Of a stretch of 64,000 bases of DNA, positions 1 to 64,000 are shown piece after piece. The notes below the pieces were generated by a model, which was not told the origin of the DNA, did no database searches, and worked only from the letters and a program-made list of their open reading frames with translations. Source of the DNA: Cloacibacillus porcorum (lineage in GTDB: Bacteria > Synergistota > Synergistia > Synergistales > Synergistaceae); the NCBI RefSeq assembly GCF_001701045.1, contig NZ_CP016757.1, forward strand, positions 3,432,501 to 3,496,500. Direction: 5' to 3'. A program made the translations under genes and the position numbers. Every line of letters starts with the position of its first letter. Within the stretch, counting starts at the first letter, position 1.

Positions 1-35
1 AGCTATTAAAGAACGAGGACGCGATGGAATAATAC

Positions 36-70
36 AAAATCCCGTCTCGGCGAAAGCGAGGCGGGATTTT
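36..70. terminator. bidirectional rho-independent terminator
   Basis: A 14-bp stem (36-49 with 57-70, one G-T pair) closes a 7-nt loop. It begins with AAAA and ends with TTTT, so it can work on both strands. It lies just after the 3' end of the minus-strand regulator that stops at 86. Confidence 0.85.
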
Positions 71-85
71 CATATGATCTATATA

Positions 86-448
86 TTATTTCTCTGCAAG
101 GTATTCTTTGATCTTATCAAACGTCTCTTCGCTTATTATGTGTTCTATGCGGCAGGCGTCGGTCTCGGCGGTCTCCGGAGAGACGCCGACTACGTCGGCA
201 AGGAACCTCGTGATGAAACGGTGCCGTTCATAGATCGCGTCGGCCCGTGCGCGGCCCTGTTCCGTAAGGACCAGCTCGCCGTTTGCCTCCATAGTTATGA
301 AACCATCGTCCCTTAATATACCCATCGCGCGGCTTACGCTCGGTTTGCTGACGGATAGCTTGCGCGCCACATCTATCGAACGTACGGAGCCGTTTTTATT
401 TTGTAGTATCAATATCGTCTCAAGATAGTTTTCTCCAGATTCCTGCAT
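86..448 (-). CDS. DtxR/MntR-family metal-dependent transcriptional regulator
   Basis: A 120-residue winged-helix repressor of the DtxR/MntR/IdeR type, which binds Fe(II) or Mn(II) and represses metal uptake genes. The N-terminal helix-turn-helix (IDVARKLSVSKPSVSRAM) and the following wing are clear. A metal-binding/dimerisation helix region follows (ERHRFITRFL, then CRIEHIISEETFDKI). The C-terminal SH3-like domain of classical DtxR is absent, so it resembles MntR in length. I chose ATG at 448 because an AGGTG lies six bases upstream; a GTG at 457 is in frame. It stands alone. A palindromic stretch sits upstream at 509-527. Three TTAG-N6-CTAA sites near feoAB (55.6-56.2 kb) are plausible targets for this family, but the link is inference. 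Confidence 0.85.
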   Translation of the reverse strand: MQESGENYLETILILQNKNGSVRSIDVARKLSVSKPSVSRAMGILRDDGFITMEANGELVLTEQGRARADAIYERHRFITRFLADVVGVSPETAETDACRIEHIISEETFDKIKEYLAEK

Positions 449-508
449 AGAGATCACCTGCGCCTTTTATTTTCTATTATTGATTTTTATATTTTATCTT
501 AAAAAACA

Positions 509-527
509 TTTTAAGTATACTTTAAAA
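509..527. promoter_or_regulatory. palindrome upstream of the DtxR-type gene
   Basis: A near-palindrome centred on the perfect 10-mer AAGTATACTT (513-522), flanked by A/T runs. It lies about 60 bp upstream of the regulator start and could be an autoregulatory operator or part of its promoter. It does not match the TTAG-N6-CTAA sites near feo. Confidence 0.3.
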
Positions 528-613
528 AGGGACGGTGACACAGCGGCCATAATGGACATCACAGGCATAGCTGGTAAACGTTAGACGTTTGCCGCCGCTC
601 GCCGTCGGCCCTG

Positions 614-643
614 CTTGAATCTTTCCCCCTTTTTACCTATACT
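614..643 (+). promoter_or_regulatory. putative sigma70 promoter of the ATPase-nuclease-helicase operon
   Basis: TTGAAT (614-619) and TATACT (638-643) are separated by 18 bp, about 65 bp before the ATPase start. A second TATAGT lies at 651-656. Further upstream (570-590) is a small hairpin, AAACGT-tag-ACGTTT. Confidence 0.4.
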
Positions 644-707
644 TCTAGGATATAGTATATAAGTATATATTTGGAAGTATCGTCGCCGCTGTCAGGAGGT
701 GTTTCCG

Positions 708-1775
708 GTGAAAATATCTTCTTTGGAACTTAATAATTTTATGTTATTCGACAGGCTCAGTCTAAGGTGGTCCCCGAAGATAAATATCATCAGCGGGGAG
801 AACAGCACCGGAAAGACGACGCTGATCAAGGCGATGTACGCCGCGCTTAAGGGCGTCTCCGAGGGCAGGCTCGACAGGATGACGAAGGAGGAGATCGAGG
901 GCGGCCTGGTAAAAAAGCTCCAGGGCGTCTTTCGTCCCGACGACGATAAGATCGGCCGCTTGGCCAGCCGCGGCTCCGGCGGCAGCCGGGCCTCACTCTC
1001 GCTCTGCATCGGCGCGGAGGATTCAGTCTCCGTCGGCTTCAGCAGCCGGCAGGACCGCCATGCCGACGTGAGCGTTAATATCGGCGTTTCGGAGGATGGC
1101 ATGGCCCCCTATTTCCCGGTCTATATTCCGCCGAAGGAGATGATCTCCGCCACGGAGCATTTCCAGTCTCTTTACGAGACTTACCATATTGACTTTGAAG
1201 AGATGTACTACGACCTGACGAAGCTGCTGGACCGTCCGCTCAAGAAGGGCGGCAACACCGAGCAGCAGAACAGCGTCATCGAGAGCTTCGGCAGGATAAT
1301 CAACGGCAGCATCGTACAGAGGGATAAAAAATTCTATCTCAAGATGAAGGGCAAGGGAGAGTTCGAGATGGGACTTGTCTCGGAGGGCTACCGTAAGCTC
1401 GCGACCATCATCTATCTCATCTCTTCGGGAAGCCTCAACGAAAATTCGATCCTCTTCTGGGACGAGCCGGAGACCAATATGAATCCGATGATGATAAAGC
1501 CGATCGCCGAGGCGGTGGCGAAGCTCGCGGAGATGGGCGTCCAGGTCTTCATCACAACACACGACTATTTCGTGCAGCAGTCCTTTAATCTGCTCTCGGC
1601 CTACCCGCCGGCGGGTTCCGCTCCGGCGGATATCAAGTTTATCTCGCTCTACAAGGAGGACGGGCAGCTCTGCTTCGAAGAGGGGCGCACCGTCTCGGAG
1701 CTGAACCACAACTCTATTATGGAGGAGTTCGACAACCTCTACGACAGAGAGCAGGAGCTCATCTATGGAAATTGA
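708..1775 (+). CDS. AAA/ABC-type ATPase (SMC/OLD-like, AAA_15/AAA_21), first gene of a coupled trio
   Basis: A 355-residue ATPase of the RecF/OLD-like group. It starts with an SMC-type hook (KISSLELNNFMLFDRLSL) and a Walker A motif GENSTGKT at residues 30-37. A signature-like segment (LVSEGYRKLATI) lies near 223-234, Walker B (ILFWDEPE) at 248-255, and a switch histidine in FITTHDYF. There is no Toprim domain, unlike OLD nucleases. I chose GTG at 708: the AGGAGG at 694-699 gives normal spacing, whereas the GTG at 699 overlaps it. The next gene starts inside this one (11-nt overlap), so the two are translationally coupled. Such ATPases usually drive a partner nuclease in repair or phage defence. 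The partner here is the PD-(D/E)XK-like product downstream; that role is inferred. Confidence 0.85.
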   Translation: MKISSLELNNFMLFDRLSLRWSPKINIISGENSTGKTTLIKAMYAALKGVSEGRLDRMTKEEIEGGLVKKLQGVFRPDDDKIGRLASRGSGGSRASLSLCIGAEDSVSVGFSSRQDRHADVSVNIGVSEDGMAPYFPVYIPPKEMISATEHFQSLYETYHIDFEEMYYDLTKLLDRPLKKGGNTEQQNSVIESFGRIINGSIVQRDKKFYLKMKGKGEFEMGLVSEGYRKLATIIYLISSGSLNENSILFWDEPETNMNPMMIKPIAEAVAKLAEMGVQVFITTHDYFVQQSFNLLSAYPPAGSAPADIKFISLYKEDGQLCFEEGRTVSELNHNSIMEEFDNLYDREQELIYGN

Positions 1776-2355
1776 GGAGAGCGGCATCAGCTTCATCTTC
1801 CGCAATGACCGGGTGGTCAAGTTTGACGACAGCGAGTTTTACCGGCGCTACTTCAACTGCCTTCCCCATAGCAAAGGGGTGGACTTCATCTGCGAATCGG
1901 AGGGCAAGCGGGCGCTCATCGAGGTGAAGAACTGCCGCGGCCACGAAGCGGAAAATGTATGGCGGATCGGGACCGACAACGCCAAGAGGGATGTCATCAC
2001 GCCCTCCCCCGGCGACGAACGTGAGAGCCTCGATATCGAAATGAGCCTCAAGGCGGCGATGACCATCGCCTGCCTCTGCGGGGCCCTGTCAAAGGGGAGT
2101 GGCTGTTTTCACGCGGGAAAACTTTCCGAGCTCTGCCGCCCTCTCGGCGCAGGCGGCGAGCCGCTCTATATCATTCTCTTTCTCGAGGGGGATTTTTTCT
2201 TTGAGACAAGGAGCAAAAAGATGATCATGGACAGGCTTCAGACAAGTATCCGCAAGAAGCTCTCGTGGCTGAACTGCAGCGTTTCGGTCATGGACTCTTC
2301 AACATACAAGAAAAAATTTTTTACTATAAGGCAGAATCAGGCTGAATCATGTTGA
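1765..2355 (+). CDS. small PD-(D/E)XK nuclease-like protein paired with the ATPase
   Basis: A 196-residue protein I do not recognise as a named family. Residues 38-55 read G-V-D40-F-I followed by A-L-I-E53-V-K55, which fits the catalytic core of PD-(D/E)XK nucleases (Asp, then Glu-x-Lys on the next strand). The segment after it (VKNCRGHEAENVWRIGTDNA) and a helical middle follow. No membrane segment or signal peptide is visible. It overlaps the ATPase gene by 11 nt and the helicase gene by 7 nt, so the three proteins should be made in coordinated amounts. A nuclease directed by the ATPase, the helicase or both is the natural reading, but activity is not shown by sequence alone. Confidence 0.6.
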   Translation: MEIEESGISFIFRNDRVVKFDDSEFYRRYFNCLPHSKGVDFICESEGKRALIEVKNCRGHEAENVWRIGTDNAKRDVITPSPGDERESLDIEMSLKAAMTIACLCGALSKGSGCFHAGKLSELCRPLGAGGEPLYIILFLEGDFFFETRSKKMIMDRLQTSIRKKLSWLNCSVSVMDSSTYKKKFFTIRQNQAESC

Positions 2356-4625
2356 ATAACTACTTTGCAAAAAAAGAACCGTCCATAGAGGGGCTCGTGC
2401 GCTGGATCGCCGACCTTGGCGGCAAAGCTCCCGCGATAAAGAAGCTGCCTGCTCACCCCGCCGCCTTCGGCAGTTTCGGTGCGCTCGACCCGCGCATTGT
2501 AAACGCGCTGAAAAAACGCGGCGTGGAGGCGCTCTATTCGCACCAGAGCGCGGCGGTGGAGTGCGCGCTCTCGGGGATCGACTGCGTCATCGCAACGCCG
2601 ACGGCTTCGGGAAAGACACTTTGCTATAATCTGCCGGTCATGCACGCGGTCCTGCAGGACGCCAGCGCGCGCGCCCTCTATCTCTTCCCGACAAAGGCCC
2701 TCGCGCAGGACCAGCTCGCGGAGCTTGGAGAGCTCGCCGCCTTCGCCGACGGCAAGATTCACGGCTTTGTCTATGACGGCGACACCGATCCCGTCAAACG
2801 GCGGCAGGCGCGCAGCGAGGGGCATATAGTCATTACTAACCCGGACATGCTCAACTCCGGAATACTGCCGCACCACACAAAGTGGTCCGACTATTTCCGA
2901 AATCTCAAATATATTGTCGTCGACGAGCTGCACACATACCGCGGGATCTTCGGCTCGCATCTCGCGAACCTCTTTTCACGCCTCGCGCGCATCTGCGAAT
3001 TTTACGGCTCTCACCCGACCTTTATCTGCTGCTCCGCGACGATCGCCAACCCAGACGAACACGCGCAGGCGCTGATAGGCCGCTCCGTGAAGCTGATCAC
3101 GGAGAGCGGCGCGCCTGCCTCGGAGAAGGAGATCATCATCTATAATCCGCCAGTCATCGACTGGAGGACGGGGATGCGGCGCTCGTCGCTCTTTGAGACC
3201 TCGCGCATCGCCGCCGAGGCGCTGGCCTCTGGCATCAGCACGATCGTCTTTACGCGTTCACGCCTCAATGTCGAGCTGCTGCTCAAATCCATCCGTGCCG
3301 ACCTCGTGAAGCGGGGCGCGGACCCGATGATGATCATGGGCTACCGCGGCGGTTATCTGCCGAAGGAGCGCCGGAAAATCGAACACGACCTGCGCAGCGG
3401 CGAGCTGCGCGGCGTCGTCAGCACAAACGCCCTTGAACTTGGCATCGACATCGGCTCTCTCGCCCTCGCCGTGCTGCACGGCTATCCCGGCAGCATCGCC
3501 TCCGCCTGGCAGCAGATCGGGCGCGCGGGACGGCGCGGCGCGATTTCAGCGGCGGTGATGGTCGCCTCCGCCGATCCGCTCGACCAGTTCCTCGCGCAGC
3601 GCCCCGAATGGTTCTACGGAGCGCCGACGGAGAGGGCGCGCATCGATCCCTATAATCCCTATATACAGGTGAGCCACGTCAAGTGCTCCGCCTTCGAACT
3701 GCCCTTCCACGCGGGAGAGAGGTTCGGCGGTCAGGATGTTGACGCGATACTCGACTACCTCGCGGACCACGAGGTGCTGCACCGCGTGAACGAGGCGGAT
3801 GAGGCGCGATATTACTGGCAGGCCGACTCCTACCCCGCCGCGGGGCTCTCTCTGCGCAGCGCGACGGGGGAAAATTACACTATAACGGATATCACCGTCG
3901 AGACAAAGCCCGTCGTCATCGGCACGATGGACCGCCGTTCGGCGCCGACGCTGATCTTCCCCGACGCCATCTATTTCCACGGCGGCAAGTCGTACATCGT
4001 CGAGTCGCTCGACACGGAGAAGATGCAGTGCTTCATCAGAGAGATCGCCGCGGATTACTACACCGACGGCGACGCCTCGCTGCGCATCAACATCACCGAC
4101 GACTTCGAGACGCAGGGCAACTACGGCTGGGGCGAGGTGGTGGTAACGCTGACGCCGACGATATTTAAGAAGATAAAGCTTGCGACGCATGAGAACGCCG
4201 GCTTCGGGCAGATAAGCCTGCCGGAGGAGCAGATGCACACCACCGCCTGCTGGCTGATGATGCCGCTGTGCCGTCAGGAGGACGCGGAGCTTAAGCTCGC
4301 GATGGAGGGGCTGGAACACCTGATACGCAACACCGCGCCGCTCTTCCTCATGTGCGACCGCGCGGACATCCTTGTGACTAGCCGCCTCAAGGACCCGCAG
4401 CTGCGGCGCGCGGCCATCTATATTATTGATAACATCCCCGGCGGCGTCGGCCTCGCGGAGGGTACCTTCGAGATAAAGAACGAGCTCGTCAAAACGGCGC
4501 TTTCCGTGATGAACTCCTGCGGCTGCCGCAGCGGCTGTCCCGGCTGCGTCGGCGCCTCCGGCGGCGATTTCAACATCAAGGCCGCCGTTAAAGAACTGGC
4601 GGAACAGATTTTGGCGGGGAAATAG
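2349..4625 (+). CDS. MrfA/YprA-type DEAD/DEAH-box helicase with C-terminal DUF1998 zinc site
   Basis: A 758-residue superfamily 2 helicase. Motif I is TASGKT (85-90), motif II DELH (192-195), motif III SAT, and motif VI QQIGRAGRRG. After two RecA-like domains comes a winged-helix/DUF1998 region ending in a four-cysteine cluster (Cys724, 726, 730 and 733). This matches the Bacillus subtilis MrfA (YprA) architecture, a 3'-5' helicase in mitomycin-damage repair. In B. subtilis the partner is the exonuclease MrfB; here the upstream coupled genes encode an SMC-like ATPase and a PD-(D/E)XK-like protein instead. DUF1998 helicase modules also occur in the DISARM defence system, so defence is an alternative. 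The start ATG overlaps the preceding stop by 7 nt. Confidence 0.85.
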   Translation: MLNNYFAKKEPSIEGLVRWIADLGGKAPAIKKLPAHPAAFGSFGALDPRIVNALKKRGVEALYSHQSAAVECALSGIDCVIATPTASGKTLCYNLPVMHAVLQDASARALYLFPTKALAQDQLAELGELAAFADGKIHGFVYDGDTDPVKRRQARSEGHIVITNPDMLNSGILPHHTKWSDYFRNLKYIVVDELHTYRGIFGSHLANLFSRLARICEFYGSHPTFICCSATIANPDEHAQALIGRSVKLITESGAPASEKEIIIYNPPVIDWRTGMRRSSLFETSRIAAEALASGISTIVFTRSRLNVELLLKSIRADLVKRGADPMMIMGYRGGYLPKERRKIEHDLRSGELRGVVSTNALELGIDIGSLALAVLHGYPGSIASAWQQIGRAGRRGAISAAVMVASADPLDQFLAQRPEWFYGAPTERARIDPYNPYIQVSHVKCSAFELPFHAGERFGGQDVDAILDYLADHEVLHRVNEADEARYYWQADSYPAAGLSLRSATGENYTITDITVETKPVVIGTMDRRSAPTLIFPDAIYFHGGKSYIVESLDTEKMQCFIREIAADYYTDGDASLRINITDDFETQGNYGWGEVVVTLTPTIFKKIKLATHENAGFGQISLPEEQMHTTACWLMMPLCRQEDAELKLAMEGLEHLIRNTAPLFLMCDRADILVTSRLKDPQLRRAAIYIIDNIPGGVGLAEGTFEIKNELVKTALSVMNSCGCRSGCPGCVGASGGDFNIKAAVKELAEQILAGK

Positions 4626-4628
4626 ATA

Positions 4629-4656
4629 AAAGCCGCCCCGCTGCGGGACGGCCTTA
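4629..4656 (+). terminator. terminator after the helicase gene
   Basis: An imperfect GC-rich hairpin (gccgccccg / cgggacggc, 3-nt loop) right after the helicase stop, followed by an A/T-rich run. It separates the helicase from the convergent amidohydrolase gene. Confidence 0.55.
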
Positions 4657-4682
4657 TTTATTTTGTTCCAGATTCCTTTACG

Positions 4683-5477
4683 TTACAGCCCCAGCAGCCT
4701 TGCGGCGTTTTCTCCGAGGATCATCTTTTTCTCCTCTTCGCCGATGTCGAGGCTGTTTATCAGCCCGATCTCCATCGAGGGCAGGTGCCAGGGGTAGTCG
4801 CTGCCAAAGAGGATACGCTCGGCGCCGTGGCGGCGGATGATGTCACGGAACATCTCTTTGTCGAGCCAAGGGTCGGCCGCGTAGGCGGTGTCGAAGTAGA
4901 GGTCATATTTTCCCGCCAGATGGTCGAAAACGTCACGCGCGAGGCGCAGTCCGCCCATGTGCGCGGCGACGAGTTTCAGGCCGGGGAAATTTTTTACGAC
5001 ATTAATGGTCATTTCGACCGAGGCGCGCATCTCATCGCGGTATGTCGCGTCCCAGCCCGCGTGAAAGACGACTACGAGGTTGAGCGCCCGCGCCAGGTCA
5101 TAAACGGGAAAAAGCCTCTTATCGTCCACATCGGCGCGCTGTAACGGGGGATGCAGCTTTATGCCTTTAAGCCCCTCGTCCGATATCTTCCAGACGTATT
5201 CAAGGGCGTATTCCGAACCCGGCATTACTGAGCCGAAGGATATCAGCCTCTCCGAATCTATCTCCTTTGCAAAAGAGAGGACGTGTTCATGTTGCGTCTC
5301 CTTCGTCACAATATTGAGCACGACGCTTTTGTCAACGCCGCACTCGTCCATTGTCCTGATAAGCGATCCCACGGTAGCCGGAGCGTAATAGGGAACCTCG
5401 CACTGCTGCTGAAGCTTCGTCATCGCCGCATCGGCCATCTTATAGGGAAAAACGTGTGTATGAAAGTCTATAATCAT
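4683..5477 (-). CDS. metal-dependent amidohydrolase (Amidohydro_2, TIM-barrel)
   Basis: A 264-residue TIM-barrel hydrolase/decarboxylase of the amidohydrolase-2 family (ACMSD, gamma-resorcylate decarboxylase and similar). It shows the N-terminal metal motif HTH (DFHTHVF), a Lys on a barrel strand (GIKLHPP), a His in FHAGWD, the segment VAAHMGG, and the terminal GSDYPW aspartate. Its substrate cannot be told from sequence. I favour the start at 5477 because family members begin a few residues before the HxH motif. An upstream in-frame ATG at 5513 adds 12 residues; neither start has a clear Shine-Dalgarno. It is divergent from the cobalamin locus and shows no operon partners. Confidence 0.8.
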   Translation of the reverse strand: MIIDFHTHVFPYKMADAAMTKLQQQCEVPYYAPATVGSLIRTMDECGVDKSVVLNIVTKETQHEHVLSFAKEIDSERLISFGSVMPGSEYALEYVWKISDEGLKGIKLHPPLQRADVDDKRLFPVYDLARALNLVVVFHAGWDATYRDEMRASVEMTINVVKNFPGLKLVAAHMGGLRLARDVFDHLAGKYDLYFDTAYAADPWLDKEMFRDIIRRHGAERILFGSDYPWHLPSMEIGLINSLDIGEEEKKMILGENAARLLGL

Positions 5478-5551
5478 GAGGGAAACTATATCACTATTTT
5501 TTACTTTCGGCATAGGTAAAATCGGCTTAGCGCTTTTCCGTCAAAGTTTTT

Positions 5552-5580
5552 TTGCAAAAATTTTATCGCGTGGTTGTAAT
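5552..5580 (+). promoter_or_regulatory. putative promoter of the cbiB operon
   Basis: TTGCAA (5552-5557) and TGTAAT (5575-5580) are spaced by 17 bp, about 50 bp upstream of the cbiB start. No B12 riboswitch precedes this first segment of the locus. Confidence 0.45.
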
Positions 5581-5598
5581 ATTGAGGGTAGAATGTAT

Positions 5599-5622
5599 CT
5601 TGCTTAAGGCAAAATAAGCAAG
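5599..5622 (+). promoter_or_regulatory. hairpin abutting the cbiB ribosome binding site
   Basis: A perfect 8-bp stem (CTTGCTTA / TAAGCAAG) with an 8-nt loop. Its last two bases are the first two of the AGGGGG ribosome binding site (5621-5626) for the ATG at 5628. Folding could limit cbiB translation. Confidence 0.4.
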
Positions 5623-5627
5623 GGGGA

Positions 5628-6578
5628 ATGGTTTTGCAGATTTTAGCGGCGCTTTTGCTTGACGCCCTTTTTGGAGATCCCAGATGGCCGACGCACCCCG
5701 TGGTATTGGTGGGACGGCTGATAACCTTTTACGAGAAATTTTTCTACGCCCGCGAAGATGGCAGAAGGCGCGGCCTGCTGTTCTGCGCCGCGGTGCTCGC
5801 CACCGTAGCGGCGGTCGTCGCCGTGGCTATAACCGCCGCCGGATTCATCGGCAGATGGGCGCAGACGGCCCTCAATATCTACCTGCTCTACGCGGCGATC
5901 GCCTTCAAGTCCCTCAAGGATGAATCGCTGCCCGTGGCCCGCGCGCTCGCAAGCGGCAACCTGGAACGCGCGCGCAAACAGGTGGGGCGCATAGTCGGCC
6001 GCGACACCGAGCGGCTTGACGCGGGCGGCGTTACTCGCGCGGCGGTCGAGACCATCGCGGAGAGCTATATCGACGGCGTCGTCTCCGTGCTCTTCTGGAT
6101 GACGGTCGGCTCGCTGTTCGGGCTTGCCGCGGTATTCGCCTGGCTCTTCAAAGCAGCGAGCACGATGGATTCTATGGTCGGCTATGACGACGAGCGCTAC
6201 CGCGATTTCGGCTGGGCGGCGGCAAAGCTCGACGATATTCTGAATTTTATCCCCGCGCGCCTCGGCGCAATTATCGCCATCGGCGCGGGCGCGCTCGCCA
6301 ATATGGATTACCGCCGCGCGTGGAGAATATTCCGGCGTGACCGGCTGAACCACAAGAGCCCTAACAGCGCCCACGGCGAGAGCGTCTTCGCGGGGCTGCT
6401 CGGCATCCGCCTGGGCGGCGGCGCCTTTTACGGCGGCGAGTGGGAGGCCCGTCCGACGCTCGGCGACGATCTGCGAGAACCGGAGCCAAACGACATCCTG
6501 CGCGCCCACTATATAATGAACATTTCCGTAGCGCTCTGTGCGGTGCTGATCTTTGCGGTGGAGAGGCGGCTTTACTGA
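5628..6578 (+). CDS. cbiB: adenosylcobinamide-phosphate synthase CbiB (CobD in aerobic nomenclature)
   Basis: A 316-residue membrane enzyme of cobalamin synthesis that joins aminopropanol phosphate to adenosylcobyric acid. It starts with the family hallmark LLLDALFGDPRWPTHPVVLVGRL and keeps the segments RTA-VETIAES-type (TRAAVETIAESYIDGVVSVLFW) and KAASTMDSMVGY. Several hydrophobic spans fit an integral membrane protein. ATG at 5628 follows AGGGGG at 5621-5626. The stop overlaps the start of the next gene (TGATG), placing it first in a cbiB-cobD-cobC unit that makes and attaches the aminopropanol arm and finishes the lower loop. Confidence 0.95.
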   Translation: MVLQILAALLLDALFGDPRWPTHPVVLVGRLITFYEKFFYAREDGRRRGLLFCAAVLATVAAVVAVAITAAGFIGRWAQTALNIYLLYAAIAFKSLKDESLPVARALASGNLERARKQVGRIVGRDTERLDAGGVTRAAVETIAESYIDGVVSVLFWMTVGSLFGLAAVFAWLFKAASTMDSMVGYDDERYRDFGWAAAKLDDILNFIPARLGAIIAIGAGALANMDYRRAWRIFRRDRLNHKSPNSAHGESVFAGLLGIRLGGGAFYGGEWEARPTLGDDLREPEPNDILRAHYIMNISVALCAVLIFAVERRLY

Positions 6579-7588
6579 TGGAATTCCGGCTTCACGGCGC
6601 AAACCCTGAAAAGTTATATGAACTCTTCGGCCTCCAGATGCCGGAGCGCCTCTACGATTTCAGCACCAATACCAACGCCGTGGCGCAGCGCGGGGGCTTC
6701 GTCCCCGACCTGCGCGCGGCGCTGGAGGATTACCCCGACGACGAATGTCTTGCGCTGCGCGCGCTCCTCGCGGAGGCGACGGGAGCCGCGCCGGAAAATA
6801 TCCTGGTGACCAGCGGCTCCAACGAGTCGATCTATCTCATCGCCTCTTATGAGGCGGCGCGGGAAAACCGCATACTTCAGCCGGTCTACGGCGAGTATCT
6901 GCGCGCGCTGAAAAATTTCGGCGCGGCTCCGCTCAACATCTTAGACCTTCGCGCGGCGAAGCTTCCCGCAGAGGGCGCTGTCTGGCTCTGTAATCCCTGC
7001 AACCCGACGGGGGGCTTCATCCCCGACGGAGAGCTTGATGAGATCGCGGCGCGGCACCCACGAACGCTTTTTATCGTCGACGAGGCCTATCGCGATTTTA
7101 TCTGGACCGACGAGACACTGGCCCCCTACCGGCCGCGGCCTAACGTCGTCAGGCTGCGTTCGCTGACAAAGACGTACAACCTCTGCGGAGCGCGTATCGG
7201 TTATATCCTCGCCGACGCCGAGATGACGGAGAGGCTGAGGAGACGGCAGCCGAGCTGGAGCGTCAGCGGCCTCGCGCAGCAGGCGGCGCTCTTCTTCCTC
7301 GCGGACGCCACGCTGCTGCGCCGCACGAAAGATTATTACGCCGCGGAGATGCCGCGGCTCATCTCCGCGGTGAACGGGGCGGGTTTTCCGACGCTGCCAA
7401 GCTGTGTGAACTATTTCCTGGCAGCGGTCGACGACGACGAAAGGTTCATCCGTTTTATGCTGGAACGGGGCATCGTCGTGCGCCACACGAGAAATTTTCC
7501 CGGGCTCGACGGAAGATATGTACGCATCGCGGCGCGGACGAGGCCGGAGAACGACATCCTGCTCGCCGCGATGGAGGATTACCGTTGA
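6578..7588 (+). CDS. cobD: threonine-phosphate decarboxylase CobD-type PLP enzyme
   Basis: A 336-residue fold-type I PLP protein related to histidinol-phosphate aminotransferase. It is read as L-threonine O-3-phosphate decarboxylase, which supplies (R)-1-amino-2-propanol phosphate to CbiB. Visible features are RLYDFSTNTNA near the N terminus, VTSGSNESIYL, NPCNPTGGF, VDEAYRDF, and the PLP-lysine segment RSLTKTYNLCGARIGY. The start is the ATG at 6578, which overlaps the cbiB stop; a longer in-frame extension to 6440 lies inside cbiB and is rejected. Position between cbiB and a phosphatase supports CobD over HisC. Confidence 0.88.
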   Translation: MEFRLHGANPEKLYELFGLQMPERLYDFSTNTNAVAQRGGFVPDLRAALEDYPDDECLALRALLAEATGAAPENILVTSGSNESIYLIASYEAARENRILQPVYGEYLRALKNFGAAPLNILDLRAAKLPAEGAVWLCNPCNPTGGFIPDGELDEIAARHPRTLFIVDEAYRDFIWTDETLAPYRPRPNVVRLRSLTKTYNLCGARIGYILADAEMTERLRRRQPSWSVSGLAQQAALFFLADATLLRRTKDYYAAEMPRLISAVNGAGFPTLPSCVNYFLAAVDDDERFIRFMLERGIVVRHTRNFPGLDGRYVRIAARTRPENDILLAAMEDYR

Positions 7589-8181
7589 GGATTTATCTCA
7601 TCCGCCACGCGCAGTCGCTCGCGAACGCGGAGAATGTCTGGACCGGCCAGCGCGACATCCCGCTTTCGCCGCAGGGCGCGGCGGAGCAGCGGGCGATATG
7701 CGCGCGTTTTTCCTATCCGCGCGCCGAGTTCTATTTTTCATCGCCGCTGAAACGCTGCACGCAGTCGCTTGAGCTGATTTACGGACGCGCCGCCGACTAT
7801 CTTCCCGCGGCGCTCTCCGAATGTTCGCTGGGCATCCTTGAGGGGCGTCCCTATACGAATCTCGACGACGACCCCAACTATACCGCCTGGCTCGCAGCCC
7901 CCAATCGGCCAATAGAGCGGGGCGAGAGTTTCAACGGTTTTACGGAGCGCGTCTGCGCCGGTTTTGCGGCGCTGCTTTCGCGCTGCCGCGCGGCGGGGGT
8001 ATCAACGGCCGCCGGCACAATGCACGGCAATGTGATGCGCGCGGTACTGCACCGCTTCGCCGATAAAAATATTCCCCACGGAGAGTGGCGGATACCGAAC
8101 GGAGGCATGTATATTCTCGAATTTGACGCGGATGACGAACTGGTATCATGGAGTGCCGCGCCCGGCTTTCTCTTTGTCTGA
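7585..8181 (+). CDS. cobC: histidine phosphatase family protein, probable alpha-ribazole phosphatase CobC
   Basis: A 198-residue phosphoglycerate-mutase-like phosphatase. The catalytic motif RHAQS is at the N terminus (MRIYLIRHAQSLANAENVW), followed by the second arginine in SSPLKRCTQS, the acid in LGILEG, and a late His (GTMHGNVMR). In cobalamin synthesis CobC removes the 5'-phosphate from alpha-ribazole phosphate or adenosylcobalamin phosphate. The start is a TTG overlapping the preceding stop as TTGA, which is normal for tight operons. The role is assigned mainly from its position after cbiB-cobD. cobU, cobS and cobT are not in the window. Confidence 0.8.
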   Translation: MRIYLIRHAQSLANAENVWTGQRDIPLSPQGAAEQRAICARFSYPRAEFYFSSPLKRCTQSLELIYGRAADYLPAALSECSLGILEGRPYTNLDDDPNYTAWLAAPNRPIERGESFNGFTERVCAGFAALLSRCRAAGVSTAAGTMHGNVMRAVLHRFADKNIPHGEWRIPNGGMYILEFDADDELVSWSAAPGFLFV

Positions 8182-8237
8182 TGTGACAAAATTATCCGGA
8201 GCGCCGCTAAAAATCACCTGTACACCCGGTCGCCATC

Positions 8238-8246
8238 TGTTATAAT
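8238..8246 (+). promoter_or_regulatory. extended -10 promoter for the riboswitch-controlled operon
   Basis: TGT-TATAAT (TG at 8238-8239, consensus TATAAT at 8241-8246) is a perfect extended -10 element. No good -35 is seen. It would start transcription just before the B12 aptamer. Confidence 0.6.
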
Positions 8247-8261
8247 TACCACAAAATTGAA

Positions 8262-8445
8262 TATTGTCTTTCTCAGTAAGGGAAACCGGTGCGGATTTTT
8301 TCCTATGCCGGTGCGGCCCCGCCACTGTGGATCAGACGAAAGCGCAAGGATGTCACTGGAATTAATTTTATTCTGGGAAGGCGCGCAAGTAGGATGAAGA
8401 TAAGCCAGGAAATCTGCTGGAGAAAGGTTTAAGGAAGGGGGTCTG
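8262..8445 (+). promoter_or_regulatory. cobalamin (B12) riboswitch aptamer
   Basis: Conserved cobalamin riboswitch segments occur in the right order: AAGGGAAACCGGTG near 8278, GCGGCCCCGCCACTGT near 8312, GATGAAGATAAGCCAGGA near 8394, and the B12 box AGCCAGGAAATCTGCT at 8403-8418. A hairpin with a T-run follows at 8508-8538. With adenosylcobalamin bound, expression of cbiK and the BtuCDF-like transporter should fall. Confidence 0.95.
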
Positions 8446-8507
8446 TTTGCGCGGGCAAACATCTTCGCAGTAACTTGTTTCAGCTTTTTATCAGCTGACA
8501 GGACACG

Positions 8508-8538
8508 GACTCGGGGGATCGCTTCCGGGTCTTTTTTT
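8508..8538 (+). terminator. expression-platform terminator of the B12 riboswitch
   Basis: The stem GACTCGGGGG / CTTCCGGGTC (several G-U pairs) around an ATCG loop is followed by seven T. It lies between the aptamer and cbiK, which points to transcriptional control. Confidence 0.8.
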
Positions 8539-8594
8539 ATTGGGCCCAGAATTTTTCTGGATTGGCGATGATCGAAAGGATGGAAATATTTCTC

Positions 8595-9485
8595 ATGAAA
8601 TCGTTTGTAATAGCTCTCGTGATGTTAACACTGGTAATGTCAGGCACGGCCTTCGCCGCCGCTCCCAAGGATAAACCCGACAAGAAGGGTATCCTCGTAG
8701 TCGCCTTCGGCACCTCGATGCCGGATGCGAAAAAGGCGATCGACAATCTCGTCGACTCGACGAAGAAAGCCTTCCCCGACACCGAAGTGCGCCTAGCCTA
8801 TACGTCGAACATCATCCGCAGGAAGATAGCGAAGGAACAAAACGTCAACATCCCCACGCCGACCTCGGCGCTCGCGCAGATGAACGACGAAGGCTTCACC
8901 CACGTCTATGTGATGCCGATGCACATCATCCCCGGAGAAGAGTATGACGACATTGCTGGACTCGTGAACGGCGTCGCCTCGGTGAAGGGCAAGTATGAAT
9001 TCAAAGAGCTGAAACTCGGCCGCCCCTATCTTTCATCGGCCGCCGACTGCGATCTGATGGCCGACATTCTCATGAAGCGCTTCGCGAAGGATCTCGCGAA
9101 GAAGGGCACCGTGATCGTCCTCATGGGACACGGCACGCCGCACCACGCCGCGAACGCGATGTACAGCCAGCTCCAGCTTTCGCTCGACAAGAAGGCCCCC
9201 GGCCGCTTTGCTCTCGGCACTGTCGAAGCGGCGCCGATGATCGAAGATGTGATCGCGCGCCTCAAGCGTGACAAGGGCGTGAAGACGCTCGTCATCTCCC
9301 CGCTGATGATCGTCGCGGGCGACCACGCGAACAACGACCTCGCCGATAAGGACGATCCCGAATCATGGTACAGCCAGCTGAAGGCTGCGGGCTACAAGGA
9401 TATCAAGACCTTCCTCGTCGGCCTTGGCGAAGATGCGGACATGGCCCGCGTCTACGTCTCCAAGATCAAGGATATGATGAAATAA
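8595..9485 (+). CDS. cbiK: exported anaerobic cobalt chelatase CbiK (cobaltochelatase)
   Basis: A 296-residue class II chelatase that inserts Co(II) into sirohydrochlorin. A signal peptide is clear (MKSFVIALVMLTLVMSGTAFA, then AAPKDK), so the mature enzyme should be outside the cytoplasm, like the periplasmic CbiK of Desulfovibrio. The chelatase domain starts at KKGILVVAFGTSMPDA. Metal-site histidines appear in MGHGTPHH and VAGDHANND, with a catalytic Glu in GTVEAAPM. I chose the ATG at 8595 because it makes a normal signal peptide; in-frame starts at 8562 (TTG), 8568 and 8580 exist. It is the first gene after the B12 riboswitch, followed at once by an ABC transporter of the BtuCDF type. Confidence 0.9.
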   Translation: MKSFVIALVMLTLVMSGTAFAAAPKDKPDKKGILVVAFGTSMPDAKKAIDNLVDSTKKAFPDTEVRLAYTSNIIRRKIAKEQNVNIPTPTSALAQMNDEGFTHVYVMPMHIIPGEEYDDIAGLVNGVASVKGKYEFKELKLGRPYLSSAADCDLMADILMKRFAKDLAKKGTVIVLMGHGTPHHAANAMYSQLQLSLDKKAPGRFALGTVEAAPMIEDVIARLKRDKGVKTLVISPLMIVAGDHANNDLADKDDPESWYSQLKAAGYKDIKTFLVGLGEDADMARVYVSKIKDMMK

Positions 9486-9488
9486 ACG

Positions 9489-10508
9489 ATGACCGGCGCG
9501 GCGGAGCTCTCTGAGCATAGACGGCAGCTGTATATAAAGCGTCTGCGTCTCGCGGCGCTGCTCTGTCTGCTTTTGCTCGCCGCCGCGCTCTGGCGGCTCG
9601 GCGCTGGCGAGTGGGATATTCCCGCCGCCCGCGTCGCGGCGCTTTTGAATCCGTTTTTAGACGAAGCCTCGCGCACCACTCCCGAGGCTCTCGTGATCCG
9701 CAGCGTCAGGCTGCCGCGCTTTCTCGCCGCCGTGGGAACGGGAGGACTGCTCGCCGTCGCGGGCGCGGTGCTGCAGGGGCTGCTCACAAATCCGCTCGCC
9801 GAGCCCTATACGCTGGGGATAGCGGCGGGCGCGGCCTTTGGCGGCGCTCTCGGCTTCTTTTTCGGCTCGTTCGCGGTAACACCGATGGCCTTTGCCGGCG
9901 CGATGGCCGCTCTCTGGCTCGTCAGCCTCATCGCCGCGCGCAGCGGCGGCGGCGCGGCCTATATAGTTCTCGCCGGCATCATAACCAACGCGATACTCTC
10001 CGCGGGCGTCACCTTTCTTAAGGCGATCGCGGACGACCGCCTCAGCGCCATCGTCCTCTGGCTCATGGGCAGCCTTTCGGGAGCCTCGCCGCTTTCCGCC
10101 CTCTCGGTCTGGGGCGCGGCCCTCATATTATTTATACCCGCCTTTATCTACGCGCGCCAGATAGACGCCGTCTCGCTCTCAGAGGGACAGGGAGCGCTGC
10201 TCGGCATCGATGAGAAAAAGCTGCGCGGCCTGCTGCTCGCGCTTTCGTCGCTCGCCACCGCCGCCGCGGTCAGCTTCTTCGGGATCATCGGCTTCGTCGG
10301 CCTCGTGGTCCCGCACCTCATGCGCACCTTTACGGGGCCGGCGACAAGACCGCTGCTCATATTCAGCTTCCTCGGCGGCGGGCTGCTGCTCGCGCTCGCT
10401 GACGGAGCGGCGCAGAACCTCGGAGAACTCCCCGTGGGCGTCATCACGGCGCTCATCGGCGGCCCCTTCTTCTGCTGGATATTGATGGGCAGGAGGCGCG
10501 GCGCATGA
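9489..10508 (+). CDS. btuC: FecCD/BtuC-type ABC transporter permease
   Basis: A 339-residue polytopic permease of the FecCD/BtuC family for corrinoids, haem or siderophores. Hallmarks are VRLPRFLAAVGTGGLLAVAGAVLQGLLTNPLAEPYTLG (the canonical family motif region), a central LWLMGSLSGAS and the C-terminal GFVGLVVPHLMRTFTGP. It starts three bases after the cbiK stop and overlaps the ATPase gene by four bases. The riboswitch and neighbours favour a corrinoid or cobalt-tetrapyrrole substrate over iron-siderophore, but the substrate is inferred. Confidence 0.9.
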   Translation: MTGAAELSEHRRQLYIKRLRLAALLCLLLLAAALWRLGAGEWDIPAARVAALLNPFLDEASRTTPEALVIRSVRLPRFLAAVGTGGLLAVAGAVLQGLLTNPLAEPYTLGIAAGAAFGGALGFFFGSFAVTPMAFAGAMAALWLVSLIAARSGGGAAYIVLAGIITNAILSAGVTFLKAIADDRLSAIVLWLMGSLSGASPLSALSVWGAALILFIPAFIYARQIDAVSLSEGQGALLGIDEKKLRGLLLALSSLATAAAVSFFGIIGFVGLVVPHLMRTFTGPATRPLLIFSFLGGGLLLALADGAAQNLGELPVGVITALIGGPFFCWILMGRRRGA

Positions 10509-11266
10509 GCGCCTATACCTTCAGCGGACTCTGCGCCGGTTACGGCGCGAAAAAGATAATCGACGGCATCAGCGGCGAGATAGAAAACGGCAGGATAACG
10601 GCGCTCATCGGTCCGAACGGCGGCGGCAAGAGCACGCTGCTGCGCACGCTCGGCGGCCTCGGAAACTACAGCGGCAAGCTCGCGCTCGGCGAGCGTGAAG
10701 TAAAGGATATCCCGCGCCGCGACTTCGGGCGATTGGTGGGCTTTCTGCCGCAGAGCATCGGCGTGAAGGCCGCCTTCTCCGTCTACGAGATAATCTCGCT
10801 CGGACGTCTGCCTTTCCACGGGGCGCTTGAACCGATGAAGCCGGAGGACGACAGGATAATCCTTAAGAGCGCGGAGCTCGCGGAGGTGGACCATCTGCTC
10901 TTTCGCACCGCGACGGAGCTCTCCGGGGGAGAACGGCAGCGCGTGTTGTTCGCGATGATCCTCGCCCAGCAGCCGGAGCTCTTTTTGCTTGACGAACCGA
11001 CCTCGGCGCTCGACCCGAGCCATTCGCGGCGTATATTTTCGCTGCTGCGGCGGCTTGCCTCAGAGGGCAGGAGCGTCGTCGCGGCGGCGCACGACCTGAA
11101 CAGCGCGATCTCCTGCTGCGACGACTTTATCGCGCTCAAAGAGGGAAAGATCATCGCCCGCGGCCCGGTCGGGCTTCTGGACGAAAAAATATTACATGAA
11201 CTGTACGGCATAAGGTTCCGCCGCTACAGATCGGAGGAGGGCGATACGGCATGGCACCCAGAATAG
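10505..11266 (+). CDS. btuD: BtuD-type ABC transporter ATP-binding protein
   Basis: A 253-residue ABC ATPase. Walker A is GPNGGGKST, the Q-loop lies in FLPQS, the signature is LSGGERQRV, Walker B is LFLLDEPTSALDP, and the switch His is in AAHDLNSA. It overlaps the permease gene (ATGA) and the binding-protein gene (16 nt), so it belongs to this FecCD-type importer. Confidence 0.92.
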   Translation: MSAYTFSGLCAGYGAKKIIDGISGEIENGRITALIGPNGGGKSTLLRTLGGLGNYSGKLALGEREVKDIPRRDFGRLVGFLPQSIGVKAAFSVYEIISLGRLPFHGALEPMKPEDDRIILKSAELAEVDHLLFRTATELSGGERQRVLFAMILAQQPELFLLDEPTSALDPSHSRRIFSLLRRLASEGRSVVAAAHDLNSAISCCDDFIALKEGKIIARGPVGLLDEKILHELYGIRFRRYRSEEGDTAWHPE

Positions 11267-12102
11267 TTGTATATGTCCTTATCATATTTTTACTCTCACC
11301 GCTCCGCGCGGAGGCGGCGGCCAAACGTATAGTCTCCCTTTATCCGGGGCACACCGACAACATCGTCGCGCTTGGCGGCGAAAGACAGCTCGTCGCCGTC
11401 TCCAAAAACGACGATGACGACATGCTGCCGAAGCTGCCGCGTTTTTCGGCGAAAAGCGGCGCGGAGGAGATATTGGCGCTGAAACCCGACCTCGTCCTGA
11501 CGCGCGGCCTCGCGGAGCGGCAGAACCCGCAGCTTCGCAGCGTGCTGGAGCGCGCCGGCGTGCGGGTCGTTTCAATAGAGCCGCCGAGATGGGATGAATT
11601 CTCCTCTTATCTGCGGGAGCTCGCCGCGCTCATCGGAAGCGACCCGGCAGCCGCCGAGGCGAAGCTGAAAAATATCCGCGGCACGATCGCCTCCGAGGCG
11701 GCGAAGAAATCAGGCGGCAAAAGCCCCGTCGTTTTCGTGGAGGCTACGGCGAAGGAGCTGCACACCTGCTCGCCTGATTCGTGGGCGGCAAAGCTCGTCG
11801 AACTCGCGGGAGGCAGGAACGCCGCCCCCGACGCGCGGGCGATCCGTAAAGGCAGCGCGATAGCTCCCTACGGCCTCGAGCGGATACTCAAGGCCGCCGC
11901 CGCGGGCAATATAGATATCTACCTGATACAGCAGGGCACGATGAACGCCTCTAACATGAAGACGCTCGTATCGCGCCCCTGGTATCCGGCGATAAAAAAG
12001 ATAAAGACAGCCGTCGTTCCGGAGGGAGAGCTGAGCCGTCCGTCGCTGCTCGGACTTGAGGCCGGAGGGCGAAGGCTGATAAAAATATTCTACGGAGAGT
12101 GA
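11251..12102 (+). CDS. btuF: BtuF-type periplasmic substrate-binding protein
   Basis: A 283-residue class III (helical-backbone) binding protein. It has a signal peptide (VVYVLIIFLLSPLRAEA) and the fold hallmarks KRIVSLYPGHTDNIVALG, EEILALKPDLVLTRG and RPSLLGLEAGGRRL. There is no lipobox cysteine, so it is probably soluble. It completes the importer with the two preceding genes. The substrate is probably a corrinoid or precursor, judged by the B12 riboswitch upstream. Confidence 0.87.
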   Translation: MAPRIVVYVLIIFLLSPLRAEAAAKRIVSLYPGHTDNIVALGGERQLVAVSKNDDDDMLPKLPRFSAKSGAEEILALKPDLVLTRGLAERQNPQLRSVLERAGVRVVSIEPPRWDEFSSYLRELAALIGSDPAAAEAKLKNIRGTIASEAAKKSGGKSPVVFVEATAKELHTCSPDSWAAKLVELAGGRNAAPDARAIRKGSAIAPYGLERILKAAAAGNIDIYLIQQGTMNASNMKTLVSRPWYPAIKKIKTAVVPEGELSRPSLLGLEAGGRRLIKIFYGE

Positions 12103-12800
12103 AGATTTTGAAATTTACAGTTGTCGGCGTAGGCCCCGGAGATCCCGAGCTGGTCACGCTCAAAGCGCTAAGGATCATAAAAGAGGCGGACGTCGTGCTG
12201 ACGCCCTATTCACCGCGCGGTAAGTTCTCCGTCGCCGAGCAGATAGTGCGCGCGAACATTCCGGAGGTCAAAACGACCCCCATCACCTTCCCGATGCTCA
12301 CCGACACTGAGGAGCGCGAGAAGTTTCTCCTTGGCGAACTGGAGCGGATCGGCGGTTCGTGGCGCGGCGCAAAGAGCGTGGTGCTCCCCGTCATAGGCGA
12401 CTCGGCGCTCTACGCGACAGGCTCCTATCTCTTCGACGCCTGGAAGAAGATCGTCCCCGATCTTGAGCTCTCGCTGGTGCCGGGTATCTCCGCGCATCAG
12501 CTCGCGGCCTCGCGCATCGGCTCCTTCCTCGCGATGGGAGAGGACGTCTTTTCTGTAATACCCTGCATCGACGACCGCGAGGGGATCGTGGCGGCGCTGC
12601 GCCGCGCCGATTCCGCGGCGCTCTATAAGCCCTGCATATTGAGGGAGAAACTCGCGGAGGTCGTCGCGGAGGCGGGACCCTGGGGGCGTATGGCGCGCAT
12701 CGACCGCGCGGGACTCGCCGATGAAAAGATTTACGAGGGCGCGGCGGCGCTGGAGCCCGCCGAGGAATATCTCTCGATACTCCTGCTCTGGCGGAGCTAA
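12099..12800 (+). CDS. cbiL: cobalt-factor II C20-methyltransferase CbiL
   Basis: A 233-residue SAM-dependent tetrapyrrole methylase that adds the C-20 methyl to cobalt-factor II. The N terminus KFTVVGVGPGDPELVTLKALR and internal VLPVIGDSALYATGSY, LVPGISAHQLAAS are family motifs. GTG at 12099 overlaps the previous stop (GTGA), with GGAG just upstream. CbiL fits the otherwise missing C20 step; the other methylases in this operon are assigned to different carbons. Confidence 0.9.
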   Translation: MKILKFTVVGVGPGDPELVTLKALRIIKEADVVLTPYSPRGKFSVAEQIVRANIPEVKTTPITFPMLTDTEEREKFLLGELERIGGSWRGAKSVVLPVIGDSALYATGSYLFDAWKKIVPDLELSLVPGISAHQLAASRIGSFLAMGEDVFSVIPCIDDREGIVAALRRADSAALYKPCILREKLAEVVAEAGPWGRMARIDRAGLADEKIYEGAAALEPAEEYLSILLLWRS

Positions 12801-13697
12801 ATGGACTGGCGCGGCCTGGTCGCGGGCGAGCTGCGGCTCACCTTCGACATCCTCTTCGGACTTCTTATCGGCTTTGCGGTCCTGAGAAGCGGCCTCGCCG
12901 ACAGGCTTATGCGGCGGCTCGTGCCGCATCTGCAAAAGGCGGGAATCGGCTCAGAGCTAGGCATGGCGCTGACGCTGAGCCTCGGCTCCGCGAAGGCGGG
13001 GGCGGCCTTCATCGCCTCGGCGCTCGACAGCGGCAAGCTGTCGGAACGCTCGGCAAAATGGGGGACGCTGCTGCTCTCCTTCCCCGCCTATCTGCACCGC
13101 TGGCCATCGACGATGGTGATGGCCACCTCGATGGCGGGTGTGTCGGGAGCGATCTTTGGTTCGATCCTGCTGCTGCGCAGCGCGGCGCGCTTCGTGCTGA
13201 TACTCTTCATCCTCAAGCGCGGCGGCGCGGCGGAAGAGGCGCCGGCGGATACGGCCTCCGGCGGCGCGGCAAAGGATATCCGCTTCAACAAGCGGCTGCT
13301 CAAGACCCTGCCTATCGCCTGGTTCTTCTTCGCGGTCGCCTATATGCTGGTACCGTGGGCCGAGAGCACGATAAAGGAGTGGCTGCTGGCTGGAACGATA
13401 CTGCCGCTCGCGGCGCTCACGGTGGCCGCCGCCTCTATCGCGCACGTCTCGGCGGCGCTCGCGCTCGCGGGCGGCAGCCTCGCGGCGGGCGAGCTGACGA
13501 CAGCGCAGGCGGTCTTCGCGCTGCTGCTCGGGAACAGCTTCGGCATCGTCACACGGCTCTTCCGCGCGAACGCCGGTTATTATTTCGGCCTCTTCAGCAG
13601 GGAGATGGCTAAGCAGCTTTTATTCTGGAACTTTACGACGACCGCGGGATTCGCGGTGCTGTCGATAGCGCTGGCGGCTCTGCCGCTGTTGTTTTGA
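12801..13697 (+). CDS. unknown polytopic membrane protein of the cobalamin operon (nucleoside-recognition/gate-like)
   Basis: A 298-residue integral membrane protein with about eight hydrophobic segments. I do not recognise a characterised orthologue. The pattern (LTLSLGSAKAGAAFIASAL, then LLLSFPAYLHRWPSTM, and a second half with LGNSFGIVTRLFRANAGYYFGLF) resembles nucleoside-recognition/gate-domain proteins, some of which are uncharacterised proteins near cobalamin or metal genes. It starts immediately after cbiL and ends before the only sizeable gap in the operon. A cobalt or corrinoid transport role is plausible from context but not shown. Confidence 0.6.
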   Translation: MDWRGLVAGELRLTFDILFGLLIGFAVLRSGLADRLMRRLVPHLQKAGIGSELGMALTLSLGSAKAGAAFIASALDSGKLSERSAKWGTLLLSFPAYLHRWPSTMVMATSMAGVSGAIFGSILLLRSAARFVLILFILKRGGAAEEAPADTASGGAAKDIRFNKRLLKTLPIAWFFFAVAYMLVPWAESTIKEWLLAGTILPLAALTVAAASIAHVSAALALAGGSLAAGELTTAQAVFALLLGNSFGIVTRLFRANAGYYFGLFSREMAKQLLFWNFTTTAGFAVLSIALAALPLLF

Positions 13698-13835
13698 AGC
13701 CGCTCGCCGGGAGCGGATATTGGCCGGCAGACATCGGTCTCACGACAGACAAAATATACGCGACGGCTGCCGGAGACCGGGTATTTAATAGAGCAGTCTT
13801 TCTTTACAAAAAATTTTAAAGATGAGGTGACCGCT
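13698..13835 (+). promoter_or_regulatory. structured gap inside the cobalamin operon
   Basis: The only gap over 100 bp between btuC and cobO. It holds a hairpin CCGCTC-gccgg-GAGCGG (13700-13716). It also holds two interleaved pairs: CCGGCAG (13724-13730) with CTGCCGG (13767-13773), and CGGTCTC (13735-13741) with GAGACCG (13773-13779). The order 1-2-1'-2' means a pseudoknot or alternative hairpins. No U-tract terminator is evident. Confidence 0.35.
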
Positions 13836-14444
13836 ATGAGACCAGACGAAATAGAACAGGCAAGCATGAGGATCATCGCCTCCGAGATGGGGGCCTGGCT
13901 CGGCGCTCCCGAGGAGCTGCCGGTGGTAAAGCGCGTGATACACACGACGGCGGACTTCGACTTCGCGGAGAATATGCGTTTCTCCAAAGAGGCCGTGAAG
14001 CTCGCGCGCGCGGCGCTGAAAAGCGGCGCTTCCGTCGTCACCGACACCAATATGGCGGCGTCGGGCATCAACAAAGCGGCCTGCGCGCGCTTCGGCGTCG
14101 AGGTCGTCTGCCGCATGGCCGACCCCGCGGTGCGCGAGGCGGCGGAGGCGCGCGGCACTACGCGCGCCGTCGTGAGCATGGAGGAGGCGGCGAAGGCCAC
14201 CCCCAACGCCATTTTCGCGATCGGGAACGCCCCCACCGCGCTGATACGCCTCTGCGAGCTGATCGACGAGGGCAAATGCGCCCCCGCGCTGGTCATCGGT
14301 GTGCCGGTGGGCTTCGTCAACGTCGTCGAATCAAAGGAGCGCCTTCTCGCGACGAAGGTGCCCTATATAACCGCCGTGGGGCGCAAGGGCGGATCGCCGG
14401 TCGCCTCCACGATCGTGAACGCGCTGCTCTATGGCGTCGAATAG
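13836..14444 (+). CDS. cbiC: cobalt-precorrin-8 methylmutase CbiC
   Basis: A 202-residue CbiC/CobH protein that moves the methyl group from C-11 to C-12, giving cobyrinic acid. The catalytic-His segment KRVIHTTADFDFAENM is intact, as are the substrate-binding stretch VTDTNMAASGINK and the C-terminal GVPVGFVNVVESK. ATG at 13836 has GAGG eight bases upstream; a GTG at 13827 overlaps that site and is rejected. It overlaps cbiD by 14 nt. Confidence 0.95.
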   Translation: MRPDEIEQASMRIIASEMGAWLGAPEELPVVKRVIHTTADFDFAENMRFSKEAVKLARAALKSGASVVTDTNMAASGINKAACARFGVEVVCRMADPAVREAAEARGTTRAVVSMEEAAKATPNAIFAIGNAPTALIRLCELIDEGKCAPALVIGVPVGFVNVVESKERLLATKVPYITAVGRKGGSPVASTIVNALLYGVE

Positions 14445-15525
14445 GGAGCTCCGCGAGGGATATTCGACGGGAAGCTGCGCGGCGGCGGCGGCGAAGGCCG
14501 CGGCGCTCCGCGCGCTGGGGTCGCCCTGCCCCGCGAGCGTAGAGATAACGACGCCGGAGGAGAGGATCTTCACGCTGCCGGTCGTCGGATATGAGGACGG
14601 CAGCTGCGGCGTGATAAAGGACGCGGGAGACGACCCGGACTCGACGGACGGCATCATGATAAGGGCCGCCGTGAAACTCTCTCCCGCGCCGGGAGCGGTG
14701 AGTTTCCTCGCCGGCGAGGGGGTGGGTACGGTGACCCTGCCGGGGCTCAAGGTCCCCATCGGCGAACCGGCGATCAATCCCGTGCCGCGCATGATGATCG
14801 AGCGCGCGCTGCGCGAGGTGATCGGCGCGCGCGGCGCGGAAGTCACCATCTCGGCGCCGCAGGGCGCGGAGGTCGCGAAACGCACCTTCAACCCGCGGCT
14901 GGGGATCGTCGGCGGTATCTCGATCCTCGGCACCTCTGGACGCGTGAAGCCGATGAACGAGGCTTCGCTGCTCGAATCGCTGACACTGGAGCTCAACACC
15001 CACGCGGCGGAGGGGCGCGAAGCGGTGGCGGTCGCCTTCGCGGGGACGGGTGAGAACGCGCTGCGCAGGGCCTATGAGATAAACAACCGCGCCGTCGTGC
15101 AGTGCGGGAACTATATCGGCCATCTGCTCGACGAATCGGCCCGCCTCGGACTGAAGCGGCTGCTGATCGGCGGGCACCCGGGGAAGCTGCTCAAGGTCGC
15201 GGCGGGCAGCTTCAACACCCACAACCGCACCGGCGGCGGCGCGAAAGAGGCGCTCTGCGCGCAGGCGGCGATCGCGGGAGCTCCCGCCGCCACCGTGAAG
15301 GCCCTCTACGAGTGTCCCACCACCGAAGAGGCGATGCGCCTCGTGCGCAAAGAGGGCTTGGATTTTTTATGGACGATACTGGCGCGTATCGCCGCGAAAC
15401 GCTGCGAGGAACGCGCCTTTGAAGATATAAAGACAGCCGTCGCCTTCATCGACAACGGCGGAATAATTCTCGGCGCGACTGATGACGCGCCGTCCTTTGC
15501 GGAGGAGATAAGAGATGGGAAATAG
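14431..15525 (+). CDS. cbiD: cobalt-precorrin-5B C1-methyltransferase CbiD
   Basis: A 364-residue CbiD enzyme of the anaerobic pathway, which methylates C-1 using SAM. Family marks are REGYSTGSCAAAAAKAA at the N terminus, DDPDSTDG, TFNPRLGIVGGISILGTSGRVKPM-type core, and a late HNRTGGG (NTHNRTGGGAKEA). The start lies inside cbiC and the stop overlaps cbiE-T. CbiD is a marker of the oxygen-independent pathway. Confidence 0.95.
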   Translation: MASNRELREGYSTGSCAAAAAKAAALRALGSPCPASVEITTPEERIFTLPVVGYEDGSCGVIKDAGDDPDSTDGIMIRAAVKLSPAPGAVSFLAGEGVGTVTLPGLKVPIGEPAINPVPRMMIERALREVIGARGAEVTISAPQGAEVAKRTFNPRLGIVGGISILGTSGRVKPMNEASLLESLTLELNTHAAEGREAVAVAFAGTGENALRRAYEINNRAVVQCGNYIGHLLDESARLGLKRLLIGGHPGKLLKVAAGSFNTHNRTGGGAKEALCAQAAIAGAPAATVKALYECPTTEEAMRLVRKEGLDFLWTILARIAAKRCEERAFEDIKTAVAFIDNGGIILGATDDAPSFAEEIRDGK

Positions 15526-16735
15526 GCTTTATGTTCTGGGAGCCGGACCGGGCGATATAGAAGAGGTGACGCCGACGGTGAGCGCCGCGATCGCCGCCTC
15601 GCGCGCGGTCGCCTGCTCTCCGCGCCATCTGCACATCGCCGCGGGGCATCCGAACGTCATCGAGATGAAGAGCTTCAAGGAGACCTTCGAGCGCCTTCGC
15701 GAGGAGCTTAAGCTCGGCGACGCGGCGGTCGTCGTCTCCGGCGACACAGGGATATTCAGCCTGCTGCCGCTGATAAAGAAAAATTTCCCCGACGACGAGA
15801 TCACCGTCCTCCCCGGCATCAGCTCGCTCCAGAGCCTTTGCGCCAAGGCGGCCGAAACATGGCAGGAGGCCGTGATCCTCTCGGGACACGGACGCGAGAT
15901 CGGCGGCGCGAAGATACTTGACGCCGTGGAGCATAACCGCGCGGCGATCTTCTTCTGCGACGCGCAGAAGAACCCCGCCTGGCTCTGCTCGCTGCTCGCG
16001 GATGCGGGGCTCGGCGCGGTGGAGGCGGTGGTCGGCGAAAGGCTCGGCGCGAAGGACGAACGCGTCAGCCGCGGCGAGGCGCGCGCGCTCGCGAAGGAGA
16101 GCTTCGACGCGCTTTCGATCGTACTGCTGATAAACAAAGACTTCACCGAGCGTCCGCCTCTGCTGCCGGAGGACGCCGATTTTATCCGCGTCGCCGGCGT
16201 GCCGATGACGCACGAGGAGGTACGCGCCGTGATAACGGCGAAGCTGCGCCTGACACCGGAATCCGTAGTCTGGGACCTCGGCGCCGGCACCGGTTCGGTA
16301 TCCGTGGCGGCGGCCCAGCTATGCCGCGAGCTCCACGCGGTGGAGATAAACAATGAGGCGGCGGCGCTGATACGCGCGAACGCGGAAAAGTTCCGCCTCC
16401 ACAATATAAAGGTATACGAGGGCTCGGCGCTTTCGGTGATAGACGCCCTGCCTGACCCTGACGCCGTCTTTGTCGGCGGCAGCGGCCCCGAGCTTCCCAT
16501 GATATTCGAGCGGATCGCGGCGCGCGGCGCGGGAATACGTCTCGTCGTCTCCGCCGTCTCGCTTAAGACAATCGCGCTCTGCACGCAGGAGCTCGCGGGA
16601 GAAAATTTTACCGGATTTGACGCGGCGCAGGTCGCCGTGAGCAGAATAAAGACCGTCGGCAAGACGCAGATATGGCAGGCGCAGAACCCCGTTGTGATTT
16701 TTTCGGCGGTGACCGGCGCCGCGAAGGGAGAATAG
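15515..16735 (+). CDS. cbiET: CbiE-CbiT fusion: cobalt-precorrin-7 C5-methyltransferase / C15-methyltransferase-decarboxylase
   Basis: A 406-residue fusion. Residues 1 to about 200 are a tetrapyrrole methylase (RLYVLGAGPGDIEEVTP, SGDTGIFSLLP, LPGISSLQSL), read as CbiE. Residues about 210-400 are a Rossmann methyltransferase, CbiT (MTHEEVRAVITAKL, VWDLGAGTGSVSVAA, VEINNEAA), which also decarboxylates the C-12 acetate. This is the CobL-type arrangement. GGAGGAGA lies just before ATG 15515. Confidence 0.93.
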   Translation: MGNRLYVLGAGPGDIEEVTPTVSAAIAASRAVACSPRHLHIAAGHPNVIEMKSFKETFERLREELKLGDAAVVVSGDTGIFSLLPLIKKNFPDDEITVLPGISSLQSLCAKAAETWQEAVILSGHGREIGGAKILDAVEHNRAAIFFCDAQKNPAWLCSLLADAGLGAVEAVVGERLGAKDERVSRGEARALAKESFDALSIVLLINKDFTERPPLLPEDADFIRVAGVPMTHEEVRAVITAKLRLTPESVVWDLGAGTGSVSVAAAQLCRELHAVEINNEAAALIRANAEKFRLHNIKVYEGSALSVIDALPDPDAVFVGGSGPELPMIFERIAARGAGIRLVVSAVSLKTIALCTQELAGENFTGFDAAQVAVSRIKTVGKTQIWQAQNPVVIFSAVTGAAKGE

Positions 16736-16739
16736 ATCA

Positions 16740-17495
16740 ATGATACATTTTGTCGGAGCGGGGCCGGGAGCCCCGGATTTGATCACGCTGCGCGGAGCGC
16801 GGCTCCTTGAGGAGGCGGGGATGATAATCTACGCCGGTTCCCTCGTGAACCCGGAACTATTGAAGCGCGCGAAAGAGGGCTGCGAGATACACGACAGCGC
16901 CTCCATGACGCTCGACGAGGTAATAGAGAAGCTGCGCGAGTCGCACGAGGCCGGAGTCGACGCGGTGCGCCTCCACACCGGCGACCCCTCGATCTACGGC
17001 GCGATACGCGAGCAGATGGACAGGCTCAAGGCGCTCGGCATCCCCTATGACATCACCCCCGGCGTCAGCTCCTTCTGCGCCGCGGCCGCGGCGGCGGAGG
17101 TGGAATACACCCTGCCGGCGGTGAGCCAGACGGTGATAATCACGCGCATGGAGGGGCGCACGCCGGTTCCCGATAAGGAAAAGATACGGCTGCTCGCCTC
17201 GCACCAGGCCTCGATGGTGCTCTTTCTCTCGACGGGGCTGCTTGACGGCCTCTGCGCCGAGCTTATCATGGGCGGCTACGCTCCCGAGACCAAGGCCGTC
17301 ATGGTCTACAAGGCCTCCTGGCCCGAGCAGAGGGTGATACGTGCCACGCTCGCCACCCTGCCGCTGCTCGCCTCGGAGGCGGGAATAAAAAATACGGCCC
17401 TGATACTCGTCGGGGACTTCCTCGGCGACGAGTACGAGCTTTCGAAGCTCTACGACAAACACTTCTCCCACGGCTTCCGAAAGGCCGCCGAATAA
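16740..17495 (+). CDS. cbiF: cobalt-precorrin-4 C11-methyltransferase CbiF
   Basis: A 251-residue methylase that adds the C-11 methyl. Motifs: MIHFVGAGPGAPDLITLRGARLL, the loop HTGDPSIYGAIREQ, DITPGVSSF and the SAM-site RMEGRTPVP. It is very similar in layout to Salmonella CbiF and begins four bases after cbiET. Confidence 0.95.
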   Translation: MIHFVGAGPGAPDLITLRGARLLEEAGMIIYAGSLVNPELLKRAKEGCEIHDSASMTLDEVIEKLRESHEAGVDAVRLHTGDPSIYGAIREQMDRLKALGIPYDITPGVSSFCAAAAAAEVEYTLPAVSQTVIITRMEGRTPVPDKEKIRLLASHQASMVLFLSTGLLDGLCAELIMGGYAPETKAVMVYKASWPEQRVIRATLATLPLLASEAGIKNTALILVGDFLGDEYELSKLYDKHFSHGFRKAAE

Positions 17496-17498
17496 AAG

Positions 17499-18437
17499 AT
17501 GAATCTCTGCGCGGCGGCATTTTCGGAGAGGGGGGCAAAACTGGCGAGGCGGATCGCGCTGGCCTTCGGCGGCAGCGCCTGGGCCCCGGAAAAATACGCG
17601 GGCGGCGGCGTGCTGCCCTTCGGCGTATCTCTCGGCGAATGGACGAAAGAGCGCTTCGCGGAGGCGGAGGCGCTGGTATTCGTCTCCTCCTGCGGGATCG
17701 CGGTACGCGCCGTCGCTCCGTACCTTAAAGGCAAAGATAAAGATCCCGCGGTAATCGTTGCCGACGAACGGGGCCTCAGCGTGATATCGCTGCTCTCGGG
17801 ACACATCGGCGGCGCGAACGAACTCACGCTGCGCATCGCCGAAGCTATCGGAGCCCGCCCAGTGATCACCACCGCCACCGACGTGAACGGCATCACGCCG
17901 CCCGACTCATGGGCGGTGAAGAACAACTGCGCCATTGAGAACCTTCCCGCCGCGAAGCGCGTCGCCGCCGAGCTGCTCTCGGGACACGCCGTCGGCGTCG
18001 CCGTCACCGATGAACTGCAGCCCGCTCCCTATCCGGTGACGCTGTGGCTGCGGCCCAAAAACCTCATCGTCGGCGTCGGCTGCAAGCGCGGCACGGAGCC
18101 GGAGCTGCTGCGCGGATGCTTTTTGGACTTTATGAAACAGAGCGGTTATTCGCCGCTCTCCGTCGCCTCCGTCGCCTCCGTCGAACAAAAAAAAGACGAG
18201 GCGGCGGTCGCCGGACTCGCGGAATTTTATGAGATACCCTTCGAGACCTTCTCCGCGGAGACGCTGATGGCGCTGCCGGGGGAATTTACCCCCTCGCCCG
18301 CGGCGCTCGCGGCGGTCGGGACCGACAACGTCTGTGAACGCGCGGCGCTCGCCGCCTCGCGCGGCGGCTACATGGTGCGTCTCAAAACAAAATACCCCGG
18401 CATCACCTTCGCGCTGGCAAGAAAAAGGAGTCTGTGA
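17499..18437 (+). CDS. cbiG: cobalt-precorrin-5A hydrolase CbiG
   Basis: A 312-residue CbiG, which opens the delta-lactone of cobalt-precorrin-5A and releases acetaldehyde. The N-terminal domain has VFVSSCGIAVRAVAPYL, DERGLSVISLLSGHIGGANELT and ATDVNGITPPDSWA. The C-terminal domain begins IVGVGCKRGTEPELL. Both domains are present, so it is full length. It is one codon from cbiF. Confidence 0.95.
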   Translation: MNLCAAAFSERGAKLARRIALAFGGSAWAPEKYAGGGVLPFGVSLGEWTKERFAEAEALVFVSSCGIAVRAVAPYLKGKDKDPAVIVADERGLSVISLLSGHIGGANELTLRIAEAIGARPVITTATDVNGITPPDSWAVKNNCAIENLPAAKRVAAELLSGHAVGVAVTDELQPAPYPVTLWLRPKNLIVGVGCKRGTEPELLRGCFLDFMKQSGYSPLSVASVASVEQKKDEAAVAGLAEFYEIPFETFSAETLMALPGEFTPSPAALAAVGTDNVCERAALAASRGGYMVRLKTKYPGITFALARKRSL

Positions 18438-18440
18438 CCT

Positions 18441-19649
18441 ATGAATATGGAAATAAAGATCGCCGGATTGGACTACAGGTCGGCCTCCGTCGACGTCCGG
18501 GAAAAATTCACCTTTACGGAGAGCGAGCGGCGGGAGCTGCTGAACGAGATCGCGCCGCATGTCCAGGAGGCGGTCCTCATCTCGACCTGTAACCGGACAG
18601 AGCTGGCCGTCGTCTCCGAAGAGGAGCCCTCGGAGCTGCTGCACCGCGCCCGCGGCTGCGGCAGCTTCTTCTCGCTGCGCGGAGAGGCCGCCGTGGCGCG
18701 CATCTTTGAGATCGCCGCCGGACTCCATTCACAGATACCACTTGAAGACCAGATACTGGGACAGATGAAAGAGGCGCTCGCCGCTTCGCGTGAGGAAAAG
18801 GCCTGCGGCCCGCTGCTCGGGCAGCTCTTCCAGCGCGCGATCACAGCCGGCAAAGAGGTACGCACAAAATATAAGGCCCTGCCGCATGAATGCTCCGCGG
18901 CGGCGGCGGCCTGCACGGCGGCGGCGGAATTTTTCTCGCAGGCCGCAGCCGCAAATGACGCCTCCGGGCCAGCGGGCTGCTCCTCCGCCGCTCCCCTGCG
19001 CGGAATCTCCGCGCTCGTCGTGGGCAGCGGCGAAATGGGAATGCTCGCGGCGCAGCTGCTGCGCGACCGCGGCGCTTCGGTGCGCATGACACAGCGCCGC
19101 TGCCGCAAAGACGGCGCGCAGCCGCCCTCCGGCGTTACCCTGATCCCCTACGATACAAGATATGAGGCGATGCGCGAGTGCGCCCTCGTTATCTGCGCGA
19201 CGGCAAGCCCCCACTTCGTCCTCACGACAAAGGAGTTCGGCGACGACGGCGTACGGCGGATGATGATAGACCTCGCCGTCCCGCGCGACATCGAACCGGC
19301 CTTCATGAGACGTCCCTCGGTGACGCTGGTGGACATGGACGGGCTGGGACACAGCGCGCTGCCGGAGGACTTCCTGCGGGAGATAAAAAAGAGCGTCGCG
19401 GCGCACACCGCGCGCTTCCACGAGTGGCGGCAGATACACGACTGCATGCCCTACATAGAGGACGTCTGCGCCTTCGCGGAGCGCGAACTGGCAAACGAGC
19501 TCGGCTGCGCCGACGCCGAGGAATTCTCCCGCGTAAGAGCCGCCTCCCGCAGCATGATGAATAAACTTCTCTTCTCATTAAAAGAAAGGGTTGATATAGA
19601 TATGGCAAAAGAATGTTACTGCGCACTGGCAAAGGCGGCGCAGAGATGA
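18441..19649 (+). CDS. hemA: glutamyl-tRNA reductase HemA
   Basis: A 402-residue HemA that reduces glutamyl-tRNA to glutamate-1-semialdehyde, the first committed step of C5 tetrapyrrole synthesis. The nucleophilic Cys lies in STCNRTEL, followed by EDQILGQMKEA and the NADPH-binding VVGSGEMGMLAAQLL, then DLAVPRDIEP. The C-terminal dimerisation helix ends MNKLLFSLKERVD. A Ser/Ala-rich insert sits before the NADPH domain. The gene lies within the cob cluster and overlaps cbiH by four bases. Confidence 0.95.
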   Translation: MNMEIKIAGLDYRSASVDVREKFTFTESERRELLNEIAPHVQEAVLISTCNRTELAVVSEEEPSELLHRARGCGSFFSLRGEAAVARIFEIAAGLHSQIPLEDQILGQMKEALAASREEKACGPLLGQLFQRAITAGKEVRTKYKALPHECSAAAAACTAAAEFFSQAAAANDASGPAGCSSAAPLRGISALVVGSGEMGMLAAQLLRDRGASVRMTQRRCRKDGAQPPSGVTLIPYDTRYEAMRECALVICATASPHFVLTTKEFGDDGVRRMMIDLAVPRDIEPAFMRRPSVTLVDMDGLGHSALPEDFLREIKKSVAAHTARFHEWRQIHDCMPYIEDVCAFAERELANELGCADAEEFSRVRAASRSMMNKLLFSLKERVDIDMAKECYCALAKAAQR

Positions 19650-20383
19650 TATACGTCGTCGGCCTCGGTCCCGGAGGGCCGGAACAGATAACGCCGCGGG
19701 CGCTTTCGGCGCTGGAAAAATGCGATCTGATCGTCGGCTACAAGGCCTACATCGAGCTGGTGCGCCCAATCTTCGAAGGACGCAAAGAGCTCGTCGCCTC
19801 GCCAATGAAGAGGGAGCGCGACCGCTGCGAAGAGGCGCTTAAACTTTCGCTTTCGGGCCGCACCGTCGGGCTCATCTCCAGCGGCGACCCGGGAATATAC
19901 GGCATGGCGGGGATAATGCTCGAGGTGGCGCGGGGCAGGACAAAGGTCGAAATAATCCCCGGCATCACCGCCGCCGCAAGCTCGGCCTCGATACTCGGCG
20001 CGCCGCTGATGCACGACTTCGCCGTTATCAGCCTCAGCGACCTGCTTACGCCCTGGGAGCTGATAGAGAGGCGGCTGCGCGCCGCCGCGGAGGCCGATTT
20101 CGTCATCTGTATCTACAACCCCGCAAGCCACGGCCGCCCCGACCACCTTGCGCGCGCGGCGGCGATCCTCATGGAGACGCTCCCCGGAAACCGCGCCGCC
20201 GGCTGGGTGCGCAACGCGGGGCGCGACGAAGAGAGCTTCGGCCTGACGACGCTCGACGGCCTCAAGGAGGCGCCGATAGACATGTTCTGCACCGTGATAA
20301 TCGGGAACTCCGCCACCCGCGTGATAAACGGACGCCTCATCACGCCGCGCGGCTACAGGCATCCCACCGATGGCGAAGACTGA
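19646..20383 (+). CDS. cbiH: cobalt-factor III C17-methyltransferase CbiH
   Basis: A 245-residue tetrapyrrole methylase for C-17 methylation and ring contraction. Motifs: MIYVVGLGPGGPEQITPRAL, SSGDPGIYGMAG, IIPGITAAASSAS, the stretch HDFAVISLSDLLTPWE and a C-terminal GYRHP. ATG at 19646 overlaps the hemA stop (ATGA); a longer version from 19613 lies inside hemA and is rejected. Confidence 0.94.
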   Translation: MIYVVGLGPGGPEQITPRALSALEKCDLIVGYKAYIELVRPIFEGRKELVASPMKRERDRCEEALKLSLSGRTVGLISSGDPGIYGMAGIMLEVARGRTKVEIIPGITAAASSASILGAPLMHDFAVISLSDLLTPWELIERRLRAAAEADFVICIYNPASHGRPDHLARAAAILMETLPGNRAAGWVRNAGRDEESFGLTTLDGLKEAPIDMFCTVIIGNSATRVINGRLITPRGYRHPTDGED

Positions 20384-21617
20384 GATGGGACGGCGCGTAC
20401 TGCTCTTCGGCGGCACCACCGAGGGGCGCGAACTGACGCGCTTCCGCCTGCCGCTCGTTTATGCCGTCGCCACCGCCTACGGCGCGGAGCTGGTGCGCGG
20501 AGCGGAAAATACCGAGGTCACCGTCGGCCGCATGGACGCGGCGGAGATGGAAAAATTTATCAAAGACTCCGACATCGCCTGCGTCATCGACGCGACGCAC
20601 CCTTACGCGCGCGAGGCGCGTGAAAATATCCGCGCCGCCTGCGCCGCCGCGAATACGCCGCTCATGCGCGTACAGCGGCGGGAGGCCGTCACCGACGGCG
20701 ACGTAGTCCGCGTGAAGAGCGCGGAGGAGGCGGCCCGCTTCCTTGAGGGGACGACCGGCAACGTGCTGCTGACGACCGGCAGCAAGGAGCTGGAGGCCTT
20801 TGCCTGCGTGAGCGATCGCTCGCGCCTCTTCGCGCGGGTGCTGCCGGACCCGGAAGTGATAAAAAAATGTGCCGAGTGCGGCTTTGACAGCGGCCACATC
20901 ATCGCGATGCAGGGCCCCTTCAGCCTGCTTATGAACGAAGAGATGATCCGTCTCACCGGCGCGCGCTGGCTCGTCACGAAGGACGGCGGCGCGGCGGGCG
21001 GCATCGAAGAAAAGATAGAGGCGGCGCGCAGCTGCAAGGCGCGCGTCATCATGATAGAACGCCCCCATGAAGAGGGCGGACACAGCTGCACAGAGGCGCT
21101 GCTCTGGGCGCGGCGGATACTGGGGCTCTCCCGGCCGCCGCTCTTCCCGATGCTGACGGACATGGAGGAACGCTCCGCGGTGATCGCGGGCGGCGGCCGG
21201 ATCGCGGCGCGGCGCGCGGCGACGCTGATAAAGTGCGGCGCGGCGGTCACTGTCGTCAGCCCCGAGTTCGGCCCGGAGTTCAAAGAGATGAAATGCCGTC
21301 TCGTGAGAAAGGGCTGGGAGCCCGAAGATCTTGAGGGCGCGGCGCTCGCGGTGGCGGCGACCGACGACGAAAAGGTCAACGCCGCCATCGGCGCGGCGGC
21401 GAAAGAGCGCGGCATACCGGTGAGCGTCGCGGACAACGCGGCGGAGTGCAGCTTCTTCTTCCCTTCGCTGGTCACAAGCGGCGAGGTCTCGGCCTCCGTC
21501 TCCGCGGGGGCGCTCTCGCCGGCGCTGACGCACAGGCTCGCGGAGAGGCTCCGCTCAGTCTGGGACGAATGGGTGAAAGAGGAGCGCGCCGCTCTGGAGG
21601 AGAAAAAAGATGGATAA
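20370..21617 (+). CDS. cbiJ: fusion of cobalt-precorrin-6A reductase (CbiJ) and precorrin-2 dehydrogenase (SirC/CysG-N)
   Basis: A 415-residue two-domain protein. Residues about 8-250 are CbiJ (VLLFGGTTEGRELTR, VIDATHPYAREARENI, MQGPFSLLMNEEM, WLVTKDGG), the NADPH reductase of cobalt-precorrin-6A. Residues about 258-405 form a second Rossmann domain (LTDMEERSAVIAGGGRIAARRA, AVAATDDEKVN, SVADNAAECSFFFPS). That pattern is the NAD-dependent precorrin-2 dehydrogenase seen in CysG/Met8/SirC, which makes sirohydrochlorin. The fusion puts an early and a late step in one chain. The start could be 20370 or the ATG at 20385. Confidence 0.9.
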   Translation: MAKTEMGRRVLLFGGTTEGRELTRFRLPLVYAVATAYGAELVRGAENTEVTVGRMDAAEMEKFIKDSDIACVIDATHPYAREARENIRAACAAANTPLMRVQRREAVTDGDVVRVKSAEEAARFLEGTTGNVLLTTGSKELEAFACVSDRSRLFARVLPDPEVIKKCAECGFDSGHIIAMQGPFSLLMNEEMIRLTGARWLVTKDGGAAGGIEEKIEAARSCKARVIMIERPHEEGGHSCTEALLWARRILGLSRPPLFPMLTDMEERSAVIAGGGRIAARRAATLIKCGAAVTVVSPEFGPEFKEMKCRLVRKGWEPEDLEGAALAVAATDDEKVNAAIGAAAKERGIPVSVADNAAECSFFFPSLVTSGEVSASVSAGALSPALTHRLAERLRSVWDEWVKEERAALEEKKDG

Positions 21618-22506
21618 AAAGATAATACGTTTTGGAAGCCGAAAAAGCGCGCTCGCGCTCGTGCAGACAAAGCTCGTGATGGAGGCGGTGGCCCGCGCCC
21701 ACCCCGAACTGGCGGTCGAACTCGTCGCGATGGAGACTACCGGCGACAGGAATATGAAACCCTTCTCCGAGGCCTCGGACAAGTTCGGCATCAAGGGGCT
21801 CTTCACGCAGGAACTTGAGGAGGCGCTGTTATCCGGCGCGATCGACGTCGCCGTTCACAGCCTTAAAGATATGCCGATGAACGCGAACCCCGCGCTGCCG
21901 CTCGTCGCCTACTCACGGCGCGAGGACCCGCGCGACGCGCTCGTCCTGCCGCAGGGACGGACGGACATCGAATCGGGCGCGATCGGCTGCTCCTCGGCGC
22001 GGCGGCGCGTACAACTCGCGGCGCTCTATCCCGGCGTGGAGATCAAGCCGGTGCGCGGCAACGTCAACACCAGGCTGCGCAAACTCGACGAGGGGGAATT
22101 TTCCGCCCTCGTGCTCGCGGCGGCGGGGTTAAAGCGGCTCGGACTCGACGGGCGCATCTCCCGATATTTTGAGACAGATGAAATGATACCCGCGCCGGGA
22201 CAGGGAGTGCTCGCCTGTCAGGGGCGCGCGGGAGAGGACTACCGCTACCTTGACGCGATACGCGACCGCGGGGCCGCGGCCTGCGCCGAAGCCGAGCGGG
22301 CCTTCTCCGCCGAGCTGGGCGGCGGCTGCACCGCGCCCGTCGGCGCCTTCGCCGCACTCGCGGGAGAGACGATAAAGATAACCGGACTGTACGCCGACGA
22401 AAGCGGCTGCGATATCCGCCGCGGCTCGGCGAAGGGCCCGGCGGCGGAAAACATAAAAATCGCGGTGAAGCTCGCGCAGGAACTTTCAAGGGGGGAAGAG
22501 TTATGA
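21610..22506 (+). CDS. hemC: hydroxymethylbilane synthase (porphobilinogen deaminase) HemC
   Basis: A 298-residue HemC that polymerises four porphobilinogens. Typical segments are FGSRKSALALVQTKLV, HSLKDMPM, GCSSARRRVQLAALYPG, RGNVNTRLRKLD, and the dipyrromethane cofactor cysteine in ELGGGCTAPVGAF. It overlaps both neighbours by a few bases. Confidence 0.96.
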   Translation: MDKKIIRFGSRKSALALVQTKLVMEAVARAHPELAVELVAMETTGDRNMKPFSEASDKFGIKGLFTQELEEALLSGAIDVAVHSLKDMPMNANPALPLVAYSRREDPRDALVLPQGRTDIESGAIGCSSARRRVQLAALYPGVEIKPVRGNVNTRLRKLDEGEFSALVLAAAGLKRLGLDGRISRYFETDEMIPAPGQGVLACQGRAGEDYRYLDAIRDRGAAACAEAERAFSAELGGGCTAPVGAFAALAGETIKITGLYADESGCDIRRGSAKGPAAENIKIAVKLAQELSRGEEL

Positions 22507-23963
22507 CACAGACTAAGGGCCATGTGGCGCTCATCGGTGCCGGTCCGGGAGACGCGGGGCTCTTCACCCTGCGCGGCCGCGAACTGCTGGAGGCCGCCGA
22601 CTGCGTAGTCTACGACCGGCTCGTCGGCGACGGCGTGCTCGCGATGATGCCACCTTCGGCGGAAAAGATAAACGTAGGCAAGACCGGCGGCGGCCTCTCC
22701 GTGCCGCAGCGCGAGATCGAAGAGATCATCGTGCGCGAGGCGAAGAGGGGGCGGCGCGTCGCGCGGCTCAAGGGCGGCGACCCATTCATGTTCGGACGCG
22801 GCGGCGAGGAGATCGAGGCGCTGAACCGCGAGGGGATACCCTTCGAGGTGGTCCCCGGCGTGACCTCGGCGCTCGGCGGACCGGCCTGCGCCGGCATCCC
22901 CGTAACGCACAGGGGCATCGCGCGCTCCGTTCACGTCATCACGGCGCACACCAAAGAGGGCACCATCGCCCCCGTAGACTACGAGGCCCTCGCGAAACTC
23001 GGCGGCACGCTCGTCTTCCTCATGGGCGCCAGCGCCGTCACAGAGATATGCGCCGAGCTTCAAAGGGCGGGAATGGACGGCGGCACGCCGGCGGCGGCCG
23101 TCGAAAACGCGAGCACCGCGGCGCAGCGACTGATCCAGGGAACGCTGGGAACGCTCTCCGCCAGGTGCGCTGAGGAAAAACTGCGCTCCCCCGCGCTGAT
23201 AATTGTCGGCGAAGTCACGGCTCTCGCGGAGGGATTCGCCTGGAAACGCTTCCTGCCGCTCTCCGGACGCAAGGTGATCGTGACGCGCCCGCGCGAACGG
23301 GCGGGCAAACTCTCCGCCATGCTCCGCGCGCGCGGCGCGGAGGTCGTGGAGCTGCCCTGCATCAGCACGCGCCGGATAGAGGCGAAGCTGCCGGACTTTT
23401 CAAAATACGGCTGGCTTGGCTTCACAAGCATTACCGGCGTCGAAGCGCTCTTTGAGCTGCTTGCGGAAAATGGACGCGACGTCCGCTCCCTCGGCGCGGC
23501 GAAGATCGCGGCGATCGGCCCGGCGACCGCCAGGGCGCTGAAAGAGCGCGGCCTTATCACGGACTACATGCCGGAGGTCTACGACGGGTTACACCTCGCG
23601 CGCGGCCTCGAGGAGCTCGCGAAAACCGCACCGGTGCTGATGCTCCGCGCGAAGGAGGGTTCGCCGGAGCTGACGGCGGAGCTTGCGGCGCTGAAGATAA
23701 ACTTCACCGAACTGCCGCTCTATGAGACAATATATGAACGGGCGGAGATAATCCCGCAGGGGGCGGATACCGCGGTATTCACAAGCGCCTCGACCGTGCG
23801 CGGATTCAAGGCCGCCATGCCGGAGCTTGAGATAGAATGCGCCTGCTGCATCGGCGAACAGACGGCGGCGGAGGCGCGGCGTGCGGGCTTTAAACGGATA
23901 ATAACGGCTCAAAAGGCGACCCTGGAGAGCCTCATAAATACTCTGGAGGAAGATATAAGATGA
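22503..23963 (+). CDS. cobA-hemD: fusion of uroporphyrinogen-III C-methyltransferase (CobA/SUMT) and uroporphyrinogen-III synthase (HemD)
   Basis: A 486-residue fusion. Residues about 5-245 are SUMT (VALIGAGPGDAGLFTLRG, VVYDRLV, RLKGGDPFMFGRGGEE, VPGVTSALGGPACAGIP, THRGIARSVH), which methylates C-2 and C-7 to give precorrin-2. Residues about 255-480 are HemD (GRKVIVTRPRERAGKL, GWLGFTSITGVEALF, IAAIGPATARAL, VFTSASTVRGF), which closes the macrocycle. The fusion occurs in several anaerobes and channels uroporphyrinogen III toward corrinoids and sirohaem. It overlaps hemC by four bases. Confidence 0.95.
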   Translation: MTQTKGHVALIGAGPGDAGLFTLRGRELLEAADCVVYDRLVGDGVLAMMPPSAEKINVGKTGGGLSVPQREIEEIIVREAKRGRRVARLKGGDPFMFGRGGEEIEALNREGIPFEVVPGVTSALGGPACAGIPVTHRGIARSVHVITAHTKEGTIAPVDYEALAKLGGTLVFLMGASAVTEICAELQRAGMDGGTPAAAVENASTAAQRLIQGTLGTLSARCAEEKLRSPALIIVGEVTALAEGFAWKRFLPLSGRKVIVTRPRERAGKLSAMLRARGAEVVELPCISTRRIEAKLPDFSKYGWLGFTSITGVEALFELLAENGRDVRSLGAAKIAAIGPATARALKERGLITDYMPEVYDGLHLARGLEELAKTAPVLMLRAKEGSPELTAELAALKINFTELPLYETIYERAEIIPQGADTAVFTSASTVRGFKAAMPELEIECACCIGEQTAAEARRAGFKRIITAQKATLESLINTLEEDIR

Positions 23964-24934
23964 TAGTACGTCCAAGAAGACTGAGAAAAAACAAAATCAT
24001 CCGCGACATGGCGGCGGAGACACGGCTCTCTCCCTCCATGCTCGTCTACCCGGTATTCATCCGCGAGGGCAGCAACATCATCGAAGACATCCCCGCGATG
24101 CCCGGCCAGAAACGCTACAGCCCCGACACCTTCCCGCGCATCCTCGAAGAGGTACAGCGCGCGGGGGTAAACTCCATACTCCTCTTCGGCATCCCCGAGC
24201 ATAAGGACGAATTCGGCAGCGAGGCCTATAACGAAAACGGCGTCATCCAGCAGGCGCTGCGCGTCGGCAAGATACACTTCCCCGATATGTGCTTCATCGG
24301 CGACGTCTGTCTCTGTGAGTACACCTCGCACGGACACTGCGGTCTGCTGAAGGGAGAGACCGTGGACAACGACCCGACGCTCGACCTCCTTGCGAAGACG
24401 GCTCTCTCTCAGGCACAGGCGGGAGCCGACATCGTAGCCCCCTCCGACATGATGGACGGGCGCGTCGCGGCGATCCGCGCGAAGCTCGACGGCGCGGGCA
24501 TGGATGATACCCTGATCTTCTCCTACGCCGTGAAATACGCCTCGGCATTCTACGGTCCCTTCCGCGAAGCGGCCGGCTCCGCCCCATCCTTCGGCGACCG
24601 CAAAAGCTATCAGATGGACCCGCGCAACGTGCGCGAGGGCGTACGCGAAGCTCTGCTCGACATCGAGGAGGGCGCGGACATGATCATGGTAAAGCCGGGA
24701 CTTCCCTATCTCGACGTGCTGCGCGCCGTGAAAGAGGCCAGCGAGGTCCCCGTCGGAGCCTACTGCGTCAGCGGCGAATATTCGATGATAAAGGCCGCCG
24801 CCGAGCGCGGCTGGCTCGACGAAAAACGCGTCATTGCGGAATCGGCGGTCTGCCTCGCGCGCGGCGGCGCGGACGTCATCGTCAGCTACTTCGCACCCGA
24901 ACTCGCGAAGATGATGAAAGAGGGCGAGCTGTAA
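23960..24934 (+). CDS. hemB: porphobilinogen synthase (delta-aminolevulinate dehydratase) HemB
   Basis: A 324-residue HemB that condenses two 5-aminolevulinate molecules. It has the cysteine-rich metal site (DVCLCEYTSHGHCG), typical of zinc-dependent enzymes. Schiff-base lysines lie in SYAVKYASAFYGPFREA and MVKPGLPYLD. It overlaps cobA-hemD by four bases and hemL by one. Confidence 0.96.
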   Translation: MIVRPRRLRKNKIIRDMAAETRLSPSMLVYPVFIREGSNIIEDIPAMPGQKRYSPDTFPRILEEVQRAGVNSILLFGIPEHKDEFGSEAYNENGVIQQALRVGKIHFPDMCFIGDVCLCEYTSHGHCGLLKGETVDNDPTLDLLAKTALSQAQAGADIVAPSDMMDGRVAAIRAKLDGAGMDDTLIFSYAVKYASAFYGPFREAAGSAPSFGDRKSYQMDPRNVREGVREALLDIEEGADMIMVKPGLPYLDVLRAVKEASEVPVGAYCVSGEYSMIKAAAERGWLDEKRVIAESAVCLARGGADVIVSYFAPELAKMMKEGEL

Positions 24935-26226
24935 TGAGCCGGAGCCAGTGCGAAAGACTATTTGAAGAGGCCCAGAGCCTCATCCCCGGCGGCGTCAACA
25001 GCCCCGTCCGCGCCTTCAAGAGCGTCGGGCAGACGCCGATCTTCGCGGCGCGCGGCGAAGGGGCTTACATATGGGACGCCGACGGCAAAAAATATACCGA
25101 TTACATCGGCTCGTGGGGGCCGCTAATCCTTGGTCACGCCTACGCCCCCGTGGTGGACGCCGTCTGCGAGGCGGCTCACGAAGGCACGAGCTTCGGCCTG
25201 CCGACGGCGATGGAGGTCGAAATGGCCCGCCTCATCACGGAGCTCGTCAAGGGCGTAGAGATGGTGCGCATGGTCTCATCGGGCACCGAGGCGGTACTCT
25301 CCGCGATACGCGCGGCGCGCGGCTTCACGGGACGCGAAATGGTCGTGAAGTTCGAGGGCTGCTACCACGGGCACTCCGACAGCATGCTTGTTAAGGCGGG
25401 CTCCGGCCTCGCGACCGCGGGACAGCCGGACAGCGCCGGCGTGCCGGCGAATACCGCGGCGGCGACGCTGACCTGCCGCTACAACGACCTGGAAGAGATC
25501 AAAAAGATATTCGCGGCACATAAGGACGAGATCGCCGCGGTGATCGTCGAGCCCGTAGGTGCAAATATGGGCGTCGTTCCTCCCGCGCCCGGCTTCCTTG
25601 AGGGGCTGCGCGAAATCACGGCGGCAAACGGCGCGCTGCTCATCTTCGACGAAGTCATCACCGGCTTCCGCCTCTCGATAAACTGCGCCTCGGGATACTT
25701 CGGCGTGACGCCGGACCTCTGGACCTTTGGCAAAATAATCGGCGGCGGCCTTCCCGTCGGTGCCTACGGCGGACGCCGCGACGTGATGTCGATGGTGGCC
25801 CCCTTAGGCCCCGTCTACCAGGCTGGCACGCTTTCGGGAAACCCCGTGGCGATGGCCGCCGGGTTCGCGGCGCTGACGGCGCTGCGCGAAAACCCGCTAA
25901 TCTACAGAGAACTCGCCGCGCGGGGAGAGCGTCTGCGCGCCGGCCTCGATAAAATATTCAAAAAATACGGCGTGGCCGCCTGCGTGCAGGGTATTGAATC
26001 GCTCGCGACGATATTCTTCACCGCCGGACCGGTAAAGAGCTACGACGAGGCGAAAAAGAGCGACACCGCCCGCTACGCCCGCTTCTGGAGCGGCATGGCC
26101 GCCCGCGGCATCCTGATGGCCCCCTCGCAGTTCGAGGCGTTGTTCCTCTGCGCCGCGCACAGCGACGAAGACATCGAATACTTCCTCGTCTGCGCCGACG
26201 AAGTGGCCGGAAGCGAAGGATTTTAA
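24934..26226 (+). CDS. hemL: glutamate-1-semialdehyde 2,1-aminomutase HemL
   Basis: A 430-residue PLP aminomutase that makes 5-aminolevulinate. Family marks are LIPGGVNSPVRAFKSVG, RMVSSGTEAVLSAIRAARG, GCYHGHSD, IFDEVITGFRL and the PLP lysine in LWTFGKIIGGGLPVGAYGG. With hemA, hemB, hemC and hemD here, the locus can make its own uroporphyrinogen III. Confidence 0.96.
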   Translation: MSRSQCERLFEEAQSLIPGGVNSPVRAFKSVGQTPIFAARGEGAYIWDADGKKYTDYIGSWGPLILGHAYAPVVDAVCEAAHEGTSFGLPTAMEVEMARLITELVKGVEMVRMVSSGTEAVLSAIRAARGFTGREMVVKFEGCYHGHSDSMLVKAGSGLATAGQPDSAGVPANTAAATLTCRYNDLEEIKKIFAAHKDEIAAVIVEPVGANMGVVPPAPGFLEGLREITAANGALLIFDEVITGFRLSINCASGYFGVTPDLWTFGKIIGGGLPVGAYGGRRDVMSMVAPLGPVYQAGTLSGNPVAMAAGFAALTALRENPLIYRELAARGERLRAGLDKIFKKYGVAACVQGIESLATIFFTAGPVKSYDEAKKSDTARYARFWSGMAARGILMAPSQFEALFLCAAHSDEDIEYFLVCADEVAGSEGF

Positions 26227-26232
26227 AGGCCG

Positions 26233-26739
26233 ATGTTCAGTGGCGAAGAACAGGGCAAGGTACAGATATACACGGGCTGCGGCAAGGGCAAAAGCACCGC
26301 CGCCTTCGGGCTGGCGATGCGCGCCGCGGGCTGCGGCGGCAGGGTCTTCATCATCCAGTTCCAGAAGGCCCGGCGCTGCGGCGAGCACGAGAGCGCGGAA
26401 AGACTCGGCATCAACCTCGCCCAGTGCCCGCAGGGACGCGGCAGCGGCCCCTGCACCTCGCCCTGTCCGCTGCTTACGGCGGCGCGAGACATCCTCAAAG
26501 AGGGCGGCGCCGACCTACTGATCCTCGACGAGATAATGGCGGCGATGAGACACGGCTGCCTCTCCCTCACGGAGGCGCTCTCGCTGCTTGAGACGCGCCC
26601 CGCGAAGACGGAGCTCGTAATGACGGGACGCGGCGCTCCCCAAGAGCTGGTCGAACGCGCCGACCTCGTCACCGAAATGAAGAAGATAAAGCACTACTAC
26701 GACGAGGGACTGCCCGCGCGGCGCGGGATAGAGTTTTAA
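26233..26739 (+). CDS. cobO: cob(I)yrinic acid a,c-diamide adenosyltransferase (CobO/BtuR/CobA type)
   Basis: A 168-residue P-loop corrinoid adenosyltransferase. The N terminus YTGCGKGKSTAAFGLAMRA holds the reversed P-loop typical of the family, followed by IIQFQKA, LLILDEIMAAMRHG, and LVMTGRGAPQELVERADLVTEM. It attaches the 5'-deoxyadenosyl group to the cobalt. It sits between hemL and the amidotransferase genes. Confidence 0.93.
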   Translation: MFSGEEQGKVQIYTGCGKGKSTAAFGLAMRAAGCGGRVFIIQFQKARRCGEHESAERLGINLAQCPQGRGSGPCTSPCPLLTAARDILKEGGADLLILDEIMAAMRHGCLSLTEALSLLETRPAKTELVMTGRGAPQELVERADLVTEMKKIKHYYDEGLPARRGIEF

Positions 26740-26807
26740 AGACAACGCGATACGCCACAAGTACCAATAAATATAGACGACAAACGCCACAACCGAGGTG
26801 TAATAAT

Positions 26808-28376
26808 ATGAAAAACTGCACAGGAATCATGATACAGGGAACATCCAGCGACGCGGGCAAAAGCTTCATCACCACCGCGCTCTGCCGCATATTCTCCGAC
26901 ATGGGATACGCCGTCTGCCCCTTCAAATCACAGAACATGTCCAATAACTCCTGCGTCACCCCCGACGGCCTCGAGATGGGACGCGCCCAGGGGGTGCAGG
27001 CCGAGGCGGCGCGCGTTGAGCCGCAGACATACATGAATCCGATACTGCTCAAGCCGCGCAAAGACACCTCCTCGGAGATCGTGCTGATGGGCAAAGTATT
27101 CGACGCCCCCTGCGATAAAAACTACTACCGCAGCTTCACCATGGGCAAGGGGCTGGAGACTCTGCGCGAGGCGCTCGCCATCATCGACGAAAAATACGAG
27201 GTGATGGTCTGCGAGGGCGCGGGAAGCCCCGCGGAGGTCAACCTCAACGCCGCGGAGATCGTCAACATGCGCGTCGCGCAGGAGGCCGACATCCCCGTGC
27301 TGCTCGTCGCGGACGTCGACCGCGGCGGCGCCATCGCCTCCGTCGTCGGCACCCTTGAGCTGCTCGGCGAGGACCGCCGCCGCGTAAAGGGGATCATCTT
27401 CAACAAATTCCGCGGCGACCTCTCGCTCTTCGAAGACGCGGTGGAATTCACCGAAAAAAAGACCGGCGTCAAAGTGGTCGGCGTCATGCCCTGGCTCACG
27501 GACATCGTCATTGAGGGCGAAGACATCATGAGCATCAACTGGCACCGCGGTGAAACGGCAGAAAGCAAAGACAAGCTCCGCGTCGGCGTCGTAAAATTCC
27601 CGCGCGTCTCCAACCATACGGACATCGAAGCCTTCCGCTTCGAACCGGACGTGGAGATAATCGAACTCGCCTCCCCCGCGCAGGTCGCCTCGCTCGACGC
27701 CGTCGTGCTGCCCGGAACCAAGAGCACCGTGCTCGACATGAAGTACCTGCTCGACTCCGGCCTCGCCGCCGAGATACGCCGCTTCTACCAAAACGGAGGC
27801 ACCGTCTACGGGCTATGCGGCGGCTACCAGATGATGGGCGAAGAGATAGACGACCGCCATCTCCGCGACAACGATAAAATCCCCGCGATCGAGGGACTCG
27901 GCCTGCTGCCCGTCGTCACCACCTTCGGCGAGGAAAAGACCACCATCCGCCGCCGCGGACGTACGATACACCCATACTTCAAAGAGGCGGCGGCCGTCGA
28001 CGGATACGAAATACACTTTGGAGAGACCCGCCCGCTGCGGGAAGAGCCGGGATTCGCGCCGCTGTTTGAGCTTGACAGCAGGCCCGACGGCCTCGCCGAC
28101 GGCGAACTGCGCGCCGGCGGCAGCTACCTCCACAACGCCTTCCATAACGACCTCTTCCGCACCGTGTGGCTTAACCGCCTGCGCAAAAAACGCGGCCTGC
28201 CCGAGCGCGAAGCGGTCTCCACAGCGGCGGCCAAAGAGGCGGCCTACGACGCCCTCGCGGCGCAGGCGAAAAAAAATCTCGACCTCGACTACATCATTGA
28301 TATCATGCACCTGAAGGCCGACGCGCCCGCCCGACGCGCCGACGGTGAAAATCCGCGATCCACGGAGGCAAAATAA
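26808..28376 (+). CDS. cbiP: adenosylcobyric acid synthase CbiP (CobQ)
   Basis: A 522-residue ATP- and glutamine-dependent amidase that amidates b, d, e and g carboxylates. The synthetase half begins GIMIQGTSSDAGKSFITTALCRIF; the segment CPFKSQNMSNNS is family specific. The glutamine amidotransferase half has VVLPGTKSTVLDM, the nucleophile Cys in VYGLCGGYQMMG, and a late His (SYLHNAFHNDLFR). A 68-bp non-coding gap precedes it. Confidence 0.95.
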   Translation: MKNCTGIMIQGTSSDAGKSFITTALCRIFSDMGYAVCPFKSQNMSNNSCVTPDGLEMGRAQGVQAEAARVEPQTYMNPILLKPRKDTSSEIVLMGKVFDAPCDKNYYRSFTMGKGLETLREALAIIDEKYEVMVCEGAGSPAEVNLNAAEIVNMRVAQEADIPVLLVADVDRGGAIASVVGTLELLGEDRRRVKGIIFNKFRGDLSLFEDAVEFTEKKTGVKVVGVMPWLTDIVIEGEDIMSINWHRGETAESKDKLRVGVVKFPRVSNHTDIEAFRFEPDVEIIELASPAQVASLDAVVLPGTKSTVLDMKYLLDSGLAAEIRRFYQNGGTVYGLCGGYQMMGEEIDDRHLRDNDKIPAIEGLGLLPVVTTFGEEKTTIRRRGRTIHPYFKEAAAVDGYEIHFGETRPLREEPGFAPLFELDSRPDGLADGELRAGGSYLHNAFHNDLFRTVWLNRLRKKRGLPEREAVSTAAAKEAAYDALAAQAKKNLDLDYIIDIMHLKADAPARRADGENPRSTEAK

Positions 28377-28377
28377 G

Positions 28378-29742
28378 GTGGACGCCGAACGCCCCCGCCT
28401 GCTAATCGCCGCCGCTCACAGCGGCAGCGGCAAGACTACGATCACCAGCGGCATCGTCGCGGCGCTCGCCGCGCGCGGCCTGCGCGTGCATCCATACAAA
28501 GTCGGCCCGGACTACATAGACCCAGGATACCTCGGCCTCGCCGCAGGCGGACGCGCCGACAACCTCGACACCTGGCTCACCGACGAGGCGGCGATGAAAA
28601 AAATCTTCCTCTCCGCCTCCGAAGAGGCTGACATCTCGATAATCGAGGGCGTCATGGGACTCTACGACGGCGGGCGCGGCGGCGTCAGCAGCACCGCGCA
28701 GATCGCGAAGGCCCTTAACGCCCCCGTGCTGCTCGTCATCGACGTCCGCTCGATGGGCGAGAGCGCGGCGGCGATCGCCAAAGGCTTCCTCGACTACGAC
28801 CCGGAGGTTGACCTCCGAGGCGTGATCGTCAACCGCTACGGCTCCGAAAACCACAGAGAGATGGTCTGCGAGGCGATAAAACGTCTCGGCCTGCCCATCG
28901 TCGGCGCCGTGCCGCGCAGCAGGGAGGCGGAGGTGCGCGAGCGCCACCTCGGGCTACTGCCGGTGGAAGAAAACGGCAACCGCGAACACATCGAAAACGT
29001 CAGGAAGATGATCGAACCGGCCATCGACTTCGATACGCTCCTGAAAATCGCCCAAAGCGCCCCGCCTCTCAGGGCGGAAGACAACGCCGCGCCGCGGTCG
29101 GAAAAGAGGGTAACGATCGCCGTCGCGCGCGACGAGGCCTTCTCCTTCTACTACCCCGAAAGCATCGCCGTCCTCGCGGCGGCGGGAGCGGAGATCGTAA
29201 ACTTCAGCCCGCTCAACGACGAAAAAATCCCCGACTGCGGCGGCCTAATCTTCGGCGGCGGCTTCCCCGAAGTCTTCGCGGCGCGCCTCGCGGCAAACAC
29301 CGCGATGAAAGAGTCCATCGCCGGCGCCGCGGCCTCCTGCATGCCCATATACGCCGAATGCGGCGGCTTCATGTACCTCACGCGCGAGATAAAGGACTTC
29401 GACGGCGCGGCGCACCGCATGTGCGGCCTCATCCCCATGAGCTGCAAAATGAACGACAGCCTGCGCACCGTCGGCTACGTCACGGCAAAGGCGCTATCCG
29501 ACAACGTCATCGCGAAAAAGGGCGAAGAGCTGCGCGGCCACGAATTCCACTTCTCCAGCGCCGAGCCCGACTGCGAGATCCCCCACGCCTTCCAATTCAC
29601 CAAAAACCGCACCGGCGAAAGCTACTGCGCCGGCTATGCCAAAGACAACATCTTAGGCTCATATCTTCATCTGCACTTCGCCGGCTTCCCAAAGGCAGCG
29701 GAAAGGTTTGTGGAGAGGTGTTGGGAGTATAAGATAAAATAG
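28378..29742 (+). CDS. cbiA: cobyrinate a,c-diamide synthase CbiA (CobB)
   Basis: A 454-residue glutamine-dependent amidase acting on carboxylates a and c. Motifs: RLLIAAAHSGSGKTTITSGIV, PYKVGPDYIDPGYL, GVMGLYDGG, and in the amidotransferase domain GGGFPEVFAARLA with the nucleophile Cys in IYAECGGFMYL. I chose GTG at 28378 with GGAGG at 28364-28368; the GTG at 28345 lies inside cbiP and has no such site. It is the last gene of the cobalamin locus. Confidence 0.95.
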   Translation: MDAERPRLLIAAAHSGSGKTTITSGIVAALAARGLRVHPYKVGPDYIDPGYLGLAAGGRADNLDTWLTDEAAMKKIFLSASEEADISIIEGVMGLYDGGRGGVSSTAQIAKALNAPVLLVIDVRSMGESAAAIAKGFLDYDPEVDLRGVIVNRYGSENHREMVCEAIKRLGLPIVGAVPRSREAEVRERHLGLLPVEENGNREHIENVRKMIEPAIDFDTLLKIAQSAPPLRAEDNAAPRSEKRVTIAVARDEAFSFYYPESIAVLAAAGAEIVNFSPLNDEKIPDCGGLIFGGGFPEVFAARLAANTAMKESIAGAAASCMPIYAECGGFMYLTREIKDFDGAAHRMCGLIPMSCKMNDSLRTVGYVTAKALSDNVIAKKGEELRGHEFHFSSAEPDCEIPHAFQFTKNRTGESYCAGYAKDNILGSYLHLHFAGFPKAAERFVERCWEYKIK

Positions 29743-29993
29743 TAACAGGTACCAAGAACACCGTTCTGTGAGGATTGTTCGCCTTAAAATCACAACAGCC
29801 TGGCAAGATGTTCATGCGCAGCTCCTCCCTTGAGAGGTTAAGTTTACTATCATCCACATAATAAAAGCTAAAAACGGCTTCGCAGATCTACTACGAAGCC
29901 GTTTTATAGAATAACAGTTAATATTTTCTAGGCTGTTTTGATTATCTTACCTCTGAACTCAGCCTCAGATTTTCATATGCCTTGGAAATTAAT
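29743..29993. other. intergenic gap at the cobalamin/accessory boundary
   Basis: No credible gene is seen. Base composition turns AT-rich here and stays so to about 37.2 kb. The only clear element is the terminator at 29871-29905. Confidence 0.5.
29871..29905. terminator. bidirectional terminator between cbiA and the TRAP operon
   Basis: A perfect 12-bp stem, AAAACGGCTTCG with CGAAGCCGTTTT, with an 11-nt loop. It lies between convergent genes and serves both. Confidence 0.88.
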
Positions 29994-31004
29994 TTATTTC
30001 TTCAGCGAGTTAAGCACTTCGTTTATTAGTTTTTCGGAAACGACAGGATTCTCTTTATACAGCGCAGGCCACACCTTCTTTTTCGCCTGTTCCTGAATTA
30101 TATTCATTTCTTTATCCGTGTATCTGATAACCTTTATACCGGCTGACTCAAGATTTTTTTCATGCATCGCCTGGGCTTTCGGCGCTTCCGCCCAACGCCT
30201 GTCATGTAATTTATTTGCGAGCTTTGTCAGCTTGTCACGGTCTTCCGGAGAGAGGCCGTTCCATACGTCTTTGTTTACAATAAAAAACCAGCACTCGAAG
30301 TGATCGTTAATTGGGAGATAAACCTTTGCCATGTCGCGGAAATTTGAGTAATACCCCTCCGCTCCCGCACCGATGGCACCGTCAACTATCCCCGTCTGCA
30401 TAGCTGAAAATGTATCGCTCAGAGCGATAGGTGTTGCCATAAACCCTTGAGATTCAAGAACGAGAGAGTAGGCAACGTCAAAAGGAGTTCTCAATTTAAG
30501 GTTTTTCTTAACCGTAGGATCCTTTAACCCCTTCGCATCTTTGCTGAGAATAATCCCGCCAAAATATGCCGGCCAAACCGTCAGCATGTGAATGTTCTGG
30601 CGATCAAAGAGCTTTTCCATCTCACGGTATATAACGCCTCCGCGCCCATAGGCGGTTCTTGCTTCCTTCCAATCTTTCACTATAAACGGAAAAACAGGAA
30701 GCATCGCCATCCTATCCACCGTAGAATTGATGCATGCAAGCATCATCTCTACGTCGCCGATGCTGATTCTTTCCTGTACAACACTATAGTCGCCTAACAC
30801 ACTTGACGGATAAATAGCGATATTGACTCTTCCGTTTGTCGCTTTTTTAGCCTCATCTGCAAACCACTTTGTATCGGCATCGACTTCTGAACCTTCCGCC
30901 CTCATATGAGAAAGTTTCCACGTTGCAGCCTGTGCCCCGCTTTGAGCTAACAATACGACGATAATAATTGCGACTAACTGGAAAAACTTACGGTAGTTCA
31001 TCAT
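29994..31004 (-). CDS. dctP: TRAP transporter substrate-binding protein DctP
   Basis: A 336-residue DctP-family extracytoplasmic solute receptor. The signal peptide is clear (FFQLVAIIIVVLLAQSGAQA, mature start near ATWKLSHM). Fold features include the strand segment VNIAIYPSSVLGDYSVVQ, and LKLRTPFDVAYSLVLESQGFMATPIA carries the conserved carboxylate-binding Arg. The ligand is unknown; an organic or amino acid is likely, since an ammonia-lyase homologue lies upstream in the same direction. An AGGAGG precedes two adjacent ATG codons (31004 and 31001), and the second has better spacing. It is the last gene of dctQ-dctM-dctP. Confidence 0.92.
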   Translation of the reverse strand: MMNYRKFFQLVAIIIVVLLAQSGAQAATWKLSHMRAEGSEVDADTKWFADEAKKATNGRVNIAIYPSSVLGDYSVVQERISIGDVEMMLACINSTVDRMAMLPVFPFIVKDWKEARTAYGRGGVIYREMEKLFDRQNIHMLTVWPAYFGGIILSKDAKGLKDPTVKKNLKLRTPFDVAYSLVLESQGFMATPIALSDTFSAMQTGIVDGAIGAGAEGYYSNFRDMAKVYLPINDHFECWFFIVNKDVWNGLSPEDRDKLTKLANKLHDRRWAEAPKAQAMHEKNLESAGIKVIRYTDKEMNIIQEQAKKKVWPALYKENPVVSEKLINEVLNSLKK

Positions 31005-31074
31005 ATTACCTCCTGATATTATTTGATTTATGATAACAACCCCTACAGAGTTGCTTCATCCAGTAACGTTTTTC

Positions 31075-32382
31075 TTAATTTAAGCCAAAAAGGCTCGGGA
31101 TGAACAGCGACAGAGGTGCCCAATATGTGGTCAATAGTATTACGGGAAGATAACCGAAAACTAAGAATATAATCGTCGGTTTGAGAATTTCATTAAACGA
31201 GCACTTACCGACACGCATTCCCAGATATAGGATGCTTGCATACGGCGGCGTTACTCCGCCCATAGCAAGGTTCACTCCCATAATCGCGGCAAAGTGGATT
31301 GGCGTGATACCCAGCTCTTGCACAAGCGGCAGCAACATAGGAGCACAAAGTATCATTCCCGTACCGTCGTTAACGATCATGCCAACTGTGAAAAGGAATA
31401 TGTTGACCATAATTAAAAGTATGAACTTATTGTGCGTGATACTAAACATAAATTCTACCAGAGCCTGCGGCACCTTGAGAATTACGTATGTTTGGCTCAA
31501 TATTAGACAGAAAAGGATCATTGTCATCAAAGCGCCAGAGGATGTGGCTGCTTCACGGCAAAGCTTAAAGAAATCACCTTTCTTAAATCCTTTATATATC
31601 CAGAAACCGACGGGAATCGCATATGCCGCCGATACGGCGGCTGCTTCTGTTGCCGTAAATATACCGCCATAGATTCCACCAAGTATGATAACTGGCATTA
31701 AAAGTGCGGGCAGGGCGTTTATAGTTCTTGAGCCAAGCTCTTTTCTCTTTTGACGTACCGTCTCAATCGAGTCTATGTCCAGGGGCATATTGTATCTCCG
31801 CACCAGATATAGATTTAAAATTGAAAGATTGACGGTGATAAGCAAGCCAGGACCGGCTGTAGACATAAAGCAGGCAAGGATAGACGTTCCCGTAACCCAG
31901 CCGTACAATATCATGATCGCGCTGGGAGGGATAAGCAATCCTAAAATGGACGACACTGTCAGCAGCGCTGTTGCGTACCCGCGAGGATAGCCTTGTTCAA
32001 CCATTCTTGGAATAAGGATTGGCCCAGTAGCGGCAACACCTGTAAAACCACTGCCGGAAATGGCTCCGATAACGGCACATGTAAAACAGCAAACCACGCC
32101 AAGTCCGCCTTTTATATGTCCGATAAACACATCTACAAAGTCAAGCAGCCTTTTTGCTATTCCTGAGCCGCCCATCAGAGTGCCGGAGAGAATGAACAAG
32201 GGGCTTGCCAAAAGAATAGGGTTCAACATTTGAGAAAATCCCCATAACATCATGCTCTTCATTGAAACTTCACCAAACACGCTCATAAAAAGAAGAGCCC
32301 CGCCAAAGCAAAACGGAAGAGGGACAGCAAGTATCAACAACACTATGACTAATAAAATATCCAACAACACAATAGTAAGCAT
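31075..32382 (-). CDS. dctM: TRAP transporter large permease DctM
   Basis: A 435-residue DctM with about 12 membrane spans. Conserved stretches are PLFILSGTLMGGSGIAKRLLDF, GFTGVAATGPILIPRMVEQGY, SSILGLLIPPSAIMILYGWVTG and the C-terminal FAAIMGVNLAMGGVTPPYA. It drives sodium- or proton-coupled uptake with DctQ and DctP. AGGAGG lies six bases before its ATG. It is 11 bp from dctQ. Confidence 0.95.
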   Translation of the reverse strand: MLTIVLLDILLVIVLLILAVPLPFCFGGALLFMSVFGEVSMKSMMLWGFSQMLNPILLASPLFILSGTLMGGSGIAKRLLDFVDVFIGHIKGGLGVVCCFTCAVIGAISGSGFTGVAATGPILIPRMVEQGYPRGYATALLTVSSILGLLIPPSAIMILYGWVTGTSILACFMSTAGPGLLITVNLSILNLYLVRRYNMPLDIDSIETVRQKRKELGSRTINALPALLMPVIILGGIYGGIFTATEAAAVSAAYAIPVGFWIYKGFKKGDFFKLCREAATSSGALMTMILFCLILSQTYVILKVPQALVEFMFSITHNKFILLIMVNIFLFTVGMIVNDGTGMILCAPMLLPLVQELGITPIHFAAIMGVNLAMGGVTPPYASILYLGMRVGKCSFNEILKPTIIFLVFGYLPVILLTTYWAPLSLFIPSLFGLN

Positions 32383-32393
32383 TTATGAACCTC

Positions 32394-32900
32394 CTAGTTT
32401 ACTTTTTTGGAGAAGATTTCGCAGAGATACTCCTTAAACTCAAAGACTGCGTAAACAATCATTAAGAAAATACCAACAACAAGAGAGGCGTCATTAATAA
32501 CCAGCGGGTAGTGAATAATTGTTCCGACTTTATTAACTTTCAAAGCATAGCTAAGATACCAAACAGCCCAATAAAGTAGCCATGTTCCGACACCGATCAC
32601 GACCAAAGCCTGAAACAGATTTAAAATTTTCATCGTGCGTTCACTCTTAACATATACGTTAATTACGCCGCACGCTATATGAGACCGCTCAAGCGACGCA
32701 TTTGCACCGCCAAGTAAATACAGCCATATAGTCGGAAAGTACAAAAGTTCTTCCACTCCCATAAGCGGCGCATGAAATACGTAACGAAGTACGATCTGCA
32801 CGCACATAATTCCAACGCAGGCTAAAATACATCCGACGATGAAAATGCTTTGGACCGAGTACATAAAGCCACAAAACTTCTTTTCCCAGGGCGCCAACAT
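32394..32900 (-). CDS. dctQ: TRAP transporter small permease DctQ
   Basis: A 168-residue four-helix small subunit of a TRAP transporter. Features are VLRYVFHAPLMGVEELLYFPTIWLYLLGGA and an acidic/aromatic loop, then hydrophobic helices. GAGGAGG lies upstream of its ATG. It is the first intact TRAP gene, but an IS110 element begins within about 30-80 bp upstream, so its promoter may have been displaced. Confidence 0.9.
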   Translation of the reverse strand: MLAPWEKKFCGFMYSVQSIFIVGCILACVGIMCVQIVLRYVFHAPLMGVEELLYFPTIWLYLLGGANASLERSHIACGVINVYVKSERTMKILNLFQALVVIGVGTWLLYWAVWYLSYALKVNKVGTIIHYPLVINDASLVVGIFLMIVYAVFEFKEYLCEIFSKKVN

Positions 32901-32980
32901 TTTTTTAACCTCCTCGTATAATAAGTTAGTTGTTCAAGAGCACGTTTCATAGTATTGTTCTTGTACAAAACATACAGACG

Positions 32981-33120
32981 CTGTGGGCTGGTATAACCTC
33001 CTACCGCATAGACGGTTTCCTAAAGGCTCCAGCCACAGCTTTTTACTTGACCGGTGATTAGTCAGATACCGCTTCGACGGTTCATATATAACGAGGATCC
33101 GTTGGTAAAAAGTATGTGGT
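32981..33120 (+). ncRNA. candidate IS110 bridge RNA region (structured 5' non-coding segment)
   Basis: The roughly 200 bp upstream of the IS110 recombinase is non-coding and structured. A long hairpin pairs 32981-32991 (CTGTGGGCTGG) with 33029-33038 (CCAGCCACAG), one bulge, and holds a 37-nt internal loop. A second weaker hairpin lies near 33067-33106. IS110-group elements of the IS621 type encode a bridge RNA in exactly this position. Exact ends and loop guides cannot be set here. Confidence 0.5.
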
Positions 33121-33141
33121 TTCCCAGCGTGCTGTTTCTTT

Positions 33142-34341
33142 TTGAAAGTGGGGATGGTCTTGATTTATGTTGGTATTGATGTTGCCAAGGATAAGCATGA
33201 CTGCTGCATTCTTGGCGATTCTGGCACGTGTCTGCGGGAGTCTTTCTCCTTTTCGAACGACAAGGAAGGTTTTTCAAAGCTCATTGCCGCCATTTCGGCT
33301 GTTTCCGGAAAGAGCGCAGACTCTTCTCAGATAAGGACAGGACTTGAAGCTACCGGACATTACAGCGCAAACCTTGTGGCTTTCCTCCGTTCCAGCGGAT
33401 TTCAACCCGTGGTGTTCAACCCTTTGCGCGTGAAGCTTTATCGACAGGCAATTTCACTGCGCAGAACAAAAACAGACAAGGCCGACGCAAAATGTATCGC
33501 GGGGATACTGATGTCAGAAGTCTCAAGTCCTGTCACTGTATCTTACCAGATTCAGGAGCTAAAGTCTCTTACACGCCACAGGCACAGGCTAGTTGCCATT
33601 TGCAGCAGATCAAAGGTTTCCATGTCCAGAATGGTCGACTTGCTTTTTCCAGAACTGCCCTCTTTAGGGCTCAGAACGGGGCAGGCGTCTACACTGGCGC
33701 TTATGGCAGAACTGCCGGGGGCGGATATGATTGCCGCGTGTCGCATCGACCGGCTGACAAATATCCTGCGTTACGCATCAAAGGGCAGGTATGGGAGAGA
33801 AAAGGCTGAGGCAATAAAATCAATGGCGAAGAATTCTATTGCCAGAACAAGCAAGGCTCTTTCTTTAGAACTCTCTCAGGTCATTGAGCAGATACGTTTC
33901 TTTAAACGACAGATCGCGTTTTTGGACAGACAGATCGCGGCTATGGTCGCTGAAATAAATACGCCGCTGCTGACGATTCCTGGTATTGGCTTTCGTACCG
34001 CCGCCGTCATACTTGCGGAGATAGGCGATATACGACGCTTCAAAAAACCTGACCAGCTTCAGGCCTTCGCTGGACTTGACCCGTCCACATATCAATCCGG
34101 CAAGTTCAACGCGGCGAACACGCCTATGGTCAAACACGGTTCGACATATCTGCGCTGGTCTCTGATGCAGGCGGCAAGGCTCTGTTCTATCCACTGCCGT
34201 GACTTTCGAAACTATATGGAGCACAAGATTGCCCAGGGAAAACATTACTTTGTCGCTTTGGGACATCTTTCAAAAAAACTCATACGCGTTATATTCCACA
34301 TGCTTTATACAAACGAGGTATTCGTTTCAATGGCTGCCTGA
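33142..34341 (+). CDS. IS110-family transposase/recombinase
   Basis: A protein of about 390-399 residues with the N-terminal DEDD (RuvC-like) domain starting LIYVGIDVAKDKHDCCIL, continuing TGLEATGHYSANLVAFL and LRRTKTDKADAKCIAGIL. The C-terminal Transposase_20 domain has LLTIPGIGFRTAAVILAEIGDIRRF and the serine-bearing HGSTYLRWSLMQAA. The best start is probably the ATG at 33154 (MVLIYVGID). It appears intact and so possibly active. It lies opposite to, and between, the lyase homologue and the TRAP genes. Confidence 0.92.
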   Translation: MKVGMVLIYVGIDVAKDKHDCCILGDSGTCLRESFSFSNDKEGFSKLIAAISAVSGKSADSSQIRTGLEATGHYSANLVAFLRSSGFQPVVFNPLRVKLYRQAISLRRTKTDKADAKCIAGILMSEVSSPVTVSYQIQELKSLTRHRHRLVAICSRSKVSMSRMVDLLFPELPSLGLRTGQASTLALMAELPGADMIAACRIDRLTNILRYASKGRYGREKAEAIKSMAKNSIARTSKALSLELSQVIEQIRFFKRQIAFLDRQIAAMVAEINTPLLTIPGIGFRTAAVILAEIGDIRRFKKPDQLQAFAGLDPSTYQSGKFNAANTPMVKHGSTYLRWSLMQAARLCSIHCRDFRNYMEHKIAQGKHYFVALGHLSKKLIRVIFHMLYTNEVFVSMAA

Positions 34342-34508
34342 TTTAGGATGCCATCACAAACTACTTCTCGTTTCTGACTTCTGGCTTGGGAAGAGGTCAA
34401 TTTCTGTATGCTTTTGTCAAGGTACGATGTTTTCCTAGTTCTTTTACTCTTTTTTGTTACTTTCCTCTTGACTTCGTATAGTCAGTCTTAAAATTCAGTA
34501 CTTATATA

Positions 34509-34623
34509 TTTAACTCCACCTAGGCGATATAGTATGTAATACCTGTATTTTGGAGTTGCATTGTCGACATTTAACGACGCTAATACTGCGTATAGCTACT
34601 TTTCACACTAAGGTGGAGTTAAA
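34509..34623. repeat. 115-bp element with perfect 13-bp terminal inverted repeats (possible MITE)
   Basis: TTTAACTCCACCT at 34509-34521 is the exact inverse of AGGTGGAGTTAAA at 34611-34623. The interior is AT-rich with no reading frame. It lies just after the stop of the lyase homologue, so a long-range terminator hairpin is an alternative reading. The stretch 34342-34656 holds nothing else recognisable. Confidence 0.5.
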
Positions 34624-34656
34624 AATAAACTATCTATTTTTTTAGAAAATCATTCG

Positions 34657-36228
34657 CTAAAATTTTAACTCTCCGACTAGTTCCTCTGCGCAAGCCAACA
34701 CTTCACCCGATGTTAACATTCCGCACACAGAGACAATATCGGGATAAAAGTGACGGTCTTCTTCAACTGTTGGAACTTTCGAACGTACCAAATCATATAT
34801 CGCCTGAATAACGGGAGAGTGTTTTAAATCTCCCTCCTCCATAAAATCCATGGCTTGAACCTGCGTCATTAATTCAATGCCGTTTAGATACTCCAACTTC
34901 TTTGCAACCTCGCATGCTTTGCGACTTGCGTAAAACCCAAAGGAGACGGGATCTTCTTGGTTGGCCGAAGTTGGAATGGAGTCTACTGAAACTGGATGTG
35001 AAAGAACTTTCATTTCTGCTACTAGGCCTGCAGATGTATATTGTATAATCATAAACCCACTATTCAGGCCGGGATTTTTTACTAGAAAAGGCGGATAATC
35101 ACTGAAATGCCGATTCGTTAAACGATCCGTGCGACGCTCTATTAATTTTCCCAAATGAGTCATAGCAATACAAAGAGCATCCATATGTATACAGAGATAA
35201 GCACGGTCAAAATTACCTCCCATAAGGGCCACGCCATCTCCATCGGTAGTTGGATAGATAATAGGATTGTCAGAGCAAGAGTTCAGCTCTTCCGTGACTG
35301 CAATATAGGCTTCTTTAATTGCCCGTTTTGTTCCGCCGATCATTTGTGCAGCGCAGCGTAATGAATAAACATCCTGCATGCGGTAACCTTCGTATTTCTT
35401 TGAAATTTCACTGCCTTCCAGCAGACGCAAAATATTATCCGCACTCTCTTGCTGTTCCGAATGATTTTTTACACTGTGTAACCTTGGATCTAAATGCTTA
35501 ATATTTCCCTTATTTGTCTCATAAGAAAACGCCGCGATAACTTCAGAAGCTTTAGTCGCACTTACTGCATCATATGTGGCAAGACAGGCTAACCCCGTTG
35601 CACCCGGTGTTCCATTCAAAAGAGAAAGCCCTTCTTTTGATTTTAAGACATAAGGCGTCAACCCCGCCGCTTTTAAAGCTTCCGCTCCGCTCATCAATTT
35701 CCCGTCATAATAAGCTTTTCCCTCGCCGATGAGAGGAAGGGTGGTCTGACCTTCTGTAGAAAGAGCTCCGACAACTCCCTCTCCCGGTACATACGGCGTA
35801 ACATTATGGTTTAGGAGATCGCGTATATGTTCAAGCAACTGAATTGATACTCCAGAAACACCCCTGCCACTATTGTTAATTTGTGCTATCTGAATAGCGC
35901 GAACCTGTTCTTCTTTTAGTGGTTCGCCCATTGATACGGCATGGGATCGTGCAATATTAAGCTGCAGTAAAGCTGCGTCTTCCGGAGTTACACGTTTTGT
36001 AACATTGTCACCAAATCCTGTCGTTACTCCATATACAGGACGGTCCTCTTCAACGAAACGATCAATAATAGCCCGAGACTTGTTGACTCGCTCAATGAAA
36101 GCGGGAGAGAATTCAACTTTAGCATGATATCTAGCGACCGCTACGACCTCTTCAATCGTAAAATCATCATCATCCATTACAACTGTTCTCATTTTTTTGG
36201 GGTCACGGGAGATACGCAATAATTCCAC
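34657..36228 (-). CDS. histidine/aromatic ammonia-lyase family protein lacking the canonical MIO triad
   Basis: A 523-residue HAL/PAL-family protein. Conserved parts include PVYGVTTGFGD with the catalytic Tyr66, NNSGRGVSG, SLLNGTP, QDVYSLRCAAQMIGG, NSCSDNPI, LNSGFMIIQYTSAGLVAEMK and SVDSIPTSANQEDPVS. In true HutH the MIO electrophile forms from Ala-Ser-Gly in GSVGASGDLAPL. Here residues 151-161 read GVVGALSTEGQ, so no A-S-G triad is present, and the usual QEDHVS His is Pro. The GTG start has AAGGAGG eight bases upstream. A divergent GntR-type regulator and a TRAP transporter flank it. It may use a different chemistry or be an unrecognised MIO variant; it should not be called HutH without a test. 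Confidence 0.8.
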   Translation of the reverse strand: MELLRISRDPKKMRTVVMDDDDFTIEEVVAVARYHAKVEFSPAFIERVNKSRAIIDRFVEEDRPVYGVTTGFGDNVTKRVTPEDAALLQLNIARSHAVSMGEPLKEEQVRAIQIAQINNSGRGVSGVSIQLLEHIRDLLNHNVTPYVPGEGVVGALSTEGQTTLPLIGEGKAYYDGKLMSGAEALKAAGLTPYVLKSKEGLSLLNGTPGATGLACLATYDAVSATKASEVIAAFSYETNKGNIKHLDPRLHSVKNHSEQQESADNILRLLEGSEISKKYEGYRMQDVYSLRCAAQMIGGTKRAIKEAYIAVTEELNSCSDNPIIYPTTDGDGVALMGGNFDRAYLCIHMDALCIAMTHLGKLIERRTDRLTNRHFSDYPPFLVKNPGLNSGFMIIQYTSAGLVAEMKVLSHPVSVDSIPTSANQEDPVSFGFYASRKACEVAKKLEYLNGIELMTQVQAMDFMEEGDLKHSPVIQAIYDLVRSKVPTVEEDRHFYPDIVSVCGMLTSGEVLACAEELVGELKF

Positions 36229-36263
36229 AATTTTTGCCTCCTTAAACTTTTAACCTGTCTTGC

Positions 36264-36280
36264 TGTCCTACAACTGGACA
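36264..36280. promoter_or_regulatory. putative GntR/FadR-type operator
   Basis: An inverted repeat, TGTCC-N7-GGACA, lies in the 200-bp region between the divergent lyase homologue and the GntR-family gene. This is the expected place for an autoregulated operator. Confidence 0.4.
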
Positions 36281-36428
36281 ATAAAAAGAATATCTGATAT
36301 TTTTATATATGTCAATACAAGATTTAGGGGGAAATATATTATTGAAATTGTGACAGAATATGTGTAAGAATTATTATGATCATTATTTATATTAAATATT
36401 ACTGAAACCACACAAGGAGGACGATTCT

Positions 36429-37121
36429 ATGCCAATGATAAAACCTGCCAGTAAACTTATGCTGTATGAAAATGTTTGGCAGCAATTATTAACAATGATA
36501 AAGAGCGGCACTTGGAAACCCGGAGAGAAAATACCTGGTGAGATTGCCCTTGCCAAGGAATTTCAGGTAAGTAGAAATTGTATACGCGAATCACTAAGAG
36601 CACTGGTCTTAGCCGATGTTCTTGAAGTGAAGTCCGGTAACGGTACATTTGTCACCGCTAATGCCCTACAGCAGATAGCAAATCACGAGCTCATCGAACA
36701 TATACATAAAAGTGCCACAATCTCTGAATTGATCGAAGTGCGTATTTTCCTGGAATCACAAATTATCGACATGGTTGTCGAAAGAGCAACAAAGGAGGAA
36801 TTAGATCAAGTCGCGGAAGTTGTGAATCAGGAAATAAATCTTGATTGGGAGCATCGAGACGAAATTTTAAAAATTGGAGAACTTTTCCATAAGGCTCTTG
36901 CCCAAATTTGCGGTAATAGCCTGATGATTAAACTTTTTGATTCAATAAAGACAGAGGTAGATGATCAGAGGGATGAATATAAAAATATTTTAGAAGATAA
37001 ATGGAAAGAATTTACTACGGAGCATAAAAAGATCTTAGATGCCATCTACAAGCGAGATGCCTCATTAGCCAAACGGCTTTTGGTAAAACACATTTTGGAC
37101 AAAGTGCCGTCTTCTGAATAA
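36429..37121 (+). CDS. GntR-family (FadR/FCD subgroup) transcriptional regulator
   Basis: A 230-residue regulator. The N-terminal winged helix is GntR type (YENVWQQLLTMIKSGTWKPGEKIPGE, LAKEFQVSRNCIRESLRAL, VKSGNGTFV). The C-terminal all-helical FCD domain (ELIEVRIFLESQIIDMVVERAT, ELFHKALAQICGNSLMI, EHKKILDAIYKRD) usually binds an organic acid, often through a metal. AAGGAGG precedes ATG 36429. It is divergent from the lyase homologue and probably controls it and the TRAP genes. Confidence 0.92.
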   Translation: MPMIKPASKLMLYENVWQQLLTMIKSGTWKPGEKIPGEIALAKEFQVSRNCIRESLRALVLADVLEVKSGNGTFVTANALQQIANHELIEHIHKSATISELIEVRIFLESQIIDMVVERATKEELDQVAEVVNQEINLDWEHRDEILKIGELFHKALAQICGNSLMIKLFDSIKTEVDDQRDEYKNILEDKWKEFTTEHKKILDAIYKRDASLAKRLLVKHILDKVPSSE

Positions 37122-37386
37122 ATATTGCATACGTTTTTTGAAGAAACTATTGCCGAGCTATAGCAAACAGATTTTAAGCAGAACGAGGATATCAAGGGAA
37201 AATTACTATAATCTTGAGACACCATCACAACATTTCTCCTTGTTATCCCCGTCACTTGCTGTTAAAATAGAATAAATTCAGGTAATATCCCGTCTCTGCG
37301 GTTTTTTCCGTATGGAGGGGGCACATGTCACATCACATTACTGTTCGCGGCGGAACGATCCGCGCGGAGAGAAAGGATGATCGAAT
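37122..37386. other. intergenic region before hydG
   Basis: This marks the switch back to GC-rich core sequence. A possible 39-codon reading frame starts at ATG 37325, behind GGAGGGGG, and overlaps the first codons of hydG (ends 37444). It may be chance. No other gene or terminator is clear. Confidence 0.35.
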
Positions 37387-38814
37387 ATGTACAGCAAAAC
37401 GGAGTTTCAGGATTCATCTTTCATTGACGACGCTGAGATATTAAGTTCGCTTGCGGAGGCAAAAGAAACCGCAAAGGATGCGGGTGCGGTGCGTGCTATT
37501 CTCGATAAGGCGCGCTCCTGCAACGGCCTAACCCACCGTGAGGCGGCGGTGCTGCTGGAGATCGACGACCCGCAGCTCGAACATGAGCTTTACGCGCTTG
37601 CGAAGGAGATCAAAGAGCGCATCTACGGCAGGCGCATCGTGCTCTTCGCGCCGCTCTATGTCGCTAACCACTGTATCAACGGCTGCGTTTACTGCGGCTT
37701 CCACGCCGGTAATAACGCGATGTGCCGCAAGAAGCTGACGATGGAGGAGATCGATCAGGAGGCCGACGCGATTCTCGCCCTTGGCCATAAGCGCATCGCG
37801 ATGGAGGCCGGAGAGGACCCTGTAAATATCCCCCTCGATTACATCATCGAGTGCATGAAACGCGTCTACGCCTATAAGAACAGCCGCGGCGACTCGATAC
37901 GCCGCATCAACGTCAACATAGCGGCGACCACCGTTGAGGAATACCGGCGGCTGAAGGCCGCGGAGATCGGGACCTTCATCCTCTTCCAGGAGACCTTCCA
38001 CCGTCCCACCTACGCGAAGATGCATCCGAAGGGGCCGAAGAGCAACTACGACTGGCATACGACGGCGCTGCACCGCGCGCAGGAGGGCGGCATAGACGAC
38101 GTCGGCACAGGCGTGCTCTACGGGCTCTACGACTATAAATACGAGACTGTCGCCCAGCTGCTATACGCGGAGTCGCTGGAAAAGATGTGCGGCGTCGGGC
38201 CTCACACTATCTCCGTGCCGCGTATGCGCGAGGCCGAGGGCGTCGATATGGAAAAGTTCCCCTATCTCCCCACCGACGAACAGTTCCTGCGCATCATTGC
38301 CGTCATCCGCGTCGCCACCCCTTACACGGGGATGATCCTCTCGACACGCGAAACGCCGGAGACGCGGCGCAGGGCGCTTGACCTCGGTATCTCCCAGGTG
38401 AGCGCGGGTTCGTGCACGGGCATCGGCGGCTATCATAAGGAGATCGGCCAACCGGAACAGCCGGACACGGCGCAGTTCAAGGTCTCCGATGAACGCACCC
38501 CGGACGAGGTGTTGACCTGGCTCTGCGAGGACGGCTATATCCCCAGCTACTGCACGGCCTGCTACCGCCAAGGGCGCACAGGCGACCGCTTCATGTCCCT
38601 CGCGAAGTCGGGACAGATCCGCAACATCTGCCAGCCAAACGCCCTGCTCACCTTCAAGGAATATCTGATCGGATACGGCTCCGACCATTTGAAGGAGCTC
38701 GGCGAAAAGGTGATCGCCGGAGAGGTTGAAAAAATACCGAGCGACAAGATAAAGACGCTGACGAAGGAGCGCCTGCAGAAGCTCGAAGAGGGCGCGCAGG
38801 ACCTGTATTTCTAA
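37387..38814 (+). CDS. hydG: [FeFe]-hydrogenase maturase HydG (radical SAM tyrosine lyase)
   Basis: A 475-residue HydG that cleaves tyrosine to give CO and cyanide ligands of the hydrogenase H-cluster. The radical SAM motif is CINGCVYCGF. The HydG-specific C-terminal cluster motif is present as CTAC (within YCTACYRQGRTGDRFM) followed by a third Cys in IRNIC, the CX2CX22C pattern that separates HydG from ThiH. Other marks are FQETFHRPTYAKMHP and GVLYGLYDYKYE. No hydE, hydF or hydrogenase gene is in the window, so the system is dispersed. Confidence 0.93.
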   Translation: MYSKTEFQDSSFIDDAEILSSLAEAKETAKDAGAVRAILDKARSCNGLTHREAAVLLEIDDPQLEHELYALAKEIKERIYGRRIVLFAPLYVANHCINGCVYCGFHAGNNAMCRKKLTMEEIDQEADAILALGHKRIAMEAGEDPVNIPLDYIIECMKRVYAYKNSRGDSIRRINVNIAATTVEEYRRLKAAEIGTFILFQETFHRPTYAKMHPKGPKSNYDWHTTALHRAQEGGIDDVGTGVLYGLYDYKYETVAQLLYAESLEKMCGVGPHTISVPRMREAEGVDMEKFPYLPTDEQFLRIIAVIRVATPYTGMILSTRETPETRRRALDLGISQVSAGSCTGIGGYHKEIGQPEQPDTAQFKVSDERTPDEVLTWLCEDGYIPSYCTACYRQGRTGDRFMSLAKSGQIRNICQPNALLTFKEYLIGYGSDHLKELGEKVIAGEVEKIPSDKIKTLTKERLQKLEEGAQDLYF

Positions 38815-38827
38815 CCTTTACACAACA

Positions 38828-38863
38828 ACGGAGGGGCCGCGATGTGAACCGCGGCCCCTCCGT
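38828..38863. terminator. bidirectional terminator between hydG and metX
   Basis: A perfect 14-bp stem (ACGGAGGGGCCGCG with CGCGGCCCCTCCGT) with an 8-nt loop, followed by CTATTTTT on the + strand. The flanking genes converge. Confidence 0.9.
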
Positions 38864-38881
38864 CTATTTTTGACTGTCTTT

Positions 38882-39961
38882 CTATTGTAAAAACGACCGC
38901 AGATAGTCGTCGACCTGGTCAAAGTCGATCAGGAAGGCGTCGTGGCCGTTCTCGCTCTCTATCTCTTCGTAATAGGCGGCGACGCCGTTTTTTGCGGCGG
39001 CGCGCACCGCCTCCTCCACCTGCCAGTTGGGAAACAGCATGTCGCTTGAAATGCCGAGGCCGAGCAGTCTGCGCCCCGCAAAACGTTTCCAGCCCTCGTC
39101 GAGGCCGCCGCGCCCCGCGCCGATATCATGCAGGTCCATCATCTTTGTCAAATAAAGATAGCAGTTGGCGTCGAAACGCTTGACGATCTCTTCACCGTGG
39201 TAATGGAGGTAGCTTTCGACCTGGAACTGTCCGTCCCAGTCGCGCGTGGAGCCCTGCGCCATTTCGCGCATGTAGCGGTGGGAAAAGGACTGCTCGCTCT
39301 TGTAGGTTATCATTGCGAGCATCCGCGCCGCTGCGAGGCCGTTCACCGGCCCCGCGCCCTCGTAGTCGCCGTCCGCCCAGAGGGGATCGCTTTTTATGCT
39401 CTGCCGCTGCACGGCGTTGAAGGCGATCGCCTGCGGATAGAGGCGGTCGGGCGCGGCGATCAGCGCGCAGCGCGGCACCTCTTCGGGGAAGGAGACAGCA
39501 TATTCCAGACCGATCATGCCGCCGAGCGAGCCGCCGATGACGGCGTACAGCCGCTCTATCCCCAGCGCGAGCAGCGCCTCCCTCTGCGCGAAAGCAGTGT
39601 CGCGCGGCGAAAGGATAGGAAATCTCATCGCCCAGCGTCTGCCGTCCGCGGGATTTTCAAAGAGCGGCGAGGTGCTGCCGTAGGGGCTTGCGAGGTTATT
39701 GAAACAAATGACGCAGTATTTGCGCGTATCCAGCGCCTTGCCGTCGCCGACGACGGCGCCCCACCAGGGCTCGGGCTCGCCGGGGCGTCTCTCGCCCGCG
39801 AGCCGGTGGCTGCCGGTCAGAGCGTGACAGACGAGAATGACGTTCGCGCCGTCCGCCTCCGCCTCGCCGTAGCGGCTGTAGACCTGCTCCAGCCTCTCAA
39901 AGAAGGCGCCGGAGGGCAGCGTTATGTTTTGCAGCGAGACGGAGCCTGTCTCCTCTTTCAT
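38882..39961 (-). CDS. metX: homoserine O-acetyltransferase MetX
   Basis: A 359-residue alpha/beta-hydrolase acyltransferase. NVILVCHALTGSHR and WWGAVVGDGKALDTRKY are family marks; the nucleophile Ser lies in AVIGGSLGGMIGLEYA. The Asp is in GISSDMLFPNWQ and the His in SENGHDAFLID. It activates homoserine for direct sulfhydrylation by MetY. It follows metY by two bases and shares its leader attenuator. Confidence 0.93.
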   Translation of the reverse strand: MKEETGSVSLQNITLPSGAFFERLEQVYSRYGEAEADGANVILVCHALTGSHRLAGERRPGEPEPWWGAVVGDGKALDTRKYCVICFNNLASPYGSTSPLFENPADGRRWAMRFPILSPRDTAFAQREALLALGIERLYAVIGGSLGGMIGLEYAVSFPEEVPRCALIAAPDRLYPQAIAFNAVQRQSIKSDPLWADGDYEGAGPVNGLAAARMLAMITYKSEQSFSHRYMREMAQGSTRDWDGQFQVESYLHYHGEEIVKRFDANCYLYLTKMMDLHDIGAGRGGLDEGWKRFAGRRLLGLGISSDMLFPNWQVEEAVRAAAKNGVAAYYEEIESENGHDAFLIDFDQVDDYLRSFLQ

Positions 39962-39963
39962 CG

Positions 39964-41259
39964 TTATTTTCCCGCCGCCTCAAGACCCTTTTCAAGGTCC
40001 GCGATGATGTCTTCCACATTTTCTATACCGACTGAGAGGCGCAGCAGGCCGTCCGAGAGTCCAGCCGCCGCGCGCTGGGCCGTCGTCAGCTGGCTGTGCG
40101 TCGTACTGGCGGGGTGGATTATCAGCGTGCGCGACTCGCCGAGGTTCGCCATGTGGCCAATGAGAGAGAGGCTGTCGACGAGCTTGCGCCCCGCCTCCAC
40201 GCCCCCCTTGACGCCGAAGGCGATCATGCCGCCGCAGCCATCTTTGAGGTAGACCTTCGCCATGTCGTTCTGCGGGTGGCTGGCAAGCCCCGGATAGCTG
40301 ACCCACTCAACCATCGGATGAGCCTCGAGGAAACGGGCCACCGCAAGGCCGTTCGCGCTGTGACGCTCCATACGCAGGCCGAGCGTGCCGAGCGAGAGGT
40401 GCAGCAGATAGGCGTCAAAGGCCGAGGGACAGCCGCCAAGGTCGCGCAGGATCGCGGCGTGGAGCTTCGCGGCAAGCGCAGCCTTGCCGAAACGCTCGGT
40501 AAATACAATGTCATGATAGGCCCTGTCTGGCTTCGCAAGTTCGGGGAATTTGTCGGGATAGGCGGCCCAGTCAAAGTTGCCTCCGTCAACGACGGCGCCG
40601 CCGATGAGGTTGCCGTTGCCCGAGATATATTTCGTCGTCGAATATACTACGACGTGCGCCCCCCATTCGATGGGACGGCAGAGCGCGGGCGTCGCGAAGG
40701 TGTTGTCGATGATGAGCGGCACTCCCTGACGGCGCGCGATGCGCGAAAGCGCCTCCAGCGGCGCGACATTCATCATCGGGTTGCCGATGATCTCGGTGAT
40801 GATGCCGCGAGTCTCGTCATTGACCGCCTGTTCCACCTGACAGGGGTGGTCGCTGTCGACGAGGATCGTCTCCACGCCGAAGCGCGAGAAGATATTTTGC
40901 AGCAGCGTCAGCGTTCCGCCGTAGACCTTGCGCGAGACGACCAGATTCGTGCCGGATGAGCAGAGCGCCGTGATAAGATGGGCGAAGGCCGCCTGCCCCG
41001 AGGAGGTAGCCAGCGTCCCCACGCCGCCCTCGAGAGCGTTCAGTCCCGCCTCAAAGGCCTGAACGGTCGGATTGGCCAGCCGCGAGTAGATAAAACCATC
41101 CTCTTCAAGGTTGAAGAGCCCCGCGGCATGGGCGCTGTCGTGGAACTGGAAGGCAGAGGAGGCATAGATCGGCAGCCCCGCCGCTCCCGTCGCTGAATCG
41201 CAGCTCCAGCCCGAGTGGAGCGCCTTAGTCATAAAACCGCGTTTTTTATTATCATCCAT
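39964..41259 (-). CDS. metY: O-acetylhomoserine sulfhydrylase MetY
   Basis: A 431-residue PLP enzyme of the Cys/Met metabolism family that makes homocysteine from O-acetylhomoserine and sulfide. Features: FMTKALHSGWSCDSATGAAGLPIYASSAFQF, YSRLANPTVQAFE, TSSGQAAFAHLITAL, IIDNTFATPALCRPIEWGA and the PLP lysine in VYSTTKYISGNGN. ATG at 41259 follows AAGGGGG; a TTG at 41262 precedes it. Its 5' leader carries the Met-rich peptide and terminator described at 41281-41419. Confidence 0.94.
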   Translation of the reverse strand: MDDNKKRGFMTKALHSGWSCDSATGAAGLPIYASSAFQFHDSAHAAGLFNLEEDGFIYSRLANPTVQAFEAGLNALEGGVGTLATSSGQAAFAHLITALCSSGTNLVVSRKVYGGTLTLLQNIFSRFGVETILVDSDHPCQVEQAVNDETRGIITEIIGNPMMNVAPLEALSRIARRQGVPLIIDNTFATPALCRPIEWGAHVVVYSTTKYISGNGNLIGGAVVDGGNFDWAAYPDKFPELAKPDRAYHDIVFTERFGKAALAAKLHAAILRDLGGCPSAFDAYLLHLSLGTLGLRMERHSANGLAVARFLEAHPMVEWVSYPGLASHPQNDMAKVYLKDGCGGMIAFGVKGGVEAGRKLVDSLSLIGHMANLGESRTLIIHPASTTHSQLTTAQRAAAGLSDGLLRLSVGIENVEDIIADLEKGLEAAGK

Positions 41260-41280
41260 CAAAATATCCCCCTTAAAGTA

Positions 41281-41312
41281 ATAAAAAAGGCTCTGCTTAA
41301 AAAAGCAGAGCC
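41281..41312 (-). terminator. attenuator terminator before metY
   Basis: An 8-bp perfect stem (GGCTCTGC / GCAGAGCC) around an 8-nt loop rich in T, followed by six T on the minus strand. It lies about 22 bp before the metY start. Confidence 0.85.
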
Positions 41313-41339
41313 GACTGAACAGATTACGAAAATTTTCGT

Positions 41340-41411
41340 CTACTGTCTCAGAGTGGCTCTGCCGCTATCGCACATCATCATGCACATCTGCATATATGAA
41401 AAGTTTCTCAC
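41340..41411 (-). CDS. Met/Cys-rich leader peptide of the metYX attenuator
   Basis: A 23-codon open frame. GTG at 41411 has GGGAGGG six bases upstream. Codons 7-14 read M-Q-M-C-M-M-M-C, so five of eight are Met and two are Cys; the frame ends TAG at 41342-41340. Starting instead at ATG 41393 gives 17 residues with the same run. Scarcity of charged tRNA-Met (or Cys) should stall the ribosome here. The product itself probably has no other function. Confidence 0.75.
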   Translation of the reverse strand: MRNFSYMQMCMMMCDSGRATLRQ

Positions 41412-41444
41412 GCAAAGCCCTCCCGATAAAATAGAGTTTCAAAC

Positions 41445-41474
41445 ATTCTAACGGCGCGGCCGCCGCTTTGTCAA
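41445..41474 (-). promoter_or_regulatory. sigma70 promoter of metYX
   Basis: On the minus strand, TTGACA (41474-41469) and TAGAAT (41450-41445) are spaced by 18 bp. It places the transcript start near 41438, just before the leader peptide. Confidence 0.75.
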
Positions 41475-41776
41475 GCAGCAAACATAAAACACGACGGCAG
41501 ATACATCAAACTATTTGACAGACATTGGGCAGTCCGCGATACCCGGCAGTGACATCTTTCTTACTTTAAGTTAAGGTAATTTACTGCAAACGCTGCGAAA
41601 ACGATAAAAATGACGCTGCTCTGCGGCGCGGCCACGGGCGGCTAATTTTCATACCTCCACACCGATCCGGTTAGTAAAACCGGCCTAAACCGCCGCCGTT
41701 TATCGTTATTTTTACCCTCCGGCCATATTTGATTTTTCCTATAGTAGAGGCAAGCAAAGTACAGGGAGGGATTTTT

Positions 41777-42157
41777 ATGAACGAAAGCCCACGCGAACGC
41801 GTATGGGTCGTAACGAGAATAGACGAGGGGCGCGTCACTGAGGCGGATGTCTTTGACAACGGCTCCGACGCGGAAAATTTCGCCGGAGAGATGTCCGTCG
41901 ACACAGACAATCTTACCGGCCTTTTTCAGGTATTGGAAAGCTCCCTTCACAGCCGCAGCCTGGAGAAGGATATCTCCGTGCCTAAACCGCTCGAAAGACT
42001 GGTCGGCGCGCTCTATAACGATCTGGCGCTCGGCGGAGACACGGGAAAGGCGGCGAAATACATCGCCGCGCACAAGCCGGAGCTCATCGAAGAGGCCGAC
42101 CGCGCCGCTAGGGAACACCTCATCGACATACTTAAGGAAAAGGGGCTGCTGGTATAG
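41777..42157 (+). CDS. hypothetical protein, 126 aa
   Basis: I do not recognise a family. The 126-residue product is soluble and acidic. Its first part may be a small beta domain (RVWVVTRIDEGRVTEADVFDN) and the rest is helical (KPLERLVGALYNDLALGGDTGKAAKYIAAH). ATG at 41777 has GGGAGGG upstream; an in-frame extension to 41729 lacks a site. It is a single-gene unit, divergent from metYX, and ends in a strong terminator. The 365-bp region upstream holds the metYX leader and a hairpin, CCGGTT-agta-AACCGG-like, near 41670. Confidence 0.75.
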   Translation: MNESPRERVWVVTRIDEGRVTEADVFDNGSDAENFAGEMSVDTDNLTGLFQVLESSLHSRSLEKDISVPKPLERLVGALYNDLALGGDTGKAAKYIAAHKPELIEEADRAAREHLIDILKEKGLLV

Positions 42158-42192
42158 TCCGCCGGCGCTAAGCTCCAAGGTAATTTTTCCAG

Positions 42193-42240
42193 AACTTCCC
42201 GATCGGGCCATAGCCTGGCCGGGAAGTTTTCTTTTGCTTT
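42193..42240 (+). terminator. rho-independent terminator
   Basis: AACTTCCCG pairs with CGGGAAGTT around an inner GGCCA-tagcc-TGGCC hairpin, followed by TTCTTTTGCTTTTT. It ends the 41777-42157 gene. The AT-rich gap from here to 42511 holds only a short CAGAC-tcttt-GTCTG-CTTTTT hairpin near 42296. Confidence 0.85.
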
Positions 42241-42511
42241 TTATTCATTACCAAACATCAAAAAACAAACATTCCCCCAAAATTTCTTGGCAAAACAGAC
42301 TCTTTGTCTGCTTTTTGTGCATCGTTCTTTCTTTGTCAATACCGCATATGACTTCTTTATATTAGTCTGGTACCGGAAAGGAGGGAACTTCTTCGGCGGC
42401 ACCGATAGGTAAATGGCAAAAACGCGCCATTTTTCCTGCTTATATTTTTTCTCAAGTTTTCTTAGTGTGGCAATATGTCAAAATTCTGGTTCTATTAAGG
42501 AGTGTTACTTT

Positions 42512-43714
42512 GTGAAAGACAGCACTAATACAAACAGATGGGCCATTTTATTCTTCGGCATGATCTGCATGCTGATCATGGGCGTATGTTATACATACAG
42601 CCTCTTTCAGCCATACGTGATGAAACATTTCAGCGTGGATTCACCCAGCGCGAGCCTTCCGTTCACAATCTTCATTGCCGTATTCTGTGTCGGCAACTTC
42701 GTTGGCGGGCGTATGCAGCAGAAAACCACCGTCAAGCTGACCCTCGTCGTCGGCTATATTCTCATGGTCCTTGGCTGGCTGCTCACCGCCATCCTTCCCT
42801 CGGACATGTTCTGGGCGATGTTCATCACCTTTGGCGGTCTCTTTGGCATCGGCGACGGCATCGTCTACAATGTCATCGTCTCTCTGATGCCCAAGTGGTT
42901 TGTGGACAGAAAGGGGCTGGCCTCGGGACTGACGCTGGCGATGCTGGGACTTTCGGCCACAGTATTCAGCCCAATCGTGAGTCAGTGGCTGAAAAATTAC
43001 GGCTTTTCAAAATCCTTTATGGCGGTGGCGATGGTATATGCCGCGGTGGGAATCTTCGGCACCCTGACGATGAAAAATCCGCCCAAAGACTATATGTCCG
43101 ATTACACGGGGACGGGAGCCATCGTTACCACGAAGAAGCAGTATGAGGTAAGCGAAGTCTTCCACGTAAAGGAATTCTGGACGCTGATGGGACTCTATTT
43201 CTGCGCCGTCCCGGCGTATCTGCTGCTGAGCGCGATATTCGTCAGCTACGGCGCGGACAGAGGGCTGACTGCCGCAATGGCTACACTCGGCGTAAGCGCG
43301 GCGTCGCTCTGTCAGGTTGGAGGGCGCTTCGTGATCCCCACGGTCAGCGACAAGATCGGCCGCAAGTCCGCCTTCGCCGTCAGCTTCCTGATCACGGCGC
43401 TCGGAGTCGCAATGCTGACGATCTCAACCGGCAATCTGTATGTGCTCTGTTTCTGCCTCCTCAGCTTTTCATACGGCGGTACGCAGGCCTGCTTCGCTCC
43501 GATCGCCGCTGACAGATTCGGTACTAAGAATGTCGGCACGATACTCTCACTGACGATGATAGGCTTTGGCCTGGGCTCTATCGGAGCCTCTTTGATGGCA
43601 AAGGTCGTCGGTACTTCCACGGCCTTCATCTGCGCGGGCGTCGTTTCGCTGATCGGCATCGGACTCGTATGCACACTCCCCAGCCCAAAGAAGGCCAGGG
43701 AACAGGGCGTTTAA
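42512..43714 (+). CDS. MFS transporter, oxalate/formate antiporter-like (OFA) family
   Basis: A 400-residue major facilitator with 12 predicted spans. It starts WAILFFGMICMLIMGVCYTYSLFQPYV, has the motif VDRKGLASGLTLAMLG in the first half and SDKIGRKSAFA in the second. OFA members exchange small carboxylates; the true substrate is unknown. GTG at 42512 has AAGGAG nine bases upstream; the longer frame from 42413 has no site and adds a non-family N terminus. It opens a group with a radical SAM protein and Grd-like reductase subunits, which suggests it imports their substrate. Confidence 0.87.
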   Translation: MKDSTNTNRWAILFFGMICMLIMGVCYTYSLFQPYVMKHFSVDSPSASLPFTIFIAVFCVGNFVGGRMQQKTTVKLTLVVGYILMVLGWLLTAILPSDMFWAMFITFGGLFGIGDGIVYNVIVSLMPKWFVDRKGLASGLTLAMLGLSATVFSPIVSQWLKNYGFSKSFMAVAMVYAAVGIFGTLTMKNPPKDYMSDYTGTGAIVTTKKQYEVSEVFHVKEFWTLMGLYFCAVPAYLLLSAIFVSYGADRGLTAAMATLGVSAASLCQVGGRFVIPTVSDKIGRKSAFAVSFLITALGVAMLTISTGNLYVLCFCLLSFSYGGTQACFAPIAADRFGTKNVGTILSLTMIGFGLGSIGASLMAKVVGTSTAFICAGVVSLIGIGLVCTLPSPKKAREQGV

Positions 43715-43784
43715 TAAATATATGGCCTCAGACGGCATGTGAAAGACGCCAGACTGAGGATAACGATAAAGGCAGGGGCTTGTC

Positions 43785-44672
43785 ATGGCAACTTTAGAAG
43801 AAACAGTTTACCGTCCGCCGCTCGAAAACGAGAGCGCGTTACTGGAAATATCCCTTGGCTGCAGCTACGGAAGATGCACCTTCTGCCGCTACTCCGACGG
43901 GAATACGCCGCTGCAGCTCCTATCGCCGGAGATGCTCTGCGAGAATCTCGAAGAGCTCGTTGCCCAGGGAGAGCAGGCTACACGAATGTTTCTTCTGGGC
44001 GGCAACGTCCTGGCCTTCAAAAGCCGCTATCTGGCGGATATATTCCGTCTGGTCCGCCGTTACCTTCCAGGCGTTACGCAGTTCTCAATGTACGCCAGGG
44101 CAGACGACGTTGCACAGAAGACCGATGAACAGTTGGAAGAGCTGCGGCGTGGTGGGTTAGATACACTCTATATCGGCGTAGAATCCGGAAACGCGCGGAT
44201 TCTTGAAAATTGCCGTAAAGGCGAAACACCGAAGGAGATTGTCGCGGCACTCCACCGGCTCGACAGGGTAGGACTCAGCTATGGGCTCAGTTCCATTCTC
44301 GGGCTTGGAGGCAGGGAGATGTGGCGGCAGAACGCGTTGGATACGGCTGCTCTGTATAATGAAGTCAATCCAATATCCATTAGGGTAATGACGCTGACTC
44401 CTATGGCGGGCACGCCGCTTGCGGTCGAAGCCGCCACCGGCAGTTTCCGGCCGCTGACGCCGCGGCAGGCGCTTGAGGAAGAACGGCTGCTGCTTGAGGC
44501 AATCTCTAAAACGCATGCTCCCTGCCTGTTTGTCGGCACACACGTTTCAAACTCCGTCCCTGTAAAGGGAATGCTGCCGCGGGATCGTGACAGGATGATA
44601 GAGGCGCTCTCAAACGCCATCGCCGGAGCGGACGACAAAGATCTTGCACAAGACGGAGCCATAGGGTGGTAA
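43785..44672 (+). CDS. radical SAM protein (HemN/Elp3-like), unknown function
   Basis: A 295-residue radical SAM enzyme. The cluster motif CSYGRCTFC lies at residues about 25-33, followed by LLGGNVLAFKSRYLADIF, YARADDV, LYIGVESGNARILENC and RVMTLTPMAGTPL. This is the pattern of HemN-like/B12-independent radical SAM proteins with no clear accessory domain. It lies between the transporter and the Grd-like genes, but no substrate is known. Confidence 0.85.
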   Translation: MATLEETVYRPPLENESALLEISLGCSYGRCTFCRYSDGNTPLQLLSPEMLCENLEELVAQGEQATRMFLLGGNVLAFKSRYLADIFRLVRRYLPGVTQFSMYARADDVAQKTDEQLEELRRGGLDTLYIGVESGNARILENCRKGETPKEIVAALHRLDRVGLSYGLSSILGLGGREMWRQNALDTAALYNEVNPISIRVMTLTPMAGTPLAVEAATGSFRPLTPRQALEEERLLLEAISKTHAPCLFVGTHVSNSVPVKGMLPRDRDRMIEALSNAIAGADDKDLAQDGAIGW

Positions 44673-44785
44673 GTCCTACCCCGCGCAGGAACGCGCAGGT
44701 TATTAAAAACAGCACAGACACGCAAGCGTATCAGCAATAAGCATCATCTAACATCTAAATTGGAACGAAGGGAAGTGCGTGAAAT

Positions 44786-46057
44786 ATGGGCAAAAGACTA
44801 CAGCTTGATTATGTCAATGTTCACGACGTTCGGTTCGGCAGTGAAACATCTCTGGCGGACGGCGTCCTCACTATCAACAAGGAGGAGCTGCTTCAAACAG
44901 CGGCAAGCGACCTGTTCGGTTCGCTCGATATCCAGTTGGTAAGGCCCGGCGAAAGCTGCCGTATCCTCGGCATTCACGATGTCATGCAGCCTCGCTGCAA
45001 GGCCGACCATCCGGAGGAGTCCTATCCAGGCATATGGGGCAAGCTGGCTCCGATGGGAGAGGGACGTACAGTAGCCCTGAAGGGAGTCGTCGTCTCCGAT
45101 ATCTACTACGCGAAGTGCAATATCAAATATTACCTGGACATGGGGGGCCCCTGCGCCAAATACAGCAACTTCTCAAGGCACTTCCATATCTGCCTGGACG
45201 CGACGCCGGGCGAAGGCGTTTCGGACGCGAGCTACGCTGAGGCGCTGAAACATGCTTCGCTGGCGATCAACGTCCATCTCGCAAAACTGGCGATCAACAT
45301 GAAACCGGATGAGAGCGAAGTCTTTGAGCGCGAACCCATTCCGGCAGGAAAAAAACTCCCCAAAGTCGCCTATCTGGTTACGCACATGGCCTCGCACGAT
45401 ACGTGGAATTTCCTTTACTACGGGCAGAGCGCCCTTAACTTCCTGCCGATCGTGGTACAGCCCACGGAGATCCTTGACGGCGCGATGGTCTGGCGTTACT
45501 GGGAACCTAACTATTATCTGCAAAACGAAGTTTACATCAAAGAACTTATGAAGCGTCACGGCAAAGATCTTGAATTCGTCGGCGTCGTCTTCGCCAATAA
45601 TGTGATGAAAATCGACGCAAAAGACACCATGGGAATGATCGCGGCCACACTGTGTAAAGATACGCTGCAGGCGGACTGCGTTATGCTCAACAAATCCGGT
45701 ATGGGCCACTGTCAGCTTGATTCGGCGCTGACATTCAACTGGTGCCAGCGGCTCGGCATGACGACTGTGCTGAACCTTTCGGCTGTCTCCAACGACCAGC
45801 CGGGAGACATGCTGGTTATCGCGGACCCGAAGGTAGACGCAGTCATCAACAGCGGCAGGAACTGGGATCTCGACCATCCCCGGGTCGAACGGCTTGTCGG
45901 CGAAAAAACAAACGTCCCCTGTCTGCTTGGAGTAGATCCATGGGGCCCCTTTAAGCATACGACAAATTTCTGCTATCAGGGCATATGGTCTCAGCTCGGC
46001 GATTACTATATGACAACTGACAGCGACATCAGGCAGGAGGTGCAGAAAAATGACTAA
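44786..46057 (+). CDS. GrdE-like subunit of a glycine/sarcosine/betaine reductase component B
   Basis: A 423-residue protein of the GrdE/GrdG/GrdI family. In known members the proprotein is cleaved at an internal Cys to make a pyruvoyl group that binds the amine. Matching segments are KGVVVSDIYYAKCN, HICLDATPGEGVSDASYAEA, KLPKVAYLVTHMASH, QPTEILDGAMVWRYW and RHGKDLEFVGVV. After DGAMV, where I recall the cleavage Cys in GrdE (about residue 242), this protein reads WRYWEPNYYLQNEVY, with no Cys. It may be unprocessed. It overlaps the selenoprotein gene by 8 nt, so the two form a complex. Glycine-specific function is not supported. Confidence 0.82.
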   Translation: MGKRLQLDYVNVHDVRFGSETSLADGVLTINKEELLQTAASDLFGSLDIQLVRPGESCRILGIHDVMQPRCKADHPEESYPGIWGKLAPMGEGRTVALKGVVVSDIYYAKCNIKYYLDMGGPCAKYSNFSRHFHICLDATPGEGVSDASYAEALKHASLAINVHLAKLAINMKPDESEVFEREPIPAGKKLPKVAYLVTHMASHDTWNFLYYGQSALNFLPIVVQPTEILDGAMVWRYWEPNYYLQNEVYIKELMKRHGKDLEFVGVVFANNVMKIDAKDTMGMIAATLCKDTLQADCVMLNKSGMGHCQLDSALTFNWCQRLGMTTVLNLSAVSNDQPGDMLVIADPKVDAVINSGRNWDLDHPRVERLVGEKTNVPCLLGVDPWGPFKHTTNFCYQGIWSQLGDYYMTTDSDIRQEVQKND

Positions 46058-47366
46058 AAAGAGAGTTGTTCATTACATCAACCAGTTTTACGCGGGGATG
46101 GGCGGCGAAGATACCGCAAGCGTAGGCCTCTCCGAAAGAGACGGCGCCGTCGGCCCGGGAGCGGCTCTTGCTCTGGCGCTCGGCGATGATTATGAGATCG
46201 TTAAGACCATTATTTGCGGCGACAACACCATCGCGGAGCATACGGAAGAAATCCTCCCGCAGATCGTAAAAATAGTAAGCGACGCGAAGGCCGACCTCTT
46301 CGTCGCCGGTCCCGGATTCAACGCCGGACGTTACGGCCTGGGCTGCGGCGCCACCACGGCCGCGGTCACGGAACAGCTGAATATTCCCGCCGTAACAGCG
46401 CTCTATGCGGAAAACCCCGGCACGGACCTTTACAAAAACCGCTGCTATATCCTCCAGAGCGACAATAACGCGCGCAATATGACGTCGGTCATAAATCAGA
46501 TTGCCGGCTTCGCAAAGCGCCTGATCGCGGGCGACGCGATACAGGACGGCAAAGCGGAGCGTTACCACGGCAGCGGACCGGCAGTCGCCATTGATTACGC
46601 CATTCCGGCCGCGGAGCGCGGTATCAATATGCTGCTGGCAAAGCACGACGGAAAGACATACCGTACCGAGGTCATCATGCCCAACCACGAAGAGATACCG
46701 ATCCCCTCTCTCAGCAAACCGCTTTCACAGTGTAAGATAGGGCTGGTCACCGACGGCGGCCTGGTTCCTGCCGGCAACCCGGACAATCAGGTCCCGACAA
46801 ATTCCAAGGCATACAAGCGCTACTCGATCGACGGTATGGAAACTCTGGACGCGAAAGACTGGGAGGTCAGCCACCAGGGATACAATAACGCCTTCGTACT
46901 TCAGGACCCCAACCGGCTCGTGCCGGTCGACGCCCTGCGCAAGATGGTAAAGGAGGGCGTGATCGGCAGTCTGGACGACGTCTTTTATTCGACGGCGGGA
47001 GTCATGACCCCGATGGAAAAATGCAAAGAGTTCGGTGAAGGGATCGCCAAGGCGCTAAAAGAGGCCATGTGCGACGCCGCGATCGAGACCTCTACCTGAG
47101 GCACGAGCAGTCGTGGCGGGTCCATGATCACAAAAGAAATCCAGCGCGCCGGAATTCCGGTAATCCAGGTGACAAACCTGACGAAGATCGCGGAAGGAAT
47201 GGGCTCAAACCGTATTCTCCGCGGCAACAGCGTCCTTCATGTATTTGGCGATCCAACCCTTCCTCTGCCCAGCGAAAAAGCCTACAGAGAAAAAAGAGTC
47301 GAGCAGGCCCTTCACATGCTCGAAAAAACCCCTCCTGAGGGACAGCATGCCATAATCGAAGAATAA
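46050..47366 (+). CDS. GrdB/GrdF/GrdH-like selenoprotein, substrate-specific component B of a Grd-type reductase
   Basis: A 438-residue protein if TGA at 47097-47099 is read as selenocysteine (residue 350). The frame continues to 47366 with family sequence on both sides: IETST, then Sec, then GTSSRGGSMITKEIQRAGIPV and VTNLTKIAEG. GrdB-family members have Sec at this position. A hairpin starts three bases after the TGA. The N terminus RVVHYINQFYAGMGGED is typical. AGGAGG precedes the start. No grdA, grdC or grdD is in the window, so they must lie elsewhere. The substrate among sarcosine, betaine or another amine is unknown. Confidence 0.88.
47097..47116 (+). promoter_or_regulatory. UGA selenocysteine codon and bacterial SECIS-like hairpin
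   Basis: TGA at 47097-47099 is followed by CACGA-GCAG-TCGTG (47102-47115), a perfect 5-bp stem with a GCAG loop. Its place immediately after the UGA fits a bacterial SECIS element for SelB. Confidence 0.75.
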
Positions 47367-47397
47367 CCGGTACGGCAAAGATACCGCAGACGTTTTC

Positions 47398-47436
47398 AAC
47401 CGCCGCCAGCGGAAAACCACCGCGGCGGCGGCTTTT
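47398..47436 (+). terminator. terminator after the selenoprotein gene
   Basis: CCGCCGCC and GCGGCGGC arms around AGCGGAAAACCACC-type loop, followed by TTTT. It ends the Grd-like unit. Confidence 0.65.
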
Positions 47437-47501
47437 AAGAAATTGGCCGCTGTGGCATTCACACAAAAATAAAAAAATGTCTGTATATAGGTATAAAGTC
47501 G

Positions 47502-47544
47502 CAGAATGTTATAATACAGAATGTTATAATGCAGAATGTTATAA
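47502..47544 (+). repeat. short tandem repeat upstream of the TetR gene
   Basis: GCAGAATGTTATAAT-like units occur three times (near 47502, 47517 and 47530). Each carries a TATAAT or ATAATT core, giving multiple -10-like elements in the regulator promoter. Confidence 0.5.
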
Positions 47545-47592
47545 TTTTGTTATCGATTGAGGAATGGCGCCGGGAGAAGGGACTCGAACGTT

Positions 47593-48207
47593 ATGCCAAA
47601 AACAGAGATTACGAAGGCTGCGCTGGGCTCCTGCTTGAGAGAACTGATGGCGCAGAAAGGACTCAGCCAGATAACGATCAAAGATATTACCACTAAATGT
47701 GGGGTCAGCAGGAATGCCTTTTATTACCATTTTCGTGATAAATACGATCTGATCCATTGGATCTTTTATTCCGAGACCCTGCCCGTAATCAATACCTTCT
47801 CCGATCCGGACCGCTATCTGGATGGTTTTGTCTGCCTTTGCAAATATATGCTGGAAAACCGTGAATTTTACATGGAGGTCTTTCATTACGTAGGACAAAA
47901 TTCCCTCTCAGAATCGCTTGTAGAATCATACTTTGAGCTGATGAAAATACACATCCTCACGGTATATGCTCAGATAGGATACAGGCTGGGAGAAGATGAA
48001 CTGTATATTTTGGCCCGCCTTGAGGCGTACGCCTACGTGGGCATCATCATGGAATGGGTCAAAGGCGGCATGCATGAGAACTACATGATCTATTTTGAAA
48101 AGCTGAAAAAGGTCAAGACCGGGCTGACCTTCCCTCTTGAGCCAACAGAAATGACAGAGTATACTGTAGCAAAACAGGAATTCGATCTGAGGAGAAAGAC
48201 CATATAA
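47593..48207 (+). CDS. TetR-family regulator (DhaS/TetR_C-like)
   Basis: A 204-residue TetR protein. The HTH reads ITIKDITTKCGVSRNAFYYHFRDKYDLIHWIF, the form found in DhaS-like TetR regulators. The helical C-terminal domain (CLCKYMLENREFYMEVFHYVG, GIIMEWVKGGM) would bind an inducer. ATG at 47593 is preferred over the TTG at 47557. Its place between two Grd-like genes suggests it controls them. The upstream region (47467-47556) has three near-identical AGAATGTTATAAT copies that could form a promoter or operator. Confidence 0.87.
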   Translation: MPKTEITKAALGSCLRELMAQKGLSQITIKDITTKCGVSRNAFYYHFRDKYDLIHWIFYSETLPVINTFSDPDRYLDGFVCLCKYMLENREFYMEVFHYVGQNSLSESLVESYFELMKIHILTVYAQIGYRLGEDELYILARLEAYAYVGIIMEWVKGGMHENYMIYFEKLKKVKTGLTFPLEPTEMTEYTVAKQEFDLRRKTI

Positions 48208-48314
48208 TCCTTAAATTAGTTTTCTGACCGACAGAGAAACGACTGGCCAGGCTTATTATCGATAAGATACAGTGATAATCGTTCTGGCGTTAGACAGATT
48301 GCGAGGAAATTACT

Positions 48315-49187
48315 TTGCCTAAACAATATGCGGATATTGTATGGAATCCGGCACATCACAGAAGTAACGGAGAGAAACAGCCGGCAGTGTGCGGTCTCCA
48401 GGATATTGACTACCAAGTTCCCGCCGCAGTCAGGGGAATCGACATGTTGCTGGCTAAATTTCGCGGAGAATCCTACCGCAGCGAAGTATGTATCTCTCCG
48501 TCGCAGGAGGTGCCTATGCCAACGCTGTCTAAAAAATTGTCTGAGGCAAAGATCGCCTTTGTGACGGACGGCGGGTTGGTTCCACGCGGAAATCCCGATA
48601 ACATGACGCCTGTCGGTTCCGATAAGTTCTGCATTTACTCCTTCTTGGGAAAAGATACTTTAATGCCCGAGGAATACGAGGTGAGCCACCAGGGCTACGA
48701 CAATAAATACGTGACGGAGGACCCCAACCGCCTGGTACCGCTTGACGCGGCACGCAAAGCAGAGACGGCCGGGCGCATCCGCAAAGTATCCGACACGTTC
48801 TACTCCACCGCCGGCGTAATGGTCTCCGTCGAAAACAGCCAGGAGTTCGGCCGCAAAATCGCAGTTTCCCTGCGTGAAAGTGAGACCGACGGCGTGATCC
48901 TCACCTCAACCTGCGGTACAAGCTCCAGATGCGGCGCCTACATCGCCTGTGAGATCGAGCGCGTAGGCATCCCCGTCGTACACGTCACCAACCTCACTCA
49001 GATATCAGAATGGGCAGGCTGCAGCAGGATTCTTAGAGGGAATAACATCAGCCATGTATTCGGCAGGCCGGAATTACCTCCTGAACAGGAATATGAATGG
49101 AGAGAGCGGCTTTTTAACAAGGCATTGGAACTGCTGGCGTCGGTACCGGACGACAACTCCTGCCTGATAGTAAATATGGAGCAATAA
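48315..49187 (+). CDS. N-terminally shortened GrdB-like paralogue with Cys in place of Sec
   Basis: A 290-residue homologue of the upstream selenoprotein. Similarity starts near residue 28 (DYQVPAAVRGIDMLLAKFRGESYRSEV), so about 160-170 N-terminal residues of the family are missing. The Sec site is Cys (LTSTCGTSSRCGAYIACEIERVGIPV). The start is a TTG with GAGGA upstream; the first 27 residues are not family sequence. It may be a working short subunit, or the remnant of a deleted gene. No separate N-terminal half is found nearby. Confidence 0.7.
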   Translation: MPKQYADIVWNPAHHRSNGEKQPAVCGLQDIDYQVPAAVRGIDMLLAKFRGESYRSEVCISPSQEVPMPTLSKKLSEAKIAFVTDGGLVPRGNPDNMTPVGSDKFCIYSFLGKDTLMPEEYEVSHQGYDNKYVTEDPNRLVPLDAARKAETAGRIRKVSDTFYSTAGVMVSVENSQEFGRKIAVSLRESETDGVILTSTCGTSSRCGAYIACEIERVGIPVVHVTNLTQISEWAGCSRILRGNNISHVFGRPELPPEQEYEWRERLFNKALELLASVPDDNSCLIVNMEQ

Positions 49188-49299
49188 TATAATTATCCGA
49201 TAAAATAGCCTCATATAACACATCTGCCAAAAGAAACCGCCAATTCCCCGTCCATCCTTTATGCTATATAATGGCAAGGATGAAAGCGGGGAATAAATT

Positions 49300-50001
49300 T
49301 TGGAATTATTCAGCTCTATACCACTCTTCGGAAGTATCGCCAACGCTCTTTTCATAGTATGCGGCGCACTCGCGGGGCTGCTGCTCCGCAAAAAGATCCC
49401 GGCAAAGATAATGGAGCTGCCCGTCCAGGGCATGGCGCTCTTCGTGGTGACGCTCGGCGTCGGCATGGCGATAAAGACGCAGCAGCCGCTGGTGGTCATC
49501 GCAAGCATCGCCCTCGGCTCGCTCATCGGCGAACTGATGAATCTTGAGGGCGCGCTTGAGGCGGCGAGCATGAAGCTGGAGAAACGTATTGGAGACGGCG
49601 CGAAGGGCTTCTCCACCGGCTTTATAACGACAAGCCTCATCTACTGCACCGGCTCGATGGCGGTGCTTGGCGCCTTTGAAGAGGGGCTCGGCGGCTATCC
49701 TTCGCTGCTTCTCGCGAAGGGGCTCATCGACGGCCTCACCTCCGTGGCGATGGCCGCCTCGCTCGGCTTCGGTGTGATCTTCTCCGCCGTTCCCGTTTTT
49801 CTCTATCAGGGGCTGCTGACCCTCGCCGCCGGCTGGATACAGCCCTTTATGTCCGAAGCCGCCGTCACGGAGATGAGCGCCACCGGAGGGCTCATGCTCA
49901 TGGGCATCGGCATCAACCTGCTGGGTTTTATGAAGATACGCGTGATGAATATGCTCCCCGGCCTTGTAGTCGCGGTCATACTTGTAAGGTTATTTTTTTA
50001 G
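49300..50001 (+). CDS. DUF554 family membrane protein
   Basis: A 233-residue integral membrane protein of the DUF554 (YdfK-like) family. Its function is not established. It shows GSIANALFIVCGALAGLLLRKKIP, GMALFVVTLGVGMAI, SLIYCTGSMAVLGAFEEGL and a late LMLMGIGINLLGFMKIRV. The start appears to be TTG at 49300 with GCGGGGA upstream. It stands alone. Confidence 0.87.
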   Translation: MELFSSIPLFGSIANALFIVCGALAGLLLRKKIPAKIMELPVQGMALFVVTLGVGMAIKTQQPLVVIASIALGSLIGELMNLEGALEAASMKLEKRIGDGAKGFSTGFITTSLIYCTGSMAVLGAFEEGLGGYPSLLLAKGLIDGLTSVAMAASLGFGVIFSAVPVFLYQGLLTLAAGWIQPFMSEAAVTEMSATGGLMLMGIGINLLGFMKIRVMNMLPGLVVAVILVRLFF

Positions 50002-50060
50002 GCTTTTTTGTTCATAAAACCAAATAGTTCTTTTCTTCCCTAAGTTTTACGTGGAAATTA

Positions 50061-50111
50061 TGTGAATTCTATAGTATTTTCTGGAATTCACAAATATAAC
50101 CTTATTTGTGA
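50061..50111. promoter_or_regulatory. overlapping palindromes upstream of gdhA
   Basis: TGTGAATTC (50061-50069) is inverted by GAATTCACA (50084-50092). The latter overlaps a second palindrome, TCACAAATA (50088-50096) with TATTTGTGA (50103-50111). They lie just before a promoter-like TTTACG-17 bp-TACAAT (50116-50144), so they may be operator sites. Confidence 0.5.
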
Positions 50112-50230
50112 CCCCTTTACGGGAAAACTAATCAGGAATACAATATCTATGTAAGATAAAATTTGTCCGTAGGGATATAATTTTAACGTTACCGCCCGAC
50201 GAGGGCAAATATACTAAGGGGGTTTTTTGT

Positions 50231-51508
50231 ATGGCCGTACAGAAACGTACTTCCACCAACGTACTTCTTGACACAGCGTTGAAGAATTTCTATGCAGCAG
50301 CAGAGGAGATGGGACTTGAAGACGGTCTCGTCGAGGTAATGAGCCGCCCCGAGCGCGCTATCTGCGTCTCGATCCCTGTCCAGATGGACGACGGTTCAGT
50401 AAGAGTTTTTAACGGTTATCGCGTACAGCATTCAACAGTCTGCGGACCCGCCAAGGGCGGACTTCGCTTCCACCCCGACGTCAACCTCGAAGAGTGCGAA
50501 GCTCTCGCCAGCCTTATGACCTGGAAGTGCTCGCTCGCCGGTATCCCTTACGGCGGAGGCAAGGGTGGAATCTCCGTAGATCCCTTCGAACTCTCACCGC
50601 GTGAGCGTGAGACGATGACCCGCACCTTCGCGGCCCGCATCGCCCCCTTCATCGGCGACTGGACTGACGTTCCCGCTCCCGACGTCAACACCGGCGGCCC
50701 CGAAATGGTCTGGATCATGGACACTATCTCCAAGCTCCGCGGCCACCTCGAGCCCGGCGTAGTGACCGGCAAGCCCGTAGCCTACTGGGGCTCAAAGGGC
50801 CGCACCGCGGCAACGGGACTCGGCGTCGCAACCTGCATTCTTGAACTGCTCAAGACCCAGCATATCGACCCGAAGGATGCCACCGTCATCGTACAGGGCT
50901 TCGGCAACGTCGGAACCTACAACGCCCTCTTCCTCCAGGAAGCCGGAGCTAAGATAGTCGGAATCAGCGACATCACCGGCGGCTACTACAACCCGAACGG
51001 TATCGACGTCAAGGCGGCGAAGGCATACGTTGAGAAGCACCCGAAGCGTATCCTCGACGGCTATGAAGAGGCTGGACTTGTCAGAATGGACGGTGAAGCG
51101 ATCCTCGAGCAGGAATGCCTCGTTCTTTCACCCTGCGCCCTCGAAGGCGTCATCAGCGACAAGAACGCCGACAAACTCAAGTGCAAATACATCGTCGAAG
51201 GCGCGAACGGACCTATCCGCCCCGAAGGCGACGCGATCCTTGACAAACGCGGCATCCTCGTCGTTCCCGACTTCCTCGCCAACAGCGGCGGCGTTATCGG
51301 TTCATACTTCGAGTGGGTACAGGACCTCGCCGGATTCTTCTGGACAGAGGAAGAGTACAACAACCGCCTCGTCCCGATCATGAAGGACAACTTCAAGAGA
51401 GTTTGGGACTACGCTCAGGAGCACAACGTGAAGATGCGCCGCGCGGCCTTCCTCGTCGCCATCAAGCGCGTTGCAGACGGTCTCAAGATCAAGGGCTTCT
51501 TCCTCTAA
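50231..51508 (+). CDS. gdhA: glutamate dehydrogenase (Glu/Leu/Phe/Val dehydrogenase family)
   Basis: A 425-residue hexameric-type glutamate dehydrogenase. Marks: RVQHSTVCGPAKGGLRFHPDVN, MTWKCSLAGIPYGGGKGGI with the catalytic Lys, DVPAPDVNTGGPEM, the nucleotide-binding VIVQGFGNVGTYNALFL and VEGANGPI. In amino-acid-fermenting anaerobes it deaminates glutamate and supplies NAD(P)H. It is monocistronic and its frame is strongly codon-biased (repeated use of CGC, GTC, ATC), which suggests high expression. Confidence 0.95.
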   Translation: MAVQKRTSTNVLLDTALKNFYAAAEEMGLEDGLVEVMSRPERAICVSIPVQMDDGSVRVFNGYRVQHSTVCGPAKGGLRFHPDVNLEECEALASLMTWKCSLAGIPYGGGKGGISVDPFELSPRERETMTRTFAARIAPFIGDWTDVPAPDVNTGGPEMVWIMDTISKLRGHLEPGVVTGKPVAYWGSKGRTAATGLGVATCILELLKTQHIDPKDATVIVQGFGNVGTYNALFLQEAGAKIVGISDITGGYYNPNGIDVKAAKAYVEKHPKRILDGYEEAGLVRMDGEAILEQECLVLSPCALEGVISDKNADKLKCKYIVEGANGPIRPEGDAILDKRGILVVPDFLANSGGVIGSYFEWVQDLAGFFWTEEEYNNRLVPIMKDNFKRVWDYAQEHNVKMRRAAFLVAIKRVADGLKIKGFFL

Positions 51509-51544
51509 TAGAGGACCGCTCTTACAATAAGCGACAGATAACAG

Positions 51545-51577
51545 GCGGCGCGGCCCTTCGGGACTGCGCCGCTTTCT
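51545..51577 (+). terminator. gdhA terminator
   Basis: GCGGCGC (51545-51551) pairs with GCGCCGC (51566-51572), with a CCCTTCGGG inner hairpin, then TTTCTT. Confidence 0.8.
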
Positions 51578-51700
51578 TGACATCCGCACGCCGACGCCAT
51601 ATCTTTATACGGTCCCGGCGGCGGTAATTTTTATAAAAGCGCCGGGCTCGACACCGGGAGGCGGGCCGGCCCCCGCGAAGAATACCTTGGGAGCGTGCGG

Positions 51701-52258
51701 ATGGGAGATCTCTTACGGCTTTATATCATATTTTTAAAAATCGGCGGCGTCACCTTCGGCGGCGGCCTTGCGATGTACCCTATCCTGCACCATGAATTTA
51801 TTGAAAAGCGCGGCTGGATAACGGAACGGGAGCTGACGGACTACTACGCCATCGGGCAATGTACGCCGGGAATAATCGCCGTCAACGTCTCGACCTTTGT
51901 GGGGAATAAGAGGAGAGGCCCTTTAGGAGGCATCATCGCCACCCTCGGCTTCGTCACCGTGCCGCTCGTCCTGCTGATCGCGATAGCCGCCTCGCTGCGC
52001 AGCTTCGCGCAGGTCCCCGTCGTCCGCAGCGCCTTCGCCGGTATCCGCGTCTGCGTATGCGTGCTGATCGTGAACGCGGTGCTGCGTCTCTGGAAAAACT
52101 CCGTCGTCGACCGCCCGACGCTGCTGCTCTTCGCGGCCGTCTTCGCCTTAAGCGCCGCTTCGGCCATTATGCCATTCTCCGTCAGTCCCGCCGTGATCGT
52201 TCTCGCCTCGCTGTTATTCGGCGTCGTCTGGCAGCGGCGCATAAGGGGTAAAAAATGA
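51701..52258 (+). CDS. chrA1: chromate transporter family protein, first half (short-chain CHR)
   Basis: A 185-residue half-length CHR protein. It has LYIIFLKIGGVTFGGGLAMYPILHHEF, YYAIGQCTPGIIAVNVSTFVGNKRRGPLGG and about six membrane spans. Short CHR proteins work as pairs, and the second gene overlaps it by four bases (ATGA). ATG 51701 is favoured by GGGAG at 51689-51693. Physiological substrate is unknown in anaerobes; chromate or sulfate is assumed from the family. Confidence 0.88.
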   Translation: MGDLLRLYIIFLKIGGVTFGGGLAMYPILHHEFIEKRGWITERELTDYYAIGQCTPGIIAVNVSTFVGNKRRGPLGGIIATLGFVTVPLVLLIAIAASLRSFAQVPVVRSAFAGIRVCVCVLIVNAVLRLWKNSVVDRPTLLLFAAVFALSAASAIMPFSVSPAVIVLASLLFGVVWQRRIRGKK

Positions 52259-52821
52259 TCCTCCTGCTGCGGCTCTTCTATGAATTTTTCAAGGTCGGCC
52301 TCTTCGCAGTCGGCGGCGGACTTGCGACACTGCCCTTTCTTTACGCGCTCTCGTCTAAGAGCGGCTGGTTCACGGCGACCGATATCGCCGATATGATCGC
52401 CGTCTCCGAATCCACTCCGGGGGCGATTGGGGTAAACATGGCGACCTTCGCGGGCTACCTGACCGGGGGAATCCCCGGAGCGGTCCTCTCGACCGTGGGA
52501 CTCGTACTGCCCTCGATAATCGTGATCCTGCTGATCGCGAACCTGCTCGACAACTTCCAGGAGCGCACCGTCGTCAAAGACGCCTTTTACGGCCTGCGCC
52601 CCGCCTCGATCGCGCTGATCGCCGCCTCGGGAATCAACGTCGTCGCCGTAACCCTGCTGGACCTCGATAAATACCGCTCTACGGGTGCGGCTGCGGACCT
52701 TTTGGCCTGGAAGGCGATCCTCTTAGGCATCGTCCTCTTCGCGGCCCAGAAGAGGCTGAAATGGAGTCCTGTGGCCTTCATCGCCATCTCGGCGGCGGTG
52801 GGAATAATCTTTAAGTTCTGA
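52255..52821 (+). CDS. chrA2: chromate transporter family protein, second half (short-chain CHR)
   Basis: A 188-residue CHR half protein that pairs with the preceding one. Motifs: LLRLFYEFFKVGLFAVGGGLATLPFL, MIAVSESTPGAIGVNMATFAGYLTGG, and AFYGLRPASIALIA. The two have opposite expected membrane orientation. Confidence 0.88.
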   Translation: MILLLRLFYEFFKVGLFAVGGGLATLPFLYALSSKSGWFTATDIADMIAVSESTPGAIGVNMATFAGYLTGGIPGAVLSTVGLVLPSIIVILLIANLLDNFQERTVVKDAFYGLRPASIALIAASGINVVAVTLLDLDKYRSTGAAADLLAWKAILLGIVLFAAQKRLKWSPVAFIAISAAVGIIFKF

Positions 52822-52998
52822 GCTTAAAGAGGCTATATTTAACATCTACTCTCTTTTATAATGTATTTCAAGATAAATCCGTAATATTTATAATAAAAAC
52901 AGAAAATCCTCATAAAATCTCCATATTTAAGTTGTATATTAACTGCCAGAGACGTTACGGTCAGCGGATAATAGCAATTTGAGAATGATTTACAATGA

Positions 52999-53136
52999 CG
53001 GCTTCAGCGGTACTTGCCGTCACCGTACCCACCGCAGCCGAACAACGACAGTTCAAGCAGTGCCGACGCATTGACAGCGGGAGCGATACTTGGCGCGGTG
53101 CTGACGACCGTCGTCAACAACGCAGCCTCAAATTAG
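52999..53136 (+). pseudogene. decayed small envelope-protein gene (remnant)
   Basis: A stop at 52996-52998 precedes a frame that reads PSPYPPQPNNDSSSSADAL, then TAGAILGAVLTTVVNNAAS and a stop at 53134-53136. It looks like the C-terminal end of a small exported protein with a Pro/Asn/Ser linker and a hydrophobic helix, and no start or N terminus remains. The gap 52822-52998 holds nothing else. Confidence 0.4.
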
Positions 53137-53146
53137 GAGGAAGTAA

Positions 53147-53420
53147 ATGAAAAAAATCCTGTTCGCGGGGCTCATTTTGATAATGATCGCGACGGTCTGC
53201 CTTTCGGAGACCGCCTTTGCGGAGAACTTAACCGAGGTTGACCGGACAGAGAGAAACATCGCCTGTCTCGGCGTCGGTTCGGTCCAAGACTGATACCGTC
53301 TACGACTGCGGAACGAGAGGAATCGAGGCGAACTAATTTTCCCCTCAGAGCTGGCGCGCCATCCCCGATAAGACGCTCGGCGCGATCGTCTATGACAAGA
53401 TCATGGAGCCAGGTAAATAA
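53147..53420 (+). pseudogene. broken gene for a small exported protein
   Basis: AGGAGG and ATG 53147 open a signal peptide (KKILFAGLILIMIATVCLS, then ETAFA) that stops at 53293. A second frame takes over near 53286 (TDTVYDCGTRGIEAN), meets a TAA, and continues in the same frame as SWRAIPDKTLGAIVYDKIM to a TAA at 53418-53420. The lesions are one frameshift and one nonsense codon. Family unknown. The first 48 codons could still be translated. Confidence 0.5.
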
Positions 53421-53465
53421 CAACGGCTTTTCAATATTACTCATTCACAAACACCCCTTCTTCAA

Positions 53466-53498
53466 AATGGCCGGACGGAGTCTCTCCCTCCGGCCATT
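53466..53498 (+). terminator. hairpin terminator after the broken gene
   Basis: AATGGCCGG pairs with CCGGCCATT (9 bp), followed by ACCTTTCGTTTT. Confidence 0.6.
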
Positions 53499-53540
53499 AC
53501 CTTTCGTTTTCGGCCCTTCGCCCCTAACATCATAGTTTTG

Positions 53541-53580
53541 TTTTATCGAATCATATATTCTAATATTTCTAATTTTTTAA
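53541..53580 (+). repeat. regulatory direct repeat, copy 1 (DUF2148 promoter)
   Basis: 22 bp (53559-53580, beginning TCTAATATTTCTAAT) are identical to 55237-55258, and the preceding 18 bp are similar. It lies about 90 bp upstream of the DUF2148 gene. Copy 2 lies upstream of the LysR gene, so it is a candidate LysR binding site. Confidence 0.6.
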
Positions 53581-53670
53581 ACTAGCCTCTAACGTTAAAA
53601 TACTTACAGCGGCTACGAAACGGCAGGCTGTCCGTTTATGCCACAACAAAATAATACGGGGGTGTTTTAC

Positions 53671-54249
53671 ATGATCTACGGGGAGAAGCAGCTGGAAGAG
53701 GAGGCGGTCAGATATACCACGGCCCGCATGTGCGCGGCGGCGCGCACCGCCCCAAAGGGAAACGGCGTCGACAATATCCTGACGGCCGTGCTTACGGGAA
53801 AAGATAAGGAGGCGCTGGCCGATAAGATGGACGAGATAGGCGCGCGTGACTTCGGGAAGGAAAAGGCCGCGGTCTGGTACGGGAGAGACGCCGCCAATAT
53901 CAGGGCGGCCCAGGCCGTCGTACTGATAGGGGCGAGGGAGTCATACCGCGGCGTCCCGCACTGCGGCCTCTGCGGATTCGGCGGCTGCGGGGCCTGCCAG
54001 GAGGCGGGAGGCCGCTGCGCCTTCACATATATTGACCTGGGGATCGCCGTATCCTCCGCCGCGGAGACCGCCGCCCTGGACAAGGCCGACAACCGCATCA
54101 TGTTCTCCGCGGGGCGGGCCGCCGAAGAGGCGGGATATTGCGGGGACAATGTGCGCTGGCTCGGCATTCCCGTCAGCCTGTCGGGGAAAAATATCTTTTT
54201 TGACCGTAAAAGGCAAAGTGAGGCCGCTTTAGTCCCCTGCCCTGCGTGA
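53671..54249 (+). CDS. DUF2148 (ferredoxin-domain) protein
   Basis: A 192-residue protein of the DUF2148 family. A cysteine-rich segment CGLCGFGGCGACQEAGGRC lies near residues 94-112 and may bind an iron-sulfur cluster; further features are YTTARMCAAARTAPKGNGVDNI and GRAAEEAGYCGDNVRWLGIPVS. No activity is established. ATG 53671 follows a GGGGG; an in-frame ATG at 53638 lacks a site. Convergent with a LysR gene whose own promoter shares a 22-bp repeat with the promoter of this gene. Confidence 0.85.
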   Translation: MIYGEKQLEEEAVRYTTARMCAAARTAPKGNGVDNILTAVLTGKDKEALADKMDEIGARDFGKEKAAVWYGRDAANIRAAQAVVLIGARESYRGVPHCGLCGFGGCGACQEAGGRCAFTYIDLGIAVSSAAETAALDKADNRIMFSAGRAAEEAGYCGDNVRWLGIPVSLSGKNIFFDRKRQSEAALVPCPA

Positions 54250-54268
54250 ATATGGAATATCTACCGGC

Positions 54269-54306
54269 GGCGGGCGGACCAAAGAGGCCGGACTTTGCCG
54301 CCCGCC
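54269..54306. terminator. GC-rich hairpin between convergent genes
   Basis: GGCGGGCGG pairs with CCGCCCGCC (9 bp), with an inner AAAG/CTTT. There is no T-run, so it may be a weak terminator. Confidence 0.45.
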
Positions 54307-54316
54307 TCCATCTGTC

Positions 54317-55192
54317 TTAAAGCGTATCCTTCATCAGGAGAATGAAACGCTCCATCGCGGGGCTCATCCATTTGTTTTTATGAAAGGCGCAGAGGACGGA
54401 GATGCGGCGGTCCCTCATCTTCGTCTCTATCTCATGCAGCTCGCCCTTCGCCAGCTCATCTTCGACGGTGAAACGCGGCAGGGCGGCTATACCGATGTTG
54501 CTCGCCACGCTGCGCTTGATCGCCTCCACGCTCCCCAGCTCCAAGACCCCGTTCAGAACGATGTCCCTCTCGGAGAGATAGCGCGAGCACATGATATAGT
54601 AGACATTGTCCCTCTCCGCGGTGATCAGGCTCACGTCTTTGCGCCGGTGCTTCGTAATAAAGTCCCGCTCGCGCAACTCTGGAGAACATACCAGCGCGAT
54701 CTCATATTCGGCTATCTTCTCGCTGTGGATACTATTGTTATAGCCACCGACATCGTAATGAAAGCCGCAGTCGACCGCTCCGCTCAATATCTGGTCCCTT
54801 ATGACAAAACAGTTGTGCATCTGCAGACTCAGCCTCACGCGCGGGACCTCCTCGCGAAAGCGTTTCAGCGCCCTCTGCGACTTATAGGTCAGGAGAGTCT
54901 CCGGCATTGAGACCGTAAGCTCGCCGCCAAGATCCCGGACATCCTTGCCGTATCTTTCGATGCTGGCGACCTCGTCCAGAATCGCATCTATATGCGGCAG
55001 GATCTCCTTTCCCGCCTGCGTGACCGCCATCTTCCGACCGATACGCTCAAAGAGCTTGACAGAGAGCGACTGCTCAAGCTGCTGTATCTGAAATGTGACC
55101 GTGGACTGCGAAAAGTTCAGCCGTTCGGCGGCGTTTTGAAAGCTGCCCTCGTCAATGATCGTCTTAAAGGTCCGAAGGTATTTCAATTCCAT
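54317..55192 (-). CDS. LysR-family transcriptional regulator
   Basis: A 291-residue LysR protein with the N-terminal HTH (LKYLRTFKTIIDEGSFQNAAERLNFSQSTVTFQIQQLE) and a periplasmic-binding-like effector domain. GGGAGG lies upstream of the ATG. It is divergent from a LysE-family remnant and convergent with the DUF2148 gene, and shares a repeat (53541-53580 and 55219-55258) with that gene's promoter. Confidence 0.92.
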   Translation of the reverse strand: MELKYLRTFKTIIDEGSFQNAAERLNFSQSTVTFQIQQLEQSLSVKLFERIGRKMAVTQAGKEILPHIDAILDEVASIERYGKDVRDLGGELTVSMPETLLTYKSQRALKRFREEVPRVRLSLQMHNCFVIRDQILSGAVDCGFHYDVGGYNNSIHSEKIAEYEIALVCSPELRERDFITKHRRKDVSLITAERDNVYYIMCSRYLSERDIVLNGVLELGSVEAIKRSVASNIGIAALPRFTVEDELAKGELHEIETKMRDRRISVLCAFHKNKWMSPAMERFILLMKDTL

Positions 55193-55218
55193 CGCGTCGA
55201 CCTCCCTAAATAGTTTAA

Positions 55219-55258
55219 TTTTATAGAACTATACCCTCTAATATTTCTAATTTTTTAA
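55219..55258 (+). repeat. regulatory direct repeat, copy 2 (LysR promoter)
   Basis: Contains the same 22 bp as 53559-53580 (here 55237-55258) after an 18-bp similar stretch. It adds a third TCTAAT unit just downstream. It lies 27-66 bp upstream of the LysR start. Confidence 0.6.
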
Positions 55259-55322
55259 TTCTAATTTTCATTGTAATATACAGCGAGCCAGGAGATAAAT
55301 CAAGGCCAGTCCGGCTCCGGGG

Positions 55323-55595
55323 ATGTCGCTGCAGTTTGTCAATATAAAGATCATCCTTTTCGGCATCACGGCGATGTCATCCTACATCCTGCCCTATTAC
55401 CGAAGTTTGCCTGCCGTCACAGGCTTCATCCTTATGCTCGCGGCATCCGGCTTCATTGGAAACTGCTGCTGGGCCGTCTTCGGCGCGGCTTTGAACGCCT
55501 CTCCTTCACAGCGGGCGGTTAGGCAATTTCTGACCGCCTATTACTTTTTATTTAAAATCATTTCAAAAGTTGACAAAACTATTAGCTTATGCTAA
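55323..55595 (+). pseudogene. C-terminal remnant of a LysE/RhtB-family exporter
   Basis: The frame reads SLQFVNIKIILFGITAMSSYILPYYRS, which is the second half of LysE/RhtB exporters (the N-P/V-K segment after the loop), then a final hydrophobic pair of helices. The first 90-110 residues that should precede it are absent, so it is 5'-truncated. LysR genes are often divergent from such exporters, which fits the older arrangement here. Confidence 0.6.
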
Positions 55596-55598
55596 CCT
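55570..55598 (+). promoter_or_regulatory. promoter of the feo operon overlapped by an iron-box-like palindrome
   Basis: TTGACA (55570-55575) with a weak TAACCT (55593-55598) at 17-bp spacing. The palindrome TTAG-cttatg-CTAA (55582-55595) overlaps the spacer and -10, the right place for repression. Confidence 0.55.
55582..55595. promoter_or_regulatory. TTAG-N6-CTAA site 1 (feo promoter)
   Basis: One of three sites with the same half-sites and spacing (others at 55615-55628 and 56168-56181). Similar to DtxR/IdeR-type iron boxes. Confidence 0.6.
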
Positions 55599-55614
55599 TA
55601 GCGGCGTAAGTAAG

Positions 55615-55628
55615 TTAGTGGTATCTAA
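55615..55628. promoter_or_regulatory. TTAG-N6-CTAA site 2 (feoA leader)
   Basis: GTTAG-tggtat-CTAAC, extended to 5-bp arms, lies 30 bp before the first feoA start. Confidence 0.6.
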
Positions 55629-55657
55629 CCACTTTGTATGAGACGGAGGTAATAACT

Positions 55658-55870
55658 ATGATGCCTTTAATAATGGCCGACGCCGGTATGGTTTACGGAA
55701 TCAAGAGGATCGGCGGCGAGGGCACTCAGAGACAGTTTATTGAGGGACTTGGCTTTGTCCCCGGAGCCGAAGTCGTAATAATATCAAAAAATGCCGACAA
55801 TCTCATTGTCAGCATCAAGGGCTCGAGAGTCGCGATAAATAAAGACGTCGCCCTTAAAATCATGATTTGA
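55658..55870 (+). CDS. feoA: FeoA-like protein (first copy)
   Basis: A 70-residue SH3-like FeoA domain protein that assists FeoB in ferrous iron uptake. RIGGEGTQRQFIEGLGFVPGAEVVIISK and GSRVAINKDVALKIMI are typical. ATG 55658 has GGAGG upstream. A second feoA follows. Confidence 0.9.
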   Translation: MMPLIMADAGMVYGIKRIGGEGTQRQFIEGLGFVPGAEVVIISKNADNLIVSIKGSRVAINKDVALKIMI

Positions 55871-55887
55871 CAAGGAGAGGATCAGTT

Positions 55888-56118
55888 ATGAAAACTCTGA
55901 AAGAGACAAGGCCCGGTGAATCCGTCAATGTCGTAAAGGTGCACGGAACGGGCGCGCTGAGACGGCGCCTGCTTGACATGGGCATCACCAAGGGAAGCCG
56001 CATTGACGTACTGAAGATGGCTCCGCTCGGCGACCCGATCGAGGTCACGATACGCGGGTACGAGCTCTCTCTAAGGAAGTCCGAGGGAGAGATGGTCGAG
56101 GTAGAGCCTATTATTTAA
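55888..56118 (+). CDS. feoA: FeoA-like protein (second copy)
   Basis: A 76-residue FeoA. ALRRRLLDMGITKGSRIDVLKMAPLGDPIEVTIRGYELSLRK is the usual pattern. ATG 55888 follows AAGGAGAGG. Tandem feoA genes are common in anaerobes and may interact with FeoB differently. Confidence 0.93.
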   Translation: MKTLKETRPGESVNVVKVHGTGALRRRLLDMGITKGSRIDVLKMAPLGDPIEVTIRGYELSLRKSEGEMVEVEPII

Positions 56119-56167
56119 AGCTATGCGTGGGATTGTGCGTCTTACGCATTTTTAAATCTTATTCAGG

Positions 56168-56181
56168 TTAGTTTTTGCTAA
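56168..56181. promoter_or_regulatory. TTAG-N6-CTAA site 3 (upstream of feoB)
   Basis: GGTTAG-tttttg-CTAACC (arms extend to 56166-56183), 18 bp before the feoB start. The 80-bp gap it occupies suggests an internal regulated promoter. Confidence 0.6.
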
Positions 56182-56198
56182 CCACAGGAGGAATTGGC

Positions 56199-58355
56199 AT
56201 GATCAGAAAAATTGCTCTCGCCGGAAACCCGAACAGCGGCAAGACGACTTTATTCAACGCCCTCACAGGCGCCAACCAGTCGGTCGGCAACTGGCCGGGC
56301 GTCACGGTGGAAAAGAAAGAAGGGGTCCTTCGCGGTAATAAAGAGGTAAGGATCATTGACCTCCCCGGCATATACTCCCTCTCTCCCTACAGCCCCGAGG
56401 AGCGCGTCGCCAGGAATTACCTTAGAGACGAGGCGCCTGACGCGATAATCAACATCATCGACGGCAGCAACCTTGAGCGTAATCTCTACCTGACGACGCA
56501 GCTCGCGGAGCTCTCCATTCCGGTCGTGGCGGCGATCAACATGATCGACGTCGTGAAGAAGAGGGGCGAATCGATAGACTGCGCCAAGCTCTCCAAGAAG
56601 CTTGGCCTCCCCGTGGTCGAAATCTCCGCCCTCAAAGGTACGGGAATCGACACACTCATTAAAGAGGCCTGCGCCGCCGCGGAGGAAAAAACAGCCCCCG
56701 TGTCGAAGCGGATCTTCCAGGGCTCCGTTGAAAAGGCGCTCGCGGAGGTAGAGATGGCCTTCGCCGACACCCTGCCCGCCGACCGCATCCGCTGGTACTC
56801 CATAAAACTCTTCGAGGGCGACCCTGAGGTGCTGGATGAGCTGAAAGACAACACTCGCGGCATCGAGAGGGCGGCCGCCGTCAGAGAACGCTGCGAGGCG
56901 GAATATGACGACGACGCCGAGAGCATCATCACCAGCGAAAGATACGCCTACATCACCACGCTGATCAAGGAGTCGCACAAGAAACAGAGTGGACCGCGCC
57001 TCACGATGACGGACAAGATAGACGCCATTGTGACGAACCGCGTGCTGGCGCTGCCGATATTCGCGGCGGTCATCTTTGCGGTCTATTACATCTCGGTGAC
57101 GACCGTCGGAGCCTTCGTAACCGACTGGACAAACGACGTCCTCTTCGGCGAGATCATCCCGCCGGCGGTCGAAGGGTTCCTCGCGGCGCTGAATGTGGCC
57201 GACTGGCTCCAGAGCCTGATCCTAGACGGGATCATCGCGGGCGTCGGCGCGGTGCTCGGCTTCGTGCCGCAGATGCTCGTCCTCTTCGCCCTGCTGGCGG
57301 TCCTCGAATACTCCGGATATATGGCGCGCGTCGCCTTCATCCTTGACCGGATATTCCGCCGCTTCGGCCTCTCCGGCAAGTCCTTCATCCCGATGATCGT
57401 CGCCACGGGCTGCGGTGTCCCTGGCATCATGGCCTCGCGCACGATAGAAAACGAACATGACCGGCGCATGACGATCATGACGGCCACCTTCATGCCCTGC
57501 GGCGCGAAGCTGCCGATCATCGCCCTCATCGCGGGAGCGCTCTTCAACGGCACCTGGTGGGTAGCCCCGAGCGCCTACTTCGTCGGCATCGGCTCAATAA
57601 TAATCTCCGGGCTGATCCTCAAAAAGACCGCCCTCTTCGCGGGCGAGAGCGCGCCCTTTGTCATGGAACTTCCCGACTACCACATGCCATCCCTCTTCAA
57701 CGTCATAAGCAGCATGTGGGAGCGCGGCTGGAGCTTCATCAAGAAGGCGGGAACGGTGATCCTCCTCTCAACGATATTCGTCTGGTTTACCTCCAGTTTC
57801 GGCTACGCCGACGGACACATCGTGATGGTCGAGGACCTTTCGGACGGCTTCCTTGCCTCTATCGGACGTTCAATCGCCTGGATATTCGCGCCCCTTGGCT
57901 GGGGTACCTGGCAGTCCGCCGTCGCCGCCTTCACGGGACTTGTCGCTAAAGAAAACGTCGTCGGCACCTTCGGCATCCTCTTTGGCTTCGCCGAGGTCTC
58001 CGAAGAGGGAGAAGAGATCTGGCGGCAGCTTGCGGCCCACTACACGCCGCTCGCGGCCTATTCCTTCATGGTCTTCAACCTTCTCTGCGCCCCCTGCTTC
58101 GCTGCGATGGGAGCAATCAAGCGCGAGATGAACAGCGCGAAATGGACCTGCATCGCGATCGGCTACCAGACCGGCTTCGCCTACGCGATGGCCTTCATCG
58201 TCTACCAGCTGGGTCTGGTCGCAGAGGGCAGGAGCGTCACCGTCTGGTCAATACTCGCCGCCGCGCTGCTGCTCTTCGGGATCTACCTGCTGGTGCGTCC
58301 CGCTAAGAAAAATTACTCTATAGATGGAAAAGTTCGTCCGGCCAGCGCAAACTGA
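56199..58355 (+). CDS. feoB: ferrous iron transport protein B, FeoB
   Basis: A 718-residue FeoB. The cytosolic G domain has GNPNSGKTTLFNALTG (G1), the switch segment NWPGVTVEKKEG, DLPGIYSLSPYSPEE (G3) and NMIDV (G4). The membrane part has the two gate motifs (GCGVPGIMASRTIEN and later AAFTGLVAKENVVG). ATG 56199 follows AGGAGG. It takes up Fe(II) under anoxic conditions. Confidence 0.96.
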   Translation: MIRKIALAGNPNSGKTTLFNALTGANQSVGNWPGVTVEKKEGVLRGNKEVRIIDLPGIYSLSPYSPEERVARNYLRDEAPDAIINIIDGSNLERNLYLTTQLAELSIPVVAAINMIDVVKKRGESIDCAKLSKKLGLPVVEISALKGTGIDTLIKEACAAAEEKTAPVSKRIFQGSVEKALAEVEMAFADTLPADRIRWYSIKLFEGDPEVLDELKDNTRGIERAAAVRERCEAEYDDDAESIITSERYAYITTLIKESHKKQSGPRLTMTDKIDAIVTNRVLALPIFAAVIFAVYYISVTTVGAFVTDWTNDVLFGEIIPPAVEGFLAALNVADWLQSLILDGIIAGVGAVLGFVPQMLVLFALLAVLEYSGYMARVAFILDRIFRRFGLSGKSFIPMIVATGCGVPGIMASRTIENEHDRRMTIMTATFMPCGAKLPIIALIAGALFNGTWWVAPSAYFVGIGSIIISGLILKKTALFAGESAPFVMELPDYHMPSLFNVISSMWERGWSFIKKAGTVILLSTIFVWFTSSFGYADGHIVMVEDLSDGFLASIGRSIAWIFAPLGWGTWQSAVAAFTGLVAKENVVGTFGILFGFAEVSEEGEEIWRQLAAHYTPLAAYSFMVFNLLCAPCFAAMGAIKREMNSAKWTCIAIGYQTGFAYAMAFIVYQLGLVAEGRSVTVWSILAAALLLFGIYLLVRPAKKNYSIDGKVRPASAN

Positions 58356-58385
58356 CCAATAAAAAATTAGGAGGGTGATTCTCAG

Positions 58386-58556
58386 ATGATTGCCACAATT
58401 GTAATAAGCATACTCCTCTTCGCGGCTGTGGTCGCGATCCTGATGAAGATAAACAAAAACAGGCGCGAGGGCAAAAGTTCCTGCGGCTGCGGCGGAAGCT
58501 GCGGAAGCTGTGCCGGATCGCCCCTCTGCCATCCGCCAAAGAAAGAAGTCAAATAA
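58386..58556 (+). CDS. FeoB-associated Cys-rich membrane protein
   Basis: A 56-residue protein: one N-terminal membrane helix (IATIVISILLFAAVVAILM), a basic linker (KINKNRREGK) and a cysteine cluster CGCGGSCGSCAGSPLC. This matches small Cys-rich partners often encoded after feoB. AGGAGG is upstream. The role, perhaps metal handling at the gate, is not established. Confidence 0.87.
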   Translation: MIATIVISILLFAAVVAILMKINKNRREGKSSCGCGGSCGSCAGSPLCHPPKKEVK

Positions 58557-58599
58557 GATAGACAAGGTTTCTCCCAAAACCCTTCTATAAAACCCACAC

Positions 58600-58790
58600 C
58601 ACACACAAAGCGATGCCCGCTGCCTTCGAAGAGATTCGGAGGCAGTTGGCGCGCTCCTCCCGCTAGGCGGGAGTCCACCTATCGTAAGCACCGGCAAAGA
58701 TACCCCGCGACCATACGCAGGAGGTATCCAGGCCTATCGGACAGACATACCAGCGCCGCGGAGACGCGGCCTCCAACGCTGGGCCTTTTT
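58600..58790 (+). ncRNA. structured intergenic RNA candidate after feoB
   Basis: Four hairpins occur in series. They are TGCCTTCGAA-GAGA-TTCGGAGGCA (58621-58644), CTCCCGC-tag-GCGGGAG (58657-58673), GATACC...GGTATC (58699-58728) and CCAGCG...CGCTGG with an inner CCGCG/CGCGG and TTTTT (58750-58790). No reading frame is credible and it matches no RNA family I know. It could be a 3' UTR element with terminator or an independent RNA. Confidence 0.4.
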
Positions 58791-58852
58791 CCTTTATACC
58801 GGCCGCATACGGACGGACAGTCTCGCCCTCTGCCTTCAACAAGGCACAAAAA

Positions 58853-58884
58853 AGCGCCCCGCTCTTAACCGGCAGCGGGGCGCT
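58853..58884. terminator. terminator of the dicarboxylate symporter gene
   Basis: AGCGCCCCGCT pairs with AGCGGGGCGCT (11 bp) and, read on the minus strand, is followed by TTTTTT. Confidence 0.88.
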
Positions 58885-58909
58885 CTCTTTCTAATAACTT
58901 ATACAGCTG

Positions 58910-60154
58910 CTAGAGGTTCGTCACATTTGCCTTCGCGAACCAGTTTTTACCCTCGACAAGGCGCGAAATCATCAGCGCGGAGCAGGTGTCGCCCGTAGCG
59001 TTGACCATCGTCGCCGCGGGGTCGACGAGGAAGCCGATCGTCGCGATGATCGGGAAGGCCTCGGGCGGAAAGCCGTAAAGGCTGACAATAAGCATCTCGC
59101 CAACCAGACCGCCGCCGGGGATGCCGGAGAGAACGACGCCGGAGAGCACCGCCACCGCCACCGCCGTCGCCATCGTACCGAGACTCGTGAAGGGCAGACC
59201 AAAGATGCCGAAGAGGAAGGCTATCTTGAGGATGCCGGAGAGGCAGGAGCCCTCCATATGGGCCGTCGCGCCTATCGGCAGCACGATCTCGCTGATATCG
59301 CGCGGAATGCCCATATCTGAGGCCGCCTCAAGGTTGACCGGCAGCGTCGCCGTACTGCTGCCTGAGCCAAGAGCCATGAGCGCCGGCGCGATTATCTTGC
59401 TCCAGAAAACCTTCACGCCGCGTCCCTCTGTGGCCCACCAGGCGTAGATGGTAAAGGCGATGAAGAAATATCCGAAGGTGGCGACATGATAGACGACCAT
59501 CGCGCGGAAATAGGCTCCCAGCAGCTGCGGGCCGTAGTCACCGACGAGCGTCGCGAAATATGCGCCGAGACCGATCGGGGCGTAATACATGAGATACTTG
59601 ACCATCTGCAGCATCGCGTCGGCGACGACGGAGATGCCGCGTCCGATCGCGCGTCCCCGTTCGCCAAGCGACTGGAGACAGAAGCCGAAGAAGATCGTGA
59701 AGAGGATCAGCGGCAGCATCGCCCGGCGCGAAAGCAGATTCACAAAGTCGTCGGTCGTGAAGGCCTTGACTATCTGGTCCGGCGTGCTGAAGGCCTGTAT
59801 CTCGCCCGCGGCCTCCATCTGGATATTGGCGCCCTGCGCCGGCGGGAAGAGCGTGACGGTAATGAGCATCAGGATAGCGGCGACGGCTCCCGTGACCAGG
59901 AATACGACGACCAGCGAGCGCATGACCTTTCCAAGACGCTCCATCGAAGACATCGAGGCGACGGCGCTGCAGATCGTCGTAAAGACCAGCGGCACGACCA
60001 CCATAAACATCGCGTTGATAAAGAGGTCCCCAAGCGGTTTGAGCACCAGGGCGTCCTTGCCCATCACCGCGCCGATGACACAGCCGATCGCGATGGCGCA
60101 GAGAAGGATTATCGGGAAGCGGTACGCCTTCCACAGACTGTTTGATTCTGACAT
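58910..60154 (-). CDS. dicarboxylate/amino acid:cation symporter (DAACS family)
   Basis: A 414-residue sodium- or proton-coupled symporter. ALGSGSSTATLPVNLEAA carries the serine-rich motif of hairpin 1. LPIGATAHMEGSCLSGILKIAF and DPAATMVNATGDTCSAL hold the conserved substrate-site Asp/Asn. The N terminus FPIILLCAIAIGCVIGAVMG is typical. AAGGAG precedes the ATG. Substrate glutamate, aspartate, serine/threonine or succinate cannot be told apart. Confidence 0.93.
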   Translation of the reverse strand: MSESNSLWKAYRFPIILLCAIAIGCVIGAVMGKDALVLKPLGDLFINAMFMVVVPLVFTTICSAVASMSSMERLGKVMRSLVVVFLVTGAVAAILMLITVTLFPPAQGANIQMEAAGEIQAFSTPDQIVKAFTTDDFVNLLSRRAMLPLILFTIFFGFCLQSLGERGRAIGRGISVVADAMLQMVKYLMYYAPIGLGAYFATLVGDYGPQLLGAYFRAMVVYHVATFGYFFIAFTIYAWWATEGRGVKVFWSKIIAPALMALGSGSSTATLPVNLEAASDMGIPRDISEIVLPIGATAHMEGSCLSGILKIAFLFGIFGLPFTSLGTMATAVAVAVLSGVVLSGIPGGGLVGEMLIVSLYGFPPEAFPIIATIGFLVDPAATMVNATGDTCSALMISRLVEGKNWFAKANVTNL

Positions 60155-60291
60155 AAAAAAGCACTCCTTTCAATATATCGTACTGATAAAGCAATCTATC
60201 TGCATAGCCATACAAGCCTGACTTATACGGCTTTATACTCGCGAAAAAGCGCGGACTTATATCACAATTATACTATATCTTGTATTAAAGT

Positions 60292-60317
60292 AGTGATGTA
60301 TTAGCCATTACATCACT
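60292..60317. promoter_or_regulatory. palindromic operator upstream of the symporter
   Basis: AGTGATGTA pairs as an inverted repeat with TACATCACT, spaced 8 bp. It overlaps the -35 region for a TATAAT read on the minus strand (60272-60267). Confidence 0.5.
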
Positions 60318-60438
60318 CATCAGACTTCACACCAAATTATACCCCATATCCGGACAAAAACACCGGCGAATAAGGCGGATATCAGGGTAAACGTATCGGC
60401 AAAAGAGTCAGAAGAAATATAAATTGGGAGAGGGAAAA

Positions 60439-60525
60439 GATAAACGGCGATTTAGCTTCTGCCCTTGTAGCCTCCCTCTCCGAGGCGGCCAGGGAGCCGA
60501 AATCTTTGGTAAATCGCTGTTTATC
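60439..60525. repeat. inverted repeat in the MATE/symporter intergenic region
   Basis: GATAAACGGCGATTTA (60439-60454) is inverted by TAAATCGCTGTTTATC (60510-60525), 15 of 16 matches, around a 55-bp GC-rich interior. Confidence 0.6.
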
Positions 60526-60576
60526 TCTTCGCCCACCCGAAGAAAATCGGTTTTGCAAAATTCACATGATAGTAGG

Positions 60577-60705
60577 AAAATCGGCGCGAAGAAGTGCCGT
60601 AGGCTAGATAAGCCGGTCTCTGAGTACCGGAGCCGTATTGCTCATACGGTGAGGACACTCAGAGACCGGCTTATGACGCATACGGTGCTTATTCACGCCG
60701 ATTTT
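60577..60705. repeat. 129-bp imperfect palindrome
   Basis: The outer arms are AAAATCGGCG / CGCCGATTTT (10 bp). The inner arms pair 60608-60625 with 60657-60674, 18 bp perfect, around a 31-nt loop that carries its own CCGTAT-tgctc-ATACGG hairpin. The middle stretch pairs with a few mismatches. It lies directly after the MATE stop. Confidence 0.75.
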
Positions 60706-60714
60706 GATAAACGC

Positions 60715-62031
60715 CTATTTATCATTTGCCCTATCGAAGATAAACCTGCGCAGCATCACGGAGGCGGCGATAAAAGTCAACGCCTCCGCGGCCACAAACG
60801 AGAACCAGAGTCCGCGCATCCCGAAGAGCCAGGAAAAGAGGGCCGCCAGCGGCAGAACCAGCAGAAAGGCGCGCAGCGAGGAGATGAGAAAACCGCGCTT
60901 CGGCATCTCCGCGGCGCTGCAAAAGGCGGCGGCCACGACATTAAGGCCGCCGAAAAAGAAACCAGCGAAATAGATGCGCAGCCCCTCCTCCGCATAGGCC
61001 GCGAGCAGCGCGTCGCCCGCGGAATTAAAAAGTCCGGCGACCTACCGCGCCCAGACGAATACCGTGCCGTAGGCCAGCGAGGCGACGGCCAGCGAAAACG
61101 CCGCCCCGTATAACAGAAGAAGGCGGCAGCTATGCCCGTCGTCCGCGCCGCGGCTGCGGCTCACGAGCGGCTGCATCCCCTGTGCGATGCCGACAAAGAC
61201 GGCAAGTTCCACTAGCGCGAGATTCGCCACGATGCCATAGGCGGCGACGCCGGTGTTGCCGGCCATCGCGAGGATCATCAGATTAAAGGCCGCGAGCGTG
61301 GCGGCGGAAGATAGCTCCGTCACCATCGAAGAGAGCCCCAAAGGGATCATCTTCGCGACCGCTCCGGCGCGCAGCCGCCGCAGGGAGGGTCGGAAGGAGC
61401 TCCGCCGCAGGACAAAATGCAGCGAGAGCAGCGCGAGGCTGATCATCGGAGCGATCGCAGTGGCAAGGGCCGCGCCGAAGAGCCCCCAGCCGAAGGGAAA
61501 GATAAACAGATAATCGAGCGCGATATTGGAAAGACTGCCGGTCACCATCGCCGCCATCGCGAGGCGCGGGCTGCCGTCGTTGCGGACAAAGGCAAGAAAG
61601 ATATTATTCATAATAAAAAAGAGCGAAAACGAGAGAATCGTCCGCAGATAACTCCTCGTCATCGCAAAAATCACCTCATCCGCGCCGAGCAGCCGCGCGA
61701 TGCCGCCGCTGAAAAAGAGTCCCGCGCCCGTGAAGATCACCGCGAAAAAGAGGCCGAGCGCCGCCGTGGAGGAGAAAATCTCCGTGCGCCGCTCCCTTCC
61801 CGCGGCAAACGAGAGCGAAAAGAGCGTCGCGCCGCCGATACCGGCCATCAGCCCGGCGGCGTTCATGAGACTGTAAACGACGATCGCGAGATTCAGCGCG
61901 GCGAGCCCCTCCGCGCCGAAGGCGGCGGCCACAAACCAGGTGTCGGCGAGAATATAACAGGATATGCCGACCATCCCCATCACGCTCTGCGAGACATATT
62001 TGACAAAGGTCGGAAAAAGCCTCTTCCCCAT
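60715..62031 (-). pseudogene. MATE-family efflux protein interrupted by an in-frame TAG
   Basis: The frame codes for a MATE (multidrug/sodium) transporter of about 438 residues. It runs from GKRLFPTFVKYVSQSVMGMVG to MRGLWFSFVAAEALTFIAASVMLRR, with a TAG at 61044-61042 between FVWAR and VAGLFNSAG in the same frame. The last 109 codons continue the family sequence without further damage. The most likely history is one CAG-to-TAG change. ATG 62031 follows AAGGGG. If the amber is read as stop, the product lacks about three helices. Confidence 0.75.
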
Positions 62032-62213
62032 AAATAAACGTCCCCTTAAAAAACAAAAATCCGCGCAAAGACTCATCCCTTCTAAGGCCTAACGGCATGA
62101 GTCCCGCGCGTCTAAAAACACGCCACCCGGCGGCGGCATGATACGCATTCTATTTTTCACGGCTTATATTCTATCACAAAAAAACCGCCGAAAATACGGC
62201 GGCATGGCGCGTG

Positions 62214-63101
62214 TTACCGCCGCGTCTCTATGCGGCTCAGCCGCGCGGCGGCGTATTTTACAAACCGCTTGACTGCGGGAGAGGCGTTTTCCCGCGACAA
62301 CAGCGCCATCCCAAGAACGATCTTCTGCGGAGGCTCAAGGGGAAGTTTCACTACGTCGCACTGCCAGTTGCGGGTGATAAGCTCATTCATGATGCTTATT
62401 CCCAGCCCCTGCTCGACCATGGAGATAGCCGCGAAATTTTGCAGCGTGGTAAATTGTACGTTCAGCTCCAGACCGTTTCTCTCGAAAAGGGCGGCGACAT
62501 CGGCATCACGTCCCAGAGCCGGCATGATGAAGCTCTCTTCGTGACAATTCCGCAGCGGATAGGACTCCGCCGTCGCAAGAGGGTGCGTCTTCGGCAGCAC
62601 CGCGAGCATTTCATCCTCGGCCAACGGTATCCAGTCGTAAGACATCGGCTCCTTACGGCTCAAAAAGGCGACATCCGCTCTCTTCTCCTCAAGCCACTGA
62701 ACTATTTCCTGCCGGATACCTTCCATAAGCTTGATCTTGATCCGCGGATACTCCTCCCGAAAACCCTGAATCACTCCAGGCAGCCAGTGCGTCGAAATGC
62801 TGGGATAGGTGGCGATCGTCACCTCGCCTACCGACAGGCCCTTTATCTCCGCCGCAATCTGATACATACGCCCCTCGTGAGCGATAAAATCCCGCACGGC
62901 GGGCAACATCCGTTCACCGTCGGCAGTCGGCGCTACCCCCCTCTTGCTCCGCAGAAGAAGGGCAAACCCAAGGTCGCTCTCAAAGGCCGTCACCAACTGG
63001 CTTACGCCGGATGGCGTGTAACCGAGTATCTCCGCCGCCTTTGAAAAGCTGCCGGTCTCCGCGGAGGTCAAAAAAGCCTTGCATCTTGCGCTCTCCAACA
63101 C
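62214..63101 (-). CDS. LysR-family transcriptional regulator
   Basis: A 295-residue LysR. The HTH is CKAFLTSAETGSFSKAAEILGYTPSGVSQLVTAFE; the effector domain has GEVTIATYPSISTHWLPGVIQGF. GGAGG precedes GTG 63101, and TTG at 63098 has better spacing. It is divergent from a small membrane-protein gene (63227). Confidence 0.92.
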   Translation of the reverse strand: MLESARCKAFLTSAETGSFSKAAEILGYTPSGVSQLVTAFESDLGFALLLRSKRGVAPTADGERMLPAVRDFIAHEGRMYQIAAEIKGLSVGEVTIATYPSISTHWLPGVIQGFREEYPRIKIKLMEGIRQEIVQWLEEKRADVAFLSRKEPMSYDWIPLAEDEMLAVLPKTHPLATAESYPLRNCHEESFIMPALGRDADVAALFERNGLELNVQFTTLQNFAAISMVEQGLGISIMNELITRNWQCDVVKLPLEPPQKIVLGMALLSRENASPAVKRFVKYAAARLSRIETRR

Positions 63102-63226
63102 GACGCCTCCTTTTAAGTATTTCTAAAAATAAATATTACAAAACATAGTTTTACTTTATATTATAGCCTCCATATAATGATATTGCAAAGGCCTGACGGG
63201 GCCGGCAAAGAGAGGAGGAAACGATC

Positions 63227-63424
63227 ATGAAAAAGGCCAATCTCTACGGCATTACGGCAGCCATCAGTTTATTAGCGACGGTTATTTTACGTTACCTCTG
63301 GATAACAATCGGCAATGGCAAATCAACATCGCTTGCCGTATCAATGTTCGCATTCTGCGCGCTCTTCAGCTTTGCGGTGGCCGGGATCGTCACAAACGGA
63401 TGGTCGATACGGCGGCATCTCTAA
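63227..63424 (+). CDS. small membrane protein, 65 aa, unknown
   Basis: A 65-residue protein with two hydrophobic segments (ITAAISLLATVILRYLWI and SMFAFCALFSFAVAGIV). No family is recognised. GAGAGGAGG lies upstream of the ATG, so it is probably translated. It is divergent from the LysR gene, whose product may control it. The stretch 63425-63678 has no clear gene; a hairpin AGCCGCCGC / GCGGCGGCT lies at 63542-63569. Confidence 0.65.
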   Translation: MKKANLYGITAAISLLATVILRYLWITIGNGKSTSLAVSMFAFCALFSFAVAGIVTNGWSIRRHL

Positions 63425-63678
63425 AGTTTTCCTCACTCGCCGCGCAAAAGAGTCTGCGCGCTGCGGCAGGTTCGTAAAAAACAACGTGAACATCGATATC
63501 CTTTCCGTACTTAGCTACAAAGATGCCATCTTGACAGACTAAGCCGCCGCACGACAATCCGCGGCGGCTTGACATTGCAGCCTTCCACACAAAGCGACAA
63601 TGTGACCTCCCCTCTTTTCACCTTTGCAGAAGCGGCAAAAGGCGGTAGACTAAACGACGGCAAAGGAGGAATGCCCTG

Positions 63679-64000
63679 ATGACGCAAGAACTTCTTTCAA
63701 AACTGAGCGGAGGCCTCTCCCCGAAGCAGCCGGCTCATTTCGTCCTGCTCGCTACCTCCCTGATTATCGGCGCGACGCTGATCGGGCTGCTCTTCCGCGC
63801 CCTCGGATTCCCCGAAACGAACATCGTCATCACCTACATTCTCGCGGTGCTGCTCGCGGCGCGCTTCACGCCCGGCTACCGCTGGGGTATCGCCGCCGCC
63901 TTCGTCTCGACCTTCACATACAACTTTTTCTTTACCATCCCCCTATACTCCTTCGCCGTCAGCGACAGCTCCCACATCATCACCTTCGCCATCATGACGA
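63679..64000 (+). CDS. DUF4118 / KdpD-like sensor kinase N terminus (cut by window end)
   Basis: AAGGAGG is eight bases before ATG 63679. The 107 visible residues have about three membrane segments with the DUF4118 pattern (PETNIVITYILAVLLAARFTPGYRWGIAAAF, then TYNFFFTIPLYSFAVSDSSHIITF) found in the sensor region of KdpD-type histidine kinases. The rest is outside the window, so kinase activity is inferred. Confidence 0.7.
   Translation, partial: MTQELLSKLSGGLSPKQPAHFVLLATSLIIGATLIGLLFRALGFPETNIVITYILAVLLAARFTPGYRWGIAAAFVSTFTYNFFFTIPLYSFAVSDSSHIITFAIMT

Follow-up and report, generated by a model that had tools for sequence, protein, structure and literature searches.

Methionine genes in bacteria are known to be controlled by SAM riboswitches, T-boxes and MetJ-type repressors, and leader-peptide attenuation is a textbook mechanism of amino acid operons in its own right. 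In a comparative survey of attenuators, the specificities comprised only His, Leu, Thr and Trp, plus Ile/Val and Phe (PMC3766115), and no Met attenuator was reported either in a survey of Actinobacteria (PMC1262725) or in a survey of methionine regulation in Proteobacteria (PMC4239095). The open-access literature yielded no described Met leader besides a weakly supported one, the putative metL leader before metNIQ of Streptomyces lividans TK24 (PMC8079986); this absence is weak evidence, subscription journals being mostly outside the scope of the search. The statement of the initial annotation that it knew of no described Met-codon attenuator in this group therefore needs tempering, as metL is listed. 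Given attenuator surveys without Met and a lone Streptomyces metL, the leader analysed here very likely represents a known mechanism with a nearly unprecedented specificity.

The leader precedes the metY-metX operon in the complete 3.59-Mb genome of Cloacibacillus porcorum, and its features are numbered within the window, i.e., the whole stretch of 64,000 nucleotides that was analysed (Table 1). The initial annotation had proposed on the minus strand a promoter, a 23-codon frame rich in Met and Cys, segments 1–4 and a U-tailed terminator, and all of these held when the sequence was read, so that the parts themselves are shown. Its assignment of 8 bp to each of the three pairings held only partly: 1:2 comprises 8 bp with one G-U pair, 2:3 comprises 9 bp with one G-U pair, and 3:4 comprises 8 bp plus an A-T extension, 10 in total, and the antiterminator is longer still, extending beyond 2:3 as further stems. 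In the full-length minimum-energy fold, segment 1 is able to pair with segment 4 too. The leader peptide of the window also contains additional earlier Met codons, M7 and M9, and it is possible that these could serve as control codons as well.

Table 1. Features of the metY leader and the metY-metX operon, in window positions
Feature	Position	Strand	Basis or remark
Sigma-70 type promoter, TTGACA-18-TAGAAT	41445..41474	(-)	11/12 consensus bases
Shine-Dalgarno of leader ORF, GGGAGGG	41418..41424	(-)	Read directly; GTG start 6 nt downstream
Segment 1 (protector), GGCTTTGC	41412..41419	(-)	Shine-Dalgarno/start region of leader ORF; partner, segment 2
Leader peptide ORF, 23 codons, VRNFSYMQMCMMMCDSGRATLRQ	41340..41411	(-)	GTG start 41411; TAG stop 41342-41340
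Control codons ATG ATG ATG TGC (Met-Met-Met-Cys)	41370..41381	(-)	Invariant columns in seven-leader alignment
Segment 2, GGCAGAGCC	41355..41363	(-)	Within leader ORF, 3' of control codons; partners, segments 1 and 3; tested by covariation and by swapping
Antiterminator, long stem closed by 2:3, leader stop codon near tip	41305..41363	(-)	Folding
Segment 3, terminator 5' arm, GGCTCTGC	41305..41312	(-)	Read from sequence
Segment 4, terminator 3' arm, GCAGAGCC	41289..41296	(-)	Read from sequence
Intrinsic terminator (segments 3:4), GGCTCTGCTTTTTTAAGCAGAGCC-TTTTTT	41283..41312	(-)	TTTTTT 41288-41283; conserved in seven genomes
metY, O-acetylhomoserine sulfhydrylase, first gene of operon, ATG at 41259	39964..41259	(-)	NCBIfam TIGR01326 above cut-off
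metX, homoserine O-acetyltransferase, 2 nt after metY	38882..39961	(-)	NCBIfam NF001209 above cut-off

A DNA search across 188 genomes from the phylum placed the leader directly before metY in seven genomes, the window's genome included, which represent four genera of one family. Their leader peptides (VRNFSYMQMCMMMCDSGRATLRQ, VGSFSYMRMCMMMCDSGRASLRQ, LKKFLLKQMYMMMCDNGRAFLRQ, MKYSMPTDMMMCDICGATLKQ, VIYSYPLFVMMMCATGRASLEQ, MINSYPLCVMMMCAKSRAPGEQ and VMYSYPLFVMMMCANCRASLEQ) share MMMC, and alignment columns are also conserved in the -35 box, across the stop region and in the terminator's 5' arm, the remaining peptide being subject to drift. The -35 TTGACA and most positions of the -10 box are invariant among these orthologous leaders, a sequence resembling segment 1 is retained, and the antiterminator is likewise kept. 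The folding of the metY leader gave a z of -6.1 against dinucleotide shuffles, and this value together with the same anatomy conserved in seven genomes shows that the anatomy is more than chance.

The metY leader is very likely one copy of a regulon-wide device that serves metQ and metN in the same genome and methionine genes across much of the phylum. The window's genome contains eight exact ATGATGATGTGY sites, three of which belong to short leader frames that have a terminator and a methionine gene (metY, metQ or metN) downstream. The MYSASHISIMYMMMCAHCGSSPELTGA leader (L159) with its terminator precedes an NlpA/MetQ lipoprotein, and the MRSSTGYFANNMMMCMYTQGSSCDLPDA leader (L164) with its terminator precedes an ABC ATPase carrying the NIL domain typical of MetN, both assigned by Pfam. 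A gene-blind pattern, ATGATGATGTGYN{5,16}GGNTC, in which no gene information was used, gave 73 matches in 54 of the 188 phylum genomes and none in the reversed control. Of the 73 matches, 65 were readable as frames of no more than 110 codons from stop to stop, and 58 of these frames stand before metQ, metN, a metX-like gene or metY of either of its two protein classes, spreading by our count over about 27 genera and five families; the association with methionine genes is thus shown.

Beyond the phylum, the MMMC leader pattern had no match in 16 assorted genomes, and a somewhat tighter pattern gave three matches in 395 genomes of the Desulfogranum phylum and two in 399 genomes of the Clostridium phylum, none with leader anatomy, while other designs would be missed by such a search. 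A rival explanation for the locus is that a Met-rich frame and a terminator came together by chance, and short Met-run frames do arise randomly, as seen from the five non-leader matches in about 800 genomes of these two other phyla. Nevertheless, conservation and target specificity in the comparative data refute this explanation, which can be considered virtually ruled out.

Several matches of the gene-blind pattern stand apart from the methionine genes named above. Two MMMC leaders (L224 and L225) lie upstream of family-3 amino-acid/solute-binding proteins, which might possibly be importers of sulfur amino acids. Another MMMC leader with a terminator (L226) precedes a phenylacetate-CoA-ligase-like AMP-binding enzyme without known methionine link, one leader match (L201) lies upstream of a class-V aminotransferase, one match (L188) has no assigned target gene, and two pattern matches (L208 and L241) probably occurred by chance. 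A doubled motif, MMMC-x-MMMC, was observed in leaders L194, L218-L221 and L257.

A gene-anchored check found an MMMC leader at 19 of the 21 metN genes of the family with readable upstream DNA, the leader being absent at the other two (G141 and G124). This search demanded just two adjacent Met codons and so did not itself force the third Met and the Cys to be invariant in the 19 metN leaders; the gene-blind pattern cannot test Cys conservation because it required Cys. The Cys after MMM is encoded by both TGC and TGT among the gene-blind matches. These observations bear on a rival reading, in which the MMMC peptide causes nascent-chain arrest in response to methionine or SAM, instead of empty Met codons, and the downstream RNA switch is the same. 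Such arrest would be favoured by the invariance of MMMC in all 19 gene-anchored metN leaders and by the retention of Cys via both of its codons, and Met codon and Met residue are not separable because Met has one codon. However, the residues preceding MMMC vary strongly, even among closely related genera, and known arrest peptides are unlike the MMMC leaders in the variability of these residues. The targets must also rise on starvation, which is a direct fit to empty codons, so that nascent-chain arrest seems an unlikely explanation and stalling at empty Met codons remains the preferred one.

Upstream of metY in relatives, the Met frame could also be found in altered forms, namely MMIMC (L095), MMYA (L107) and MMIC (L101), and four further metY upstream regions (L093, L100, L102 and L103) have no intact Met frame, with a terminator-like hairpin still present. 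Leaders keeping the terminator without the Met codons had been named in the initial annotation as what would refute the attenuator, and strictly this was met at the four loci. The loss of the Met frame is read here as local decay, because the same genomes (G165, G133, G128 and G127) keep intact metN leaders. The Met-codon attenuator reading of that annotation is supported, given that the Met codons are conserved jointly with the terminator and with 2:3/3:4 complementarity in leaders of different genera and upstream of several methionine genes.

SAM-I riboswitches are present in 113 of the 188 phylum genomes but were not found, under strict filters, in the window's genome or its sister, and all six metY orthologues that were checked and lacked the Met leader have a SAM-I riboswitch instead. 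This arrangement raises the possibility that the MMMC leaders are themselves metabolite- or tRNA-binding RNAs, riboswitch or T-box, in which translation would not be needed; SAM-I indeed stands before metY in relatives, and T-boxes occur elsewhere in the window's genome. Against this, an Rfam search at the metY leader found no SAM-I (RF00162) and no T-box (RF00230), the MMMC leaders as a group had no Rfam match and were rejected as riboswitch or T-box candidates on that ground, and their conserved core is a translatable frame with Shine-Dalgarno and control codons, without an aptamer. Little room is left for this alternative, and a translated attenuator is retained as the reading of the MMMC leaders. 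The window's genome contains eight T-box matches (L287-L294), three of them above cut-off and none at its three MMMC leaders. The sole Rfam match in the window at the gathering threshold is a Cobalamin riboswitch at 8257-8436 (+).

SAM-I aptamer and MMMC leader also stand in series on the same strand at seven loci of six genomes (L189, L190, L195, L196, L221, L222 and L257), which precede metQ, metY or metX. The aptamer ends about 115–165 nt upstream of the MMMC run, and at six of these loci scoring placed a separate terminator-like hairpin in the interval. Inferred from sequence alone, both terminators would need to be bypassed in such a series. On balance, we lean towards the bolder reading that part of the Synergistota runs its methionine regulon on MMMC attenuators, some of them stacked behind SAM-I. 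If this is true, the stacked loci would be transcribed only when SAM and charged Met-tRNA, perhaps also Cys-tRNA, are both low, forming a two-input gate that separates cofactor demand from amino acid demand.

In nearly all leaders, folding of the RNA that extends from the Met codons as far as the terminator loop produced a long antiterminator that is closed by 2:3 and carries the stop codon close to its tip. Alignment counts found 80.9%, 79.9% and 82.1% of the antiterminator cells paired for metN, metQ and metY, respectively, versus 29–58% across the three genes, and 34–47% for metY alone, when the antiterminators were slid by 1–3 columns, and all three alignments contain antiterminator pairs changed on both sides. 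The metN terminator is 96.8% paired, and 8 of its 11 pairs are changed on both sides. In the shuffle control, the metY antiterminator was strong, and the results for metN and metQ were mixed, some covariation measures being not exceptional. A swap test of duplex energies with 55 leaders gave the same picture of competing pairings, which are shown to this extent: the native 2:3 beats nearly all between-gene combinations (median rank 0.03) and the native 3:4 beats all of them (median rank 0.00), with 1:2 being weaker (median rank 0.20). The geometry of the leaders is also restricted, MMMC lying 2–4 codons from segment 2 and usually 13, 16 or 17 codons from the stop, and the terminator lying mostly 19–30 nt downstream of the leader stop. 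The third ATG is 15–18 nt from segment 2 in most leaders; ribosome footprints indicate that this about matches the reach of a ribosome stalled at that codon.

The leader very likely works by ribosome-mediated transcription attenuation, with the availability of charged elongator Met-tRNA as the sensed signal, a reading made in the absence of expression, termination or ribosome-profiling data. Transcription would begin at the promoter and a ribosome would load onto the leader ORF, steps which are predicted from sequence features only, translation of the frame being inferred. With scarce Met-tRNA, the ribosome would stall on the ATG ATG ATG run, its front edge just before segment 2 and segment 1 covered, whereupon 2:3 would form and RNA polymerase would read through into metY-metX; stalling at Met codons, sensing of Met-tRNA and read-through are likewise inferred, without in vivo data. 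With plentiful Met-tRNA, the ribosome would reach the stop codon, located inside the antiterminator, and would there block segment 2, so that 3:4 would form and transcription would end. In a leader without a ribosome, segment 1, situated around its own Shine-Dalgarno, would occupy segment 2 and termination would be favoured.

An objection to this mechanism is that Met starvation should, in all likelihood, also hinder the initiation of leader translation. Methionine being the residue with which translation starts, leader initiation should be poor in a Met-starved cell. Since the predicted protector is the Shine-Dalgarno region of the leader itself, the switch could revert to termination under severe starvation. 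The response to Met starvation could accordingly be non-monotonic, which is a measurable property.

Equilibrium folding was rejected as proof of the switch, since the full-length terminator is more stable even with a stalled ribosome: once the complete terminator is present, 3:4 wins in most leaders whether a ribosome is stalled or not. As 3:4 in the full-length RNA wins in most leaders whatever the ribosome does, the switch must act kinetically, and the modelling was moved to RNAs truncated before the terminator is complete. In this model, the RNA covered by the ribosome was removed and the partition function was computed on RNA lacking the last six bases of the terminator stem, so that the figures represent equilibrium on truncated RNA, not kinetics. 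For a stall at the first Met, the mean P(2:3) was 0.70 and the mean P(3:4) was 0.18. The corresponding values were 0.58 and 0.34 for the third Met and 0.42 and 0.63 for the Cys; a ribosome occupying the stop codon gave 0.00 and 0.82, and RNA without a ribosome gave 0.39 and 0.43. The window's leader followed the trend for a first-Met stall (2:3 at 0.82 and 3:4 at 0.00 at the same RNA length), but 3:4 was already favoured (0.92) in its third-Met stall.

The modelled Cys stall bears on another rival reading, according to which the leader chiefly senses cysteine or general sulfur via the invariant Cys codon, Met being secondary. In its support, Cys follows MMM in nearly every leader, the gene-anchored set included. 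Nevertheless, there is usually a single Cys versus a run of three Met, the Cys stall gives weaker antitermination than the Met stalls, and the targets are Met transport and synthesis, which together make a primary role of cysteine very unlikely and leave Met sensing as the favoured reading. The coupling to sulfur supply through Cys, suggested in the initial annotation, is compatible with the data but unproven, and any role of Cys is inferred.

Measured against the trp/his-type attenuators, the leader has a short ORF with a ribosome-binding site before the operon, a codon run for the amino acid made or imported (MMMC before metY, metQ and metN) and an intrinsic terminator before the first structural gene. 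The mutually exclusive antiterminator and terminator kept by compensatory change are also found, with weaker support for the metN and metQ antiterminators against shuffles, and the last requirement, that stalling frees and finishing blocks segment 2, is met as judged from spacing and from the equilibrium model on truncated RNA. As far as the open-access literature goes, the new elements are likely to be the Met specificity, nearly without precedent, the phylum, and the series arrangement behind SAM-I. A regulon-wide Met attenuator with comparative support would fill a gap in the accepted attenuator specificities.

Among the systems closest to the MMMC device, the Streptomyces metL is similar in that a short peptide with Met and Cys residues (MSTTSDRTPATEATTTPGARCMCRRMCAF) is encoded upstream of a methionine importer, but it comes from one genome, is leaderless and has no Met run, and its authors stated that the typical Rho-independent termination structure is missing (PMC8079986). 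The leader peptides of the Mycobacterium cys operon also contain codons for a sulfur amino acid, but in these the Cys runs are placed close to the stop codon, and a conserved terminator hairpin is missing (PMC1262725). SAM-I (S-box, RF00162) attenuates transcription of the same genes and precedes metY in related genomes, whereas its aptamer senses SAM without translation; upstream of these genes, the Met leaders either take the place of SAM-I or are stacked in series with it. A Met-specific T-box likewise reads the charging of tRNA-Met in cis, but it does so by direct tRNA binding without a leader ORF, and no T-box match was found at the MMMC leaders. The trp, his, leu, thr, ilv and phe attenuators share with the MMMC device the leader ORF with cognate codons, segments 1–4, the intrinsic terminator before the first structural gene, and a stop codon positioned so that the finishing ribosome blocks segment 2. 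In contrast to them, the MMMC device is, by inference, specific for Met with an invariant following Cys, has its segment 1 at the leader's own Shine-Dalgarno, and occurs in Synergistota, where it is repeated over several transcription units.
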